From: Alphaproteobacteria bacterium
GTDB lineage: Bacteria; Pseudomonadota; Alphaproteobacteria; Thalassobaculales; Thalassobaculaceae
DNA length: 64,000 nucleotides
Direction of reading: 5' to 3'
NCBI GenBank assembly: GCA_024742275.1
Contig: JANSYS010000021.1
Span: forward strand, 1 to 64,000
Shown here: positions 1 to 64,000 of the stretch, in pieces
Layout: each line of letters starts with the position of its first letter
Numbering within the stretch: the stretch's first letter is position 1
Program-made: the position numbers and the translations under genes
Notes under the pieces: model-generated
The model's database searches: none
What the model was told of the DNA's origin: nothing
What the model saw: only the letters and a program-made list of their open reading frames with translations

Positions 1-155
1 CCACCCGAAGAGGTCCAGTCGACGAGTCACCTTCCGGGTGCGCCATTAAAACCCCGCGTCAATCGCCACAACATCATGATATGAAACTATGAATCGCTCC
101 CGGCCCACGGGCAATCGCGTTCTCACCTGGGCAATGCGGGTTGAAACCCCGCCGA

Positions 156-896
156 TCACCCGGTCGGAGAGACGGTCGGCGACCAATCGGCAAGCCTGCT
201 TTCAATGAAGGTCAGCACCTGCTCCTGCGCTTCCCGGCTGTCGGTCCCGACCGGAACCGGGGTGCCGATTGCGAACCGTGCTGGGCGTATCGGGCGAATC
301 CAGCCGATATCCGAGACCCAACGCCCCTGGGACCAGGCCGTGGTGTGCAACGCGATAGGGACGACCGGGACGCCCGCCGATCGGGCAAGACGCACCCCGA
401 TGCTGTTGAAGCCTTTCCGATCGAACGCTTCCGTTCGGTGCGCCTGGGGAAAGACGATCACCGACTTGCCGTCTGCCAACCGCCTGCCACCTTCGAGCAG
501 CACCTGCCGAAGATCGGCCTTCGCATCGACCCGCTCCACCACGATGGGGTCGAAAGCCTTCAGGACGGGGCCGAAGACCGGGTAGCGCATGAGGGACGCC
601 TTGACAACGAAGGTGCAGGGCCCGGCCGGGCTAAGCACGGAGGGGAGAATCTGCGTCTCCAGGGCGCTCATATGGTTGGCCGCGAAGACATAGGGCCCAC
701 CGCCCCAATCCACGCCTTCAACCCCGGACACCTCGAAACGAACCCCAACGGATTCTAGGGAGCGTCGCAGGGCGTGGCTTCCCTCGACCAAACGCTCATT
801 GCTCAACCGTCCACGCCGCGCCTGGATGGCGGCGGACCCGATATGCGCCGCCGCCTGCACATAGAACAGGAACGACGGCAGGATTACCCGAAACAC
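156..896 (-). CDS. PlsC-like 1-acyl-glycerol-phosphate acyltransferase
   Basis: Probable membrane-associated acyltransferase that moves an acyl chain onto a lysophospholipid. The protein is 246 residues, the usual PlsC length. Residues 1-20 are hydrophobic. The first catalytic motif is NHMSALE, with His75 and an acidic Glu80 at H-x4-E where most relatives have H-x4-D. The third motif reads FPQAHRT (149-155) instead of FPEGTRS; the downstream FNSIGVRLA and GVPVVPIAL stretches are typical of a proteobacterial subgroup with FPQ-type motifs. The start is GTG at 896, preceded by GGGGGAAG. No operon partner is visible. The family assignment is firm; the substrate and full activity are less sure because of the altered motif. 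Confidence 0.82.
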   Translation of the reverse strand: MFRVILPSFLFYVQAAAHIGSAAIQARRGRLSNERLVEGSHALRRSLESVGVRFEVSGVEGVDWGGGPYVFAANHMSALETQILPSVLSPAGPCTFVVKASLMRYPVFGPVLKAFDPIVVERVDAKADLRQVLLEGGRRLADGKSVIVFPQAHRTEAFDRKGFNSIGVRLARSAGVPVVPIALHTTAWSQGRWVSDIGWIRPIRPARFAIGTPVPVGTDSREAQEQVLTFIESRLADWSPTVSPTG

Positions 897-1284
897 GATA
901 CTTCCCCCAACTGGGTAGGAAGGCGATCACCTCGCCGGCGCCGTTGCCGCCAGCGAGTCACCTCCTAGGTCCCTCAGTCCGCTTGCGTCTTCGGGACCCG
1001 CCCTTCTGGATACAGCAAGAATGCGGCGACAATCATGGCAAGCCGGAATGTGTCACAGAGAGCGAGCCAGGCGCTATGGAGCCTGCCGACCGGAGCAACC
1101 CGACCGGAACCGACTCCGGCGTCGCGAGCGCGCGTTTCAGTGCGGCCCCAGCGACCTTCGCCATCGAACCCCCCGACAATTCCGTTTCGACCAAATGTGG
1201 TTCGATCACTCCACGCCGTAGGAGTCGAGCACAAAGATCGGTCGGCTCTCCACGCCAGAGTTCCACGCAGCAGAAACGCAGCTC
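897..1284. other. 388-bp gap, no supported gene
   Basis: Between the acyltransferase start and the VOC gene stop. Short reverse-strand open frames cross it (roughly 974-1234 and 1033-1266), but neither has a recognisable domain or a convincing ribosome binding site. The upstream region of the acyltransferase presumably lies here. I see no hairpin or repeat. Confidence 0.5.
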
Positions 1285-1680
1285 TCAGGGATAGCTGGCG
1301 ACCTCGATCAGGTTGCGATCCGGGTCGTAGAAGTACACCGACATCATCGGTCCGAGCGCTCCGGTCTGCTGCACCGGCCCCCGGGCGACGGCCACGCCGC
1401 AGGCGTCAAGATGGGATAAGACCGCCTCGATTGGCGACGGGGTGATCAGGCATATATCGAGGCTTCCAGGCGCATCATTGTCGACGCTCCACCAGTGGTC
1501 GGTGCCGGTCGGCCGGACGTTGAACTTCTGACGTCCGTATTTGAGCGCCACATGCACATGACCTTCATAGGCGAACTCCTCCCGCTCCATACCCAGCACG
1601 CGCTGATACCAGGCAACGGTTGCGTCGAGGTCGCTGCAATTGATCACGACATGGTCGATCCGGTCGATCTTGAAACCCAT
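1285..1680 (-). CDS. VOC-superfamily (glyoxalase/extradiol dioxygenase fold) protein
   Basis: A 131-residue single vicinal-oxygen-chelate module. The opening IDHVVINCSDLDATVAWYQRVLGM is the classical first beta-alpha-beta strand with the metal ligand His10. The closing YFYDPDRNLIEVASYP carries the second-half metal ligand Glu126. The open frame extends 41 codons further upstream, but only the ATG at 1680 sits at the conserved N-terminus, so I start there. Small VOC proteins of this type are often called virulence protein or lactoylglutathione-lyase-like; substrate cannot be deduced. It is transcribed divergently from katG and could share its promoter region. Confidence 0.85.
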   Translation of the reverse strand: MGFKIDRIDHVVINCSDLDATVAWYQRVLGMEREEFAYEGHVHVALKYGRQKFNVRPTGTDHWWSVDNDAPGSLDICLITPSPIEAVLSHLDACGVAVARGPVQQTGALGPMMSVYFYDPDRNLIEVASYP

Positions 1681-4250
<2,570 letters not shown>

Positions 4251-4278
4251 TCCCGAAGGCTCGACAGAAACATCCAGG

Positions 4279-4307
4279 AAGGGCGGCGTCAGAGGGGCGC
4301 CGCCCTT
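4279..4307 (+). terminator. Rho-independent terminator of katG
   Basis: GGGCGGCG (4281-4288) pairs perfectly with CGCCGCCC (4298-4305) across a 9-nt loop. Flanking AA and TT extend the stem, and a run of five T follows (4306-4310). It lies 28 bp after the katG stop. Confidence 0.9.
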
Positions 4308-4424
4308 TTTCTTGCCATAGCTCCGGCACTTCGGGTGATGGCGGTCGGGCCTTCGCTGCGGATGGCCGAACACGCACGGGAGAGAAACCGCACGCATCCA
4401 CCGGCGGAGTTCTGCTAATATGTT

Positions 4425-4455
4425 CGTGAACTAACAGTGAATTAGGACGTTCACG
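4425..4455. promoter_or_regulatory. Candidate TetR operator/promoter of the downstream regulator
   Basis: CGTGAAC (4425-4431) is matched by its inverted copy GTTCACG (4449-4455) with a 17-bp spacer, and the left arm sits in a second small dyad GTTC-GT-GAAC. The region lies just upstream of the TetR start codon at 4463, where an autorepression operator would be expected. This is sequence symmetry only; no binding evidence. Confidence 0.4.
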
Positions 4456-4462
4456 GCCCCTG

Positions 4463-5104
4463 ATGGCGGATACGAATTCCCTACGCTCTTCCCAGCCGCG
4501 ACGGCGGTCCCGCGAGGAGAAGGCACGCGAAACCTACAGATCCCTGCTCGAAGCCGCAGCCCAGGTCGTCGGATCCGACGGCTATGCCGACGCGTCGATC
4601 TCCAAGATCACTCAGCTTGCCGGGGTCGCTCAGGGAACCTTCTACAACTACTTCGAATCCCGACAGGACGTGCTGAACCGCCTGCTGCCCTATATGGGAC
4701 GGCAGATGCTCGACCACATCGCTTCGGCGATGCCCCGCGGCCTCACCGGTCCGGCGCGGGAAGAGGCGCGGCTGAGGGCGTTCTTCGCCTATCTCGACAC
4801 GCATCCGAGTTTCTATCGCATCCTGTACGAGGCCGAGGTGTTCGCGCCAGAAGCTCACGCCGAACACATCCGGGTTCTGGTCAAGGGATACAAGGGAGCC
4901 CTGAACCGCGCCGTCGCCCGCGGCGAAATCGGCGGCTTCGACGAGGACGAGTTGGAAGCGGTGACCTACATGCTTCTGGCTTCCCGCGCGTACATCGCCA
5001 TGCGCTATGCCCGCAACGGCGACGGACATGCCGGCCCGGTGCCGGATCACGTCATCCAGGCCTACATGAAAGTCTTGGGACGCGGCCTCTTCTCCCAGGC
5101 CTGA
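4463..5104 (+). CDS. TetR/AcrR-family transcriptional regulator
   Basis: A 213-residue one-component repressor. Residues about 18-65 form the TetR DNA-binding domain: a helix EKARETYRSLLEAAAQVV, then ASISKITQLAGVAQGTFYNYFESRQDVL, which contains the GTFYNYF recognition-helix signature. The rest is a helical ligand and dimerisation domain of usual size. The gene converges on the Baeyer-Villiger monooxygenase gene (60 bp between stops), so control of that gene is possible but not shown. An inverted repeat lies directly upstream, consistent with autoregulation. The effector is unknown. Confidence 0.92.
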   Translation: MADTNSLRSSQPRRRSREEKARETYRSLLEAAAQVVGSDGYADASISKITQLAGVAQGTFYNYFESRQDVLNRLLPYMGRQMLDHIASAMPRGLTGPAREEARLRAFFAYLDTHPSFYRILYEAEVFAPEAHAEHIRVLVKGYKGALNRAVARGEIGGFDEDELEAVTYMLLASRAYIAMRYARNGDGHAGPVPDHVIQAYMKVLGRGLFSQA

Positions 5105-5164
5105 CCCGAAGGAGCGCGCGGCCTCCCGGTAACCGAGATCGGGCGGCAGCCCGCGTCCGTCGGT

Positions 5165-6850
5165 TCAAGCGTTCACCGTTTCCGTCCGGCTGTCGGCCCT
5201 GTCTCGGGTGAACAAGAAACCGTCATATCCACGGGCGACGACATCGTCGCAGATCTTGCGGAACCGATTCATTCCGCCGGCGTAGGGCATGAACACCCGC
5301 GGCTTGCCCGGGACATTGGCGCCGAGATACCAGGAGTGGCCGGCCTCGGGCAGCAGGGTGGCGTTGGCGACCTCGTTGACGTGATCGACCCAGTTCGCCA
5401 CCGCCGGTTCGGTCGGCTCGACCCGATCAATGTCCTCTTTCTCCATCTTCTCGATGCAGTCGGTGATCCACTCCACATGCTGTTCGATCGCGACCGGCAT
5501 ATTGCAGAGAACCGATGGACTGCCCGGGCCTGTGATCGTGAACATGTTCGGGAAACCAACGACTTGGATTCCGAGGTAGGTACGCGGACCCGCCACCCAG
5601 GCTTCATTCAGCGATACGCCATCGCGCCCGACGATGCCCAGCTTCAACAGCGATCCGGTCATCGCGTCGAAACCGGTGGCGAAGACGATGATGTCGAGAT
5701 CGTACTCCCTTTCGGTCGTCTTCACGCCCGTTTCGGTAATCTCGACGATTGGCGTTTCGCGCAGGTTCACAAGGCTCACATTGTCCCGATTGTACGCCTC
5801 AAAATACCCGGTATCGATCGGCGGTCTCTTCGTAGCGAAAGGATGGTCGATCGCCGCCAGATTCTTCGCCGTCTCCGGGTCCTTGACGATCTCGCCGATC
5901 TTGCTCTTGAGGAAATCCGCCGCGGTATCGTTGGCAGCCTTGTCGAAGAGGATGTCCTGGAAAACGGCACGGAACCGCAATCCGCCGATCTCCCAGGCTT
6001 TCTCGTAGATCTCGCGGCGCTCCTCGGCTGAAACGTCGAAGACTTTGCGATCCTCGATCAGGAACGGATGTCCGTTGGTCGAGGTGTGCATGGTCTTCCG
6101 GATCTCGTCGATGTTCTCCCGGGCCCATGCCTTGAACTCGGCCGAGAGCGGATGGTTGTTCGCCGGGATGGAATAGTTCGCCGTGCGCTGGAACACTGTG
6201 AGGTGCTGTGCGGTCTCGGCGATCACCGGCACCGCCTGAATACCGGTCGAGCCGGTCCCGATCTGACCGACCCTCTTGCCGGTGAAATCGACACCCTCGT
6301 GGGGCCACTGGCCCGTATGATACCAGTCGCCCTTGAAGCGGTCGCGGCCGGGAATATCCGGCACATTGGCCGATGACAGGCAGCCGACGGCAGTGATCAG
6401 GTATTTCGCGGAGACTGTCTCGCCCGCATCCGTTTCGATCCGCCAGAGATTGGCCGCCTCGTCGTACCGCGCAGCTGTCACCGTGGTTTCGAACTGGATA
6501 TCGCTCTTCAGGTCGAGCTTGTCGGCGACGAAGTTCAGGTACCGCACGATCTCGGGCTGCTGCGGATAGCGCTCGGACCACTCCCATTCCTTTAGAAGCT
6601 CGTCGGAGAAGTAGTAGCTGTACGAATGGCTTTCGGAATCGCAGCGCGCGCCCGGATAGCGGTTCCAGTACCAGGTACCGCCGACCCCGTCGCCACGTTC
6701 GATCACCCGCGCCTTCAGGCCGAGACGGTCGCGCAGCAGATGAAGCTGGTACATACCGGAAAACCCAGCGCCGATGATCACCGCGTCCAGGGTATCGGCA
6801 CCGCGTTCCTTGGCCTGCTGCCCGTCGCGGGCCGTCGATGCGTTGGTCAT
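5165..6850 (-). CDS. Type I Baeyer-Villiger monooxygenase (cyclohexanone/phenylacetone-type)
   Basis: A 561-residue FAD- and NADPH-dependent monooxygenase that inserts oxygen next to a ketone to give an ester or lactone. The FAD Rossmann motif GAGFSG is at 27-32, the diagnostic fingerprint FKGDWYHTGQWP at 172-183 matches F-x-G-x3-H-x3-W-P, and the NADPH Rossmann motif GTGSTG follows at 198-203. FATGFDAMTG near the C-terminus is the second family fingerprint. The start at 6850 follows AGGAGG; the frame is open 17 codons upstream. Its ketone substrate is unknown; a DAD-type cupin about 5 kb away makes an aryl ketone worth testing. Confidence 0.93.
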   Translation of the reverse strand: MTNASTARDGQQAKERGADTLDAVIIGAGFSGMYQLHLLRDRLGLKARVIERGDGVGGTWYWNRYPGARCDSESHSYSYYFSDELLKEWEWSERYPQQPEIVRYLNFVADKLDLKSDIQFETTVTAARYDEAANLWRIETDAGETVSAKYLITAVGCLSSANVPDIPGRDRFKGDWYHTGQWPHEGVDFTGKRVGQIGTGSTGIQAVPVIAETAQHLTVFQRTANYSIPANNHPLSAEFKAWARENIDEIRKTMHTSTNGHPFLIEDRKVFDVSAEERREIYEKAWEIGGLRFRAVFQDILFDKAANDTAADFLKSKIGEIVKDPETAKNLAAIDHPFATKRPPIDTGYFEAYNRDNVSLVNLRETPIVEITETGVKTTEREYDLDIIVFATGFDAMTGSLLKLGIVGRDGVSLNEAWVAGPRTYLGIQVVGFPNMFTITGPGSPSVLCNMPVAIEQHVEWITDCIEKMEKEDIDRVEPTEPAVANWVDHVNEVANATLLPEAGHSWYLGANVPGKPRVFMPYAGGMNRFRKICDDVVARGYDGFLFTRDRADSRTETVNA

Positions 6851-6955
6851 GTCTGTGCGGTTCCTCCTGAGGCTTCCGTCGAAGGATGAACCGTCAGTCA
6901 TATTCTCGCAAGCCGCGTTCTAGGGCGACGCTTGGCTGTCTTCGTCTACGAGCCG

Positions 6956-7786
6956 TCAGTCCTCGATCATCCTTGTCCGAACACGGAACTGCTCGATCAG
7001 TGCGGAGGTGCCTGCGATCAGGGTGTCGGCATGTGGTCCTTTGCGACCTGGGACGAAGGGAACGCCATCACCGCCCGCCTCTTGCACGATCAGCATCCCC
7101 GCCGCGACGTCCCAATCCAGCAGATACGGATCCCAGGTGGCATCAAGACGGCCGTCGGACACATAGGCGAGTTGGATCGCCGCGCAGCAGTAGTTGCGGG
7201 TCTGTGCCCCGGCATCGACCAGCGCCGCGATCGTGCGATTGAACGCTTCCGCCGCATGCCTGGGAGAGTGGCCGACGCCGATCACCGCATCCTCCAGGCG
7301 GCCGGTGCCGGAAACCTTGATCGGTCGGCCGTCTCGGAACGCGCCGCCGCCGAGACTGGCCCAGAAGGTCTCGCCGGCGTTCGGGTCGTGGATCACCCCG
7401 ACTCTTGTCACACCGCCTGACCGGTAGGCTATGGAGACGACGAACTGAGGTATCCCGCGCAGGAAGTTCTGGGTGCCGTCGATCGGATCGACCACCCAGC
7501 CAGCCGCCCCCTCATCGCCGCCGCCCCCTTTCCCATCGCCGAACTCCTCGCCCAAGACCCGGTCAACTGGAAAGTCGCGGGCGATCTCCGCGCGGATCAA
7601 AGCCTCAACGTCCCGGTCCGCGGCGCTCACAAGATCCTGTGGTCCTTTGGCTTCAACCAGCAGCGCCTCGCGATCCTCGAACAAGCGACGTGCCAGCTGG
7701 CCGGCGGCCTCGGCAGCCCGGCGAGCGGTTTTCAAGCGGGCGTTATCGGAGCGGGCGGCATCCGCTTCTTTCACTGCGTTGGACAT
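6956..7786 (-). CDS. Inositol monophosphatase-family phosphatase
   Basis: A 276-residue Mg-dependent sugar-phosphatase of the IMPase/SuhB/HisN/CysQ fold. Metal ligands are visible in GEEFGD (Glu80-Glu81) and in WVVDPIDGTQNF (Asp100, Asp103), and the second motif LDWDVAAGMLIVQEAGG is complete. The start at 7786 follows GGAGA; the open frame continues 44 codons further upstream without a domain. It is transcribed away from the molybdenum hydroxylase gene. The family includes inositol-1-phosphatase, histidinol-phosphatase and 3'-phosphoadenosine-5'-phosphate phosphatase, and I cannot choose among them. Confidence 0.9.
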   Translation of the reverse strand: MSNAVKEADAARSDNARLKTARRAAEAAGQLARRLFEDREALLVEAKGPQDLVSAADRDVEALIRAEIARDFPVDRVLGEEFGDGKGGGGDEGAAGWVVDPIDGTQNFLRGIPQFVVSIAYRSGGVTRVGVIHDPNAGETFWASLGGGAFRDGRPIKVSGTGRLEDAVIGVGHSPRHAAEAFNRTIAALVDAGAQTRNYCCAAIQLAYVSDGRLDATWDPYLLDWDVAAGMLIVQEAGGDGVPFVPGRKGPHADTLIAGTSALIEQFRVRTRMIED

Positions 7787-7958
7787 GGATTCTCCGGCGG
7801 CTTGACGATGTTCCGGGTGTAGTGCGCGCCCCAGCGAAGCGCAACGGCGCCCGCCACCACAAGCGTCGCATGACACGAGCGAGTCCTGATATCGTCGGTT
7901 GTCACCGGCCTCGGGCAACAGCCCGATCCTTTATTCCGCCCAATCCGAGGAACCATTC

Positions 7959-10268
7959 GTGCCGAATCCCGTGCCGACAGAACCGTCCCACCGCCTCGAA
8001 GACCGCCGCTTCCTGACCGGTCGCGGCCGCTACACCGACGACGGCCGGCAGGCGGGCGAGCTGCATGCCCGGTTCGTGCGGACCGATCATGCCCATGCGG
8101 AGATCGTCGGCATTGAGGTCGAGGAAGCCAGGGGCATGCCAGGCATCGTGGGGATCTGGACGGGAGAAGATCTCCGCCGGGACGGGCTCGGCCCTATGCC
8201 GTGCAGTGTGGTCGCCGCCACAGAAGGGCCGATCGTCATTCCGCCGCACCATGCTCTGGCGGTCGACCGGGTCCGCTACGTCGGCGAGCCGGTGGCCATG
8301 GTCGTGGCGGAATCCGTTGCGGCGGCCGCCGACGCCGCGGAAGCTGTTCTGCTGGAGTACGCCGACCTGCCGCTGGTCGCAGACACCCAAGCCGCCGAGG
8401 CCGAAGCGGCGCCGCAGATCTGGGATCAGGCGCCCGGCAACTGCGCCTATCGGTTCTCGAAGGGCAATCCGGAAGCCGTCCGCAAAGCGATGGCTCATGC
8501 CGCCCATGTGGTCGAACTGGACCTGGACAACCAGCGCGTCTCCGCCTTTCCGATCGAGCCACGCGCGGCGTTGGCATCCTACGACGGCGATCGCGGGCAG
8601 TTCTCCCTCGAACTGACCGGCCAGGGGCTGCACGGCATCCTCGGCGACCTGGCAGGCCCGGTCTTCGGACTGCCCGCCGACCGGTTTCGTCTGTTCGCTC
8701 ACGACGTCGGCGGCGGCTTCGGTCTCAAGAACTTCCTGTTCGCCGAATGGGTCGCCGTGCTCTGGGCAGCCCGTTCGGTCGGTCGACCGGTGCGCTGGCT
8801 GGCGGAGACCGGCGAGGAGCTGGCGGCGGCGGTCCACGGACGGGCCGTTCGCTCCACCGCTCGCCTGGCACTCGATGCCGCGGGCGCTTTCTTGGCCCTG
8901 GACGTCGACATGGTGGCGGATATGGGCGCCTATCTGTCGAGCGGCGGCCCGAATGCGGCGACCAACGCGGCCTCGACGGCCATGGGCGGCGTATACAGGA
9001 TTCCGGCGATTCACATGCGCAGCCGAGGGGTCTTCACCAACACCGCCCCGGTCGACGCCTATCGCGGCGCCGGCAAGCCGGAAGCGAATTTCGTGATCGA
9101 GCGGCTAATCGACGCCGCCGCACGGCGCTGCGGTTTCGATCCCGTCGATCTCCGCCGACGGAACGTCGTCGACACCTTTCCTTACCCCAAGGCCCTGGGT
9201 GCCGTGCTGGACTGCGGCAGGTTCAGGGCCAACCTGGAAGAAGCGGTCACGCTGGCCGACCGAGCCGCTTTCGAGGCACGGCGGGCGGACACCGCGAAAG
9301 CCGGCAAGCTGCGAGGGCTCGGTATCGCGTGTTTTCTCGAAAGCTCGCGCGGTGCTCCACAGGAGGAGGTGGAGATCCGCTTCGTCGGCGACGGCTGTAT
9401 CGAGATCGCCACCGGTACCGAGTCGAACGGCCAGGGACACGAGACTGTCTTCACCCGTCTCGCCGCCGAGCGCCTGGGCCTGCCGACCGAGACCTTCCGT
9501 TTCGTTCAGGCAGATACGACTGCAACGCGCAGGGGCTTTGGCCATGGCGGAGCCCGATCCATGCACATGGGCGCCGGGACGATGATCCTGGCCATCGACG
9601 CCGTGCTGGAAAAGGCGCGGCCGCTGGCCGCACGTCTGCTGCAGGCCGAACCGGACGATCTGAGTTTCGGCGGAGGCCGGTTCACTGCGGACGGCGACAG
9701 ATCGGTCTCCCTCGCCGACGTGGCGGCCGCCGCACGCAGCGCGGACGCATCGCCGGAAACCGCCGACAAGGGGCTAGATTCGGCCATCTTCCGACAGGCG
9801 GCGCCGTTCACTTTCCCCGGCGGCTGTCACATCGCCGAAGTCGAGATCGACCCCGAGACCGGGACCGTCGCGCTCCTGCGCTACATCGCCGTGGACGACT
9901 ACGGGCGGATCATCGACCAACAGCTCACTGAGGGGCAGCTACATGGCGGGGTGGTCCAGGGTATCGGTCAGGCGCTCGGCGAGCAGATCGTCTACGAGCC
10001 GGCCAGCGGTCAGCTCCTTTCTGGATCGCTGATGGACTACTACCTGCCGCGGTGCGTCGACCTTCCGGCATTCGAGGTCAAGTTCTCGGGCGACGCGACC
10101 GAGGCGAACCCCTTGGGCGTCAAAGGGGTCGGTCAGGCCGGCTGCATTGCCGCGCCGCCGGCGGTCATCAACGCTGTCGTCGATGCACTCTCCCCGCTCG
10201 GCATCGACCATATCCAGATGCCGGCGACGCCGGAACGGATTTGGCGAGCGATCGTGGAGGCGGGATAA
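7959..10268 (+). CDS. Xanthine dehydrogenase/CoxL-family molybdopterin-binding large subunit
   Basis: A 769-residue catalytic subunit of a molybdenum hydroxylase, a class that hydroxylates aldehydes or N-heterocycles with water. The N-terminal RFLTGRGRYTDD opening, the molybdopterin contact DVGGGFGLKNF and the terminal MPATPERIW block are typical. The GTG at 7959 is preferred: GAGGA precedes it and it gives the family N-terminus; the frame runs 20 codons further back. The conserved active-site stretch reads GVKGVGQAGC, so Gln726 (codon CAG) stands where most relatives have the catalytic Glu. The [2Fe-2S] and FAD subunit genes that normally accompany it are not next to it. Substrate unknown. 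Confidence 0.9.
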   Translation: MPNPVPTEPSHRLEDRRFLTGRGRYTDDGRQAGELHARFVRTDHAHAEIVGIEVEEARGMPGIVGIWTGEDLRRDGLGPMPCSVVAATEGPIVIPPHHALAVDRVRYVGEPVAMVVAESVAAAADAAEAVLLEYADLPLVADTQAAEAEAAPQIWDQAPGNCAYRFSKGNPEAVRKAMAHAAHVVELDLDNQRVSAFPIEPRAALASYDGDRGQFSLELTGQGLHGILGDLAGPVFGLPADRFRLFAHDVGGGFGLKNFLFAEWVAVLWAARSVGRPVRWLAETGEELAAAVHGRAVRSTARLALDAAGAFLALDVDMVADMGAYLSSGGPNAATNAASTAMGGVYRIPAIHMRSRGVFTNTAPVDAYRGAGKPEANFVIERLIDAAARRCGFDPVDLRRRNVVDTFPYPKALGAVLDCGRFRANLEEAVTLADRAAFEARRADTAKAGKLRGLGIACFLESSRGAPQEEVEIRFVGDGCIEIATGTESNGQGHETVFTRLAAERLGLPTETFRFVQADTTATRRGFGHGGARSMHMGAGTMILAIDAVLEKARPLAARLLQAEPDDLSFGGGRFTADGDRSVSLADVAAAARSADASPETADKGLDSAIFRQAAPFTFPGGCHIAEVEIDPETGTVALLRYIAVDDYGRIIDQQLTEGQLHGGVVQGIGQALGEQIVYEPASGQLLSGSLMDYYLPRCVDLPAFEVKFSGDATEANPLGVKGVGQAGCIAAPPAVINAVVDALSPLGIDHIQMPATPERIWRAIVEAG

Positions 10269-10276
10269 CCACCCCG

Positions 10277-11038
10277 TCACCCACCCAGCTGCTCGGAGAT
10301 GCTGGCGCAGGTGGTCAGGAGCGGGCGCCAGTAGATGCCTCGGTCCTCCTTGAGCCGGAAGGTTGGAACTGACACGCTGACACTGGCGACCGGCAGGCCC
10401 GTCGAATCGCGGATCGCGGCCCCGAAGCAGACGATTCCCGTCTCGTTCTCTTCCTCGTCCGAGCTGTATCCGAGGCGTCGGGCGGCGCCGACCCGCTCGC
10501 GCAGTCTCCGCGCATCGGTGACCGTTCGATCGGTAACCGCCGACAGGTCGAGCCGGTCGATGAGCGCCTCCGCTTCCGGCTCCGGCAGTGCGGCAAGAAA
10601 CGCCTTGCCCACGGAACTGGTGTGAAACGGCACCCGGGTACCGACCGTGGACGCCATGCGGACGAGCTCGGCGCTTTCCATCTTCTCGATATAGACCATC
10701 TCGTCGCGCATCCGGACCGCCAGGTGAACGGTCTCCCCGGTCTCGTCGCGCAGCGCCGACAGGGCGTCGCGGGCCGAAGAACGGATGTCCTGCTGAGCGA
10801 GCGCCCTGTGCGCCAGACCGATCAGGCGGCTTCCAAGTCTGTAGCGTTTGTCGAGCCCCTGACGGATCAACCCCTCGGCTTCGAGCGCGGCAAGGATGCG
10901 ATACAGGGTGGGCCGGGTCAGGTCCGATCGACGCGTGAGATCGCCGACCGTCGGCGCCTCAGAATTGTCGGCGACCAGTTGCAGCACCGCCATGCTGCGG
11001 GAAAAACTCTGGGCGCCCGGAATTGCTCTCTGTTCCAC
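10277..11038 (-). CDS. IclR-family transcriptional regulator
   Basis: A 253-residue regulator. Residues about 10-75 are the winged-helix domain (SFSRSMAVLQLVADN, then LTRPTLYRILAALEAEGLI). The rest is the IclR effector-binding domain with the conserved HTSSVGKAFLAALP and ENETGIVCFGAAIRD segments. The start is GTG at 11038 preceded by GGAGAGAG. It converges on the molybdenum hydroxylase gene (8 bp between stops) and diverges from the SDR and cupin genes. A 6-1-6 inverted repeat in the shared promoter is a reasonable binding site, so it probably controls the SDR-cupin pair. Confidence 0.93.
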   Translation of the reverse strand: MEQRAIPGAQSFSRSMAVLQLVADNSEAPTVGDLTRRSDLTRPTLYRILAALEAEGLIRQGLDKRYRLGSRLIGLAHRALAQQDIRSSARDALSALRDETGETVHLAVRMRDEMVYIEKMESAELVRMASTVGTRVPFHTSSVGKAFLAALPEPEAEALIDRLDLSAVTDRTVTDARRLRERVGAARRLGYSSDEEENETGIVCFGAAIRDSTGLPVASVSVSVPTFRLKEDRGIYWRPLLTTCASISEQLGG

Positions 11039-11116
11039 CGATCTCTCTCCGCGATCGCCGCGACGCGCGTTGACAGGACGACGACGGCATGCGATTTATC
11101 AGATAATAGAATTCAT

Positions 11117-11129
11117 TCCATAATATGGA
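11117..11129. promoter_or_regulatory. Inverted repeat, candidate IclR-type operator
   Basis: TCCATA (11117-11122), one central A, then TATGGA (11124-11129): a perfect dyad 10 bp before the SDR start codon and about 80 bp before the divergent IclR gene. IclR-family sites are often short dyads in this arrangement. The assignment is by position and symmetry only. Confidence 0.4.
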
Positions 11130-11138
11130 CATTCGAGC

Positions 11139-11852
11139 ATGTCAACCAGCCAAGCGGACTCTTCCTGCACGGTCCTTGTCACGGGCGGGACCAGCGGGAT
11201 CGGCCTCGCCATCGCTCGCGGATTTGCCGCTGCCGGCTACAATACCGTCACGGCAGGCCTAGGCGCGCTACCGGAAGCGGAAGACAACCTGGCGTTCCGG
11301 AATCTCGACGTGGCGGACGCGGCGGCGATCGCGGATCTTGCCGCCGGCTTCGACCGGCTCGATGTGCTGGTCAACGCCGCCGGGGTCATTCGGCGCGGCG
11401 ACGAATTGGAACCCGAGGTCTTTGCCCAGGTGATCGACGTCAACCTGAACGGCACCATGCGGATGTGTGCCGCCTTCCGCCCGACGCTGGCTCAGACGGG
11501 GGGCTGCATCATCAACATCGCGTCAATGCTTAGCTATTTCGGCGGCGGCCTGGTTCCCGGATACGCCGCATCCAAGGGCGGCGTGGCTCAACTGACCAAG
11601 TCTCTGGCAATCGCCTATGCGGCGGACGGAATACGGGTAAACGCGCTTGCTCCAGGCTGGATCGCGACACCCCTGACCGTCAATCTGCGCGCCGACGAGG
11701 CCCGCAACGTCGCCATCACCGGCCGGACGCCGCTCGGCCGCTGGGGCGAGCCGGAGGAACTTGCCGGCCCCGCCCTGTTTCTGGCCAGCGACGCGGCCTC
11801 CTTCATCACCGGCACCATCCTCAATGTCGACGGCGGCTACGCGGCCATGTGA
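11139..11852 (+). CDS. Short-chain dehydrogenase/reductase (SDR)
   Basis: A 237-residue classical SDR that oxidises or reduces an alcohol/ketone with NAD(P). The cofactor motif TGGTSGIG lies at 15-22, the structural NAAG at 79-82, and the catalytic triad is Ser129, Tyr142 and Lys146 (GYAASKGG). The C-terminal FITGTILNVDGGY is the standard family ending. No strong ribosome binding site precedes the ATG. The cupin gene begins 28 bp after its stop, so the two are likely co-transcribed from the IclR-flanked promoter. The substrate is not deducible. Confidence 0.93.
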   Translation: MSTSQADSSCTVLVTGGTSGIGLAIARGFAAAGYNTVTAGLGALPEAEDNLAFRNLDVADAAAIADLAAGFDRLDVLVNAAGVIRRGDELEPEVFAQVIDVNLNGTMRMCAAFRPTLAQTGGCIINIASMLSYFGGGLVPGYAASKGGVAQLTKSLAIAYAADGIRVNALAPGWIATPLTVNLRADEARNVAITGRTPLGRWGEPEELAGPALFLASDAASFITGTILNVDGGYAAM

Positions 11853-11880
11853 TCGACGAAAAGAAGACGGAGAAAAAGCC

Positions 11881-12408
11881 ATGCCTTTGGAAGCCCCCGA
11901 TCAGGACCCGATGGTCCCCTACCAGCTCCCCTTTCCCAAGGAAGCCCAAGCGGAGATCGTGGTCCCCAATGCGATCCCGGAAGACGACCGGCTCTGGGTC
12001 AAACAGGCCGAGAACGTTTTCTTTCGTCCGCTCTGCCTGAATGTCTCGCAGGGCTATTGGATGAACCTGCTAAAAGTCACCAAGTCGGGGGTCCTGTCCC
12101 GCCATCGTCATCCGAACGCGGTCCATGGGTTCGTGCTCAAGGGTCGGTGGTACTACCTGGAGCACGATTGGGTCGCGGAGGAAGGCGGCTACGTCTACGA
12201 GCCGCCCGGCGAGACGCATACCCTGGTCGTCCCGGAAGATGTGGAGGAAATGATCACCTACTTCCAGGTCAACGGCGTGATGTACTACTGCGATCCTTGG
12301 GGCAAGCCGCTCGGCTACGAGGACGTGTTCACCAAGATCGACATGTGCCGCAAGCACTACGAAGAAGTTGGCCTGGGGGCCGACTATGTGGACCGGTTCA
12401 TCCGCTGA
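11881..12408 (+). CDS. Cupin protein of the 2,4'-dihydroxyacetophenone dioxygenase (DAD) family
   Basis: A 175-residue single-domain cupin. The metal-binding first motif is SRHRHPNAVHGFVLKGRWYY (His-x-His plus a later His) and the second motif YEPPGETHTLVVP supplies the last His. The N-terminal block FFRPLCLNVSQGYWMNLL is shared with DAD-like proteins, in which a metal-dependent enzyme cleaves a C-C bond of a hydroxylated aryl ketone. Many members are uncharacterised, so the exact reaction is inference. GACGGAG precedes the ATG. It follows the SDR gene and converges on the PEP-mutase-family gene. Confidence 0.75.
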   Translation: MPLEAPDQDPMVPYQLPFPKEAQAEIVVPNAIPEDDRLWVKQAENVFFRPLCLNVSQGYWMNLLKVTKSGVLSRHRHPNAVHGFVLKGRWYYLEHDWVAEEGGYVYEPPGETHTLVVPEDVEEMITYFQVNGVMYYCDPWGKPLGYEDVFTKIDMCRKHYEEVGLGADYVDRFIR

Positions 12409-12441
12409 GGCGATGCTTGCGGGCAGGGCGATGCGAGGCGG

Positions 12442-13305
12442 TCAGGACGGAACGATGAACGGCTTGGCCTGACTGTCGTAGAGATCGTAGCCCAGCGTCT
12501 CCCGCAATGCCGGTGGCGAAAGCGCCTCTTCGGCCTCTGACCTGCCGGCGGCCAAGGCTGCCAGACCGGCCTGCATCCCCGCTATCGCCGGCGACAGCAT
12601 GCCGGTAGGGAACGTGCCGATCTTGAACCCCAGTCTGGCCGCCTCCTGCTGCGACGGTGTTGCGCGCGGCGCACCCGGCGACAGGACGGCGAATGACGGC
12701 AGGTCGCCCGCCGCCTCGATGGCTCGGCGGACCTCGCCCTCGTCGGCCGGGGAGTCGAGGAACAGGATATCGGCCCCCTCCTCCACATACATCTCGATCC
12801 GAGCGACCGCCTCGTCGATGCCCTGGGTCGGGCGGCAGTCGGTCCGGGCCAGGACAAGAATTCCTGAGTCCTTGGCCGCCTCGACCGCGGCCCGAATCTT
12901 CATCCGAGCCTCCTCGCGAGGTAGGCAGGGCTTACCGGCGGCGGTCAGCGCACGCGGCGTGATCTTGTCTTCGATCAGCACGGCGGCGGCGCCGGCGCGG
13001 CCGTACGCCCGAACCGTGCGCTGCACGTTCATCGCGTTGCCGTAGCCATGGTCGCCGTCGGCCAGAACCAGCGTCTCCGGCGCCGCGCCATGCACCATGT
13101 TGAAGGAATCGAACATCTCACCGAAGGAAACCAGGTCGAGGTCCGGCCCGCCGAGCCGGCTCGCCGCGACGCATGATCCCGACAGAAACGCGGTCTTGAA
13201 GCCGGCCTCGGCGGCTAGCTTGGCGCTGAGCCCGTCCCATACCGCCGGCATCACGACGAGTCCGGGTTCTGCAAGCAAGGCGCGCAGGCGTTCTGGAGCT
13301 GTCAC
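12442..13305 (-). CDS. Isocitrate lyase/phosphoenolpyruvate mutase-family protein
   Basis: A 287-residue TIM-barrel enzyme of the superfamily that makes or breaks C-C or C-P bonds next to a carboxylate. LADGDHGYGN corresponds to the Mg-binding DADTGYGN loop, and IEDK and LARTD supply further barrel-mouth residues. The gating-loop signature KKCGH of lyases and mutases is replaced by a region reading AGKPCLPREEA, so it is unlikely to be a 2-methylisocitrate lyase; an oxaloacetate- or 2-oxoacid-acting member is possible. The start is GTG at 13305, preceded by AGAGGAAA. It diverges from the amidase gene. Confidence 0.85.
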   Translation of the reverse strand: MTAPERLRALLAEPGLVVMPAVWDGLSAKLAAEAGFKTAFLSGSCVAASRLGGPDLDLVSFGEMFDSFNMVHGAAPETLVLADGDHGYGNAMNVQRTVRAYGRAGAAAVLIEDKITPRALTAAGKPCLPREEARMKIRAAVEAAKDSGILVLARTDCRPTQGIDEAVARIEMYVEEGADILFLDSPADEGEVRRAIEAAGDLPSFAVLSPGAPRATPSQQEAARLGFKIGTFPTGMLSPAIAGMQAGLAALAAGRSEAEEALSPPALRETLGYDLYDSQAKPFIVPS

Positions 13306-13473
13306 GGCGGTTTCCTCTTACTTTTTCTTATGGTCCGTGACGATAAGAGGCCGCTCGACGCGCGACAAGCCGCGTTCCAATACGGCCTCACTGTATGCCC
13401 TGCCGAAGATTTCGCATCTTTACCCTCCCGCTTCGCCTTGCTTGAGTCGACTTCACACCTTCAGGGGAAGTCG

Positions 13474-14931
13474 ATGACCGACGGCGCGGAACTGACGAGA
13501 CTGACGGCGCGGAACGCGGTTCGTCTGCTGGAGGCGGGCGAGGTAACGCCGCTCGATCTCATCGACGCAGCCGCCGCCCGCATCGCCGAGGTCGAACCGG
13601 CGGTCAACGCACTGCCGACTCTCTGCCTGGACCGTGCCCGCAAGGCCGCCATGCGGCTGGAGGCTCGCCCGGGCAAGGGCGGCCCCGGCTGGCTCGCTGG
13701 CTTGCCCGTGGCGATCAAGGACCTGATGGACGTCGCCGGCGTCCGCACCACCTACGCCTCGCCGATCTACGCCAACCACATCCCCGAAACCTCCCATCCG
13801 CTGGTCGAGCGGTTGGAGGACAAGGGAGCGCTGATCGTCGCCAAGTCGAACACGCCGGAGTTCGGCGCCGGCGGCAACACCTACAACGAGGTGTTCGGCA
13901 AGACCCGCAATCCCTGGAACACATCGCTGACCCCGGGCGGATCCTCCGGCGGCGCGGCGGTCGCGCTGGCGACCGGCGAAGTTTGGCTGGCGCACGGATC
14001 CGACCATGGCGGCTCGCTCCGGGGGCCGGCGGCGCATACCTCCGTCGTCGGGATGCGGCCCTCGCCCGGTCGGGTCACGCGGGGCACGGTGAACAACCTC
14101 TACAGCCCAAGCTCGGTCGAAGGGCCGATGGCGCGCAACGTGCCGGATCTCGCGCTGTTCCTGGACGCCATGGCGGGCCAGTGTCCACGTGACCCGATGA
14201 CCCGACCGGCGCCAGACCGCAGCTTCGTCGGGACGGTGGACGCGGCTCTGGCGGACAAGAAGTCCTGGTGGCCCAAACGGGTCGCCTTCTCCGCGGATCT
14301 CGGTGGCGTCGCTCCGGTCTCCAAGGCGGTCCGCGGGGTGCTCGCCGACGCGGTACGGCGCTTCGAGACCCTCGGACTGCCGGTTGAGGAAGCATGCCCG
14401 GAGATGGGCGGTATCGGGGAAGCGTTCCAGATCCTGCGGGCGATGATCTTCGTGGTGAACCATGCCGAGCGGCTGAAGACCCATCGCGAGCTGATCAAGC
14501 AGGACGTAGTCTGGAACACCGAAAAGGGCCTTGCCCTGACGCCGGAGGAGATCGCCTGGGCCGAGCGCGAGCGCGCAGCCTTCTACCGCCGGGTCTCGTC
14601 ATTCTTCGAAACGTACGACCTGCTGTTGCTGCCGGTGACGGTCCTGCCGCCTTACGACGTGAACAAGACCCGGATCGACGGCGTCGACGGGGTGACGTTC
14701 GACAACTACATCGCCGCTTCGATGACGACGTCGTCCATCACGCTCACCGGGTGCCCGTCCCTGTCACTTCCGGCCGGCTTCAGCGAGGACGGTCGGCCTG
14801 TCGGGCTGCAGGTGGTCGGTCGCCCGCACGACGATGCCGGGCTGCTGGCCGCCGCGGCGCTGCTTGAGGACATGACCGGCCTGGCCGACCGACTCCCGAT
14901 CGATCCGCGCGAGGGCCCGACCATCGACTGA
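13474..14931 (+). CDS. Amidase signature family enzyme
   Basis: A 485-residue amide hydrolase. The Ser-cisSer-Lys triad can be read as Lys82 (VAIKDL), Ser157 (PGGSSGGAAVALATG) and the nucleophile Ser181 (GSDHGGSLRGPA). Length and order are normal for the family. The start at 13474 follows GGGGAA; the frame extends 48 codons further upstream but overlaps the divergent gene's promoter. The family covers acylamidases, aryl-amide hydrolases and GatA; with no gatC or gatB here, a catabolic amidase is more likely than an amidotransferase subunit. Confidence 0.93.
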   Translation: MTDGAELTRLTARNAVRLLEAGEVTPLDLIDAAAARIAEVEPAVNALPTLCLDRARKAAMRLEARPGKGGPGWLAGLPVAIKDLMDVAGVRTTYASPIYANHIPETSHPLVERLEDKGALIVAKSNTPEFGAGGNTYNEVFGKTRNPWNTSLTPGGSSGGAAVALATGEVWLAHGSDHGGSLRGPAAHTSVVGMRPSPGRVTRGTVNNLYSPSSVEGPMARNVPDLALFLDAMAGQCPRDPMTRPAPDRSFVGTVDAALADKKSWWPKRVAFSADLGGVAPVSKAVRGVLADAVRRFETLGLPVEEACPEMGGIGEAFQILRAMIFVVNHAERLKTHRELIKQDVVWNTEKGLALTPEEIAWAERERAAFYRRVSSFFETYDLLLLPVTVLPPYDVNKTRIDGVDGVTFDNYIAASMTTSSITLTGCPSLSLPAGFSEDGRPVGLQVVGRPHDDAGLLAAAALLEDMTGLADRLPIDPREGPTID

Positions 14932-15019
14932 CGGATCGAGCGCGACATCGGCGCGCTTTGCGCACTTGCCCGAAGCTGATTGAGTTGCGGACATGAAACC
15001 GCCGCGAGGGGACACGATC

Positions 15020-16321
15020 ATGACGGTTGAAAAAGTGGAGACGCTCGTCGTCGGCGGCGGCCAGGCGGGGATCGCCGTGAGCGAGCATCTCGGCAGGCTG
15101 GGTGTTCCGCATCTGGTGCTTGAGCGAGGCCGGATCGCCGAGCGCTGGCGCACAGGTCGTTGGGATTCCCTGGTCGCCAACGGCCCCGCCTGGCACGATC
15201 GGTTTCCCGGCCTCGAATTCGACGATGTGGACCCGGACGGCTTTCCGTCGAAGGACCGGGTCGCCGCCTATTTCGACGCGTATGCCGACATGATCGGCGC
15301 GCCGATCCGCTGTGGCGTCGATGTCCTCTCAGTGGCTCGCCACGCTGACCGGCCGGGATTCAGGGTGGAAACGTCCGACGGCCCGATCGAGGCGACCTAC
15401 GTCGTCGCCGCCACCGGCCCGTTCCAGAAACCGGTCATCCCGCCGATCGTACCGAACGACGCGGGCGTCACGCAGATGCACTCCGCCGACTACCGAAACC
15501 CGGATCAATTGCCCGAGGGCGGCGTCCTGGTGGTTGGGGCCGGGTCGTCCGGCACCCAGATCGCCGACGAACTCCTACGCGCCGGGCGCGACGTCTATCT
15601 TTCCGTGGGCCCACACAACCGCTATCCGCGTCGGTATCGCGAGCGCGACTACTGCTGGTGGCTCGGCGTGCTCGGCCGCTGGGACGTCGAGACGCCGGAT
15701 CCGGAGACCCAGCACGTGACCATCGCGGTCAGCGGCGCCTATGGCGGCTTCACTGTCGATTTCCGGCGCATGGCGGAACGCGGGATGACGCTCGTCGGCC
15801 TGACCGAGAGCTACACGGAAGGCGCGATCCGTTTCGCCCCCGACCTGCGCGACAACCTCGCCTATGGCGACCGGGCGCTGATCTCGGAACTGGACGAGGC
15901 CGACGCCTATGTGGCGCGCAACGGGCTGGACCTGCCGGAGGAGCCGGAAGCCCGGATCATTCCGCCCGACCCCGTCTGCGTCACCGAGCCGATCCTCGAC
16001 CTGGACCTGAAGAGATCTGGGATCGGCACGATCCTCTGGGCGACGGGCTACGCCTACGACTTCTCATGGCTGAAGGTCGACGTCTTCGATTCCCAGGGTC
16101 GCCCTCGGCACAAGCGCGGCGTGTCCAAGGAGCCCGGCTTGTACTTCATGGGCCTGCCCTGGCTGTCACGCCGCGGATCGTCCTTCATCTGGGGCGTGTG
16201 GCACGACGCGATGTACGTGGCGGACCACATCGCCACCCATCGTCAGTACCTGGACTATGACCGGGCGGCCAGGGGGCGAACATTCCGCGGAACGGCACTA
16301 CAGGATCGGTCAACCGGCTGA
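15020..16321 (+). CDS. FAD/NAD(P)-dependent oxidoreductase (FMO/CzcO-like monooxygenase)
   Basis: A 433-residue flavoprotein with an N-terminal FAD Rossmann motif VVGGGQAGIA, a WDSLVANGP segment, a central NAD(P) motif VVGAGSSGTQIADEL, and the WATGY stretch near the C-terminus. This is the CzcO/YUCCA-like flavin monooxygenase layout. It lacks the F-x-G-x3-H Baeyer-Villiger fingerprint seen in the gene at 5165-6850, so it is a different subclass. The ATG at 15020 is preceded by GAGGGG; another in-frame ATG lies nine codons upstream. A GntR regulator follows 115 bp downstream and may control it. Confidence 0.88.
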   Translation: MTVEKVETLVVGGGQAGIAVSEHLGRLGVPHLVLERGRIAERWRTGRWDSLVANGPAWHDRFPGLEFDDVDPDGFPSKDRVAAYFDAYADMIGAPIRCGVDVLSVARHADRPGFRVETSDGPIEATYVVAATGPFQKPVIPPIVPNDAGVTQMHSADYRNPDQLPEGGVLVVGAGSSGTQIADELLRAGRDVYLSVGPHNRYPRRYRERDYCWWLGVLGRWDVETPDPETQHVTIAVSGAYGGFTVDFRRMAERGMTLVGLTESYTEGAIRFAPDLRDNLAYGDRALISELDEADAYVARNGLDLPEEPEARIIPPDPVCVTEPILDLDLKRSGIGTILWATGYAYDFSWLKVDVFDSQGRPRHKRGVSKEPGLYFMGLPWLSRRGSSFIWGVWHDAMYVADHIATHRQYLDYDRAARGRTFRGTALQDRSTG

Positions 16322-16414
16322 CCGCCCCGACCTTCGCCGACGGTCCGAGATCGAACGAGCAGTTCCCTCCCTTGGGCCCGCCCGTGATCGCGACAGACTC
16401 ATTGCATATATTGA

Positions 16415-16430
16415 ATTCTGAATTCAGAAT
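16415..16430. promoter_or_regulatory. Perfect 16-bp palindrome overlapping the GntR gene start region
   Basis: ATTCTGAATTCAGAAT is identical to its reverse complement over all 16 bases and ends 6 bp before the ATG at 16437. No purine-rich ribosome binding site is visible in the remaining gap, so a bound protein would block the translation start or the promoter. It is very AT-rich for this region. The most economical reading is an autoregulatory operator of the GntR-family protein encoded next to it. Confidence 0.6.
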
Positions 16431-16436
16431 GCATCC

Positions 16437-17132
16437 ATGAAACCGATTCAATCCACGCCCAACCGCACCGAGCTCGTCTACCGCGCCATTCTGGATGAGA
16501 TCTGCTCGGGCGCGCTGCCGGCAGAAACCCACCTGAAGCAGGAAGAGCTGGCCCTGCGCCTCGGGGTTTCCCGGCAGCCGGTGCAGCAGGCGATGGCCCT
16601 GCTCAAGGCCGACGGGGTCGTGGAGGAGATTGGCACCCGCGGACTGAGGGTCGCACCGCTCGACGTCGCCGCCATGCGGCACCACTACGACATTCGCGCC
16701 GCCCTAGACGGTCTCGCCTCCCGCCGCGCCGCTGAACGCGTCGCGTCGGGCCGGACGATCGGACGCGATTGGGAAATGCGATCCCGCACGTTGCTCGCCG
16801 ACGGACAGGCCGCCGTCGATGCCAGGGACACCCCCAGGCAGATCGAACTCGACGTCGCTTTGCACGAGTTGATCTACGAAGCGTCCGGCAACCCCCTCCT
16901 GGCAGATACGGCGGAGCGAAACTGGCGTTTCCTGCGCCGTGTGATGGGTGAGGTGCTGCGGCGCGGGGAATCGCCGCGCGCCATCTGGGAACAGCATGCA
17001 GCCATCGTCGCCGCCATCCTCGCCGGCGATTCCGACGCGGCCGAGAGTCTGGCAATCGAGCACGATCTCCTTGCCGCCGAGACCCTGGCGGCAGCCCTTT
17101 CCGCCACGCCCAAGAAGGCGATCGGCGGCTGA
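16437..17132 (+). CDS. GntR-family (FadR/FCD subgroup) transcriptional regulator
   Basis: A 231-residue regulator. The N-terminal winged helix spans about 12-75 (ELVYRAILDEICSGALPAETHLKQEELALRLGVSRQPVQQAM), and a six-helix FCD effector domain follows, with His and Asp residues (LDVALHELIYEASGN, WEQHAAIVAAILAGD) that in relatives bind a metal and a small carboxylate. A perfect palindrome overlaps its translation start. Gene order suggests it regulates the following acyl-CoA ligase and ThDP enzyme genes, 47 bp downstream. Confidence 0.92.
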   Translation: MKPIQSTPNRTELVYRAILDEICSGALPAETHLKQEELALRLGVSRQPVQQAMALLKADGVVEEIGTRGLRVAPLDVAAMRHHYDIRAALDGLASRRAAERVASGRTIGRDWEMRSRTLLADGQAAVDARDTPRQIELDVALHELIYEASGNPLLADTAERNWRFLRRVMGEVLRRGESPRAIWEQHAAIVAAILAGDSDAAESLAIEHDLLAAETLAAALSATPKKAIGG

Positions 17133-17179
17133 CCGCCTAAAGCGACGAGCAAAAGGCAAACGGGGACGACACGAACGAC

Positions 17180-18751
17180 ATGAGCGGGCTTTCTACAATT
17201 GGGCAGATCCTGTCCGCCCAGGCGCGACTTCGCCCCGACGCGCTCGGGGCGCGCGACCTTGAGAGATCACTGACGTTCCTCCAATGGAACCGGCGCGCCT
17301 GCCGCTTGGCGAACGCCCTGCGCGGCCTCGGCCTCCGCAAAGGCGACCGTGTGGCCGTACTCGCGTACAACTGTCTGGAATGGGCCGAGATCTACGGCGC
17401 CGCCGCCAAGGCGGGCGTGATCGCGGTGCCGGTCAACTTCCGCTTGGTCGGCCCGGAAATCCGCTACATCGTTGAGCATTGCGACGCTGCCGCCTTCATC
17501 GCGCAGGATGCGCTCGTGCCGGTCGTGGAGGAGATCCGAGACACATTGGAAATCCCGCCGGACCGCTACATTCAATTCGGCAGGGCAATGGCACGGGCTG
17601 GATGGCGCGGCTATGAAGACCTGATCGCCGCCGCCTCGGACGTCGAACCAGCCGACCCGCCAGGCCCGGACGATGCCTGGACGCTGATGTACACCTCGGG
17701 CACCACCGGTCGGCCAAAGGGCGCCATCCGTGGCCATCGCGGCATGGCGATGCTGGGTATGATGACGGAAATCGAACTCGGGCTGCATCGGCGCGACGAC
17801 GCGCTGCTGGTGATGCCGATGTGCCACGCCAACTCGCTCAACTTCTTCACCTCCTTCGCCTATGTCGGCGGAGCTGTGTCGATCTTCTCTCGGAAAAGCT
17901 TCGATCCGGAGCTCTGTCTGCGCACCCTGGCGGAAACCGGCGCGACCTTCACCTCCCTGGTTCCGACCCACTACAGCCTGATGCTCGAGGTACCCGAGGC
18001 CCGCCGCGCCACCTCGGATTTCGGTCGGGTGGAGAAGCTTATGATCTCCTCCGCGCCGGCCCGCGCCGAAACCAAACGGGCGGTCATGGAGATGTTCCCG
18101 AACTCCGGTCTGTTCGAACTCTACGGATCGACCGAGGCGGGTTGGGTAACCATGCTCCACCCGCACGAGCAGTTCGACAAACTCGGCACAGTGGGCCGGG
18201 AAGTGGTCGGCTCGCTGCCCGTGCGTCTGCTGGACGACGACGGAAACGAGGTCGCGGACGGCGAACCGGGCGAACTGTTCTCCTGCGGACCCTACAGCTT
18301 CGACGGCTACTGGAACGCCCCGGAGAAAACCCGCGAGGCGTTCCGCGGCGACTACTGCACGGTCGGCGATGTGGCGCTGCGCGACCCGGACGGCTACATC
18401 CGGCTGATCGACCGGAAGAAAAACCTCATCATTTCCGGTGGCGAGAACGTCTATCCGACCGAAGTGGAGGCCGTCCTCGCCGGGTTCCCAGGGGTCCGGG
18501 ACGTCGCCGTGATCGGACTCCCGGACGACAAATGGGGCGAGCGTGTACATGCCGTGATCGTCGCCGCCGACGGACAACCCGTCCCCGACTCCGCAGCCCT
18601 GATCGAGTGGAGCCGCACACGTCTCGCCGGCTACAAGCGCCCTCGCTCAGTGAGCCTGATCGCCGATGCGGACATGCCGCGTACCGCCACCGGGAAAATC
18701 CAGCATGCGCTGCTGAAAAAACGATTTGCCGAGGAAGGAGACCCCCAATGA
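17180..18751 (+). CDS. AMP-forming acyl-CoA synthetase/ligase
   Basis: A 523-residue ANL-superfamily enzyme that activates a carboxylic acid to its acyl-CoA through an acyl-adenylate. The P-loop [11 protein letters not shown] is at 171-181, the adenine motif LYGSTEAG follows in the middle, and the hinge region reads [22 protein letters not shown]. The C-terminal catalytic Lys lies in PRTATGKIQ. Its stop codon overlaps the start of the ThDP enzyme gene (ATGA), implying translational coupling and a shared pathway. Substrate is not deducible; oxalate, a 2-hydroxyacid or an aromatic acid are candidates given the partner. Confidence 0.93.
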
Positions 18752-20499
18752 CCGACCGGATCCACCCCGACAGGGTAGACCTGGGCTCCGGTGAGGACAC
18801 CGCCGCCGCCTGGATCGCCAAGTTCCTGCAACGCCGGGGGGTCGAGGTCGTCTTTGGACTTCAGGGCGGCCATATCCAGCCCATCTGGGACTGGCTCGGC
18901 CGCCTCGGCATCCGCATCGTCGATGTCCGCGACGAGGGCGCCGCCGTCCATATGGCCCACGCGCATGCCGAACTGACGGGCCGGCTGGGCGTCGCGATGG
19001 TGACCGCCGGACCCGGCGTCACCAACTGCGTGACAGCGATCGCCAACGCGTCCCTTGCCCGCGCACCGGTGCTTCTGATCGGCGGATGCCCACCAACCTT
19101 TCAGGTCAACATGGGTCCGTTGCAGGACATCCCCCACGCCGAGATCATGCGGCCGGTAACCCGTCAATCGCGCACCCTGCGGGTCGCCGAGCAGATCCTG
19201 CGGGAGTTTGACGAGGCGGTCGCGCGCGCATTCGGCGATCTGGGCGAGCCGGGCCCGGTCTATCTTGAGATCCCGACCGACGTGCTGCGCCAGGACGTGC
19301 CGACGGCGCTTGCCATGGAAGAGTGGTTGGCGGCGAAACCGAAGCGGGTCATGCCGCCCGATCCGGTGGGGGTTCAGCAAGCTGCCGCCGCATTGCGCGC
19401 CGCCCGTCGGCCATTGGTGCTGACCGGACGCGGTGCGCGCGACGCCGGTCCCGCGCTGGTACGCTTCATCGACGCGACCGGCGCGGTGTATCTGGACACC
19501 CAGGAGAGCCGAGGGCTGGTGCCCCAGGATCACCCCTCCTTCGCCGGGGCGGTGCGCGGCCATGCCATGAATCAGGCCGATCTTGTGGTCGTCGTCGGCC
19601 GCAAACTCGACTACCAGACCGGCTACGGCTCCCCCGCCGTGTTTCCGGATGCGCGCTTCATTCGGATCTCGGACACGGCCGGAGAGCTCGTGGACAACCG
19701 TCGCGGCGCACCGGAACTGCTGGCCACCCCGTCGCTCGCGCTCGACGCGATCGTCGCCGACCTTGGCGATAGCGGCCGAAACAGCCTCGACACCGACTGG
19801 ACGGACGACCTGGCCCGGCGTCAAAAACAGCGTGCCGCCGGCGGATTCGGAGACACACCGGAGGTCGGTCCGGACGGCAAACTGCATCCGCGCTGCATCT
19901 TCGACGCCATCGCGGCAGCGGACCCGCAGGACTACATAGCCGTGGCCGATGGCGGGGACCTGCTGAGTTTCGCTCGGATCGGCCTCGCACCGGCGCGAAC
20001 CTATCTGGACGCGGGCGCCTTCGGCTGTCTAGGGGTGGGCGTGCCGTTCGCGATCGCCGCCGCCCTCGCCTGTCCGGACCGTCCGGTCATCTCCGTCAAT
20101 GGCGACGGTGCGTACGGGATCAACGCCATGGAGGTCGATACGGCCGTCCGCCATGGGGCCAAGGCGGTGTTCATCGTGTCCAACAACGCCGCCTGGAACA
20201 TCGAGCGTTACGACCAGGAGGCGAACTACGCCGGCCGTGTGGTCGGCACCACGCTGCGCCATTCCGACTACGCGGCCATGGCCCGAGCGCTCGGCGCCCA
20301 TGGCGAGCGGGTCGAGAAGCCGGAGGACATGCTGCCGGCTCTCAAGCGGGCCCTGCAGAATGCGCCGGCGGTCATCGATGTGGTCACCAGCCGCGAAGCC
20401 GTCTCCTCGGACGCGAACAAGGGCCTCGGTTTCGTGCCGAACTACCAGGCCCTGACCGCCTGGGACGAGGCGGAGCAACGGCGCCGCGGCCTGGTCTGA
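18748..20499 (+). CDS. Thiamine-diphosphate-dependent enzyme (acetolactate synthase/2-hydroxyacyl-CoA lyase type)
   Basis: A 583-residue enzyme with the three-domain Pyr-middle-PP architecture. The cofactor-activating Glu is Glu63 in [10 protein letters not shown], the AGPGVTN segment follows, and the ThDP/Mg motif begins with GDG at 452-454 and ends with NNAAWN. The start ATG at 18748 overlaps the stop of the acyl-CoA ligase gene and follows GAGGAAGGAG. The frame is open far upstream but only as an overlap of the ligase. Coupling to a CoA ligase is reminiscent of oxalyl-CoA or 2-hydroxyacyl-CoA metabolism rather than branched-chain amino-acid synthesis; there is no ilvN-type regulatory subunit. 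The reaction remains unassigned. Confidence 0.88.
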
Positions 20500-20516
20500 C
20501 GGTGGCGCAGCGGCGC

Positions 20517-21158
20517 TCAAGCCGCCTTCAACACGGCCTCTCCGGCGTCGATCACGACGGCCGCCAGCCCGTCGAGCGGGTGTATGGAGTTATGCAGGAG
20601 GCCAATCCCGTAGCGGCGATCGCTCGCTATGACTCGAGCCTCGCCCAAATCGGGGCGCTCTCCGACAAGGGCGCTGTTGCCCAGGGCGAGATCGTTCTCC
20701 GTCACGGCGATCAGGCCGATATCCAGATCCGGGTTGGCGTCCAGAACCGTCCGGACGGCTTCCTTCGCCGACAGACCGCGCGCCATGAGGTCGAGCGCAG
20801 CACGGTTCGCCGCCGGTCCCGCGTTCGTCGCCAGGTTCGGCAGGCGGTGGCCGGTGACAAGTCCGATCCGACCGGCCGCCAGGAACTGCGACAAAGGCTC
20901 AGGCCGGTCGGGGCCGCTCGTGATCACCCCGGCGACGGCGGCGCCGGACAGCCGGGCGAGCGTCTCCGGAGACCGACTGCGCAGGGTTGCGAGACCGCCG
21001 CGCTGACAGTCCAGCGAGGTCGGGACGCCGTCGTTGCCGAGGACCGTGAAAACGGCAAAGCCGTGAAGGTCACCGGCGGCCCGCCGTTCCGCCTCGGCCC
21101 AGGCCGCGATGACCGCCGCACCGGCCTGCCGCCCGAAAGCTCCGATCCCGATCGTCAC
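20517..21158 (-). CDS. Conserved protein of unknown function, weak DUF1028/Ntn-hydrolase-like features
   Basis: 213 residues, no assigned function. It begins TIGIGAFGRQAGAAV, and the segment LDLMARGLSAKEAVRTVLDAN followed by IGLIAVT resembles the layout of DUF1028-type Ntn-hydrolase-like proteins; this is a weak resemblance. The start is GTG at 21158 in a purine-rich context. There is no signal peptide or membrane segment. It converges on the ThDP enzyme gene (17 bp between stops) and diverges from the cobD-like gene, so it may belong with either cluster. Confidence 0.6.
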   Translation of the reverse strand: MTIGIGAFGRQAGAAVIAAWAEAERRAAGDLHGFAVFTVLGNDGVPTSLDCQRGGLATLRSRSPETLARLSGAAVAGVITSGPDRPEPLSQFLAAGRIGLVTGHRLPNLATNAGPAANRAALDLMARGLSAKEAVRTVLDANPDLDIGLIAVTENDLALGNSALVGERPDLGEARVIASDRRYGIGLLHNSIHPLDGLAAVVIDAGEAVLKAA

Positions 21159-21346
21159 CCTTCATCCTCCTCGCCGCCATCAGAGCGCGAACTATAGGGT
21201 CGAACGGCACCGCGCGATGCATAGTTTCCACTGGTACGGCACTCCGGGATTGCGGACCACCGGTCAATCGGAGACATAGGGGCAGCGTCGTCAGCGTCGT
21301 TTCGAGGCCGATCCGGCATCGAGAGAACGCCCGTCGAGGGAGAGCT

Positions 21347-22357
21347 ATGCAAGACTTGGAGCCGCAGGAGCATGGCGGCGACCTCGACAGGGCCATCGCC
21401 AGACACGGCGGCTTGCCCGGCGACTGGATCGACCTGTCGACCGGGATCAACCCGACTCCCTACCCCCTTCCCCCGATCCCGGAACGGGCCTGGAACGGAT
21501 TGCCGACCGCAACCCATCTACGGGCTCTGGAAGACGCCGCCCGGGCGGCCTACCGCACCGAAGCCGAGACCGTGGCCGTTGCCGGCGCGCAGGCGGCCAT
21601 CCAAACCGTCCCGCGCCTGCTGCCCAGCGGATGCGCCCGCATCCTCGGCCCCACCTACAGCGAGCATGCGATCGCCCTGGAAGCCGCGGGATGGACCGTA
21701 GACATCCGCGGCGACCTCCAGGACCTTGCCGGCGCCGACATCGCGGTCGTGGTCAATCCCAACAATCCGGACGGGCAATGGCAATCCGCGTCGTCGCTGA
21801 CGGCACTCTCGGAGACCGTCGGTCTGCTGATCGTCGACGAGAGTTTCTGCGATCCGACACCGAACCGCTCCATCGTTCCGATGGTCACTCAGGGGACCGA
21901 CCGCCTCGTGGTTCTGAGATCGTTTGGTAAATTCTACGGGCTGGCGGGATTGCGCCTCGGTTTTGCCGCGACCGGATCGGCGCTGGCATCGATGTTCCGG
22001 GCGATCGGCGGGCCTTGGCCGGTGAGCGGTCCCGCCATAGAGGTCGGTCGCATCGCCCTCGCCGATACCGATTGGCGACGGGCAACGTGCCTCCGGCTCG
22101 ACGGGAGCGCCGCGCGGCTCGACGCTCTCGCCTTCGTGGCGGGATGGAGCTTGGTCGGCGGCACAAGCCTGTTCCGGACCTACGATACGGGAGACGCGGC
22201 CGCGGTCCAGGATCGTCTGGCCAGCCATCGCATCTGGACCCGACGCTTCTCCTACGCGCCGGCTTGGCTGCGTCTCGGGTTACCTGCGCGTGAGTCCGAC
22301 TGGAGGCGGTTGGCGTTCGCACTTGGATGCGACCGCGAAACGGCGACTCGCGCCTGA
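21347..22357 (+). CDS. cobC: Threonine-phosphate decarboxylase-like PLP enzyme (cobalamin synthesis, CobD/CobC)
   Basis: A 336-residue fold-type I aminotransferase-like enzyme. In the cobalamin pathway this family makes the aminopropanol-phosphate linker from threonine phosphate. The N-terminal EHGGDLDRAIARHGG and DLSTGINPTPYP are characteristic of CobD/CobC rather than histidinol-phosphate aminotransferase. The PLP Lys is Lys195 in RSFGKFYGLAGLRLGF, and NPNNPDG is also typical. GAGGGAGAG precedes the ATG. The cobalt transporter genes cbtB and cbtA follow on the same strand, which supports the cobalamin assignment; other cob genes are not in the window. Confidence 0.85.
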   Translation: MQDLEPQEHGGDLDRAIARHGGLPGDWIDLSTGINPTPYPLPPIPERAWNGLPTATHLRALEDAARAAYRTEAETVAVAGAQAAIQTVPRLLPSGCARILGPTYSEHAIALEAAGWTVDIRGDLQDLAGADIAVVVNPNNPDGQWQSASSLTALSETVGLLIVDESFCDPTPNRSIVPMVTQGTDRLVVLRSFGKFYGLAGLRLGFAATGSALASMFRAIGGPWPVSGPAIEVGRIALADTDWRRATCLRLDGSAARLDALAFVAGWSLVGGTSLFRTYDTGDAAAVQDRLASHRIWTRRFSYAPAWLRLGLPARESDWRRLAFALGCDRETATRA

Positions 22358-22364
22358 AGACAGC

Positions 22365-22390
22365 CCCAGCCACTTGACACCCCGGCTGGG
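22365..22390 (+). other. Stem-loop after the cobC-like gene
   Basis: CCCAGCC (22365-22371) pairs perfectly with GGCTGGG (22384-22390) around a 12-nt loop, immediately after the stop codon. No T-run follows, so it is not a standard intrinsic terminator. It could be an attenuating or mRNA-stabilising structure in front of cbtB. Confidence 0.4.
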
Positions 22391-22518
22391 ACCGGTCCAA
22401 CTCGACGAAAGAACAGCCGGCTGCCGCGCAATCTGGAATGCGCGTATAATCGCCGGACCACCGGATGGTTGGCCTTAGCGGCCGACCGAACGCTGCCGAA
22501 CGGCAGGGAGGATTCACC

Positions 22519-22713
22519 ATGACACCGACCGCGACCCCCGTATCCGCGCCGAAAACCGCGACCGGCAGCCGTTCGGTCACGCGCGTCGTTCCGGCGGTCC
22601 TCGCCGCGTTCCTGGGCCTGGCCGTGGTTTTCATAGCCGGCCACGCCCAGAGCGGCGCGCTCCATCAGGCCGCGCACGATGTCCGCCACTCCACGGGTTT
22701 CCCCTGCCACTGA
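22519..22713 (+). CDS. cbtB: Cobalt transporter small subunit CbtB
   Basis: A 64-residue protein with one transmembrane segment (about 23-42, VVPAVLAAFLGLAVVFIAGH) and a His-rich C-terminus GALHQAAHDVRHSTGFPCH, the CbtB hallmark thought to bind cobalt. The start at 22519 follows GGGAGG. cbtA starts 19 bp after its stop. Together they form the predicted CbtAB cobalt uptake system that commonly sits with cobalamin genes in alphaproteobacteria. Confidence 0.9.
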   Translation: MTPTATPVSAPKTATGSRSVTRVVPAVLAAFLGLAVVFIAGHAQSGALHQAAHDVRHSTGFPCH

Positions 22714-22732
22714 GCATCCAGACTCCACCGCC

Positions 22733-23446
22733 ATGTTCATTCGCATCCTGACCAGCGGCCTGCTCGCCGGCGCCGCTGCTGGGTTGGTGGCGGCCCTTAT
22801 GCAGTTCTTCTTCGTCCAGCCCGTTCTGCTGCACGCCGAACTCTACGAGAGCGGCCAACTCCTGCACTTCGGTCCGGAGCCGCGCCCGTCCGCTCATCAG
22901 GATGTCGGTGGGTTCGACCCGCGTCGCGATGGGCTCAGCGTGTTGTTCACCATGCTGATCTATACGGGCTACGCGATCGTCGTGATCGCGCTGATGTCGC
23001 TTGCCGAGCTTCGCGGCGCCCAGGTCAACGGACGAACCGGTTTGATCTGGGGGGCGGCCGGATTCCTCGTCGTGCATCTCGCACCGGGGTTCGGCCTCGC
23101 GCCCGAGCTCCCCGGCGCGGCGGCGGGCGATCTCACCACACGCCAAGTCTGGTGGGTCGGCACCGTGCTCGCTACCGGGATCGCGGTTTGGCTGATCGCT
23201 TTCACCCGGAGCTGGTTCGGTTTGGGCGCCGCCGTCGCATTGCTGCTGACGCCGCATCTGATCGGCGCACCGGAACCCGACAGTTTCCAGAGCCCGGCGC
23301 CGAGCGAACTCGGGGCTCTTTTCGTCGCCAGAGCCTATGGCGCGGGCCTTGCCGCCTGGGTTGTCGCTGGAAGTCTCGCCGGATTTTTCTGGTCCCGCGC
23401 GGCCGAGGGCACGGGACAGACGGCCGACCGCAAGAGCGCTCACTGA
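22733..23446 (+). CDS. cbtA: Cobalt transporter subunit CbtA
   Basis: A 237-residue membrane protein with about five to six hydrophobic segments, the first being ILTSGLLAGAAAGLVAALMQ near the N-terminus. Family features are the ELYES motif after the first segment, and the conserved GFLVVHLAPGFGLAPELPG with the following RQVWWVGTV. I start at the ATG at 22733, which matches the normal CbtA N-terminus (MF-R-L); the open frame reaches back into cbtB. It is the main membrane subunit of the predicted cobalt importer. Confidence 0.92.
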   Translation: MFIRILTSGLLAGAAAGLVAALMQFFFVQPVLLHAELYESGQLLHFGPEPRPSAHQDVGGFDPRRDGLSVLFTMLIYTGYAIVVIALMSLAELRGAQVNGRTGLIWGAAGFLVVHLAPGFGLAPELPGAAAGDLTTRQVWWVGTVLATGIAVWLIAFTRSWFGLGAAVALLLTPHLIGAPEPDSFQSPAPSELGALFVARAYGAGLAAWVVAGSLAGFFWSRAAEGTGQTADRKSAH

Positions 23447-23596
23447 GATCGCTTCCGCGCATGCCGCTCCGGCGGCGCAGGCCCGCGAGGGCCGAATCCC
23501 GCCAGATGCATCCAGGCTCCATTTAATCTCCGCTGCGCTGCGCTACATGAGTACCTGCCGCCCCGGCCCGCACATGAACGCACCCAGTGGAGACCC

Positions 23597-24277
23597 ATGG
23601 ATCTCAGCGCTTCCCCGATCGTTCAGCTATCCCAGGCCCGTCTCAGCTATCCGACGCCGACCGGCGAAATCGAGGTGTTGAACGGAATCGATCTCACCGT
23701 CTTTCCGGGTGAGATCGTTGCCGTCACCGGTCCATCCGGCTCCGGCAAGTCGTCGCTGATCGCCGTCATTGGGGGGCTGGAACCACTTTCCGGCGGCCTA
23801 GCGCAGGTGCTGGAGACGGACATGGCGGGGGAAAGCGAACGCGGGCGCACGCTCCTGCGCCGCCGCGATATCGGCATCGTGTTCCAGGCCTACCATCTGG
23901 TGCCGTCGATGACGGCGCTTCAGAACGCCGCCCTGCCCCTCACCCTCGCCGGCGAACCGGATGCCCAAGCGAAAGCATCCGCAATGCTGGAACGGGTGGG
24001 ACTCGGCCACCGACTGACCCATCGTCCGTCGGCCCTGTCCGGCGGCGAGCAGCAACGGGTGGCGATCGCCCGGGCGTTCGTCGCCGCGCCGCGTCTTGTG
24101 CTGGCCGACGAGCCGACTGGAAACCTGGACCAACGCACCGGTGAAATCGTGATCCAGACGATGTTCGACCTGGCCCGCGCGTCGGGCACCGCCCTCCTGC
24201 TGGTCACCCATGACCCTTCCCTCGCGGCCCGCTGCGACCGCACCCTGGTCATAGAGAGCGGCCGGGTGGCCGCCTGA
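23597..24277 (+). CDS. ABC transporter ATP-binding protein (LolD/MacB type)
   Basis: A 226-residue ATPase. Walker A GPSGSGKS is at 45-52, the ABC signature LSGGEQQR at 148-155, and Walker B LVLADEP at 168-174, followed by the switch His in LVTHD. This is the subgroup paired with FtsX-like permeases that extract lipids or lipoproteins or drive periplasmic processes rather than import solutes. The permease gene begins 1 bp after its stop. The YbbA-YbbP pair (near the lipase/thioesterase TesA in enterics) has the same layout and is the closest guess. Confidence 0.92.
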   Translation: MDLSASPIVQLSQARLSYPTPTGEIEVLNGIDLTVFPGEIVAVTGPSGSGKSSLIAVIGGLEPLSGGLAQVLETDMAGESERGRTLLRRRDIGIVFQAYHLVPSMTALQNAALPLTLAGEPDAQAKASAMLERVGLGHRLTHRPSALSGGEQQRVAIARAFVAAPRLVLADEPTGNLDQRTGEIVIQTMFDLARASGTALLLVTHDPSLAARCDRTLVIESGRVAA

Positions 24278-24278
24278 C

Positions 24279-26825
24279 ATGACCGGACGCGACTCCATAA
24301 CCGACCGCGTGTCGGTGCTCGCCGGCCTGGTCAGGGCGGAGCTCGGCTTCGGCATTCTCGGCCTGCGCCTGTTCATGACCTGTGTGGTGATCGCCAGCGC
24401 GATGCTCGGCCTGATCTGGCTGCTGAGCGACGGTCTCGCCGACGCCATGCGGGACAACGCCACCCGGATTCTCGGCGGCGACGCCGCGGTGACCGTGGTC
24501 AACGCACCGAAGGACGACGCCACGGAGGCCGCCCTGGCCCGGATCGGGCGGGCGTCGCGGGTGGTGGAACTGCGCTCGACGACGTCCGCGGGCCCGGCCG
24601 ACGCGCCACGGCGGATGACCGTCGAGCTCAAGGCGGTGGACGGGCTCTACCCGCTCTACGGCGCCGTCGACCTGTCCGGTGGCCAAGACATACAGGCGGC
24701 CCTTGCGGACCGGAACGGGCTTCCGGGCGCCGTGGTGGAACCGAGCCTGCTCTCGCAACTGGGGCTGAGCATTGGCGACACGATCCGTCTCGGTGAGACC
24801 GCCTTCGAGATCCGCGACCAACTCCTGCGGGAACCCGACCGGCTGTCGGCGGGCACCTTCCTGGTCGGCCCTCGGGTGTTGATCGCGCTGGACCGGTTGA
24901 ACGCCACCGGCCTGACAGGGCGTGGGTCACTAACGGAATACCGCACCCGCATCCGGTTCCCGGACGGTGTCGCGGCGAGCGACGCCCTGGCGGCCGTCGA
25001 GGCCGTGGAACCCGAGCGCGGCTGGGAGATCCAGAGCCCGAGCGACGCCGCCGAACGGGTCCGCGAGGTCACGAACCGGACCACGACCTTCCTCGGCGTT
25101 TCCGGCCTCGCAGCGTTCGCCGTGGGTCTGACGGGAGCCTGGGCGGCGGTTGCCATGTGGATAGGCCGCCGGCACCGAACCATCGCGCAGTACCGGTTGT
25201 CAGGAGCATCCACCTCCATGGTCGTGGCGCTGCATTCCGTCCTCGTCGCGATCGCCGGGACGCTGGCTCTGGCGATCGGTCTTGCGATCGCGACGGCCGC
25301 CGCCACCGTGCTGCTCGACCTGCTCACGACGCGCCTGCACCTGCTCTGGGAGTCCGGCCAGCTCGGCGGAGAGATCCTCGTGGTCGGCGTCACCCTCGCG
25401 CTCGGCCTTGCCGGCGCGCTGGTTGCCGGTCTCTCCGGTATCACAAGGGTCGCGCCGCTCCGGGCGATGCGCGACGATGTGTCGGGGGTTGGTCTCGCGC
25501 CCCGCGACGCGGCCATCTCCACGGTGCTTCTCGCCGCCTCTCTTGCCCTGGCGATCGCCGGCCTACCGAATCCGGGCATGGCCATGGCCGCAGCCCTGGG
25601 CCTGATTGCGGTGGCCGGGCTGCTCGCCGGGCTCGGGGTGCTGCTCGCCCGGGCGGCGACGCTGCTGCCGTCCGACGGTTTCCTCGGGCTGGCGGTCCGT
25701 CAGGGCTTCGCATCGACCCGCGCTGTGATGCTGCGAACCGTGGCGCTCGGGATCGGGATCGCCGGCATTACCGGTGTGATCGCCGTCCAACACTCCCTGC
25801 AGAACGCCTTCGAAACGCAGATCCCGACCAAGGCTCCGGATATCGTGCTGCTCGACGTCCAGGCGGCCCAGGTCGAGCGGATCCGGACCCGTGTGGCCGA
25901 GACGCAGGGGCTCGACGGGCTGCAGGCCACGCCGTTCATGCGCACCAGGCTTCTCCGGGTGAACGGCACGCCGGTCGAAGAGGCCCTGGTCAATCCCGAC
26001 AAGGACTGGGTCATCGAAGGCGATCGGAGCTTCTCCTGGGCCGCCGATCCCACCGGCGCGGAGCTTCTGGCCGGCGAGTGGTGGCTGGCGGATTACAACG
26101 GACCGCCCTTGGTATCCGCGGAAGAGGACATCATGGAGGCGTTCGATCTGAAACCGGGCGATCAGTTGACCTACAGCGTTCTCGGTCGGGTCTTCACCTC
26201 CGAGGTGGCCAATATCCGCAAAGAGTATCACCGGACCATGCGGCCCGAGTTTCTGGTGGTGGCCAGCCCGGCGCCCTTCAAAGACGCTCCCCATGGCTGG
26301 ATCGTGTCTCTCCAGGGCGAGACCGAAGACGCGTTGAACGCGTTCATCTCCGATCTGGCCCGCGTCGCTCCGAACGTCACGGTGATCGACGTCCGGCGCC
26401 TTGTCTCGGACGCGACCGAGTTGGTTGAGGGGGCGATCCTGGGCACCCTGATGATCGCCGCGATCCTGCTGCTCGCAGGGTCGCTCTCCCTGGCCGCCAC
26501 CGTGTCGGCCGATGTCGACGCCCGCCGCCGGGAAGCGGTGGCCCTGTCGATCGTCGGCGCGACGCGCCGCGAGATTTCGCTCGCTCGTCTCTGCGAGACC
26601 GCCGCAAGCGGCTTGGCAGCGGCGGTCGTCGGCGGCAGCGCCGGCCTGCTGGCGAGTTGGTGGATTGCCGATGGCGCGCTCCGGGTCGATTGGGCCCCGG
26701 GAACGGTCGCCGTCGGGCTGCCGGCAGTCCTGGGAATCGTCACTGCCATCGCCGCCGGTCTTGCCGGTGGATTGGGCGCCCTGCCGCGCGGCCGGGGTCA
26801 ACTCGCTAGGATGCTCTCCGGATGA
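24279..26825 (+). CDS. ABC transporter permease with two FtsX-like domains (YbbP-like)
   Basis: An 848-residue inner-membrane protein with a transmembrane helix near 25-50, a large periplasmic domain, a first FtsX-like three-helix block at about 265-400, a further pair of helices at about 410-460, a second periplasmic domain, and a second FtsX block at about 710-845. The duplicated layout matches YbbP/LolCE-related permeases. It is directly downstream of its ATPase gene. The exported or mobilised substrate is unknown. A Tat-exported serine hydrolase follows 36 bp later and may act in the same periplasmic process. Confidence 0.9.
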   Translation: MTGRDSITDRVSVLAGLVRAELGFGILGLRLFMTCVVIASAMLGLIWLLSDGLADAMRDNATRILGGDAAVTVVNAPKDDATEAALARIGRASRVVELRSTTSAGPADAPRRMTVELKAVDGLYPLYGAVDLSGGQDIQAALADRNGLPGAVVEPSLLSQLGLSIGDTIRLGETAFEIRDQLLREPDRLSAGTFLVGPRVLIALDRLNATGLTGRGSLTEYRTRIRFPDGVAASDALAAVEAVEPERGWEIQSPSDAAERVREVTNRTTTFLGVSGLAAFAVGLTGAWAAVAMWIGRRHRTIAQYRLSGASTSMVVALHSVLVAIAGTLALAIGLAIATAAATVLLDLLTTRLHLLWESGQLGGEILVVGVTLALGLAGALVAGLSGITRVAPLRAMRDDVSGVGLAPRDAAISTVLLAASLALAIAGLPNPGMAMAAALGLIAVAGLLAGLGVLLARAATLLPSDGFLGLAVRQGFASTRAVMLRTVALGIGIAGITGVIAVQHSLQNAFETQIPTKAPDIVLLDVQAAQVERIRTRVAETQGLDGLQATPFMRTRLLRVNGTPVEEALVNPDKDWVIEGDRSFSWAADPTGAELLAGEWWLADYNGPPLVSAEEDIMEAFDLKPGDQLTYSVLGRVFTSEVANIRKEYHRTMRPEFLVVASPAPFKDAPHGWIVSLQGETEDALNAFISDLARVAPNVTVIDVRRLVSDATELVEGAILGTLMIAAILLLAGSLSLAATVSADVDARRREAVALSIVGATRREISLARLCETAASGLAAAVVGGSAGLLASWWIADGALRVDWAPGTVAVGLPAVLGIVTAIAAGLAGGLGALPRGRGQLARMLSG

Positions 26826-26861
26826 GGCCTTGACGGGACCGCTTTAGAGGACCCTAGCCAA

Positions 26862-27905
26862 ATGATGAAGGACCAAAGCCCGATGACGTTGTTGACCCGA
26901 CGTCGGTTCGCCGTGGCCGCAGCCGGCATGGCCTCCATGCTCGCATCCCCCTTCGTCGCGCCGGGGCTCCAGACCGCGCAGGCCCGCGCCGCCGATCTCG
27001 GAAAGGCCGCCCGCGCTTTCACGAGGCTGCGCACGGTTCAAGTTCAGCGCGGCGATGATCTCGTCCTGGCGGAGACCCTGCAAGGACCCGGGCTCAATCG
27101 CGCGGCCAACATCAAGTCGTGCTCGAAGAGCATCGTCGCCCTGCTTCTGGGCATCGCGATCGACCGAAACGAAGTGCCCGGTGTGGACGCCCCCCTGATC
27201 GAAGTGGCCCCAGGGCTTGTGCCGCCGGACGCCACGCCGGGCGTGGAACGGCTCACGCTGCAGGATCTCGTGACCATGCGCGCAGGGCTGGAATCTACCT
27301 CGGGCCGCAACTACGGCGCTTGGGTGAACTCCCGAGACTGGGTCGGCCACGCCCTGCGCCGACCGATGGTCGCCCGCCCCGGCGGCCGCATGGTCTATTC
27401 GACGGGCTCGACCCATGTCCTGGGCGCGGCCCTAGCCGAAGCGGCGGGGGCGAGTCTCCTCTCCCAGGCCCGCAGCAGGTTGGGCGAGCCTCTGGGAATC
27501 GACATCCCGGGCTGGACCCGCGATCCGCAAGGTTTCTATCTGGGTGGCAACCAGATGGCGCTGACGCCGCAGGCGATGCTGCGGATCGCGGCTACTGTGC
27601 GCGACCGCGGCCGCTTCGGGGGCGTCCAAGTGGTGCCGCGCCACTGGATCGAAGCGTCGGCCCAACCTCGGACCCGATCCCCCTGGTCCGGGCTCGGCTA
27701 CGGTTACGGATGGTTCCTGTCAAAGACGGGATACATGATTGCCCGTGGCTATGGCGGACAGATCATCGCCGCCCATCCGGAACGCGACCTGGCGGTCGCC
27801 ATCACGTCCGATCCCGACCGTCCCGCCCGGTCGCAGGGCTATTTCGGCGAGCTGATGGCATTCCTCGACGGCCCGGTGCTCCAGGCCGCCCAGGCGCGAA
27901 GCTAG
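26862..27905 (+). CDS. Tat-exported serine hydrolase (class C beta-lactamase family)
   Basis: A 347-residue predicted periplasmic protein. The N-terminus LLTRRRFAVAAAGMASMLASP is a twin-arginine signal peptide. The Ser-x-x-Lys motif SCSK places the nucleophile at Ser86 with Lys89, and YST corresponds to the Tyr-x-Asn position. The C-terminal ARGYGGQIIAAHPERDLAVA supplies the third motif region. Such proteins include esterases, D-aminopeptidases and carboxypeptidases more often than true beta-lactamases. It may be co-transcribed with the ABC/FtsX genes upstream. GAGGACC precedes the two adjacent ATG codons; the second is an equally good start. Confidence 0.88.
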   Translation: MMKDQSPMTLLTRRRFAVAAAGMASMLASPFVAPGLQTAQARAADLGKAARAFTRLRTVQVQRGDDLVLAETLQGPGLNRAANIKSCSKSIVALLLGIAIDRNEVPGVDAPLIEVAPGLVPPDATPGVERLTLQDLVTMRAGLESTSGRNYGAWVNSRDWVGHALRRPMVARPGGRMVYSTGSTHVLGAALAEAAGASLLSQARSRLGEPLGIDIPGWTRDPQGFYLGGNQMALTPQAMLRIAATVRDRGRFGGVQVVPRHWIEASAQPRTRSPWSGLGYGYGWFLSKTGYMIARGYGGQIIAAHPERDLAVAITSDPDRPARSQGYFGELMAFLDGPVLQAAQARS

Positions 27906-28080
27906 AGCAGAGCGTGCGCCGGCAGGATCACTTCGCGATCGCGTCAGCATCCGCTGCTCTGCTCTATCGTGTTGTTGTAGAAACAGTTTCACCGACCAAA
28001 TCGGATCATACCGTGAATCAGCATGGTCGGATTCGGCTGTTGAACAGATCGCGTCCCCGTCCTGGTTCGGATCACCGACG

Positions 28081-28977
28081 CTAGCGACGACCGTCGGGCT
28101 TCCACAGATACTCGACGAGCGCGGTGATATCCTCGTCGCTCCAGTATCGGGTACCGTGCCGGATCACCTCGGCCATCGATCCGCCGAGACTATCACCCGA
28201 CGGCGTCAACCCGGACCGCAGCGCGTATCGGAGATCGTCGGCCGTCCAGCCGGCTCGCAGCAGCGCGTCCGGGATGATCGGAGGAGTCTTCTCGTTATCC
28301 GGACCGATGCCGCCCGCGAACTTTCGATCCGCGTCGCGGCCGCCGAGCAACCCCCTCGGGGTATGGCAGGCACCACAATGGGCCGCCGCTTCCGCCAGAT
28401 ACCTGCCCCGCTCCCAGAGATCGGTTCGCTCACCTGCGACCGGCAGCGGGCCGGGTTCGAAGTACAACTGCTTCCACAGTCCGATCCCGCGCGTCCAGCC
28501 GAACCGGAAACGCAATTCATGGTCCGGAGGACCTCCGGCGACCGCGGGGACCGAGCGGACGGCAGCCCACAGGTCAGCCACGTCCTGGTCGGTCAGCCGC
28601 GTGTAGAACGCGTAGGGAAAGGTCGGGTAGTAGTGCCCGCCGTCCGGGTCCACGCCCGCCGTGAGGGCTAGCGAGAAATCGGCCAACGACCAAGAGCCGA
28701 TCCCGTCGCTCGGATGGGGCGTGATGTTCGGCGCGTAGAAGCGGCCGAACGCCGTCGGAATCGCGGCGCCGCCCGCGAGCACCGCGCCGCCGGTCCGTGG
28801 GTCCGTGTGGCAGGCGATACACCCCGAGAGACGTGCCACATAGGCACCGCGGGCGACGTCTCCGGAGAGGCCACTCAGGTCGCGCCCGACAACTGTCGGC
28901 CCCTCCGTCAGAGACAGTAGAGCGCCGCCGCCAATCGCGGCGGCGACACCAAGGACCAACCAGATCCTCACGGCCAT
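28081..28977 (-). CDS. Di-haem cytochrome c (dehydrogenase electron-acceptor type)
   Basis: A 298-residue membrane-anchored or periplasmic cytochrome. Residues 3-22 form an N-terminal hydrophobic anchor. Two haem-attachment motifs are present: Cys53-IA-Cys56-His57 and Cys201-GA-Cys204-His205. The segment FYAPNITPHPSDGIGSWS is typical of the cytochrome subunits of alcohol, aldehyde and gluconate dehydrogenases, which normally have three haems; this one has two. No dehydrogenase subunit is adjacent. Its ATG overlaps the stop of the upstream cytochrome c' gene, so the two are translationally coupled. Confidence 0.92.
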   Translation of the reverse strand: MAVRIWLVLGVAAAIGGGALLSLTEGPTVVGRDLSGLSGDVARGAYVARLSGCIACHTDPRTGGAVLAGGAAIPTAFGRFYAPNITPHPSDGIGSWSLADFSLALTAGVDPDGGHYYPTFPYAFYTRLTDQDVADLWAAVRSVPAVAGGPPDHELRFRFGWTRGIGLWKQLYFEPGPLPVAGERTDLWERGRYLAEAAAHCGACHTPRGLLGGRDADRKFAGGIGPDNEKTPPIIPDALLRAGWTADDLRYALRSGLTPSGDSLGGSMAEVIRHGTRYWSDEDITALVEYLWKPDGRR

Positions 28978-29594
28978 CAGTTCTGCTTCTTGCGGAAATC
29001 CTGATGGCAGGCAGAACAGGTGTCGGCCAGATGCAGGAACACGGCATCCGGGGGCATCCGGACGAGCATCTCGGCCGTCGGTCCGTGGCCTGTGCCCATC
29101 ATTCCCTGACCCTGCATCATTCCCTGACCCTGCATCATACCTTGGCCCTGCATCATACCTTGGCCCTGCATCATACCTTGGCCCTGCATCATGCCTCCCG
29201 CGCCGGCGGCCGGACGGTCATTTCCGGCGGCCTTCGCAAGCGCAGCCGCGTACTCCGACAATCGATTCGCAATGGCGCTGAACCGGTCCCAATTGCTCCA
29301 GATGGCCGGGACGGCTTCCGAGGGGTGGTCGAGGCTGCCTTTTGGGAACAGCTCCGTTAAGGCATCCCCGCCATGGCTCTCGATGATACCCGCCAGGGCG
29401 CGGACCCGTTCGGCTCCATAAGGCCGCTGTCCTCGCATCATGGCCGTCAGCTCCTTCATCGCGTCGCCGAGAGCCTCCATGGACTCCATCCGTTCCTTCA
29501 CCACGCCCGTCGCGCCCCCATGGGCGAACGCCCCGGCCACGCCGCCTGCCAACATGGCCGCCAACGCGGCCGTCGCAATCGTCATCGGTTTCAT
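28977..29594 (-). CDS. Cytochrome c'/c556-like protein with a Met-Gln-Gly repeat insertion
   Basis: A 205-residue periplasmic protein with a signal peptide (MTIATAALAAMLAGGVAGAFA). Its only haem motif is C-terminal, Cys193-SA-Cys196-His197, the position that defines cytochrome c' and c556. Four-helix-bundle segments precede it (GDAMKELTAMMRG, WSNWDRFSAIANRLSEYAAALAKAAG). Between the third and last helix an insertion of about 35 residues contains five copies of the hexapeptide MMQGQG, absent from ordinary family members. GGAG precedes the ATG. It lies between a His-rich secreted protein and a di-haem cytochrome, suggesting a periplasmic metal or redox function. Confidence 0.88.
   Translation of the reverse strand: MKPMTIATAALAAMLAGGVAGAFAHGGATGVVKERMESMEALGDAMKELTAMMRGQRPYGAERVRALAGIIESHGGDALTELFPKGSLDHPSEAVPAIWSNWDRFSAIANRLSEYAAALAKAAGNDRPAAGAGGMMQGQGMMQGQGMMQGQGMMQGQGMMQGQGMMGTGHGPTAEMLVRMPPDAVFLHLADTCSACHQDFRKKQN
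29111..29192. repeat. 18-bp tandem repeat inside the cytochrome c' gene
   Basis: Five units start at 29111, 29129, 29147, 29165 and 29183, each opening CCTGCATCAT with an 18-bp period; a degenerate unit precedes the first. The three rightmost spacers are identical, whereas the left ones differ (TCCCTGAC versus ACCTTGGC), showing recent expansion of the array by slippage or unequal exchange. On the reverse strand each unit encodes MMQGQG in frame, so copy-number change would alter the protein length without shifting frame. Confidence 0.95.
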
Positions 29595-29624
29595 CGTTGA
29601 ACTCCGTCGCTTGATCGTCAGGGA

Positions 29625-29981
29625 TCAGTCGGTCTGCAAACCACGCTGCGCGATCGGAGGAGGATTAGGAGGGCCCTGCACGATATCCAGGCACGGCCTC
29701 GCCGATGCAGGGCGGCCCCGGCGCACCGTCGCCAATCCGCCAACCTCGGCGACGAGAGCCGCGTCGCCGATACCGACGAGCGAGCATCCGCTGCCGAGGC
29801 CGGCCGGAGAAGGCTGACTTAGCGACGTCGTTTCACTGTCCAAGGCGGTCGGCGATGCCGTGGCTGCCGGATGGAAATGGGTCGCATGGACATGGGTCGG
29901 ATGGGCTCCCGCATCGGGCGCACCTGTCAGGCTCGCGACGAGACCGACCAGCATCAGCAGAACGACCCTCGTTGTCCTCAT
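29625..29981 (-). CDS. Small secreted His-rich protein, function unknown
   Basis: 118 residues. Residues 1-26 are a signal peptide (RTTRVVLLMLVGLVASLTGAPDAGA) and the mature protein begins with a His cluster HPTHVHATHFHP, a probable metal-binding tail. The remainder has two Cys (SGCSLVG and RPCLDIV) and no recognised domain. AAGGA sits at a good distance before the ATG at 29981, which supports it as a real gene. It is the first gene of a reverse-strand unit with the two cytochromes, 30 bp upstream of the cytochrome c' gene. A role in periplasmic metal binding is inference. Confidence 0.6.
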   Translation of the reverse strand: MRTTRVVLLMLVGLVASLTGAPDAGAHPTHVHATHFHPAATASPTALDSETTSLSQPSPAGLGSGCSLVGIGDAALVAEVGGLATVRRGRPASARPCLDIVQGPPNPPPIAQRGLQTD

Positions 29982-30051
29982 CGGCAGATCCTTCCGGCCC
30001 CACGGCCGGTCAGATCATACCCCACGCCTCTCGATATCCGAAACGATGCTG

Positions 30052-31365
30052 CTATCGCAGAACCGTGTAGGGCAGCCAAGTAATCAGCTCGGGGAAGATG
30101 ATCATCAGGACCAGGGCCAACGCCTGCAACGCAACGAACGGCGCGACGGAGAGGTAGATATCGCCCATGGTCACATCCTTGGGGACCACGCTGCGAAGGT
30201 AGAACAGGTTGAACCCGAAAGGCGGTGTGAGGAACGCCATCTCCATGTTCACGACGAACAGGACGCCCAGCCACACAGGATCGAACCCGAGGCTCGTGGC
30301 GATCGGGAAGAAGAGCGGTGCGGTCAGGATCATGATGCCGATGGGGTCGAGGAAGCATCCCATGATGATCCAGATGATCTGCATCCCGATGAGAACGCCC
30401 CACTTGCCACCCGGCAGCCAGGACAAGGCGTCGCGAACCAACTGGTCGGCGCCGAGCGCCGCATAGAGCGAGGTGAAGATCGACGCCGCGAAGATGATCC
30501 AGATCACCATGCAGCTCAGCCGAAGCGTGATCTTGCAGGATTCCAAGAGCGCAGGCCAATTAAGGGCTTTCTTGGCATAGGCGCACAGAATGGCGCCGAG
30601 GGCACCAAGCCCCGCCGCTTCGCTCGGCGTCGCCAATCCACCCACGATGCTGCCCAAAACGACGACGATCAGGCCGATCGGCAGGAGCACCGACTTCAGG
30701 GAGGCGAGCCGCTCTTCCCAAGAAGCGCGCTCGATCTTCGGCACGGCTGGCCCCAACTCGGGACGGAGAGCACAGACGATCAGTATGTAGATCGTGAAGA
30801 GCGCGACGATCACCAGTCCGGCGGTGATCCCTCCAAGGAACAGCATTCCAACGGATGTGTTGGTGTAGAGCCCAAGGACGATCATCACGACGCTCGGCGG
30901 GATCAGAACACCGAGCGCACCGCCGCCCGCGATACAGCCCAGGCTCAACCCCTTGCTGTAGTTGTGGCCGAGCATCGAAGGAAGCGCGACAAGCGCCATG
31001 GTTACCGTCGCCGCACCGCTCACCCCGACCAGCGCAGCGAAGATGGTACAGACCAGAACCGTTCCGACGGCCAGGCCGCCGTTCAGGCCGCCGAGCCATT
31101 TCTGCATCATGTCGTATAGATCTCGGGCTATCCCCGATCGCTCGAGCATCGATCCCATGAAGATGAACATCGGGATCGCTATCAGAACGAAGCTTGTGGC
31201 CTGACTGAAAGTCCGGATACCGACGGCGTAGAGGGCGTTGGGTCCCCAAAGGAAATAGGTCCCGACCACCGCAGATCCGCCGAGCGCGAAGACCAGCGGA
31301 ACGCCCGCCAGCATCAGCAGGATGAAGGATCCGAAGAGCAGAAGCGTGACGAGCTCGATGCTCAA
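30052..31365 (-). CDS. dctM: TRAP transporter large permease subunit (DctM)
   Basis: A 437-residue inner-membrane protein of the DctM/UIT family with about 12 hydrophobic segments and the typical AIPMFIFMGSMLERSG, GVLIPPSVVMIVLGLYT and LTPPFGFNLFYLRSV motifs. It couples sodium- or proton-driven uptake of a carboxylate captured by DctP. I place the start at TTG (31365) because it follows GGGGAGG, overlaps the dctQ stop, and gives the family N-terminus SIELVTLLLFG; upstream codons belong to dctQ in another frame. It is the last gene of a dctP-dctQ-dctM operon. Confidence 0.95.
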   Translation of the reverse strand: MSIELVTLLLFGSFILLMLAGVPLVFALGGSAVVGTYFLWGPNALYAVGIRTFSQATSFVLIAIPMFIFMGSMLERSGIARDLYDMMQKWLGGLNGGLAVGTVLVCTIFAALVGVSGAATVTMALVALPSMLGHNYSKGLSLGCIAGGGALGVLIPPSVVMIVLGLYTNTSVGMLFLGGITAGLVIVALFTIYILIVCALRPELGPAVPKIERASWEERLASLKSVLLPIGLIVVVLGSIVGGLATPSEAAGLGALGAILCAYAKKALNWPALLESCKITLRLSCMVIWIIFAASIFTSLYAALGADQLVRDALSWLPGGKWGVLIGMQIIWIIMGCFLDPIGIMILTAPLFFPIATSLGFDPVWLGVLFVVNMEMAFLTPPFGFNLFYLRSVVPKDVTMGDIYLSVAPFVALQALALVLMIIFPELITWLPYTVLR

Positions 31366-31913
31366 AGCGCAACCTCCCCATGCTTGTCTGCCACCGGGTC
31401 GGGTAACAGGTCGGCGCCGGTGAATATCGTGTAGAGATCGCGAAACAGCTTGGCGACCGCCTGCAACAGGAGCAGGAACGCTCCGATCGGCATCGCGGCG
31501 TAGACCGGATAGAGAGGCGGTCCCCAATCCGTTCCGGCGCGCTGCTCCGTTTCCCAGGCCTCATAGGTCATGATCCCCGTCTGCTGCAGCAGCACGAGGC
31601 AATAGACCAGGACGAAGGCTGCCGTGAGAACGTCGAGGATCGCCTTTTTCCGCGCTGAGAGCTGGGAGTAGATGATGTCCATCGCGACATGGTCGCGGTG
31701 CAGCAACGTGTAGCCGCCACCCAGCAGGACGTAACCGGCAAACAGATACGTGATCAGCTCATTGCCCCAAGTGGTCGGCGCGTTGATGCCGTATCGCAGG
31801 AAGACTTCCCAGACGACGAGGGCAATAAGAAGCAATAGCCCCACCGCCGTGACGCTGCCGATCAGGTTGTTGAGAGACTCGATCGCCCGGACGGCGGATC
31901 GCACAATGAACAT
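31362..31913 (-). CDS. dctQ: TRAP transporter small permease subunit (DctQ)
   Basis: A 183-residue protein with four hydrophobic helices and the family motif WEVFLRYGINAPTTWGNELITYL, followed by HVAMDIIYSQLS. It joins DctM in the membrane part of a tripartite uptake system. The ATG at 31913 is preceded by AAAGGA; 18 further codons upstream are open but non-conserved. Its stop overlaps the TTG start of dctM. A stem-loop separates it from dctP. Confidence 0.93.
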   Translation of the reverse strand: MFIVRSAVRAIESLNNLIGSVTAVGLLLLIALVVWEVFLRYGINAPTTWGNELITYLFAGYVLLGGGYTLLHRDHVAMDIIYSQLSARKKAILDVLTAAFVLVYCLVLLQQTGIMTYEAWETEQRAGTDWGPPLYPVYAAMPIGAFLLLLQAVAKLFRDLYTIFTGADLLPDPVADKHGEVAL

Positions 31914-31939
31914 CCCTGGATCCTTTGGCTGATGAACGA

Positions 31940-31967
31940 TTGGGGCGCCCTGTCGAGGACGCCCCAA
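31940..31967 (-). promoter_or_regulatory. Intercistronic stem-loop between dctP and dctQ
   Basis: TTGGGGCG (31940-31947) pairs with CGCCCCAA (31960-31967) across a 12-nt loop that can add further pairs. It is in the short gap between dctP and dctQ and has no T-run, so it is not a full terminator. In several binding-protein transporter operons such structures stabilise the binding-protein mRNA relative to permease mRNA, and that is the likely role here. Confidence 0.55.
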
Positions 31968-31989
31968 CGTGTCGATCGGGATCAGGCGA

Positions 31990-33093
31990 TCAAATGTTCG
32001 CCGGCCGCTCGTTTAGCTGATCGCGGGTCTTGAAGATGATGTCCAGCACCGCCTTGGTGCCCGGATCATCGCCCCTGAGCTGCTCCAGCGCGGCCGCCGA
32101 GATGCGGCGCATCTCCGCAACGTCCTCTTCCGGAAGGGCATTGAACTCAACGCCCGCCGCCTTCATCTCGCCGACCGCGATCGCCGAGTTGTAGGTCGAT
32201 GTCGCGGCGCGCTCGACCGCATAGAGACGGGTGGCCAGGTTCATGACGGCTTTCAAGTCGTCCGGCAGGCTGTTGTAGGCCCGCATGTTCATGAACTGAT
32301 CTTCCATGTCGAACTTGATCAGGGACGGGCCGAGATAGAACTTGGCGACCTCGTGCAGCTTCACGGCTTTAAAGCCGTCCGGCGAGCCCCAGTTCGACGC
32401 ATCGATCACGCCCTGGGACATTGCCGTGTACTGCTCTTCTCCCGGCACGGTCACGATCGAGGCGCCCTGCGACTTCCAGATCTCCGCGCCGAGGCCGAAG
32501 CTGCGGATCTTCACGCCGTTGAAGTCGGAGAGACGCGTCATCTTCTCGCGGGACATGGTGGCGCCCCACTCGTCCGAGTAGACGGGGCCCAGAAAGTGGA
32601 CGTTCTCCTTCGCGAACGCATCCCGGACGATCCCCATCAAATCGGTCTCGTGCCAGAGATAGTCGTAGTGATCGAGGGCCGAGAAAGCGAACGGAACACC
32701 CCAGGTCCAGAGTGTGAACGGGATCTTGCCGCGCCAGTACACCTGTGCCGCGTAGCCGATATCGACCACCCCCTTGCTCACTGCATCGAGCATCTCGAAG
32801 GTCGGGACAACAGCGCCCGGCGGAAACGCCTGGATCTCGATCCGCCCACCGGACAGTTCGCGGACACGCTCGACATAGCGCGGCACCAAGACTTCCCATT
32901 CGGTCGTGCCGGGGCCGAGAAACGACTGCATCCGGAAGCGAAACTCTGGGCTCTGAGCTTTCGCCGTGGACGACAACCCGGCAACCGTGGCGAGCGTTGC
33001 TCCCGTGAGGCCGGCTTTCATGATGTCACGGCGGCGGATCTTCTGCCCTCCGATCTCGTGAACGACCCGGTCATGCGTATCGCGTTTTGTCAT
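31990..33093 (-). CDS. dctP: TRAP transporter solute-binding protein (DctP)
   Basis: A 367-residue periplasmic binding protein. The N-terminus KIRRRDIMKAGLTGATLATV is a twin-arginine signal ending near AKA. The mature part has the DctP segments IEIQAFPPGAVVPTFEMLDAVSKGVVDIGYA and GVKIRSFGLGAEIWKSQGAS with the conserved Arg that binds the carboxylate, and TAMSQGVIDASNWGSP. The ATG at 33093 follows GGGAGG by 6 nt and is chosen over two in-frame ATG codons upstream. The ligand is not evident; the adjoining CoA-ligase and acyl-CoA dehydrogenase genes suggest an organic acid. Confidence 0.94.
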   Translation of the reverse strand: MTKRDTHDRVVHEIGGQKIRRRDIMKAGLTGATLATVAGLSSTAKAQSPEFRFRMQSFLGPGTTEWEVLVPRYVERVRELSGGRIEIQAFPPGAVVPTFEMLDAVSKGVVDIGYAAQVYWRGKIPFTLWTWGVPFAFSALDHYDYLWHETDLMGIVRDAFAKENVHFLGPVYSDEWGATMSREKMTRLSDFNGVKIRSFGLGAEIWKSQGASIVTVPGEEQYTAMSQGVIDASNWGSPDGFKAVKLHEVAKFYLGPSLIKFDMEDQFMNMRAYNSLPDDLKAVMNLATRLYAVERAATSTYNSAIAVGEMKAAGVEFNALPEEDVAEMRRISAAALEQLRGDDPGTKAVLDIIFKTRDQLNERPANI

Positions 33094-33457
33094 TGACATC
33101 CTCCCTTGGGCTCTGTTTTTGCGGCCTAACGTTTCTTCTTGGCTTATTATTTTCATGCCAAGTTCGATTTTTTCCCGGAAACAACAGTATTACCTCAATT
33201 AAACTGTGTCTCCGTGTTTTACATTAAAAGCCTAACGCCAGTTTCGAAATTCGGTCAAGGCAGCTTTTATTTCGACAACTGCCGATAATAGACACGCCCT
33301 CAAACGTAGGAAAATTCATTGAACGGGCTCAATGAACCGCACAAGCCGACTTGGCCCACATGTGTAATTTGCACTACGGTCCTAATCAGAAGAGCCAGCG
33401 CACTCGATTGCAGATCGGGATGAGAAGCTGACCACGGTTGAACGGGTGGCATGCCGA
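33094..33457. promoter_or_regulatory. Divergent intergenic region between dctP and acyl-CoA dehydrogenase
   Basis: A 364-bp AT-rich stretch. On the reverse strand TTGACC (33253-33258) and TAGGCT (33229-33234), 18 bp apart, form a plausible sigma-70-type promoter for dctPQM. An inverted repeat GGCAG (33259-33263)/CTGCC (33279-33283) lies directly upstream of that -35 box and could bind a regulator. No regulator gene is adjacent, and no terminator or open frame is supported. Confidence 0.45.
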
Positions 33458-34606
33458 ATGACCGAACGGGCAAGGGAACTGTGGCTGGACCGCGTCCGTG
33501 AGTTCGCACAGACGCGCGTTGCGCAAGCAGCGGCAGCGTGGTCGCTCGGCGCTCATCCCTCCCCGGACTTCTACGCCGACGCGGCCCAACAAGGTCTGTT
33601 CGGTATCGAGGTCCCCACGGAACTCGGGGGTGTCGGCTTCGGATTTGCGGAGAAGGTCTTGGTGGCGGAAATACTCGCCGCCGCGGATTTCGGTTTCGCG
33701 ATGTCCGTGATCAACACGCAAAACATCGCCCTCCGTCTCTCCATCAGCGCGCCCGATGCCGTCAAGAAACGGTTTCTGCCGGACCTTCTGTCCGGCCGGA
33801 CGAGCGCTTGTACCGCCTTGACCGAACCGGGAGCGGGTTCCGATCTCGCGGCCGTCGCGACAACGGCGAAAAGCAGCGGTGACGGATGGGTTCTGAACGG
33901 CGAGAAGAGTTGGATCATCAACGGCCGGCACGCGGGTTTGGCGCTGGTCTTCGCGCAAACCGACAAGACGGCCGGACTGTCAGGACTCGGAGCCTTCCTC
34001 GTCGACTGTAGCAGTGACGGAGTCACCCGCTATGCGATCGACTCCGGATTTTCACAAACCAGCATCGGTACGGGTGGCTTTGTCCTGAGTGAAGTGCAGG
34101 TCGAGCGCGATAAGCTGATCGTGCCACCGGGACTGGCATTCCGCACAATCATGGAAGAGATCAACGGAGCGCGTGTCTACGTCGCCGCCATGTGCTGCGG
34201 CATGCTGGACGCCGCTCTGGAGACGGCAACGTCCTACGGGCACACACGCTCGGCGTTTGGGCGCAAGCTGAAGGATCATCAGGCGTGGCGGCAGGCACTC
34301 GGCGAAGCGGAGACCGAGCTTGCGGCGATCAAAGCGCTCACCGCCGAGGCGACCAGGCGCATTGCCTGCGGACAGGACGCGCGTTTGGCAGCGACCCAGG
34401 CGAAGATCGCGGCCGTCGAGGCCGGCCAGCGGCACCTGCCGGTACTCCTTCATGCCATGGGAGCGGAGGGACTGCGGCCGGAACACTGTCTCGCCCGCCA
34501 TCTCGGTGCCTTGCAGACGGCGGCGCTGGCCGACGGTGCGAACGCCCTTCTGAAGCAGCAAGTCGCGAAACTGTCCCGCCCCACCATTCCCACCCCCGAG
34601 GCCTGA
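33458..34606 (+). CDS. Acyl-CoA dehydrogenase
   Basis: A 382-residue FAD enzyme that introduces an alpha-beta double bond into an acyl-CoA. It shows the N-terminal helical domain, the beta-barrel FAD segment CTALTEPGAGSDLAAV, the GEKSWIINGRHAGL stretch, and the C-terminal helical domain with RSAFGRKLKDHQAWRQ. The expected catalytic Glu region is represented by AMGAEGLRPEHCLARHL. The ATG at 33458 is preferred; a GTG four codons upstream is an alternative. The MDR oxidoreductase begins 3 bp after the stop, so they form one unit. Confidence 0.92.
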   Translation: MTERARELWLDRVREFAQTRVAQAAAAWSLGAHPSPDFYADAAQQGLFGIEVPTELGGVGFGFAEKVLVAEILAAADFGFAMSVINTQNIALRLSISAPDAVKKRFLPDLLSGRTSACTALTEPGAGSDLAAVATTAKSSGDGWVLNGEKSWIINGRHAGLALVFAQTDKTAGLSGLGAFLVDCSSDGVTRYAIDSGFSQTSIGTGGFVLSEVQVERDKLIVPPGLAFRTIMEEINGARVYVAAMCCGMLDAALETATSYGHTRSAFGRKLKDHQAWRQALGEAETELAAIKALTAEATRRIACGQDARLAATQAKIAAVEAGQRHLPVLLHAMGAEGLRPEHCLARHLGALQTAALADGANALLKQQVAKLSRPTIPTPEA

Positions 34607-34609
34607 ACC

Positions 34610-35626
34610 ATGCGCGTTTTCCAGATCCAGGACGATTGGGGTTTCGACAACCTCAGGGTCGCCGAGCGACCCGACCCGAAGCCCGGACCCGGCGACGTAC
34701 TAGTGAAGATGCGCATGGCATCCCTGAATGCGCGCGATCTGATCGTGCCCGAAAGGGGCTACGGTCGCGCAACGGGCGACCTCCCACTGATCCCGATCTC
34801 CGACGGCGTCGGAGAGGTTGTCGCGGTCGGTGACGGCGTGACCCGGGTGGCGGTCGGCGACCGCGTCACGCCGACTTACTTCCAACGATGGATCTCCGGC
34901 GATCCCACGCCCGACCGGTTCGCGTCAGCCCTGGGCGGCCCTTTGAACGGGGTCATGGCGGATTTCGTCCGCCTGTCGCAGGAGGGAGTCGCGCGGGTCC
35001 CCGACTATCTCTCGGACGCCGAGGCCGCGACCTTGCCGTGCGCTGCCCTGACGGCCTGGAGCGCCATCGTGACCCATGGGGCGACCCGGCCGGGCGACCG
35101 GGTGCTGATCCAAGGCACCGGCGGCGTCGCGCTGTTCGCCTTGGCGTTCGCCAAGCAGGCCGGCGCCCACGTGACAGTGATCTCGTCCAGCGATGAGAAA
35201 CTGGAGCGTGTCCGATCCATGGGCGCCGAAGCCACAATCAACTACCGCGAGGTCGAGGACTGGGCGCGGGCCAGCCGGGAGATCACGGCGGATCGCGGCG
35301 GATACGACAATATCATCGAGTTGGGGGGCGCCAGGACCCTGCCGCTCTCGCTCCGCGCCGTACGGCCGGGCGGAACTCTGTCGATGATTGGCGTCCTGAC
35401 CGGACTCAACATCGAGACGTCGCTCGGCTTGATCGTCGCACGGCAGGTTCGCCTGCAGGGCGTGACGGTCGGCCACCGTGATGGTTACGAAGCGATGCTG
35501 GCGGCCATGGCCCAGCACGAGATCCGGCCGGTGCTCGGCGCACGGTTCGGGTTCACCGAGCTCAAAGAGGCACTCGATCACCTCCGGACCGGGGGACACT
35601 TCGGAAAGACCCTCATCCAATTCTGA
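34610..35626 (+). CDS. Zinc-free MDR-family NAD(P)-dependent oxidoreductase
   Basis: A 338-residue medium-chain dehydrogenase/reductase with an N-terminal GroES-like domain and a C-terminal Rossmann domain (QGTGGVALFALAFAKQAGA). The catalytic-zinc Cys is replaced in ASLNARDL, and the structural-zinc Cys lobe is missing, so it is more like quinone oxidoreductase or enoyl reductases than a true alcohol dehydrogenase. It is sandwiched between acyl-CoA dehydrogenase and acyl-CoA synthetase genes with gaps of 3 and 21 bp, suggesting a CoA-ester or carboxylate pathway. Confidence 0.9.
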   Translation: MRVFQIQDDWGFDNLRVAERPDPKPGPGDVLVKMRMASLNARDLIVPERGYGRATGDLPLIPISDGVGEVVAVGDGVTRVAVGDRVTPTYFQRWISGDPTPDRFASALGGPLNGVMADFVRLSQEGVARVPDYLSDAEAATLPCAALTAWSAIVTHGATRPGDRVLIQGTGGVALFALAFAKQAGAHVTVISSSDEKLERVRSMGAEATINYREVEDWARASREITADRGGYDNIIELGGARTLPLSLRAVRPGGTLSMIGVLTGLNIETSLGLIVARQVRLQGVTVGHRDGYEAMLAAMAQHEIRPVLGARFGFTELKEALDHLRTGGHFGKTLIQF

Positions 35627-35647
35627 AACCGCATCGGGGCTCCGCAG

Positions 35648-37189
35648 ATGGCCGCCACTTCGCATCCCTACCAGCCACGCACGTTCGCCGGCGACCCGGA
35701 GCGTTTGGCCTTCCGAATGTGCGGAACCGGCGAGTCGGTCACCTTCGCGGAGCTCGAGGCACGCGCCAACCAGGGAGCGCATCTGCTGCGGCAGTTGGGA
35801 GTCCGGGCCGGCGACCACATCGCAATCCTGATGGAAAACCGGCGCGAGTTTCTGGAGATCTGCTTCGCGGCCGACCGGGCCGGCGTCTACTACACGACGA
35901 TCAGCACCCATCTGACGCGAGATGAGATCGGGTACATTCTCGAAGACTGCGGCGCCAAGCTGTTGGTCTCGTCAGACCGCTTCCTCGACCTCGCGACAGA
36001 GTTGGCCGGCGCACCAGCCCGACGCTGGACCACGCTGATCGTCGGAAACACATCACCGGAATTCGACAGCTGGAGCGAGACGGTTGCGGACCAGGCGGAG
36101 AGTCCAATCGAAGACGAAGCGCAGGGCCTGGACATGCTGTACTCCTCAGGCACAACGGGTCGGCCGAAAGGTATCCTATGGCCCCTGCCCGACGACCTGC
36201 CGGGCGGACGCACCATGCTGGTCGAATTGCTGACGTCGCTTTTCGGCTACGCGCCGGATACCCGCTATCTGTGCCCGGCGCCGCTGTATCACGCAGCCCC
36301 GCTACGCCACACCATGGTGACGGTGAAGATGGGGGGATCGGCCTTCATCATGGAACGTTTCGACGCCCAGGAGTCCCTGAGGATTATCGAAGACGAGCGG
36401 ATCACCCACAGTCAATGGGTTCCCACAATGTTCATCCGAATGCTCAAACTGCCGGATGAAGAGAGACTGCGCTACGACGTGTCGTCAATGGTCATGGCCG
36501 TCCACGCGGCGGCCCCGTGTCCGATAGAGATCAAACGGCGAATGATCGACTGGTGGGGGCCGATCATTCACGAGTACTACGCCGGAACGGAAAACAATGG
36601 CTTCACCGCGATCACCACACCGGAATGGCTGGAGCATCAGGGATCCGTGGGAAGGGCCAAACTCGGCATCATTCACATCTGCGGCGAGGATGGCGCGGAA
36701 CTGCCCCTGGGAGAGGAAGGTGAAGTCTATTTCGAGAACGGACACCGGTTCGCCTATCACAACGACCCGGAGAAGACTGCCGCCAGCGCCAACGCGATGG
36801 GCTGGACGACGCTCGGCGACATCGGCCGCGTTGACGAGGAGGGCTACCTCTACCTGACCGACCGCAAGTCCTTCATGATCATATCCGGCGGCGTGAACAT
36901 CTACCCGCAGGAGATCGAGGATGTCCTCCTGTGCCACCCCTCGGTACTGGATGCCGCCGTGTTCGGCGTGCCGAACGAAGACTTCGGCGAGGAGGTGAAG
37001 GCAGTCGTTCAGCCGGTCCCGGCGGTCGACGGCGGAGAGGCGCTGAGAGAAGAACTGATGACCCTTTGTCGCCAACGCCTCTCGAGCATCAAGTGTCCTC
37101 GGAGCATCGACTTCCGTAGATCCCTACCTCGATCGGCAACGGGAAAGCTCTACAAGCGACGCTTGAAGGAAGAATATCTGGCATCCTGA
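35648..37189 (+). CDS. Acyl-CoA synthetase (AMP-forming)
   Basis: A 513-residue ANL-family ligase. Motifs: [14 protein letters not shown] (P-loop), HEYYAGTENNG in place of YGxTE, the hinge segment GYLYLTDRKSFMIISGG, and the C-terminal Lys in LPRSATGKLYKRRL. The altered YYAGTEN adenine motif is typical of a subgroup related to long-chain or bile-acid-like CoA ligases. It closes the ACAD-MDR-ligase unit and would activate the acid imported by the TRAP system next door; the acid is unknown. Confidence 0.92.
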   Translation: MAATSHPYQPRTFAGDPERLAFRMCGTGESVTFAELEARANQGAHLLRQLGVRAGDHIAILMENRREFLEICFAADRAGVYYTTISTHLTRDEIGYILEDCGAKLLVSSDRFLDLATELAGAPARRWTTLIVGNTSPEFDSWSETVADQAESPIEDEAQGLDMLYSSGTTGRPKGILWPLPDDLPGGRTMLVELLTSLFGYAPDTRYLCPAPLYHAAPLRHTMVTVKMGGSAFIMERFDAQESLRIIEDERITHSQWVPTMFIRMLKLPDEERLRYDVSSMVMAVHAAAPCPIEIKRRMIDWWGPIIHEYYAGTENNGFTAITTPEWLEHQGSVGRAKLGIIHICGEDGAELPLGEEGEVYFENGHRFAYHNDPEKTAASANAMGWTTLGDIGRVDEEGYLYLTDRKSFMIISGGVNIYPQEIEDVLLCHPSVLDAAVFGVPNEDFGEEVKAVVQPVPAVDGGEALREELMTLCRQRLSSIKCPRSIDFRRSLPRSATGKLYKRRLKEEYLAS

Positions 37190-37493
37190 CCAGATCGCGA
37201 AGACCGGCGAACATTTGTCTGTCTCGTCAGGCCGCGCCTGAGCGGCCAACGCATGACGGCAAATCCGGTGCCTGACAGCTCGTTGGAACCGGGGACATGG
37301 ACCCGGCGGGTTCAGTGAATGCTGGCCCCCTCCACCGGCAGCCCGACGATGAACTAGATTGCGCTCGATGCCGTTCGCGCGACTGAACCAGCATGAATCC
37401 GCAGGATATCCCGCGTAGGAACACAATGATTAACGGGTTTTTCATAAAACTCCTCCAGGGTCGGGCCTCACAGAGCATTGGGATAGAGTTCAG
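37190..37493. other. 304-bp gap with one hairpin, no gene seen
   Basis: It contains a GC-rich hairpin GGCCGC (37230-37235)/GCGGCC (37242-37247) with a 6-nt loop shortly after the ligase stop, without a T-run, so only a possible terminator. The rest should hold the MFS gene promoter. No small open frame with a credible ribosome binding site was found. Confidence 0.4.
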
Positions 37494-38807
37494 ATGAACC
37501 ATCAGGACAGCGTCGACCGAGCGACCAGTGCCACGCTCTCCGAGCGCCGTGGGTACAACGACGTGCCTGGGCTCCGGATGAAGCGGATCACCGCCATGCT
37601 CTGGACCATGATCGTTTTGGCCGTCCTCAGTCAGTTCTACCGATCCTCGAACGGCGTCATCGCTCCGCAGATCATGGACGAGATGAACGTCGACGCCGCC
37701 GCGATCGGTCTGTCTTCCGGTGCATTCTTCCTGATATTCGCTGCGCTTCAGGTTCCGATCGGGGTTCTGTTCGACAAATACGGCGCGCGTCTCGTCGTGT
37801 CCTCAATGCTCGTCTTCTCGATTGCCGGCTCTATCCTGTTCGCCGTCGCCCATTCCGTGGAGGCGCTCGTCGCCGGACGCTTTTTGATCGGTCTCGGTCT
37901 TGCGGGTGGAATGGTCGGGTCTCTGGTCATCCTTGCCCGGTGGCACACTCCGAGCGATTTCACCCGCGCAATGACGATCCTGTTCGCCACGGCCAATCTC
38001 GGCAGTCTTCTCGCCACTTCACCTCTGGCAGCGTCGGCTGAATGGATCGGCTGGCGGTCCACATTCTTGGCGCTTGCCTTCTTGACGACGTTGGTCGGCA
38101 TCGCGTTCTACGCCGTCGTCAGGGACCGGCCCGACGCAAGCGAGCCGGATGACGGCACGCGTGAGTCTCTCGGCGCCAAGTTCCGCGGCGTCGGTCAGGT
38201 GTTCCAGGTTCGTGGCCTGCTGTGGGTTCTGCCGATGGTGGCCCTCGGATACTCCTCGGTGATTACGATCCTAGGTCTGTGGGGCGCCCCCTATCTGACC
38301 GATGTTCATGGTCTCGACAGCCTGGACGGCGGAACCCTTCTGTCGGTTCTGGCCGTCGCCTTCGTCGCCGGCACCCTCGCTTTCGGGCCGATTCAGAGGC
38401 GGTGCAGCGGCTTCCGGCGTGTCGTAATCGCCAGTGCTACCGTTACCGGCCTGCTGCTCCTGGCGCTCACGGTCTTCATCGAAGCGTCGCTGGTGATCAC
38501 CGTGACGCTGCTGATCCTGATCTGCTTTGTCGGCGCCTTCAGCGTCGTCCTGATGGGCCACGGCATATCCCTCATTCCGAAGGACCTCGTCGGCCGCGGC
38601 ACCACCACCCTGAACTGCGTTTTGATGGGGGGAGCAGCCATTCTCCAGATCGCAAGCGGCGCCCTCGTCGAAACCGTCCAAGTCTGGTTCGGGTCGCCAA
38701 CGGCTGGCTATGCGGCGTTCTTCGGCGCGCTGGGCGTGCTGATGCTGGCCGCGACACTGCTGTACATGCGGGCACCGGAACCGCCTGCAACATCCGACCG
38801 ACCGTAG
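37494..38807 (+). CDS. MFS transporter
   Basis: A 437-residue major-facilitator permease with about 12 transmembrane helices. The first helix is LWTMIVLAVLSQFYRSSNG, and the loop 2-3 motif A appears as GVLFDKYGARLVV. The RFLIGLGLAGGMVGSLVILARW stretch is typical of the anion/organic-acid exchanger branch. GGATAGAG precedes the ATG. Substrate is unknown; its position after the CoA-ester genes suggests an organic acid. The PruR-like gene starts 52 bp after its stop, so a transcript could read through. Confidence 0.9.
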   Translation: MNHQDSVDRATSATLSERRGYNDVPGLRMKRITAMLWTMIVLAVLSQFYRSSNGVIAPQIMDEMNVDAAAIGLSSGAFFLIFAALQVPIGVLFDKYGARLVVSSMLVFSIAGSILFAVAHSVEALVAGRFLIGLGLAGGMVGSLVILARWHTPSDFTRAMTILFATANLGSLLATSPLAASAEWIGWRSTFLALAFLTTLVGIAFYAVVRDRPDASEPDDGTRESLGAKFRGVGQVFQVRGLLWVLPMVALGYSSVITILGLWGAPYLTDVHGLDSLDGGTLLSVLAVAFVAGTLAFGPIQRRCSGFRRVVIASATVTGLLLLALTVFIEASLVITVTLLILICFVGAFSVVLMGHGISLIPKDLVGRGTTTLNCVLMGGAAILQIASGALVETVQVWFGSPTAGYAAFFGALGVLMLAATLLYMRAPEPPATSDRP

Positions 38808-38859
38808 TCCGCCCTCTGTGGAGGACCTGCTAAAGACCGTCGAAAAAGGAAACCGCAAA

Positions 38860-39381
38860 ATGATACGCACCAAAAAACTACTGAACTTCGTCGGCACGCT
38901 GGCCATGGCCCTGCTGTTGATCGCTGCACCGGCGAGCGCCGACTCGCTCGTAGCGCCGTCCGGCAAGATCCTTCTGACGGTCACCGGAGCGATCACGCAG
39001 ACCAACGCCAACGATGCGGCCGAGTTCGACTTCGAGATGCTGCAAAAGATCGGCGTCAGCACGATCGATACGACGACGGCATGGACCCAGGGCAAGAAGA
39101 CATTCGAAGGCGTATCTCTCAAGGCGCTGGCCGACACGGTTGGCGCGACGGGCGCCGTGGCTGAAGTCGTCGCGCTCAACGACTACAAAGTCGACATTCC
39201 GACAAAGGATTTCGCCGACTATCCGGTCATCCTGGCTTATCAAATGGACGGCGAGCGGCTGAAAATTCGGGACAAGGGACCGCTCTGGGTCGTGTACCCC
39301 GAGGACGAACATCCGGAACTGAAGAACAAGGAAACGCAGGCCAAATGGGTTTGGCAGGTGAAGGCAATCCACTTCAAATAG
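38860..39381 (+). CDS. Secreted SUOX-fold protein resembling the pterin-binding PruR
   Basis: 173 residues with a Sec signal peptide cleaved near Ala27 (LAMALLLIAAPASA). The mature part has the molybdopterin-oxidoreductase (sulfite oxidase-like) fold layout: KILLTVTGAI, then FEGVSLKALADTVGATG, ALNDYKVDIP, and RDKGPLWVVYP. It contains no cysteine at all, so it cannot hold molybdenum in the sulfite-oxidase manner. In Agrobacterium tumefaciens, PruR of this type binds pterins in the periplasm and controls the DcpA signalling enzyme. Here the partner is the hybrid kinase starting 48 bp downstream. The ATG at 38860 follows AAAGGA. The pterin-binding role is inference from fold and context. Confidence 0.75.
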   Translation: MIRTKKLLNFVGTLAMALLLIAAPASADSLVAPSGKILLTVTGAITQTNANDAAEFDFEMLQKIGVSTIDTTTAWTQGKKTFEGVSLKALADTVGATGAVAEVVALNDYKVDIPTKDFADYPVILAYQMDGERLKIRDKGPLWVVYPEDEHPELKNKETQAKWVWQVKAIHFK

Positions 39382-39429
39382 ACACGCCAACACCCTCTAC
39401 TTAGGCCTAATCAAAGGGCAGCCCAAGAC

Positions 39430-42138
39430 ATGGCCACAATGCGCGACTTCAAATGGTTCATGACTCGCCACGGCGTGCTCATCGTCGCGTTTGCCGCCTG
39501 TCTTGCGGGCGTATTCTTTTCGATCCAGGGGCTGGTTCAACAACGGGAACTGATCGAGAAGGAAAGCCGGATCAACATCTGGTTTCTGGCCCAGGCAGAG
39601 ATCGAATTCATCCGGTTCACGGAATCCCTAAAAGACTACGCGCTCGATCCGAACTCGGAGACGGCGGGCGAAACGCAGGACCGGTTCGAGATCTTCTGGA
39701 GCCGCCTCCTGCCGTTGCTGGAGGGCCGACAGACAGCCGAACTGCGCAATATCGACGGACTGGTCCCTCTGGTGGAGAACATGATCAGCGAGTTGGAAGC
39801 GCTCGAGCCCACGATCTACGGGCTCGAGTCGTTGCCCGACGGCGCTCTGTCGACGATCTCCGAGAAGCTCGACTATTTGCGGGCGCCTGTTCACGACATG
39901 GTCCGGCGCGGCCTGCTCTATGAATCGGATGAGGTAAGTCGCGCGCGAGATCTGCACAATTCGCTCTACATCAAGCTGCTAGGCCTGTTCGCGCTGATCC
40001 TGGTCGGCGTCTTCACGATCCTCGTCATGCTCTGCATGCAAATCATCAAGACCAACCGCGCGGTTCAGGCGAAAGATCAGGCCGCAACACAGGCAATCCG
40101 GGCACGCACTGAACTCGAATTGGCGATCAACAGCATTTCGGAAGGCTTCATCATCTTCGATCAGAATGATCGGGTGGAGCTCTTCAACCAACGCTACGTC
40201 GACCTCCATCCCATGCAGGCGGACGATCTGGTGGTCGGCGTCAGCTTCCAGGACCTGTTGCGCAGCGCGGTCCGCAATGGCGGCGTCGTCATGCCGCCCG
40301 AAGAGGTGGAAGACTGGATTGCAGACGTCACCGAGCAACGCAGGGCGACCAAGTCGACGACCTTCGAGAGCCGCTTGTCGAATGGTGTCTGGCTGCATAT
40401 CAGCGAGCGTTGGACCAGCGACGGACGTCTGGTGGGCGTTCACACAGACATCACGGAGCTGAAGGAACGCGAACGTCTGGTGAGCGAGAAGACCGAATTG
40501 CTCCAGACGACACTGGACAATATGAAGCACGGTATCGCCGTCTTCGACGACGATATGAGGCTGAAGCTCTACAATCACCGTTTTCTTGAGATCAACGAGT
40601 ATTCGCAAGAGATGGTGGACGCCAATTCGAGCTACGGCGACCTGATCAAGAACGCGGCGTCGCGTGGCGATTTCGGGCCCGGAGATCCGGACGAACTCGT
40701 CGATAGAATGATCAGGTCCATCAAGGACCTGTTGGACAAGACCGCTGAAAACGAACGCTGGGCGCGTCATATCGGCGACGGGCGGGTCGTGGAAGTGGTC
40801 GCGTCCGCCTTGCCGACCGGCGGTTTTGTGAAGACTTACGAGGACATCACCGAACGTACGGCTGCAGAAGCAGAGCGCGCGCGCCTCACAGAGATGTACC
40901 ATGCGTCGCAGCGGACCCAGGCGCTCGGCACCCTGGCCGGCGGCATCGCGCACGACTTCAACAACATCATCGGCGGTATCCTGGGGAACTGTTCGCTGCT
41001 GATCAGCGATCTGCCGAAGGATTCGGCTCTACAGAAGCGCGTGACGCAGATCATAGAGTCCGGAACGCGCGCCCGCGATCTTGTTCGGCAGATCCTGACC
41101 TACAGCCGGAACGCCGGCTCCGACAGGAAGCCGCTGGACCTCAAGAGCACCGTCCTCGACAGTCTCGAGGCGGTGAAATCACAAATTCCGGCCACTGTCA
41201 GCCTGGAGATTGGCGCCCTCGAACGATGCTTCGCAGAGGCGGACGCTACTCAAGTTCATCAGCTCCTGGTCAATATCTGCCAAAACGCCGCTCAGGCGAT
41301 CGGAGCAGGCGTCAAAGGGAAGATCACAGTCTCCATGGAGACCTGCGTCATCGACGGCACCGACGACCCGATGCCACAACTCTCCGCAGGCAACTCCGTG
41401 GCGGAAGGCCGTTCGGCAAACGGCCATTTGGAGGACCTGGAGCCGGGACGGTACGTGCGGATCGGGATCACGGATACCGGGCCGGGAATTCCCGCCGAGA
41501 TAATGCCGCGAATCTTCGAACCCTTCTTCACGACCAAGAAGATCGGCGAGGGAACGGGCCTCGGTCTCGCGGCGGTCCAAGGCATTGTGCGGAATCATGG
41601 GGGTGCGGTCCTCGTTGAAAGCCTGGAACGGTTCGGCACCCGCTTTGACATCTACCTGCCGGCCGTAGAGGAGCCGGCTGCGGCGGCCGTTGAAAAGCGC
41701 TCCGCGAAGGGCCCGACCAGCCGGGGCAGCGAGCGACTGTTGCTGATCGACGACGACGACGTGCTGTTGGGCGTCAGCCAGGAAATCCTGACGCGGCTCG
41801 GCTACACGGTGGATGCGTTCGGCGACGCCAATGAAGCTCTAGAGGCCTTCCGCGGCAGCACTGACGCTTGGGATCTGGTCATCACCGACCGTAAGATGCC
41901 GAACATTACCGGCGAGGATGTCGCCGCCGCCGTTCGCGCCGCTCGCTCCGACATTCCGATCGTCATGTTGAGCGGCTTTGTTTCACCGGACGAGCACGCG
42001 ACGATACTCTCACGCGGCGTCACCACCGTCGTCGGAAAGCCCGTCCTCCCCGACGAACTCTTGGCTGCGGTAAAATCCGCGCTCGGCCAGGAGAACGATG
42101 TTTCGACTCATCCAGAACTGGAGCTGTCAAAGTGCTAA
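39430..42138 (+). CDS. Hybrid sensor histidine kinase with periplasmic domain and two PAS domains
   Basis: A 902-residue inner-membrane signalling protein. A transmembrane helix at about 13-36 and another at about 178-206 enclose a helical periplasmic domain of about 140 residues. Two PAS domains follow (about 225-345 and 350-475), then HisKA with His508 in GGIAHDFNN, and HATPase with N-box [10 protein letters not shown] and G-boxes DTGPGIP and [13 protein letters not shown]-terminal receiver domain has DDDD near 775 and phospho-acceptor Asp820 (ITDRKMP) with Lys in VGKPVLP. A receiver on the kinase implies a phosphorelay. The preceding secreted PruR-like protein is the obvious periplasmic input. 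Confidence 0.92.
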
Positions 42139-42602
42139 GAAATAGCCATGACGCGTCGGCCGATGGCGCCTACGTCCGTCCTCCCGAAAGCCCGAACGGG
42201 CCTATAAAAGTCTGCTTGGTCGAAGACGACCGAGACTTGCGGGAAACGCTGGCCGAAGTCCTCAATCGCGCGGGGTTCGACGCGCGCACCGCACAGAATG
42301 GCTTGCAGGCCATTGAGATGCTGCGCGACTGGCGGCCGGAAATCGTGGTCTGCGACATGATAATGCCCGACTGCGAAGGCTTCGAAGTGCTTCGCAATGC
42401 ACAATCGATCATCCCGAACGCTCGGTTCGTGATGATCTCCGGTGCCACCGGCGAAATCTTGGACGTGTTGGAGGCGGCGCAGCTGCTCGGTGCGGATGCG
42501 ATTTTGCGCAAGCCGTTCACGCCGGACGAACTTCTGGACACGCTGGCCGGCTTTTCCAACGACGGCGTCGGCACTGCCGTCGGATCGCCTGCGGAGACGT
42601 GA
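42132..42602 (+). CDS. Single-domain response regulator
   Basis: A 156-residue stand-alone receiver with no output domain. Acidic pocket residues lie in LVEDDRD, the phospho-acceptor is Asp75 in VVCDMIMPD, and the switch Ser and Lys lie in MISGATG and LRKPFTPDEL. The first ATG would remove conserved strands, so the GTG at 42132 (preceded by GGAG) is the start; it overlaps the kinase gene by 7 bp. With no DNA-binding domain it should act by protein contact or as a phosphate shuttle, receiving phosphate through the hybrid kinase or the small His protein encoded at 43329. Confidence 0.9.
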   Translation: MLRNSHDASADGAYVRPPESPNGPIKVCLVEDDRDLRETLAEVLNRAGFDARTAQNGLQAIEMLRDWRPEIVVCDMIMPDCEGFEVLRNAQSIIPNARFVMISGATGEILDVLEAAQLLGADAILRKPFTPDELLDTLAGFSNDGVGTAVGSPAET

Positions 42603-42669
42603 CCGTTTACGGGAAGTCGAGGCGCATTCGCCCTCGGCGGTACGCCCGAAACGAGATGGAATGGATGGC

Positions 42670-43332
42670 ATGAGGGAGGAACCGGTGTCAGTTGTGCGCG
42701 AAGAGACCCTGCCAGACGACCAGGTTTCCGGTGACAGCGGTCAGACGGCCGCTGCCGATGACACCAGGTTTGCAGAGGCGGAGGCCGGCGTCCGCGCATT
42801 GCTGCGCGGGATCGGGGAAGATCCGGATCGCGACGGGTTGCTGGAGACGCCCGCGAGGGTCGTACGGGCCTTTTCCGAGTATTGCGCCGGCTACGCCATC
42901 GACCCGATCGCCCTCCTGAAAAAGACCTTCACCGAAGTATCGGGCTATCAGAACCTGGTAGTCCTGACAGATATCGACTTCGTCTCACACTGCGAGCACC
43001 ATCTCGCGCCGATCATCGGCAAGGCGCATGTCGCCTACCTGCCATCCAAATCGGTCGTCGGCATCAGCAAGTTGGCAAGGGTCATCGATGCCTACGCCCG
43101 GCGGCTCCAGATCCAGGAGCGCATGACGGCTCAGATCGCCCAATGCATCGAGGACGGTCTGCACCCGAAGGCGGTCGGAGTCGTTATCGACGCCGAGCAC
43201 GGATGCATGACCCTGCGGGGCGTCAACAAGAAAGGCCCGCGCATGCGGACCCAAGATTTCAGGGGCGAACTCGCAAAGGACCTGAACATGCAGAAACAGT
43301 TCTTCGAAGCGATCGCAGCGCGCGGCGCATGA
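42670..43332 (+). CDS. folE: GTP cyclohydrolase I (FolE)
   Basis: Converts GTP to 7,8-dihydroneopterin triphosphate, the entry step to folate, biopterin and related pterins. The 221-residue protein has the zinc ligands Cys108 and His111 in SHCEHHLAP, the second-shell Cys179 in EHGCMTLRG, and the active-site stretch VGISKLARVIDAYARRLQIQERMTAQIA. The start is uncertain: ATG at 42661 or 42670, or GTG at 42685 which has GGGAGGA at close range. The N-terminal 35 residues are acidic and not conserved. Its stop overlaps the next gene (ATGA). A folE gene inside a kinase operon is unusual. Confidence 0.95.
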   Translation: MREEPVSVVREETLPDDQVSGDSGQTAAADDTRFAEAEAGVRALLRGIGEDPDRDGLLETPARVVRAFSEYCAGYAIDPIALLKKTFTEVSGYQNLVVLTDIDFVSHCEHHLAPIIGKAHVAYLPSKSVVGISKLARVIDAYARRLQIQERMTAQIAQCIEDGLHPKAVGVVIDAEHGCMTLRGVNKKGPRMRTQDFRGELAKDLNMQKQFFEAIAARGA

Positions 43333-43619
43333 AAGAGCCTTCAGGCCGCCAGCCCGGAATGCCGGACACCGACATGCCGGACAGCGACATGCCGGACAGC
43401 GAAAAGCCGGACGCCGGGTCCGACGGGCAAGAGGAACTCGCCCGCGTGACGCACGACATAAACAATGCGCTCGGCGGACTTATTTCGAGTCTCTACCTTT
43501 GCGTCTCGGACATCGAACCGGACCATCCACTGCGCGGTCGCTTGGAAGCCGCAAATGCAACGTCGCTCAGGCTCCGATCCCTGGTGAAACGCCTGGAAGC
43601 GGTTGTTTCGCGCCACTAG
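43329..43619 (+). CDS. Small stand-alone DHp-like (histidine phosphotransfer?) protein
   Basis: A 96-residue protein. Residues about 10-28 are a repetitive acidic stretch with three PD[TS]DM/PDSEKPD copies. Residues 33-92 look like a kinase dimerisation helix pair: ELARVTHDINNALGGLISS with candidate phospho-acceptor His42 in the H-D-x-N-N context typical of HisKA, then a second helix LRGRLEAANATSLRLRSLVKRLEAVV. There is no ATPase domain. It resembles the dimerisation part of a kinase acting as a phosphotransfer protein. The start ATG overlaps the folE stop. I rate the coding call high and the phosphotransfer function moderate. Confidence 0.7.
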   Translation: MKEPSGRQPGMPDTDMPDSDMPDSEKPDAGSDGQEELARVTHDINNALGGLISSLYLCVSDIEPDHPLRGRLEAANATSLRLRSLVKRLEAVVSRH

Positions 43620-43632
43620 GGATCGACGCGGG

Positions 43633-45072
43633 TTAAGACAGCGCTCGGTCCTTGGGAAGAATTCGGATCTGGACGGGCTCTGACAGCCCCTTGACCTGCT
43701 TCGGCGGAACCGAGACCAGATCTGCCAGTTCCGGGCCACCGCCGGTCCGTTCAATTCTCTCGCACGTCGCCTCGCTGATCACCAGATCCGTATCGATCTC
43801 GCGAGTCAGGCGTTCCAGCCGGTCGGCCAGGTTCACCGTCGTTCCGATCGCGGTGAAGTCGAGGCGCCGGTCGGCCCCGGCATTGCCCGTCACGACCGCT
43901 CCGTAGTGGATGCCGATCCCGATGCCGATCGGGTCTAGGCCCTTGCCGGTCCGAACCGTGTTCCACCGGCCGACCTCCGCCAACAGACGGCGGGCCGTCC
44001 GCAGTGCCGCCCTGGCGTCATCGGCCGTCGGCTTCGGCGCGCCGAACAGAGCCATCGCCCCATCGCCCATGAACTTGTCGAGCGTCCCTCGCTCGAAAAA
44101 GACCGAGTCGGCGATCGTCTTGTGCAAATCGCGAAGCAGCGAAATGGTCGCTTCCGGCGACTGGGTGTCGGCGATGGTCGTGAAACCGCGAACGTCGACA
44201 AAAAGAACCGCGGCGTCGAGCGCCTGCGGCTCGCCCATGGCTCCGCCGGAACGGGATATCTCGTCGACGACGTTGGGCGAGAAGTACCGGGCGAGGACCG
44301 CACGTTCGGAAGCTGCCCGTGCCTCGCGCACGACGAGTCCGCGAGCCCGTGCGACGATCAGGGCGACGATCCCGGCGACGATGAGTATGGCGATCGCACT
44401 CTGTCGACTCTGGACCACGTCGACAAAGAAAAGATCGGTGTAGATGGCGTAGGCTTCCGGGGTGTTGAACGACGGCGGTTCGCCAAGATCCCCCAGCCGG
44501 TACGCGCCGTCGGTCGTGGCGATCCACTCGGTCGCGGCAAGCCATGCACCCGCGACCCAGGCGCCGGTCCAGAGCGTGAGGGCGGGCGATGTCAACAGCC
44601 CGGTGATCGCGACCAGCAGGAAAAAGAAGACGAAACTCCCCAGCTTCAACATCAGAGGCCAGGGCGGCGCGGTCTCTAGAAGCGGGTTCGGCACTACCGT
44701 CGCGACCGCCACGATCAGCACGTCTACGACCGCGAAGACGAAGAGAACCCACCGGCGCTGCGGATGACGAAGCACGAGACGCCACTGCAACAGGCCGGAT
44801 CCAGCAAACGCCACGCACAGGCCGATGGTCCAGATCACCTCAACCCGCCAGAACTGCAGAGCGAGCCAGAGGCAGACGATCACCATGACCGCCACCCTTG
44901 ACCATACCGCCAGGGCCAGGCCGTCCCGCTGTGCGCGCCTGAAAGCCCGCGCAAAGGAGGGATCCCGCACTCCGGCGGAGGCTGCAGCGAGGTTCACCGG
45001 AACACCGGCTTTCCAGTTCCGGATCAGTCGCCTCGGGTTCAGTTGATTGAGGAACAAAGGACTAGGCCTCAA
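43633..45072 (-). CDS. Membrane-anchored class III adenylate/guanylate cyclase
   Basis: About 479 residues, converging on the small DHp gene. The N-terminal half has about five to six hydrophobic helices. The cyclase domain begins near 280: metal Asp in AALFVDVRGFTTIAD-like sequence (read as AVLFVDVRGFTT) and in KFMGDGAMALFG, followed by IGIGIHYGAVVTGNAG and FTAIGTTVNLADRLE with the transition-state Asn and Arg. The Lys in DKFMGDG favours ATP. The first codon is TTG at 45072 with no good ribosome binding site, so the true start may be a little further in. It starts 26 bp after the stop of the upstream flavoprotein gene. Confidence 0.88.
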   Translation of the reverse strand: MRPSPLFLNQLNPRRLIRNWKAGVPVNLAAASAGVRDPSFARAFRRAQRDGLALAVWSRVAVMVIVCLWLALQFWRVEVIWTIGLCVAFAGSGLLQWRLVLRHPQRRWVLFVFAVVDVLIVAVATVVPNPLLETAPPWPLMLKLGSFVFFFLLVAITGLLTSPALTLWTGAWVAGAWLAATEWIATTDGAYRLGDLGEPPSFNTPEAYAIYTDLFFVDVVQSRQSAIAILIVAGIVALIVARARGLVVREARAASERAVLARYFSPNVVDEISRSGGAMGEPQALDAAVLFVDVRGFTTIADTQSPEATISLLRDLHKTIADSVFFERGTLDKFMGDGAMALFGAPKPTADDARAALRTARRLLAEVGRWNTVRTGKGLDPIGIGIGIHYGAVVTGNAGADRRLDFTAIGTTVNLADRLERLTREIDTDLVISEATCERIERTGGGPELADLVSVPPKQVKGLSEPVQIRILPKDRALS

Positions 45073-45098
45073 GGAAGCAAACTGGCTACGGCTGTGGT

Positions 45099-46094
45099 TC
45101 AGCGCGACCCGCGCGCCGCGTCCGCCTCTACGATCGCCGCGGCGATCGCGGCCCCGCTTGCGAGAGCGTGTTCGACCTTATCGCCTAGGCACCAGTCTCC
45201 GCCAACGAACAGTGAGCCATCCGCAGTCGCTGCGAAGGGACGGCCGAGGGCTGTGCGCGTGCGCGCATAGCGCCACCGGTGCGCGGCGACGAATGCCGGT
45301 TCCGGCACCGATCCATCCGACGTCGTCAGAAGGACATCGCGCAGCCTGTCGGTCACCTCCGGCCGATCCAACTCGAGATGTCGGATCGACCATTCCGGCG
45401 TCGCATGGGCAACCCAGCAGTCCATAGGCAGGTCGGCACGTCCCGGCTTGTCGTTCTCTCGGTAGGCGTCGGCGATGAACCTCGCCGATCCGGAAAGCAT
45501 CGAGGGGTCGACCGCTCGCGACTCGTCGAAACCCAGCATGAAGGTCCAGCATGGATCGAACGCGACCGCAGTCAGGGGATCCGTGATTTCGCCAACGCCC
45601 TTCAGGAGCGCGCACGCTTGGGGCGCCGGCACCGCGCAGATCAGGATGTCGCAACGTTCCGGGGCTCGGCCGTCCTTGAACGACAGTTCCCACCACAGAT
45701 CGCGCCGCGCCACCTCGGACACCTCGCTGCCACGGTTGAGTACGAGACCATCGGCTAGCGGCCTCAGCAGGCCGGACATACCGGGCAGACCGTAGCAACG
45801 CCCCTCCGACAACCCGCTGCCGGCCTCCACCGCCGATATGGCGGCACTCCCCGCCGATAGCAGCGTATCGAGTAGCGGCCCCATTTCCGGCACGCTCGCA
45901 TCGATGAAAGGAATGCCGTGGTCGAACCTGAGACCCGCCTCGGTCCGGCGCGTGGCGATGCGTCCGCCGATGCCCCGGCTCTTGTCGTAGACGCGCACGC
46001 TGAACCCGTCATCGGTCAGGCGGCGGGCGCAGGCAATGCCGGCCATCCCGGCCCCGATGATCGCTATGTCCGGCGATGACACCCGACTCTCCAC
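45099..46094 (-). CDS. Renalase-like FAD-dependent oxidoreductase
   Basis: A 331-residue flavoprotein. The N-terminal IIGAGMAGIACARRL is the FAD Rossmann motif, and VYDKSRGIGGRIATRR follows, the pattern of the renalase/FAD amine-oxidase-like group. The C-terminal FVGGDWCLGDKVEHALASG closes the FAD site. The GTG at 46094 is chosen because GGAGG precedes it by 5 nt; the frame continues 32 codons upstream without similarity. Bacterial renalases oxidise aberrant dihydro-nicotinamides; whether this one does is inference. It is likely co-transcribed with the cyclase gene downstream. Confidence 0.82.
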   Translation of the reverse strand: MESRVSSPDIAIIGAGMAGIACARRLTDDGFSVRVYDKSRGIGGRIATRRTEAGLRFDHGIPFIDASVPEMGPLLDTLLSAGSAAISAVEAGSGLSEGRCYGLPGMSGLLRPLADGLVLNRGSEVSEVARRDLWWELSFKDGRAPERCDILICAVPAPQACALLKGVGEITDPLTAVAFDPCWTFMLGFDESRAVDPSMLSGSARFIADAYRENDKPGRADLPMDCWVAHATPEWSIRHLELDRPEVTDRLRDVLLTTSDGSVPEPAFVAAHRWRYARTRTALGRPFAATADGSLFVGGDWCLGDKVEHALASGAAIAAAIVEADAARGSR

Positions 46095-46474
46095 AGGATC
46101 CTCCGCTGAAACCGGGACTGCGGAACCGTGACAACCCGAACCGCACCAGCCCCCTGATCTGTATCCGCAGCGGCGTTTGGCAATCCACACGCCCTGTCGT
46201 CGATCCGGTTTCCGCTCGAACTGCTACGATGCGACCCCACTTGATATCAGATTTTTAGTCAATCTTTTTTACTGTGATCTGATTTATTGATCATGTTTCG
46301 ACGCGCCTGTCATCAAATTCCGGCCGACCACCACCGACCCAAACCGCTACGGGGCGCGTTGCGGGCCCCTGATCAGCCTTTGGGATCATGGCGATCGGCG
46401 TTTCCGATTTCAGAACCGAAGCCACCACCGCCAAGTCTCCGAAGGGAAAAGAACATCAATAGGGGGTTTACCGG
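46095..46474. promoter_or_regulatory. Divergent promoter region between the renalase-like gene and usp
   Basis: A 380-bp gap. An AT-rich core at about 46240-46300 contains ATCAGAT (46246-46252) and its inverted copy ATCTGAT (46277-46283), centres 31 bp apart, about three helical turns. Such spacing suits a dimeric or tetrameric regulator. A half-site-like TGTGATCT overlaps the right copy. No gene was found here. Confidence 0.45.
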
Positions 46475-47401
46475 ATGGAAACGTCGCAGAAGGTCACCGA
46501 GGTCGGCTACATCAGAAGCACTCCAGAACCGACCCGGTTTCCAGCTCCCGATCGTGCCACGATCGCCAATGTGCTGGTCGGTATCACCGGTACGCCCGCC
46601 CTTCCCGCCAAGATCGAACTGGCGATCGACCTGCATCGCCGGAACGGTGCCGCAATCACCGGCCTTTCAATCATCGATGTGGCACGTCTCGATCCGGCAA
46701 GCCCTGTTCCGATCGGCGCGCTGTCGTTCGCCAAGCAGATGCGGGAGCGTCGTTTCCGCGTCTCCCGGTCTCGGGCGATCGACGCTCTCGAGACGTTCTC
46801 TCAGGGTTGCAGGGCCGCGAACGTGCCCGTTGACGTGCGGCTGATCGAAGACGAGCCGGTTGAGGTAATCACGAACCAGGCTCATTTCGCCGACCTTATC
46901 GTGCTTCCGGTCGACGGGTGGTTCACGTACGGCCTGATCTCGCATGCCGAAACACGCCTCAGCGAGGTGCTGTTGCGCGGCGCGGGACCGATCATAACGG
47001 TTGGCGAGTCCTATGCGCCGTCCAATGAGGTGGTCGTCGGTCTCGACGGGTCGCTTGCTGCCGCCAACGCATTCAAGAAATACGTGCAGCTCGGCCTTTG
47101 GCCGAACGCGAGACTGCACCTGGTCCATGCAGTCGAGGAAGGCTGGCCGGAACAGGAGACGGCCGTCTCGGAAATGATGGACGGAGCGCTCGCCTATGCC
47201 CAGCGGTTCGAACGTACAGCCGTCGCGCATGTTATGTCCGGTGCCGCCAAGGACGCCTTCCAGGGAGTCATCCGCGAGACCGGAGCGAAAGCCGCGGTGC
47301 TGGGTTCCGACCGTCGCCGCCTCTTCGCCGACAAGCGGCTGACAACCGTGACCAAGAAGCTTACCCGGGACGACGGAATCAGCGTTCTCATCGCCGGCTG
47401 A
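46475..47401 (+). CDS. Universal stress protein (tandem UspA-type)
   Basis: A 308-residue protein with two Usp-like halves. The first half starts TIANVLVGITGTPALPAKIELAIDLHRRNGA; the second starts NEVVVGLDGSLAAANAFKKYVQ and ends AAVLGSDRRRLFADKRLTTVTKKLTRDDGISVLIAG. The usual nucleotide-binding G-2x-G-9x-G(S/T) motif is only partly present, so ATP binding is uncertain. AGGGGG precedes the ATG. It converges on the alternative oxidase gene across a strong hairpin. A second Usp gene heads the mrp operon on the other strand, so this is a stress-associated neighbourhood. Confidence 0.85.
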   Translation: METSQKVTEVGYIRSTPEPTRFPAPDRATIANVLVGITGTPALPAKIELAIDLHRRNGAAITGLSIIDVARLDPASPVPIGALSFAKQMRERRFRVSRSRAIDALETFSQGCRAANVPVDVRLIEDEPVEVITNQAHFADLIVLPVDGWFTYGLISHAETRLSEVLLRGAGPIITVGESYAPSNEVVVGLDGSLAAANAFKKYVQLGLWPNARLHLVHAVEEGWPEQETAVSEMMDGALAYAQRFERTAVAHVMSGAAKDAFQGVIRETGAKAAVLGSDRRRLFADKRLTTVTKKLTRDDGISVLIAG

Positions 47402-47428
47402 CCGCTCAGCCCAGATGTCCGGAAAGAC

Positions 47429-47458
47429 AGAGGCCCGCTCCATCGAGAGCGGGCCTCT
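47429..47458. terminator. Bidirectional terminator between usp and the alternative oxidase gene
   Basis: AGAGGCCCGCTC (47429-47440) and GAGCGGGCCTCT (47447-47458) form a perfect 12-bp stem with a 6-nt loop between two converging genes. T-runs on both sides are weak, so it may act partly as a stabiliser. Confidence 0.7.
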
Positions 47459-47508
47459 TGGCTTCCGGCGCACGGGCCCATGCCGAAACACCCGTTTGGC
47501 AGGTCGAG

Positions 47509-48231
47509 CTAGGCGGCGTCCCGGTCCGATCCCGGCGCATGCGTACGTCCGGCGCCGCTTGAGCTTTCCACCCGCTGATCGGCAGCCGGCTCCGCCGATC
47601 CGAGCAGGTGGTCTGCGAACTCGTGGTTACGATCCCGATGTCCCGCTTCATCCGCCCGCACCGCCAGAACGACATCGCGCAAGGTGGCGTCGGCCGGAAG
47701 GTTCCAATAGCTGATCGCGATCTCCGGCGCCGGAGGGTTCGGATGGCGCCCGGAGTCGATATCGGCGAGGTAATGAGTGTAGCTGATGACCGCCTCCTCT
47801 TCGAAATAAGCGACCATGCGATGCGCGGTTTTCGGAGCGAACAGGTAGAGGAAGAAGTAGAAATTGTAGAAGACCGCCTGGGTCAGCATGATGATGCCGC
47901 GCTCGACCATGCTCGGCTGAGCGACCTTCACGAACGTCATCAGATGCATCCGCTCGTTGTCGGCTTCTTCCAGCAACTCGCGGATCCACCCTTGGTCGTC
48001 GCGAATGTGGCGCAGAGCCTTGAGATGCTGGAGCAATCCGCCGACCATGCCGGGCACGGCAGCAACGGTCTCGAGCACCACCGCGCGATGCCCATATCGC
48101 CCCGCGAAGAAGCGGTCGGCGACGAAGCGCAGCGCCTTGACCGTCCCGAGGGCGACGCGGTCGCTCAGGTCCCTCGGCCGGCGATGCGTGATCGGATACA
48201 TGTCGGGTGGGACGGGAGTGGGTCTTGTCAT
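47509..48231 (-). CDS. Alternative oxidase (di-iron ubiquinol oxidase, AOX)
   Basis: A 240-residue membrane-bound, non-proton-pumping, cyanide-insensitive quinol oxidase. All di-iron ligand motifs are present: Glu54 in [10 protein letters not shown], Glu93 and His96 in ADNERMHL, Glu in [10 protein letters not shown] (144-146), and Glu195 and His198 in [12 protein letters not shown] is standard in plants and fungi but found only in scattered bacteria. The start at 48231 follows AAAGGACG; the frame is open 25 codons upstream. It lies 96 bp after mrpG and is probably co-transcribed with the antiporter operon, which suggests a role in relieving over-reduction of the quinone pool. Confidence 0.95.
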
Positions 48232-48327
48232 GGTCAATCGTCCTTTCGCAATGCGGCTCCGACCTGATTGAGGTCCCCAGCCGGCCTTCCCCCCGCGGAA
48301 TCCCAATACATTTCGTGCGGCGCGCCC

Positions 48328-48660
48328 TCAGTCCTTCAGCTCGCGGATCATGAGACGTCGGACCTGCTGGCGCCGCCATACGGTGCGCCCGATGACATGC
48401 GCGCCGATCGGCGCCGTCACGAGCAGAAACAAGAAGATGGCGCCTGCGCGAACGGCCACGCCCGCATCGGCGGACGCGAGACTGGCGGCCAGAAGCATCA
48501 GCCCGGCCCCGAGCGTCCCTGCCTTGGTCGCGGCATGCATGCGGGTAAGCGCGTCGGGCAGTTTGACGACACCGACCGCCGCGACCAGGAAAAACAACGC
48601 TCCCACCACCAGGAGGGCGGCGATCATCCAGTCGCCGATTGGGAAGACAGCCTCGGTCAT
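48328..48660 (-). CDS. mrpG: Na+/H+ antiporter subunit MrpG/MnhG
   Basis: A 110-residue protein with three transmembrane helices. The GALFFLVAAVGVVKLPDALTRMHAATKAGTLGAGLMLLA segment is the MnhG family signature. Its ATG overlaps the mrpF stop. It is the last subunit of a complete mrpABCDEFG operon; the alternative oxidase gene follows. Confidence 0.95.
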   Translation of the reverse strand: MTEAVFPIGDWMIAALLVVGALFFLVAAVGVVKLPDALTRMHAATKAGTLGAGLMLLAASLASADAGVAVRAGAIFLFLLVTAPIGAHVIGRTVWRRQQVRRLMIRELKD

Positions 48661-48971
48661 GTGGACCCCCCCGCCGCTTCCTGCTCGCTCACATGCGAGC
48701 GCAGCAGGTATCGGGCGAACCCGATCGTCGCCAGAAACGCCAGGATCGCCACCGCCAGCGCCACATCCAGAATTGCGAATACGTTGTGGGTGACGGCGAC
48801 CACGACGACGAGGCCGACAAGCAGCATCGTCAGCAGATCGACGGCGATCACCCGGTCGGCCGGTGTCGGACCGAATACGACGCGATACAACGCGATGACC
48901 GATGACAGCGCCAGGATACCGCCGGCGACCCAGCTGCCGGCCAGAATGGGGTCGAGAGTTTCCGGCGTCAT
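48657..48971 (-). CDS. mrpF: Na+/H+ antiporter subunit MrpF/MnhF
   Basis: A 104-residue protein with three membrane helices. RVVFGPTPADRVIAVDLLTMLLVG is the family signature. The ATG at 48971 overlaps the mrpE stop and the gene's own stop overlaps mrpG, consistent with tight stoichiometric translation of the complex. Confidence 0.95.
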   Translation of the reverse strand: MTPETLDPILAGSWVAGGILALSSVIALYRVVFGPTPADRVIAVDLLTMLLVGLVVVVAVTHNVFAILDVALAVAILAFLATIGFARYLLRSHVSEQEAAGGST

Positions 48972-49447
48972 CCGCACACCTCGATAATCAGGCTTTCGAA
49001 ACTGGACTTGATATCGGCGATCACCGCCTCGGGATCGTCCGTGTACATCGAATGGACGTACAGGATGCTCCGGTCGTCGCTGACATCGAGACTGAGCGTG
49101 CCGGGTGTCAGGGAGATCAGGTTGGCCAGCAACGTGATCTCGTGTCCGCTCCTCACGTCCAGCGGCACCTCGACGATGCCCGGTGTCGCCTTGGAACCCG
49201 GCGTGATCACGTCCCAGGCCACCCGGAAGCCGGACACGACGAGTTCGTAAAGGAACAGCGCGACCAGCCGCACGGCCGCCGGTAGTCGCCGCAGATCGCG
49301 CCGGCCCGCCGGACCGAACAGAGGGGCGACGATCCAAAGACTGAGAAGACTGAGCCCGAACCCGATCAGCAGCGTCACCAGGTCGAGCCGCCCCATCAGC
49401 GCGCCCCATGCGAATGCCAGGACGATGGCCAGAAGTGCGATCCTCAT
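48968..49447 (-). CDS. mrpE: Na+/H+ antiporter subunit MrpE/MnhE
   Basis: A 159-residue protein with two N-terminal membrane helices and a cytoplasmic region ending with LISLTPGTLSLDVSDDRSILYVHSMY, the MnhE hallmark. The start at 49447 overlaps the mrpD stop. It is thought to help assemble and tune the Mrp complex. Confidence 0.95.
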   Translation of the reverse strand: MRIALLAIVLAFAWGALMGRLDLVTLLIGFGLSLLSLWIVAPLFGPAGRRDLRRLPAAVRLVALFLYELVVSGFRVAWDVITPGSKATPGIVEVPLDVRSGHEITLLANLISLTPGTLSLDVSDDRSILYVHSMYTDDPEAVIADIKSSFESLIIEVCG

Positions 49448-50976
49448 TGCGGACCTCCCACCGGATCTGCAACGGCGAGGCGTTCCCACCCGCCGAGAAC
49501 CGTTTGCGCGTAGCCAACCGGATCAAGAAGCTCGGCCGAGGCCCGTTCGGCAAGATCGAGCGCCGGACCGGCACCAAGACCGACGCAAATCGTCAGCACC
49601 GCGAGCATGGAGATCGGCGCGCACAGAATACGGATGTCGCGGGCCGACGCCGTACCCTCGACGGCGCCTTCCGGCGGAGCCTTCCAGAACGCCTCGTTCC
49701 AGATCTTGATCATCGAGAACACCGTGAACAGGCCGACGACCAGAGCGATTGCGGCCATGGCCAGGTCAGCGGCGTCCAAGCTCGCCTTGACCACCAGAAG
49801 CTTCGCCCAGAATCCGGACAGCGGTGGAATTCCGGCAAGCGATAGCGCCGGCACGAGGAAGAGCACGGCGAGCCAAGGAGCGCGTCCTACCAACCCGCCG
49901 GTCCTCGCGAGGTCGTTGGTCCGGCAGTAGCGGTGGATCACGCCGGCGACCAGGAACAGGTTCGCCTTCACCACGATATGATGGATCAGATAAAACACCG
50001 CGGCCGTTACGGCGACAGGCGTCAGTAGGGCTAGGCCGACCAGCATGTAGCCGATCTGACTGACGATGTGGAACGACAGGATGCGCCGGATTTCGGTCTG
50101 ACTCGCGGCGCCGAGAACACCGACGACCATCGTGGCGGCGGCCACCGGCCAGAACAGCGTCTGCACGAAGCTCTCCTGCCCCGCGAACACCAAGGTGAAG
50201 ACCCGGATAAGCGCGTAGACGCCGACCTTCGTGAGCAGACCCGCGAACACCGCAGACACGGCGAAGGCGGGCGTGTGATACGAGGCAGGCAACCAGAAGA
50301 ACAACGGGAACACCGCCGCCTTCATGCCGAAGGCGACCGCCAGCAGCAGACCGGCCGCGAACACCGCCCCTTCGGCCTCTCCCGACGACACGACGAGGTG
50401 AAGATGGGCAAGGTTCAACGTGCCGGTGGACCCGAACAGAAGAGCGATCGCCATGAGGAACATCAGCGTTGCCACGATGTTCAGCATCAAGTAGCGGACC
50501 GCCCCGTCCAGTTCCGCGCGAGTCCGTCCGAGGGCGACCATGCCGAAGGACGCGATGAGCATCACCTCGAACCAGACATAGAGGTTGAACAAGTCGCCGG
50601 TCAGGAACGCGCCGTTCACCCCGGTCAGCAGAACCAGGAAGAGCGCATGATAGCCTCGGGCCTCGCGCAACCGGTCCACGTCGGCGATCGCATAGATCGC
50701 GACGGCAAGGCCGGTGATCCCGGTGATCACCGTGAGCACGGCCGAGAGATGGTCGGCGGCCAGGACGATGCCGAAAGGCGCCATCCAGTCACCGACGGCC
50801 ATGACGACCATACCTCCCTGCCACACCTCGGCCAGCAGCGCGACCGCACTGGCAGTCATCAGCAGACAGGTGGCGACCACGACGGCCCGTGCGAGCCTCC
50901 GACGCCGCCCGAGCAGGGCCGCGAGGATCGCACCCAAAAGAGGCAATAGGATCGGAGCGACAACCAACCAGTTCAT
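49444..50976 (-). CDS. mrpD: Na+/H+ antiporter subunit MrpD/MnhD
   Basis: A 510-residue membrane protein of the NADH-quinone oxidoreductase ND5/NuoN-like family with about 14 helices, including FNLYVWFEVMLIASFGMVALG and the conserved Lys helix FGMKAAVFPLFFWLPASYHTPAFAVSAVFAGLLTKVGVY. It is one of the two proton-channel-like subunits of the antiporter. Its ATG at 50976 overlaps the mrpC stop and its stop overlaps mrpE. Confidence 0.95.
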   Translation of the reverse strand: MNWLVVAPILLPLLGAILAALLGRRRRLARAVVVATCLLMTASAVALLAEVWQGGMVVMAVGDWMAPFGIVLAADHLSAVLTVITGITGLAVAIYAIADVDRLREARGYHALFLVLLTGVNGAFLTGDLFNLYVWFEVMLIASFGMVALGRTRAELDGAVRYLMLNIVATLMFLMAIALLFGSTGTLNLAHLHLVVSSGEAEGAVFAAGLLLAVAFGMKAAVFPLFFWLPASYHTPAFAVSAVFAGLLTKVGVYALIRVFTLVFAGQESFVQTLFWPVAAATMVVGVLGAASQTEIRRILSFHIVSQIGYMLVGLALLTPVAVTAAVFYLIHHIVVKANLFLVAGVIHRYCRTNDLARTGGLVGRAPWLAVLFLVPALSLAGIPPLSGFWAKLLVVKASLDAADLAMAAIALVVGLFTVFSMIKIWNEAFWKAPPEGAVEGTASARDIRILCAPISMLAVLTICVGLGAGPALDLAERASAELLDPVGYAQTVLGGWERLAVADPVGGPQ

Positions 50977-51386
50977 GCCGCGCGCTCCTGTTCGGCACCG
51001 TCGGTCGGCCGGGAACCGTTCGCCGGACCATCAGTCTTCATGGGCTCGGCCGCTCCAAGTTGATCGATATCGGCGGTGCCGAAACGCTGGGCCGTCTTGA
51101 ACACCAGCGCCAACGCGAAGGAGAACAGTCCGAAGCCGATGACGATCGCCGTCAGGACCAGAGCCTGTGGTAACGCGTTGGCGACCTCACCGTCCGGGGC
51201 CGCCGCATCCGAGGCGATGAGAGGCGGCAGTCCCTGAAGCACGTCGCCCGAGACGAAGACGACCAGGTTCACCGCCGTACCCAGCAACGCCACGCCGAAC
51301 AGCATGCGGACCATGTGGCGGTCCGTCATCAGGTAGACGGCGGCGGCGACCACCAGTCCGATGGCGACAGCGAGATAGGGTTCCAA
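50973..51386 (-). CDS. mrpC: Na+/H+ antiporter subunit MrpC/MnhC
   Basis: A 137-residue NuoK-like subunit with three helices, including MLFGVALLGTAVNLVVFVSG and DPLPQALVLTAIVIGFGLFS-type sequence (here NALPQALVLTAIVIGF). The TTG at 51386 is chosen as start because it follows GGGAGG and gives the family N-terminus; no ATG is available. The hydrophilic C-terminal tail of about 35 residues is not conserved. Confidence 0.92.
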   Translation of the reverse strand: MEPYLAVAIGLVVAAAVYLMTDRHMVRMLFGVALLGTAVNLVVFVSGDVLQGLPPLIASDAAAPDGEVANALPQALVLTAIVIGFGLFSFALALVFKTAQRFGTADIDQLGAAEPMKTDGPANGSRPTDGAEQERAA

Positions 51387-51390
51387 CGCT

Positions 51391-51792
51391 CTAGACCTCC
51401 CGTTCGATCGCGAACGCCACCGTGAGCACGCTGCCCATGACGGCGAGATACACACCGATGTCGAAGAGCAGCGGGGTCCCGAGCGGCAGTCCCGCCTGCT
51501 TCCACCACAAGCCCGTCAGGAGCGGCAGCCCCTGCAGGCCGGCGATCAGTCCCGCCCCCGCGGCCAGTCCTAGTCCGACCAAGGCGATCAGCCGCGCGTC
51601 GACTCCCAACGACCGTCTTGCCGCACGCCAGCCGTCGGAGATCGCGACGAGGATGAACGCCGCGGCTGCCGTGAGGCCGCCGACGAACCCGCCGCCCGGC
51701 TCGTTATGGCCGCGCCACAGCAGATACACCGACACCAGCAGCAGCAGGGCCGTGAGCATGCGGGTGGCGGTACGAAGAATCAGCGTACTCAT
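51391..51792 (-). CDS. mrpB: Na+/H+ antiporter subunit MrpB/MnhB
   Basis: A 133-residue protein with four helices and the family motif [26 protein letters not shown]. The ATG overlaps the mrpA stop. The following mrpC starts 4 bp downstream. Confidence 0.95.
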
Positions 51793-54056
51793 TCGGGCCT
51801 CCGGGAAACTCGGCGTCCACGCAATAGGGCGAAGGCGCCTAGCGCGGCGACGACCACGACGGCCACCTCGCCAAGCGTATCGAGGGCGCGGAAGTCGACG
51901 AGGATGACGTTGACGACGTTGCGGCCGAAGGCCTCTGGTACCGACGCCTGCTCATAAAAACTGGTGACTGTGCGGTCGACCGGCGGTGCAAGTCGCAACA
52001 GCGCGAGCGTCGCCCCTAACCCGACGAAAGCCGCCAGCGTACCGCGCAGCCAGCGCTGCGGCGCCGTGCGCCGGACGCTCTCGAACGGGGGTATCTTTGG
52101 GATCACGGCCGCCACGAAAACGACGATCAGCGCCTCGACCATGAACTGCGTCACGGCGACGTCGACGGCGCCATGCATCAGGAACACAAGGGTCGTCCCC
52201 ACCCCGACCGCGGCCAGACCGCACAACGCGGTCAACCGCCGACGGGCGGCAATCGCCAAGGCGGCGCCGACGGCCATCAGCGCGAGGCTGGCGATCTCCC
52301 ACGGCATCAACGACTCGAGCCTGATCGCCGACCAGACCGCCGGGTCGTCGCCGAGGGCGCCGACATACAGCACCAAGCCGACGACCGCGAAGGACAGGCC
52401 GGTATAGACGGTCAGCCGTCCGCCTTGGATTGCTGTCGTCATGCGCCCCGCTCCATCCAGCGTGGCCTTGAGCACGACGTCGTAGATCCGGTCGCCCGAG
52501 ATCGGGAACCGCGCCCCGATCCGGTCCATGACCGCGGTCAGTCGGTCGAGCGCGAAATAGACACCGATGCCCAAGAGGACCGTTACGACACTGAGGATCA
52601 GCGGCACGTTCACGCCGTGCCAGAGCGCAAGCTTGATCTCGGCCGGAATGCCGAGGATGGAGGTAGCCGCCGGAACGACAATGGTTTGGCCGATCAGCGA
52701 CGGCGCAAGACCGAAGATCAGACCACAGAGCCCCAGCAGCAGCGGCACCATCACCATCAGGTTCGGCGGCGCTACGCCCGCATCCGTGTCGGAGGGCCGG
52801 CCGAGGAAGGTGCGAACCGACACCACCAGCGCGACTGCGACCATCATCGCGTTGGCCGCCACGGCGGCGACGATCACCATCCCTGGTTCCTCGGCGATTG
52901 CCAGGGCGCCTTCGTACTTCAGTTCCTTACCGATGAACCCGAGGAACGGCGGAAAGCCGGCCATCGAGAATGCGCCGGTGAAGGCTGCGACAGCGGTTAG
53001 CGGCAACGCCGCCCGGAGCCCGGATAGCAGCCTTCTGTCGCGGGTACCTGTCCGTTTGTCGATGACGCCGACCATCAGGAACAACGTCGACTTGTAGAGC
53101 GCATGCACCAGGATGAATGTCGAGGCGGCAGCCACCGCGACCGGCGAGCTGGATCCGAGGAACATGGTCAGCGTCCCCAGCGCCATTACCGTCGTGTGAG
53201 CCAGCATCAGCTTCAGGTCGGTTTGACGCAGCGACTGGATCGACGCCCAAACCGCCGTGACCGCACCAAACACGGTCAGCACAGGAAACCAAAGCTCGTG
53301 TTCGGCATAGATCGGATGCACGCGGGCCAGGAGATAGATGCCGGCCTTCACCATGGTCGCCGAGTGCAGATAGGCGCTGACCGGTGTCGGCGCGGCCATC
53401 GCATTCGGCAGCCAGAAGTGAAAAGGAAACTGAGCCGACTTGGTGAAACAGCCCAGCAGAATGAGGATCAGAGAGAGCGTCAGATCGGATAGATCCGTGT
53501 CCGCCAGCGCCGCCGGAAGCTCCGACAGCCGGAAGGTCCCGGCTTCCGCGCCCAGAAGGACCAAGCCGGCGAGCATGGCCAGCCCTCCCGCGCCGGTCAC
53601 CAGCAACCCCTGCAATGCCGACCGGCGTGCGGACGCCTTCTCATGGTCGAATCCGATCAGCAGGTAACTGATCACCGTCGTCGCCTCCCAGAAGACGAAC
53701 AGGGTGATCAGATCGTCGGCCGTCACCAGGCCGAGCATCGCAAGCATGAAGGCGAACAGGAGCAGACACAGGCGACGCCGCTTTCCAGGCTTCTCCGCAT
53801 AGGCCGCGGCGTAGGCCAGGACAAATACGCCGATCCCGGTGATCAGGAGGACGAACAGCAGACTGAGGCCGTCGATCCTGAACGCGAACTCGACGCCGAG
53901 ACCGCCTACCCAGGACCAGGAAACCGTCGGAAACACGCCGGCGGCGACACCCGGGATCCAGCTCAGACCGACCACGAAGCCCGCCAAGGCCACGGCGATG
54001 CTCGCCAAGACCCAGCCGTCGATCCAGCGCGGAGACAGCGTCGGGGCGGCCATCAT
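51789..54056 (-). CDS. mrpA: Na+/H+ antiporter subunit MrpA/MnhA
   Basis: A 755-residue NuoL-like subunit with about 19-20 helices. It carries the ND5 core ([61 protein letters not shown]) and a C-terminal MrpB-like extension ([22 protein letters not shown]). This is the large subunit that with MrpD gives the Mrp complex its two antiporter modules, exchanging Na+ or K+ for protons under salt or alkaline stress. Its start overlaps the usp stop (ATGATGA), so translation is coupled. Confidence 0.96.
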
Positions 54057-54946
54057 GCGAACGCCGTCCCGGCGGCGATACGGCTCAGCCGTCCCCCACC
54101 CGTCTGTGCGTCGACATCGCGGGCAGGCATCACGCCAAGGCTGCCCCGAAAGCCGTTTGCCAGGGTGACAGCCGTATTCGGCCGGACCATCGCGGCGAAC
54201 CCGCGCCGTTTCATCGTTCCAACGACCAGCACCGATGCTTCCTTCTCATCTACCATGGCGGGGATCACGTGTTCCGCCGGACCTTCCCTCAATTCCGCTT
54301 CGACAGGCACACCGCGAAGCCGGCACCGCGCCGCCATTCCGCCAAGCCAATCCGCGCGGGCGGTCTCGATGTCTCGGCGGGCTGCGGCGATCTCCCCGTC
54401 AGCGATCCGCAAGAACGGGCTGTGCCTCATGTCATACTCGCCGTCCAGTTGCCAGGCATTGACGACGACCACGGACCCTCCAGCCCGTGCCGCCAGATCC
54501 GACGCCTGGTCGATCGCGTTGTCGTTCAGGCTGTCGCGCCGGGCGTCATGAGCGTCCGGATCTGCGGCCACCACGACCCGCAACGCTTCGGTTTCGGTGG
54601 TGTTCCAGAACCAGACGGGGACGGGGGTGTGCTTCAAAAGGCTGCGCTCGAGCACGCCGAGGCTCAGCGGCACGCCTTCCGGCCGGATCACGGAAACCGC
54701 CTGGCAGTTGGGCGCGATCTGCAGCGCCGCCCTCTCCCCCGCCCCTTTCGGGTCCAGGGCGTCCAGACTGATATGCACGCCGGCTCCAGCCGCCTTTCCC
54801 AACAACGCACGTTCCCGGTCTATATCGCGGCCACCTTCCGGGACGAAGATTCGAGCACGGCCACGCGGCAGGCACAGCAACCGGATCGCAGCGACGGTTT
54901 CCGCCACCGTGTCCGTATCGCTGAAGACCGCCAAGTCCGTGCACAT
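54053..54946 (-). CDS. Universal stress protein heading the mrp operon
   Basis: A 297-residue tandem Usp protein. The second half DIETARADWLGGMAARCRLRGVPVEAELREGPAEHVI, then VLVVGTMKRRGFAAMVRPNTAVTLANGF, follows the UspA layout with G-rich nucleotide-binding-like residues. The ATG at 54946 follows AGGGGGGAG; a GTG seven codons upstream is a less likely start. The stop overlaps the mrpA start, making it the first gene of a usp-mrpA-G-aox unit transcribed divergently from the OxyR-like regulator. Confidence 0.85.
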   Translation of the reverse strand: MCTDLAVFSDTDTVAETVAAIRLLCLPRGRARIFVPEGGRDIDRERALLGKAAGAGVHISLDALDPKGAGERAALQIAPNCQAVSVIRPEGVPLSLGVLERSLLKHTPVPVWFWNTTETEALRVVVAADPDAHDARRDSLNDNAIDQASDLAARAGGSVVVVNAWQLDGEYDMRHSPFLRIADGEIAAARRDIETARADWLGGMAARCRLRGVPVEAELREGPAEHVIPAMVDEKEASVLVVGTMKRRGFAAMVRPNTAVTLANGFRGSLGVMPARDVDAQTGGGRLSRIAAGTAFA

Positions 54947-54999
54947 CGCTCCCCCCTGAACCCGCACGTCCGCCGAGTTGCAGAGGAATTAGCGCTCGT

Positions 55000-55050
55000 A
55001 TCTGATCCTTCAAATCATATTATCTTGTAACTTCGATCAAGAAATCTGAT
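55000..55050. promoter_or_regulatory. Divergent promoter with two ATCTGAT copies
   Basis: ATCTGAT occurs at 55000-55006 and 55044-55050 in the 115-bp AT-rich gap between usp-mrp-aox and the LysR-type gene. The same heptamer and its inverse occur in the promoter of the other usp gene. The 44-bp separation is about four helical turns. A candidate binding site for the neighbouring LysR-type protein or another stress regulator; unproven. Confidence 0.35.
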
Positions 55051-55061
55051 CATGCATCACG

Positions 55062-55994
55062 ATGATTAGTTTTCGCCAACTCCGCGCCCTGGTGGCAGTC
55101 GCAGACGAATTGCACTTCCGTCGCGCAGCGGCTCGCATCCATGTCAGCCAGCCGGCGCTTAGCGGGCAGATCAAGGAGCTTGAGGAACGGTTGGGCGTAC
55201 AATTGCTGGAACGCACCCGTAGCCGGGTGTTGCTCACGGCGGTCGGCAAGGAAGTCGTGGAGCGGGCCCGCATCATCCTCCGCGACGTCGACGAGTTGGT
55301 GGAGTCCGCCGGCCACGCCCAACGTAAGTTCACGGGCACTCTCAGGATCGGATCCTTGCCGACGGTCGGACCCTACCTGCTCCCGCCGATCATTCCCGAG
55401 CTCCACAGCCGCTATCCGGCGCTCAAGCTGTATGTGCGCGACGGGCTTCAGGACCCGCTCCTCGCCGGACTGAAGGCCGGGCAGTTCGATGCGCTGATCG
55501 TTCCCATACCGGTGAAGGAAACCGATCTGCGTATCGAACCGCTTTTCCAGGAACGGCTGGAAGTCGCCATGGCCGACGACCATCCACTTGCCGGGCGACG
55601 ATCGCTAGAACGCGGCGACCTGCGCGGCCATGACGTTCTTGTGCTTGAGCCCGGGCATCGGTTGCGCGACCAGGTCGTTCAGATCTGCGAACAGAGTCAG
55701 GCGACGGTTCTCACGGACTACGAAGGAACGAGCCTGGACGCGATCCGCCAGATGGTGGCCGCCGGCATGGGGGTCGCCTTTCTGCCCAGCCTCTATGTCC
55801 GCTCCGAGGTCCGACCGGGCGCGGGCGTGTCGATCCGGCCGATTCGCAAACGCCCGCCGTCCCGAACGGTCGGCATGGTCTGGCGCCGCAACACGGCATT
55901 GCAGGACGAGTTGACGGAGATCGCCGACGTTATCCAGTCCTGGCTTCGCCTCAACGTCGGCCCAGAAGTGCAGGCGCTTTCGGGCCCCAAATAG
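55062..55994 (+). CDS. OxyR-like LysR-family regulator lacking the peroxidatic cysteine
   Basis: A 310-residue regulator with an N-terminal winged helix (FRQLRALVAVADELHFRRAAARIHVSQPALSGQIKELEERL) and a substrate-binding-like effector domain. Overall it follows OxyR, including LRIGSLPTVGPYLLP and the late MVAAGMGVAFLPSLYV. In OxyR the redox loop reads GHCLRDQ and later C; here it reads GHRLRDQVVQIC, so the peroxidatic Cys position is Arg200 and only the resolving Cys209 remains. It therefore cannot form the classical disulfide. It diverges from usp-mrp-aox and is the likely regulator of that operon. Confidence 0.88.
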   Translation: MISFRQLRALVAVADELHFRRAAARIHVSQPALSGQIKELEERLGVQLLERTRSRVLLTAVGKEVVERARIILRDVDELVESAGHAQRKFTGTLRIGSLPTVGPYLLPPIIPELHSRYPALKLYVRDGLQDPLLAGLKAGQFDALIVPIPVKETDLRIEPLFQERLEVAMADDHPLAGRRSLERGDLRGHDVLVLEPGHRLRDQVVQICEQSQATVLTDYEGTSLDAIRQMVAAGMGVAFLPSLYVRSEVRPGAGVSIRPIRKRPPSRTVGMVWRRNTALQDELTEIADVIQSWLRLNVGPEVQALSGPK

Positions 55995-56118
55995 CGATCG
56001 ACGGCCGGGTTCCTCCTAGGTCGTGCGGCCCCTGACGACCGGCGCACCGAAGATAGCGAAATACGCCAACGTCCGCAGCAGACGACGAAGGGACTCGGCC
56101 ATGCCCCCCGGCGCGCCC

Positions 56119-57054
56119 TCAGTTGTCGGCAACCGAGAGCCCGCGCAGACGGTCACTCTTCTCGATCCAGTCGATCAGGTAGTTTGCAAATCCCTCGGCG
56201 GTCGGTGAAAGAGCGCGACGGGTCGAGCGATAGAGGCAGACCTGCCGGATCGATTCAGGCTCGACGATGCGGCGCATCACCAGCCCGAGACGACGCGCCA
56301 GAACACCGACATAGGCCGGGGACAGGGTGACGAGCGATCCGGCGGCTGCGATCCCGAGCGCGGTGGAGATATGGTCGACCACCTGCGACGGGGTGACCCG
56401 TTCCTCGTCGGGCAGGTTGCTGCGCATCCGGGCGACGCTGCGCTCATGGTCCCTCCCGGCGGCCACGATCGACAGCCGCCGCAGGTCCTCCCACTCGACG
56501 ATCGGTTTGGCCGCTATCGGATGATCCGGCGCGCACCACATCACCCAGGGACTGTCGAACAGAGGTTCTCGCGCCACCTGATCCCCCAGCGGCCGGTCCG
56601 GGCCGATGGCGAGGTCGACCTCCCCCGTCGCAACCATGTCGACGAGAGATTCGACGGCAGCATCGCGGATGACCACGACGACTTTCGGTCGATCGGCGTT
56701 GTACAGGTTTATAACCGTCGGCAGGATCATGCTGGCGATCACCTGCGGCGCGGCGATCCGCACCACGCCCGCCGCCTGGTTCTGCAGATCCAGAGCGGCG
56801 GTTTCGGCCAGGCCGACATACTTCAGGACCGCCTCGGCCGAACTTCTCAGTTCCCGCCCAGCCATCGACAGGTCGACCTTGCGGGTGCTCCGGTCGAATA
56901 GCCGCAGGCCGAGCGACGTTTCAAGTTCAACGATGAGCTGGCTGATCGCCGAGGGGGTCAGACCGAGCCTGTTGCCGGCTTCCGTGAAGCTGAGGGTGTC
57001 GGCAACAGTGACGAACGCCTCGAACTGGCGAAGGGTGAATCTGGACAGCGGCAT
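56119..57054 (-). CDS. LysR-family transcriptional regulator of the hpa operon (probable)
   Basis: A 311-residue LysR protein. The winged helix is FTLRQFEAFVTVADTLSFTEAGNRLGLTPSAISQLIVELETSLG; the rest is the effector domain (VVRIAAPQVIASMILP). I start at the ATG at 57054, which matches the family N-terminus MPLSRFTLRQFEAF; 37 more codons are open upstream. It diverges from the hpaH-hpaI-hpaE-hpaD-hpaG operon (155-bp gap), the standard arrangement for its regulator. The ribosome binding site is weak. Confidence 0.92.
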   Translation of the reverse strand: MPLSRFTLRQFEAFVTVADTLSFTEAGNRLGLTPSAISQLIVELETSLGLRLFDRSTRKVDLSMAGRELRSSAEAVLKYVGLAETAALDLQNQAAGVVRIAAPQVIASMILPTVINLYNADRPKVVVVIRDAAVESLVDMVATGEVDLAIGPDRPLGDQVAREPLFDSPWVMWCAPDHPIAAKPIVEWEDLRRLSIVAAGRDHERSVARMRSNLPDEERVTPSQVVDHISTALGIAAAGSLVTLSPAYVGVLARRLGLVMRRIVEPESIRQVCLYRSTRRALSPTAEGFANYLIDWIEKSDRLRGLSVADN

Positions 57055-57209
57055 CGGGCCGAACCCATTTGTTAGAATATCTGAATAATAAGTAAGTATT
57101 GATCGTTTGTCTCCCGCGTCCCGCGTGTGGAAGCTAAGGCCAAGCAGGTCGGCGACGGATTTCACGTTCGCTTAAAAACCGGCATTGGATTTGGTGAGGG
57201 GACGGAAGT

Positions 57210-58022
57210 ATGGCGGGCAAGCTCGACGCGGCAACCATTCAAAATTTGGCGCGGGAACTTCATCAGTCCGAGCGGACGGGTGAACAGGTCGAACAGTTCT
57301 CGAAGCGTCACCCGTCCATGACCATGGACGACAGCTACGCCATCCAGCGGGCCTGGGTTGATCTCAAACTCTCCGAAGGTCAGACGGTCAAGGGCCACAA
57401 GATCGGCCTGACCTCCCGCGCGATGCAGATATCGTCGCAGATCACCGAACCGGACTACGGCTGTCTGCTCGATGCGATGTTCTATCGCGAGGGCGGAGAC
57501 ATACCGATGGCGGCCTTCATCAAACCGCGGGTCGAGGTGGAACTGGCCTTCGTTCTCGGCAAACGTCTCGCCGGCGACGGGGTGAGCGTGTTCGACGTTC
57601 TGGCCGCGACGGAATACGTTATCCCGGCGTTGGAGATCATCGACGCCCGCATCGAGCAGGTGGACCGGGAGACCGGAGCGCCCCGAAAGGTGCTCGACAC
57701 GATCGCCGACAACGCGGCCAATGCCGGCGTGGTCATGGGCGGCCGCCCGGTGAAGGTTGACGCGCTGGACCTTCGCTGGTGCGGCGCCCTGCTGCACAAG
57801 AACGGGGTGATCGAGGAATCCGGTCTTTCCGCCGCCGTTCTCAACCATCCTGCAAACGGCGTCGCCTGGCTCGCCGGTAAGCTGGCCCCGCATGGGGAAG
57901 CGCTCGAGGAGGGCGAGATCGTCCTCGCCGGATCGTTCACCCGGCCGGTCGCCATGAGCGCGGGCGATGTCCTGCACGCGGACTACGGCGCTCTCGGGTC
58001 GATCAGCTTCAGAATGGTCTGA
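57210..58022 (+). CDS. hpaH: 2-oxo-hept-4-ene-1,7-dioate hydratase (HpaH)
   Basis: A 270-residue hydratase of the fumarylacetoacetase-related MhpD/HpaH fold. In homoprotocatechuate degradation it hydrates 2-oxohept-4-ene-1,7-dioate to the 4-hydroxy compound. [36 protein letters not shown] (metal-binding acidic residues) and [14 protein letters not shown] match the HpaH subgroup closely. GAGGGGAC precedes the ATG. Next in line is the HpaI aldolase domain that acts on its product, starting 4 bp after the stop. Confidence 0.92.
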
Positions 58023-58026
58023 AACG

Positions 58027-60219
58027 ATGCGGACCCCCGAGAACGAATTCAAGCTGGCCCTGGCGCGCGGCGAGACCCAGATCGGGCTCTGGCTGGCGCT
58101 CGCCGACGCGTATTCGGCCGAGTTGGTGGCCGGCAGCGGCTTCGACTGGCTGCTCGTCGACGGCGAGCACGCACCAAACGATCTGCGGAGTATTCTTGCC
58201 ACACTACAGGCGGTCGCTCCGTATCCGGTCCATCCGATCGTGCGGTTGCCGTCCGGTGACCCGGTTCTGATCAAGCAGGTCCTGGACTTGGGCGCGACGA
58301 CGCTGCTGATCCCGATGGTCGAAACGGCTGACCAGGCGCGCGCGCTCGTTCAGGCGGTTCGCTATCCGCCGAACGGCATCCGGGGCGTCGGCAGCGGGAT
58401 TGCGCGGTCGTCACGTTGGGCGCGCTACGAGACGTATCTGCATGAGGCGGATAAACGCATCTGTCTCCTGGTCCAGGTCGAGAACGAGACCGGCCTGAGG
58501 AACGTCGACGAGATCGCCGCCGTGGACGGCGTGGACGGCGTCTTCGTCGGGCCAGCCGATCTGGCGGCGTCGATGGGCTATCTCGGCCAGGCGTCCACGC
58601 CGGAAGTCCTCGCCGCGATCGACGGCGCGATCTCGAGCATCCTGGCGGCCGGCAAGGCGCCCGGGATCCTGATGCCCGACCGAGCACGGGCGAAGCGCTA
58701 CATCCAGGCCGGCGCGCGGTTCGTCGCGGTCGGCGTCGATACCACGCTGCTGGCCAACTCCACGGCCGCGTTGGCCGCGTCCTTCCGCCGACCGAGGACG
58801 GCGGCTCCCTCATTGGAAGACCTCGCCGCCGCGTTCTCCGGCCGGGTGATCGACACCCCCGACGAGATGGCGCCGTTCCTGCTGGACTGGCGTCGCCGCT
58901 GGCAAGGCCGGGCGCTCGCGGTGGTGCAACCCGATACGGCCGAGGATGTCGCGGCCGTCGTCGCCTGGTGCCGCCGCAATCGGGTTCCGGTGGTGCCGCA
59001 AGGTGGGAAAACGGGCCTCTCGGGAGGATCCGTCCCGGACGACAGCGGAACGGCGATCGTCCTGTCGCTGAGCCGTCTGAACGCGATCCGATCCATCGAC
59101 CCGCTCAACAACACCATTACCGTGGAGGCCGGCTGCACGCTGCTCCAGGTCCAGGAGGCCGCGCGGGACGCGGGGCGGCTGTTCCCCTTGAGTCTGGCGG
59201 CCGAAGGGACTTGCACGATCGGCGGCAACCTCGCGACCAATGCCGGGGGTGTCCGGGTTCTGCGCTACGGCAACGCCCGGGAGCTCTGCCTCGGACTGCA
59301 GGTTGTCACGCCGGAGGGGGATCTCTGGGACGGCCTTCGCGGCCTGCGGAAGGACAATACCGGCTACGACCTGCGGGATCTCTATATCGGCTCGGAAGGC
59401 ACGCTCGGGGTGATCACGGCCGCGGTGCTCAAACTCCACCCGCTCCCCACCGTCGAAACGGCCGCCTTCGTTGCCCTGCCCGATCTTGAAGCGGCTCTGA
59501 AGGTGCTCGACCTCGGCCAGCAGCACCTTGGCGCCGAACTGACCGCCTTCGAGCTGTTGAGCGAGCAATGCCTGGGTCTCGTGCTCAAGCACATGCCCGA
59601 CCTCCGTCGCCCACTGGCCGAAGCGGCACCGTGGTACGCCCTGATCGGTGTATCCAGCACACGCGCCGAAGCCGACGCCACCCAAAGCCTGATGGAGATA
59701 CTCGAGACGGCGCTCGAGAACGAATGGGTCTCCGACGCCACCGCAGCCCAATCCATTGGCCAGGTCAAGGAGCTCTGGGCACTACGCGAGAACACGTCGG
59801 AAGCACAGGCCCACGAAGGCCCGACCATCAAGCACGACATCTCGCTGCCGATTTCCCGGATTCCGGACTTCGTCACCCAAACGGTGGCGGCGATCATGGA
59901 GGAGTTCGACGGGGTGAGCATGGCCATCCTCGGGCATCTCGGCGACGGCAACCTGCACTTCAACGTGAAACCCGCGCCGCCGCGGCGGAACGACGCCTCC
60001 ACGGTGCCGTTCCAGCAGCTCGAGGCGCCGATCAACAAACTGGTTCACGACGCAGTCGCCCGTTTCAATGGGTCCGTATCCGCCGAGCACGGCCTTGGCG
60101 TGCTGCGCCGGGACGAGGCCGCCCGGTACAAGTCGGCGGTCGAACTGCGCCAAATGCGGGCGATCAAGGACGCGCTGGACCCCCTTGGCCTGATGAACCC
60201 CGGAAAACTCCTCGCCTGA
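58027..60219 (+). CDS. Fusion of HpaI-type aldolase with FAD-linked D-2-hydroxyacid dehydrogenase-like module
   Basis: A single 730-residue open frame. Residues 1 to about 257 are a full HpaI/HpcH aldolase: His48 in VDGEHAP, Arg73 in IVRLP, metal ligands Glu152 (QVENETG) and Asp178 (GPADLA). It would split 4-hydroxy-2-oxoheptanedioate to pyruvate and succinate semialdehyde. Residues from about 262 are a full FAD-binding_4/FAD-oxidase_C enzyme like D-lactate or D-2-hydroxyglutarate dehydrogenases: [35 protein letters not shown], the metal site [11 protein letters not shown], and SAEHGLG. The join is about five residues of linker (RRPRTAAPS) with no stop in between. Ordinary HpaI proteins end here, so this is a real fusion or an assembly error. 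Confidence 0.9.
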
Positions 60220-60232
60220 AGGACGTCACGAT

Positions 60233-61705
60233 ATGACAGACCGCCTCACCGTTTCTGGTATCGCCGTTTCGCCCGATCACTACATCGACGGCCGGCGGGT
60301 CGAGAGCGACGGTAAGTTCGACCTGTTCTCGCCGATCGACCGGTCCCCGCTGGGCCGGATTTCCGAGGGCACGCCGGAGCAGGTGGATCAAGCGATCGCC
60401 GCGGCCCAGCGTGCGTTCCCCGCCTGGGCAGCCTTGTCGGCAGAGGAGCGGCGTGACCACCTCTACAGGTTCGCCGACGAGATCAAGGCCAGGGGCGATG
60501 CGTTCTGCACCCTCGAGTCGACCGACGCCGGCGTGCTCCTGTCGCGCATGCGCCACGGCGTCGTTCCCCGGGCGATGCTCAACCTGACGTTCTTCGTCGA
60601 CCATGCCCTGACGCTTCAGGACCGGCCGATCGAGACGCCGCAGGCGACCCATCGCGTGCGCCACGATCCCGCCGGGGTCGTGGCGATCATCACGCCCTGG
60701 AACGCCCCCCTCATGCTGACCACCTGGAAGCTCGGCCCGGCACTGGCGGCCGGCAACACGGTGATCGTCAAGCCGCCGGAATGGGCCCCACTGACCTGCT
60801 CCCTGCTGGCCGACGCGGCGGATGCAGCCGGACTGCCGCCGGGCGTTCTCAATATCGTTCAGGGAACCGGTTCGGTCACCGGCGCGGCACTGGTCTCGGA
60901 CCCGCGGCTCGCCCGAATCTCGTTCACCGGCTCCGTGCCGACGGCGAAGTGGATCGCCCAGGCGGCCGGGGCCAATCTCGTTCCGTGCAGCTTCGAGCTC
61001 GGCGGCAAATCCCCCTTCATCGTTCTGGAGGATGCCGATCTGGACGGCGCCGCAGCGACCGGCGCCCTGATGTATCGCAACGCGACCCAGGTCTGCCTCG
61101 CCGGGACCCGCTTCCTGGTGCATGAACGGATCGCCGAAGACTTTGTCGAGCGCATGCGCGGTTATGTCGAGAACCTGCGCATCGGGGACCCGCGGGAGGA
61201 AACGACCGAGGTCGGGCCGATCATCCACCCGCGCCAAATCGAGAAGGTCAAAGGCTATGTCGCACGGGCGGCCGAGGCAGGTGCCGAGGTCTTGTGGGGC
61301 GGTGCGCCGCATCCGGCAGGCGAGCTCTACTATGAGCCGACGATGCTGACCAATGTCGCCCAGGACTCGGAAATCGTGCAGAGCGAAGTGTTCGGCCCGG
61401 TGCTGACCTTGCAGACCTTCTCGTCCGATGACCAAGCGATCGAGCTCGCCAACGACGTCGACTACGGGCTCGGCGGCGTCTGCTACGGGGAGGCCGCGCA
61501 CGCGACGGCCGTCGCCGATCGGGTCCGCACCGGCTTCATCTGGATCAACTCCTTCGGAATCCGCGATCTCGCGGCCCCCTTCGGCGGGTGCAAGCGGTCC
61601 GGTATCGGCCGCGAGGGCGGCGACTGGAGCTTCGAATTCTTCTGCGACATCAAGGACGTCGTTCTTCCGAAAAAGCCGTTTCAGGCCAGTTTCAGTCAGC
61701 GATAA
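60233..61705 (+). CDS. hpaE: 5-carboxymethyl-2-hydroxymuconate semialdehyde dehydrogenase (HpaE-type ALDH)
   Basis: A 490-residue NAD-dependent aldehyde dehydrogenase. The catalytic Cys288 lies in NATQVCLAGTRFLV and the general base Glu in FELGGKSPFIV; IITPWNAPLMLTTWKLGPALAAGNTVIVKP is the cofactor region. In the homoprotocatechuate route it oxidises the ring-cleavage semialdehyde made by HpaD to the diacid. Its place between the aldolase and the dioxygenase supports HpaE over other ALDHs. It starts 13 bp after the fusion gene. Confidence 0.92.
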   Translation: MTDRLTVSGIAVSPDHYIDGRRVESDGKFDLFSPIDRSPLGRISEGTPEQVDQAIAAAQRAFPAWAALSAEERRDHLYRFADEIKARGDAFCTLESTDAGVLLSRMRHGVVPRAMLNLTFFVDHALTLQDRPIETPQATHRVRHDPAGVVAIITPWNAPLMLTTWKLGPALAAGNTVIVKPPEWAPLTCSLLADAADAAGLPPGVLNIVQGTGSVTGAALVSDPRLARISFTGSVPTAKWIAQAAGANLVPCSFELGGKSPFIVLEDADLDGAAATGALMYRNATQVCLAGTRFLVHERIAEDFVERMRGYVENLRIGDPREETTEVGPIIHPRQIEKVKGYVARAAEAGAEVLWGGAPHPAGELYYEPTMLTNVAQDSEIVQSEVFGPVLTLQTFSSDDQAIELANDVDYGLGGVCYGEAAHATAVADRVRTGFIWINSFGIRDLAAPFGGCKRSGIGREGGDWSFEFFCDIKDVVLPKKPFQASFSQR

Positions 61706-61716
61706 GGAGACATCCC

Positions 61717-62583
61717 ATGGGACAGATCGTCGGCTCAGCCATCGTTTCCCACCATCCCGGCCTCATGCAGTGCGAGGACTTCCGCCGCATGATGGGAGCC
61801 GGCGAAGACTCCGATCTCATCGCGGGCTACGAGCGGCTTCGACACAAGATCGAGGCGGTGAAGCCGGACGTGGTCGTGATCTTCGACTCCCACTGGTTCA
61901 CCACCGGCTACCACCTGATCGACGGCGGCGATCGGTATGAGGGTGTCTTCACCTCCGACGAAATGCCCTGGTACCTGTACGGCGTGCCGTTCAACTACAG
62001 GGGTCACCCGCAGTTCGCGCTCGATGTCGAGGCGGTCTCGCGCGAGATGGGCGGCTATAATCGCACCATCAACCACGCCGGCCTGGAGCGCCAGTACGCC
62101 ACGCTCAATCTGGTCAAGCATCTCCGCTTCGAGCTGAGCGATACGCCGGTCGTTTCCGCCAGTTCGTGCCAGAACTGCCGGCCGGAGCACTTCGTTCAGT
62201 CGGGCGAGGTCTGGGGCGAGGCGATCCGGCGCAGCGACCTGAAGGTCGTCCTGCTGGCCTCGGGCGCGCTCAGCCATCGTTTCGTCGACATAGACTGGAA
62301 GCCGAAGCATCCGCGCATCTTCCACGAGAGCAACCTGTCGTCCCCGGAGAACCTCGCGAGCGACAAGAAGGCGATCGCGCTGATGCAGGACGGACGGCAC
62401 GACAAGATCCTGGACGACTGGGACAGCGACTTCCGCAAGACCCCGTGGGAAGCCTTCGGCGCCCATTACCTACAGATGCTCGGAGCGATGGGCGGCGCCG
62501 ACTGCCGCGCCAAGGGTGAACCGCTGTCGGCCTACGAGAATGCCCGGGGAACCGGGAACATTCACGTCTGGTTCGACGCCTGA
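61717..62583 (+). CDS. hpaD: 3,4-dihydroxyphenylacetate 2,3-dioxygenase (HpaD, class III extradiol)
   Basis: A 288-residue LigB-type extradiol dioxygenase that opens the homoprotocatechuate ring with O2. The opening GQIVGSAIVSHHPGLMQCED supplies the first metal His residues, followed by KPDVVVIFDSHWF and a later VLLASGALSHRF with the conserved active-site His. Length and order agree with class III HpaD. AAGGAG precedes the ATG at 61717. It provides the substrate for HpaE. Confidence 0.92.
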   Translation: MGQIVGSAIVSHHPGLMQCEDFRRMMGAGEDSDLIAGYERLRHKIEAVKPDVVVIFDSHWFTTGYHLIDGGDRYEGVFTSDEMPWYLYGVPFNYRGHPQFALDVEAVSREMGGYNRTINHAGLERQYATLNLVKHLRFELSDTPVVSASSCQNCRPEHFVQSGEVWGEAIRRSDLKVVLLASGALSHRFVDIDWKPKHPRIFHESNLSSPENLASDKKAIALMQDGRHDKILDDWDSDFRKTPWEAFGAHYLQMLGAMGGADCRAKGEPLSAYENARGTGNIHVWFDA

Positions 62584-62597
62584 GAACGGTGGAAACA

Positions 62598-63539
62598 ATG
62601 GAATTTCCGTTTGATGTCCTTCCGGCGGTGCTGCGCGGGCCCCGCGTCGAACGCCGCCGGATCCTGCTCGGCGGCAGCGCGTTTTGGGGAACGATGGTCG
62701 AAGACGGCGACGACGCCGGGAAACTCCGGCTCGACGACGGGCGTTTGATCGATGACGACGGGGCGGTCTACCTGCCACCGGTCAATCCGACCAAGATCAT
62801 CGCCGTCCACATCTCCTACAAGTCGCGCAGCATGGAGACCCGAAACCGGCCCAAGCCGACCGAGACGCCGACCTACTTCACCAAGCCGCCGAGCTCGCTG
62901 AACGGCCATCGCGGGCAAATCCTTAAACCCGAGGACTGCAGCTACCTGAACTACGAGGGTGAATATGCGGTCGCGATCGGAAGGACCTGCCGCAACGTCA
63001 CGCCCGACGAAGCCTGGGACTGTATCGAGGGTTTCTGCCCGGCGCTGGACATGGGCTTGCAGAACTTCCGTGACACGGATCAGGGCAGCATGCTGCGGGT
63101 GAAGGGCGCCGATACGCTTCTGCCGATCGGGCCGGGCATCGTGCGCGGGGTCAACCTGTTCGAGCAGACGCTGCGCACGACGGTCAACGGCTTGGTGGTG
63201 CAGGAAGCCGATATCGGCGAGGAGACCATCTGGGGGCCGCACTACGTGATCGCCGACATCGCGCGACACATTACGCTGGAAGCCGGCGACGTCATCCTCA
63301 TGGGGACGCCCTGCCACTCCCGATCGGTCAACGCCGGTGACGAGGTGGCATGCGAGATCACCGGGATCGGCCGGGTCGAGGGAACGGTGACCGCGGTCGC
63401 CGCTCCCAGGGCAAGCGCGCTCGGCGTCGGCGCCCCGCCGACGGACAGTCCCGAAGTGCAACGGGTGGCCCTTGGATTTGACGAACGGGTGCCCGAACAC
63501 TTCAAGGCCAATCTGCGGCAGGCGCGGCGAGACGCATGA
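62598..63539 (+). CDS. hpaG: HpaG-type isomerase/decarboxylase (fumarylacetoacetate hydrolase family)
   Basis: A 313-residue FAH-fold protein. In this pathway the family decarboxylates 5-oxopent-3-ene-1,2,5-tricarboxylate and isomerises the product. Metal ligands lie in NYEGEYAVAIGR (Glu-x-Glu), with the Asp in the later DMGLQNFRD region, and VILMGTPCHSRSVNAGDEV is the conserved C-terminal loop. Enteric HpaG has two such domains in tandem; this protein has one, so a partner or homodimer is needed. The ATG at 62598 (after GGTGGA) is chosen over a GTG three codons upstream. Confidence 0.85.
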   Translation: MEFPFDVLPAVLRGPRVERRRILLGGSAFWGTMVEDGDDAGKLRLDDGRLIDDDGAVYLPPVNPTKIIAVHISYKSRSMETRNRPKPTETPTYFTKPPSSLNGHRGQILKPEDCSYLNYEGEYAVAIGRTCRNVTPDEAWDCIEGFCPALDMGLQNFRDTDQGSMLRVKGADTLLPIGPGIVRGVNLFEQTLRTTVNGLVVQEADIGEETIWGPHYVIADIARHITLEAGDVILMGTPCHSRSVNAGDEVACEITGIGRVEGTVTAVAAPRASALGVGAPPTDSPEVQRVALGFDERVPEHFKANLRQARRDA

Positions 63540-64000
63540 ACCGGATCTGTATCTTCGGCGCCGGCGCCATCGGTAGCTTTATCGGCGCCCGTTTGGCGGC
63601 ACACGCCGATCTGCAAGTGAGTGCGGTGGCCCGGGGCGCCACCCTGAAAGCGCTGGACGCGCACGGCTGGAGACTCCGTCACGCGGGAGAGACTGTAGGC
63701 GGCCCGGCGATCGCATCCGCCGACCCGTCCGATCTCGGAGAACAGGATCTGGTGGTGATCGCGGTCAAGGGCCCGGCGATGGGGGCGGTCGCGGAAACGA
63801 TCGCGCCGCTCATCGGCCCCGAGACCGTCGTGCTCCCCGCCATGAACGGCGTGCCCTGGTGGTTCGGCGACGGCATGCCGGCGCTGGGCGCCGCGCCGCT
63901 TGAGAGCGTCGATCCGGGAGGTGCGATCGCGGCGGCCATTCCCGCGCGGCAGGTTCTCGGCTGCGTGGTTCACGCCGCGGCCATCGTCGCCGAGCCCGGA
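63536..64000 (+). CDS. 2-dehydropantoate 2-reductase-family protein, partial at window edge
   Basis: 155 codons are visible and the frame is still open at the last base, so the gene continues outside. The N-terminus NRICIFGAGAIGSFIGARLAAH is the ketopantoate reductase (PanE/ApbA) NADPH motif, and AVKGPAMGAVAETIAPLIG and LPAMNGVPWWF match the family. The ATG overlaps the hpaG stop (ATGA), so it is part of the hpa operon. In that setting it more likely reduces a 2-oxoacid in catabolism than makes pantoate; this is inference. Confidence 0.88.
   Translation, partial: MNRICIFGAGAIGSFIGARLAAHADLQVSAVARGATLKALDAHGWRLRHAGETVGGPAIASADPSDLGEQDLVVIAVKGPAMGAVAETIAPLIGPETVVLPAMNGVPWWFGDGMPALGAAPLESVDPGGAIAAAIPARQVLGCVVHAAAIVAEPG

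Follow-up and report, generated by a model that had tools for sequence, protein, structure and literature searches.

The systems closest to the locus analysed here are built on PruR and are described in the available parts of a review of June 2026 (PMC13259868). In the PruA–PruR–DcpA pathway of Agrobacterium tumefaciens, PruR has a WX7E periplasmic partner and DcpA carries c-di-GMP domains; those parts of the review mention no linked folE or transporter. PruR paired with a periplasmic-domain kinase forms a described class, PruR-DTB (section 8), found in two-gene operons such as that of Ruegeria pomeroyi DSS-3, in which the PruR gene immediately precedes that of a kinase whose periplasmic domain has WX7E. 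By the review's count, PruR–regulator pairs comprise more than 5,500 unique sequences. The same parts state that no system for pterin efflux is known, and the literature on pterin transport, among the matches listed, deals mainly with Leishmania and trypanosomes.

A related but larger set of genes is present in the window, the whole 64,000-nucleotide stretch of alphaproteobacterial DNA (family Thalassobaculaceae) that was analysed. Six genes follow one another:

37494–38807, + strand: MFS transporter, 437 aa, OPA/ACS-like (organic-anion type); MFS_1, 141.7 bits
38860–39381, + strand: PruR-type secreted candidate pterin-binding protein, 173 aa; match to 7rkb and 7kos, contact residues
39430–42138, + strand: DTB-type hybrid histidine kinase, 902 aa; two PAS_7, HisKA, HATPase_c and Response_reg
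42132–42602, + strand: single-domain receiver, 156 aa, with D75; Response_reg, 77.3 bits
~42661–43332, + strand: FolE (GTP cyclohydrolase I), cassette-specific paralogue, 223 aa; TIGR00063 and GTP_cyclohydroI
43329–43619, + strand: orphan DHp protein, 96 aa, with H42 and without an ATPase domain; HisKA, 20.6 bits (below the cut-off of 26.9), and hhalign

The first-pass annotation had placed the last five of these in this order, which open reading frame positions and domain matches bear out; the MFS gene in the same block was overlooked. That gene has the most direct bearing on whether a signal is exported. Intergenic distances are 48 bp between PruR and kinase, −7 between kinase and receiver, 58 between receiver and FolE (with the FolE start, 42661, picked by eye) and −4 between FolE and DHp, where the start of the DHp gene overlaps the folE stop by 4 nucleotides. 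PruR might start earlier, at the in-frame GTG of position 38818. No terminator-like sites were found on the + strand in the gaps between the cluster genes, a sigma-70 scan returned 0 sites against 1.3 expected, and an Rfam scan of 36500–44500 gave 0 matches. Six of 36 genomes of the family, spanning three genera, have the order MFS–PruR–kinase–receiver–FolE–orphan DHp; because gene order is conserved in relatives, the locus is not a chance arrangement. Values of dN/dS between the window and genome G002 were about 0.15–0.25 for all six genes, and reached 0.58 for the orphan DHp gene in one pair; all six are under purifying selection. The order of the parts is established, as is their identity, the DHp assignment of the last gene being more tentative. 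We read the locus, with a probability of roughly 55%, as a PruR-DTB phosphorelay that carries its own ligand synthase and a probable pterin transporter.

The assignment of PruR draws on structure and sequence comparisons. With an AlphaFold model of the 38860–39381 product, Foldseek returned Agrobacterium PruR 7KOS as the top match (E 5e-17, 46% identity; TM 0.89–0.91, by target length), and ranks 1–7 were occupied by PruR entries only (7kos, 7rkb, 7kou, 7kp2 and 7kom), with sulfite oxidases next. Sequence matches to solved structures were similar (7rkb, E 1.6e-41; 7kos, E 1.8e-40), and Oxidored_molyb scored 30.3 bits (cut-off 24). None of the 173 residues is a cysteine, and the Mo-ligating cysteine is absent; a single N-terminal hydrophobic stretch at residues 5–28, located by hydropathy, is read as a secretion signal. 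Residues N107, Y109 and W165, equivalent at a constant offset of 5 to the pterin-contact residues Asn102, Tyr104 and Trp160 in Atu numbering, are invariant in six orthologues. The fold is established, and these comparisons identify the first of the five annotated genes as PruR, with pterin binding predicted. The secreted, cysteine-free SUOX-fold protein resembling PruR proposed in the first-pass annotation thus holds up in sequence and in structure, PruR entries ranking ahead of sulfite oxidases in the comparison it had suggested, and the retained contact residues are consistent with a fold able to accept a pterin.

Downstream of PruR, the kinase has the layout TM–periplasmic domain–TM–two PAS_7–HisKA (H508)–HATPase–receiver (D820), with two hydrophobic stretches, placed by hydropathy, at residues 10–37 and 175–209. 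The periplasmic domain carries WX7E (W51..E59), both W51 and E59 being invariant in six sequences; a PDB sequence search with this domain gave a best E of 0.62. PruR followed by a WX7E periplasmic domain with kinase output assigns the cluster, by its motifs, to the PruR-DTB class, with which it also shares PAS, HisKA, HATPase and receiver modules. In contrast to the two-gene operons described in the available parts of the review, it has MFS, FolE, single-domain receiver and orphan DHp genes in addition. The PruR fold, contact residues and WX7E periplasmic partner are shared with the A. tumefaciens pathway, but here the regulator downstream of PruR is a hybrid kinase rather than a GGDEF/EAL protein, and a phosphorelay stands where DcpA has its c-di-GMP domains. 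Kinase output from PruR as a novelty was rejected; it is not new, since PruR–kinase pairs are already named as PruR-DTB (PMC13259868). The earlier pterin-sensing reading accordingly keeps its PruR identity, contact residues and folE in relatives, and loses the novelty of its output.

The single-domain receiver has the acid-pair, Asp, Ser and Lys motifs and is about 50–72% identical to its relatives' copies. In the orphan DHp protein H42, N45 and N46 are invariant in six, and comparison with the kinase's own DHp gave an hhalign value of 98.2%; a PDB sequence search with the DHp alignment reached a best E of 0.1, and a PAS match in longer relatives is below the Pfam cut-off. In genome G009 the reading frames of both kinase and receiver are disrupted. 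No output domain is encoded within the cluster. A kinase, a single-domain receiver and a dedicated His phosphotransferase also make up the SdrG–PhyT relay of Sphingomonas melonis, as presented in the available part of PMC5898713, and the dimeric, kinase-like phosphotransferase ChpT (PMC3433190, likewise available in part) offers a further likeness. The orphan protein differs: it is predicted to be a DHp hairpin alone, to which other genera add a PAS-like part, and it is not membrane-bound, as PhyT is.

FolE is identified by TIGR00063 (186.3 bits, cut-off 181.6) and GTP_cyclohydroI (226.7 bits). Its HCEHH and HGC motifs, which hold the zinc ligands, are conserved without exception in six. Every genome with the cassette has another folE as well, the cassette gene being an extra copy. 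In a folE tree a single branch with 100/100 support separates the six cassette copies from all 46 other rows; with midpoint rooting and a long stem to the cassette clade, 16 of the 17 family housekeeping rows group together on the far side, and L169 falls among class rows. This tree rejects the idea that the cassette copy arose by recent duplication of a resident folE. A FolM/PruA-like reductase, a putative counterpart of PruA, is encoded in the host genome: an SDR with TGX3RXG and YX3K was found in 10 of 10 genomes searched, those without the cassette included, and one such gene (G000:C27:22484-23209), with both motifs, is 27–29% identical to E. coli FolM.

Linkage of PruR to folE is rare elsewhere. 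In the set of named PruR loci (the best 80 of at least 578 relatives), 68 of the 70 with at least 5 kb of downstream DNA carry no folE and the only two that have it belong to cassette genomes; it is absent also from 15 other PruR loci fetched from relatives. Since most of these loci lack it, a folE nearby is not required for PruR signalling. The PruR–kinase–folE neighbourhood that had been predicted to be conserved does recur in the six genomes, and outside the one family none was found. The MFS–PruR–kinase core is found in other Alphaproteobacteria too. Class-wide searches covered a 385-genome sample, with at most the best 8, 4 or 7 candidates scored per genome; of 32 PruR matches, long flanks were taken for the window and the best 20, the 11 weakest being left out. 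No MFS homologue was found in the other 74 named PruR loci, 7 of the 80 having less than 1.6 kb upstream, and a general pairing of PruR with a transporter is not supported. Upstream genes were read by eye in 21 cases, with unrelated transporters possible in the remaining loci; 16 resemble sugar-nucleotide or exopolysaccharide enzymes, all in Rhodobacteraceae-type loci. A literature search returned no paper on a gene cluster joining a GTP cyclohydrolase, a molybdopterin-dependent oxidoreductase, a sensor histidine kinase and an MFS transporter; on pterins and folE together with histidine kinases in periplasmic sensing, it returned the review and one paper on a cyanobacterium.

These distributions bear on a simpler account, in which the locus is a plain PruR-DTB sensor, FolE is a regulated output or a neighbour serving some other purpose, such as a further supply of folate or pterin cofactor under some condition, and the MFS protein transports an organic anion unrelated to pterins. 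Both folE and MFS are missing from most of the PruR loci examined, and five (L054, L055, L059, L060 and G091) have MFS–PruR–kinase without folE. We think this account unlikely. Against it, folE is flanked in all six loci by signalling genes on both sides and overlaps the DHp gene or stops just short of it, and the close MFS orthologue was found only beside this PruR. Across the 36 family genomes that orthologue scores 548–846 bits (next best, 226), and among the 12 best class matches fetched, four at 565–819 bits have PruR beside them and eight scoring no more than 363 bits lack it within 1.5 kb. It adjoins PruR in 6 of 6 cassette loci and is intact in 4, the gene being insertion-interrupted in G007/BAL199 and frame-broken in G026.

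The MFS protein itself lies nearest to sugar-acid and sugar-phosphate transporters, in favour of the plain sensor. It resembles OPA/ACS members (DgoT, SLC37A4/G6PT, VGLUT) in fold and profile, although it scores far below the subfamily cut-offs (TIGR00893, 94.1 versus 395 bits; TIGR00881, 79.1 versus 407.75 bits) and reaches only that of MFS_1. R50 occupies the TM1 arginine position of SLC37A4 and is invariant in 14 homologues, whereas the TM7 lysine of SLC37A4, which has a functional role, is not kept. The protein is without what we take to be the GP-rich motif of drug antiporters, and to our knowledge no organic-anion transporter of the DgoT/SLC37A4 type carries pterins. We treat it as a candidate pterin transporter. 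That it imports pterin or acts as a UhpC-like membrane co-sensor, the system reporting environmental rather than self-made pterins, is improbable. In favour of this, its closest solved relatives are DgoT, an H+ symporter, and SLC37A4, which exchanges glucose-6-phosphate, and a UhpC-type NCBIfam model is among its weak matches (27.5 bits). Against it, the fold of the drug exporter MdfA is almost as similar, the presence of folE in the unit fits a system that makes pterin better than one that takes it up, and the kinase is already equipped with PruR and a periplasmic domain.

For a PruR-DTB phosphorelay with its own ligand synthase and probable transporter, we infer the ligand, direction of transport, phosphate path and output as follows. 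FolE would convert GTP to dihydroneopterin triphosphate, which housekeeping enzymes, among them the FolM/PruA-like reductase encoded elsewhere in the genome, would turn into a small reduced pterin. This pterin would cross the inner membrane through the MFS protein, outward being likelier than inward. PruR would bind it in the periplasm and dock on the WX7E domain of the kinase, which would then alter phosphorylation of H508 and D820. From there phosphate could reach both the single-domain receiver and the orphan DHp protein or, through them, a response regulator encoded elsewhere. In this way the cell would sense reduced pterin outside, whether its own or that of its neighbours. Weighing against this reading, folE is missing from most PruR loci examined, and the MFS protein is organic-anion-like and broken in 2 of 6 loci. 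The fuller version, a self-contained circuit in which a dedicated FolE, the first pterin efflux MFS, sensing by PruR and kinase and a receiver/DHp relay serve a pterin as an autoinducer-like or redox signal, is put forward tentatively.

Beyond the known PruR-DTB pairs, the locus adds the MFS as a sixth gene, a recurring six-gene order and a distinct clade of cassette FolE. The conserved cluster seems to hold the parts to make, move and sense a pterin and to pass the signal on, and the MFS protein, with close orthologues found only beside PruR and an extra folE in the unit, is a first candidate for the missing pterin transporter. If this is true, a pterin could be made expressly as a signal, instead of arising as a by-product of folate synthesis, and a pterin pathway could end in a phosphorelay.

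All five open reading frames (ORFs) that the first-pass annotation had placed at 38860-43619, as a candidate pterin-sensing phosphorelay with its own GTP cyclohydrolase (FolE), are present on the + strand in the order claimed. Comparison of the window (genome G000) with the five other genomes that carry this cassette (G002, G007, G009, G018 and G026) revealed an MFS gene upstream of PruR at all six loci, with 61-79% identity to the window's copy; this gene is the sixth of the cassette.

Genes of the cassette in the window
37494-38807, upstream of PruR: MFS gene, from comparison of six loci
38860-39381, + strand: PruR; Pfam Oxidored_molyb, 30.3 bits (cut-off 24)
39430-42138, + strand: hybrid kinase; Pfam PAS_7 (two), HisKA, HATPase_c, Response_reg
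42132-42602, + strand: single-domain receiver; Pfam Response_reg
Between receiver and orphan DHp gene, + strand: FolE; Pfam GTP_cyclohydroI, 226.7 bits
43329-43619, + strand: orphan DHp gene; Pfam HisKA only, sub-threshold at 20.6 bits (cut-off 26.9)

From PruR to the orphan DHp gene, the successive intergenic gaps are 48, -7, 58 and -4 bp. Among the matches listed, no gene outside the MFS-DHp span was common to all six loci, with scattered pairwise matches and with the upstream comparison limited by the G009 contig, which starts at MFS. Facing the cassette convergently is an ORF (43633-45072, - strand) that by eye resembles a class III adenylate cyclase; no conservation of it was seen across the six loci. 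G+C content is 61% in the cassette and 65% over the whole window, a difference compatible with horizontal gain.

Three of the six loci (window, G002 and G018) have every reading frame of the cassette intact, and the MFS frame is intact in four. The MFS gene of G007 (L035 ~13690-15120, BAL199 contig ABHC01000003.1) is split by ~1.4 kb of DNA containing a transposase-like ORF of 425 aa, and that of G026 changes frame near the same codon; in G009, an assembly of 240 contigs, the kinase and receiver frames are broken. Between the window and G002, dN/dS from a simple Nei-Gojobori count, in which synonymous sites are partly saturated, was ~0.15-0.25 for each of the six genes (MFS 0.142/0.894, FolE 0.180/1.241, DHp 0.351/2.006), this pair being the only source of the MFS value. 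The ratio was 0.05-0.25 between G007 and G009 (PruR, FolE, DHp) and 0.22-0.58 between G018 and G026, lowest for FolE and highest for DHp.

The identity of the sensor, PruR, and of its kinase is firm. Phmmer matched the PruR ORF to 7rkb (E 1.6e-41) and 7kos (1.8e-40), followed by 7kp2 and 7kom. An AlphaFold model built from the six orthologues (pLDDT 77) had Agrobacterium PruR, 7KOS, as its best Foldseek match (E 4.7e-17, 46% identity; TM 0.89-0.91 by target length over the chains listed), and all five PruR entries ranked ahead of the first sulfite oxidase. The window PruR lacks cysteine, as had been annotated. Its N107, Y109 and W165 correspond at constant offset to Asn 102, Tyr 104 and Trp 160, pterin-site residues named for Agrobacterium in a review of PruR systems (PMC13259868), and are invariant in the six orthologues. 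The periplasmic domain ascribed to the kinase holds a WX7E motif (W51, E59) invariant in all six loci. The pairing is already known, since the same review names PruR with a WX7E-type kinase PruR-DTB. Of the 79 regulator ORFs 3' of PruR in the best 80 of at least 578 PruR loci, 52 contain WX7E according to a crude motif scan; L065 showed no regulator ORF there within the locus DNA examined.

The tie between MFS and PruR rests on at least two families. Among 36 family genomes, an MFS orthologue (548-846 bits) is confined to the six cassette genomes and always adjoins PruR; the best of the remaining MFS proteins reaches 226 bits. The class sample (385 genomes, including G000 of the six, with at most the best 4 candidates scored per genome) gave four matches at 565-819 bits, each with PruR adjoining, and no PruR within 1.5 kb of the other eight matches fetched (<=363 bits). 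MFS adjoins PruR at six of the best 80 of at least 578 loci (L053, L054, L055, L058, L059, L060), and folE is missing from L054, L055, L059 and L060. G091, from another family, likewise has the order MFS-PruR-kinase without folE. Three loci without folE carry a mandelate racemase/enolase-superfamily gene 3' of the kinase: L054, where Pfam assigns it, and L059 and L060, where the name was given by eye. No match to PruR or the MFS orthologue came from G001 and G005, two single-contig genomes of 1.5 Mb whose genus also includes genomes of 5 Mb.

A PDB profile search with MFS returned SLC37A4 (E 5e-20), DgoT, VGLUT2 and sialin. Its AlphaFold model (pLDDT 84) matches DgoT and G6PT, with the drug exporter MdfA nearly as close, and transport direction is not readable from these matches. 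R50, invariant in 14 homologues, shares the position of the TM1 arginine of SLC37A4.

The tie between folE and PruR rests on conserved order within one family: the neighbourhood is kept at the six cassette loci. Among the 70 named loci (from the best 80 of at least 578) with 5 kb or more of downstream DNA, two carry folE, namely L053 (G007) and L058 (G026). A further 15 PruR loci from relatives, some on short contigs (L046, 4.2 kb), showed neither folE nor MFS. Each cassette genome has at least one further folE, and G026 has two. In a tree of 52 rows, 29 of them class sequences fetched as best matches, the cassette FolEs group as a single clade (100/100) with a long stem, separate from the family's other copies; their HCEHH and HGC motifs are invariant. 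In the 385 class genomes, with at most the best 7 candidates scored per genome, no cassette-clade FolE appeared except the window's own (442 bits; next best 268). G000 encodes a short-chain reductase of FolM/PruA-like type, bearing TGX3RXG and YX3K, at G000:C27:22484-23209; every one of the 10 genomes searched has one, including four that lack the cassette, and it is therefore not cassette-specific.

The orphan DHp protein has 96 aa in the window, 80 in G002 and ~189-213 in the other four genomes. Pfam matches in three of these four were all sub-threshold (PAS_7 and HisKA in G007 and G009, PAS_8 alone in G018). H42, N45 and N46 are invariant across the six loci, and profile comparison with the cassette kinase's own DHp (four loci) gave 98.2% probability (E 3.6e-14). 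With hand-chosen starts, three loci show a 4-nt overlap between this gene and the folE stop, and in the other three the gene begins 8 nt beyond that stop. Kinase, single-domain receiver and non-classical phosphotransferase have a precedent in SdrG-PhyT (PMC5898713). HDxNN ORFs of 222-227 aa, with a weak receiver-like part, lie near the MFS-PruR-kinase core, upstream of MFS, at three loci of another family, f57-type (L054:5899-6567, L059:141-812, L153:15259-15942); for those of L054 and L059, Pfam gave sub-threshold matches only (Response_reg in both, FIST in L059) and no ATPase domain.

Of the 21 genes upstream of PruR that were inspected by eye, 16 resembled GalU or exopolysaccharide glycosyltransferases, all of them at Rhodobacteraceae-type loci. 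By this reading, a GalU-like UTP-glucose-1-phosphate uridylyltransferase gene lies 5' of PruR at 11 loci (L075, L088, L092, L094, L097, L106, L110, L113, L114, L126, L130) and an exopolysaccharide glycosyltransferase gene at L079, L087, L107, L116 and L123, in line with a biofilm output at loci of this type.
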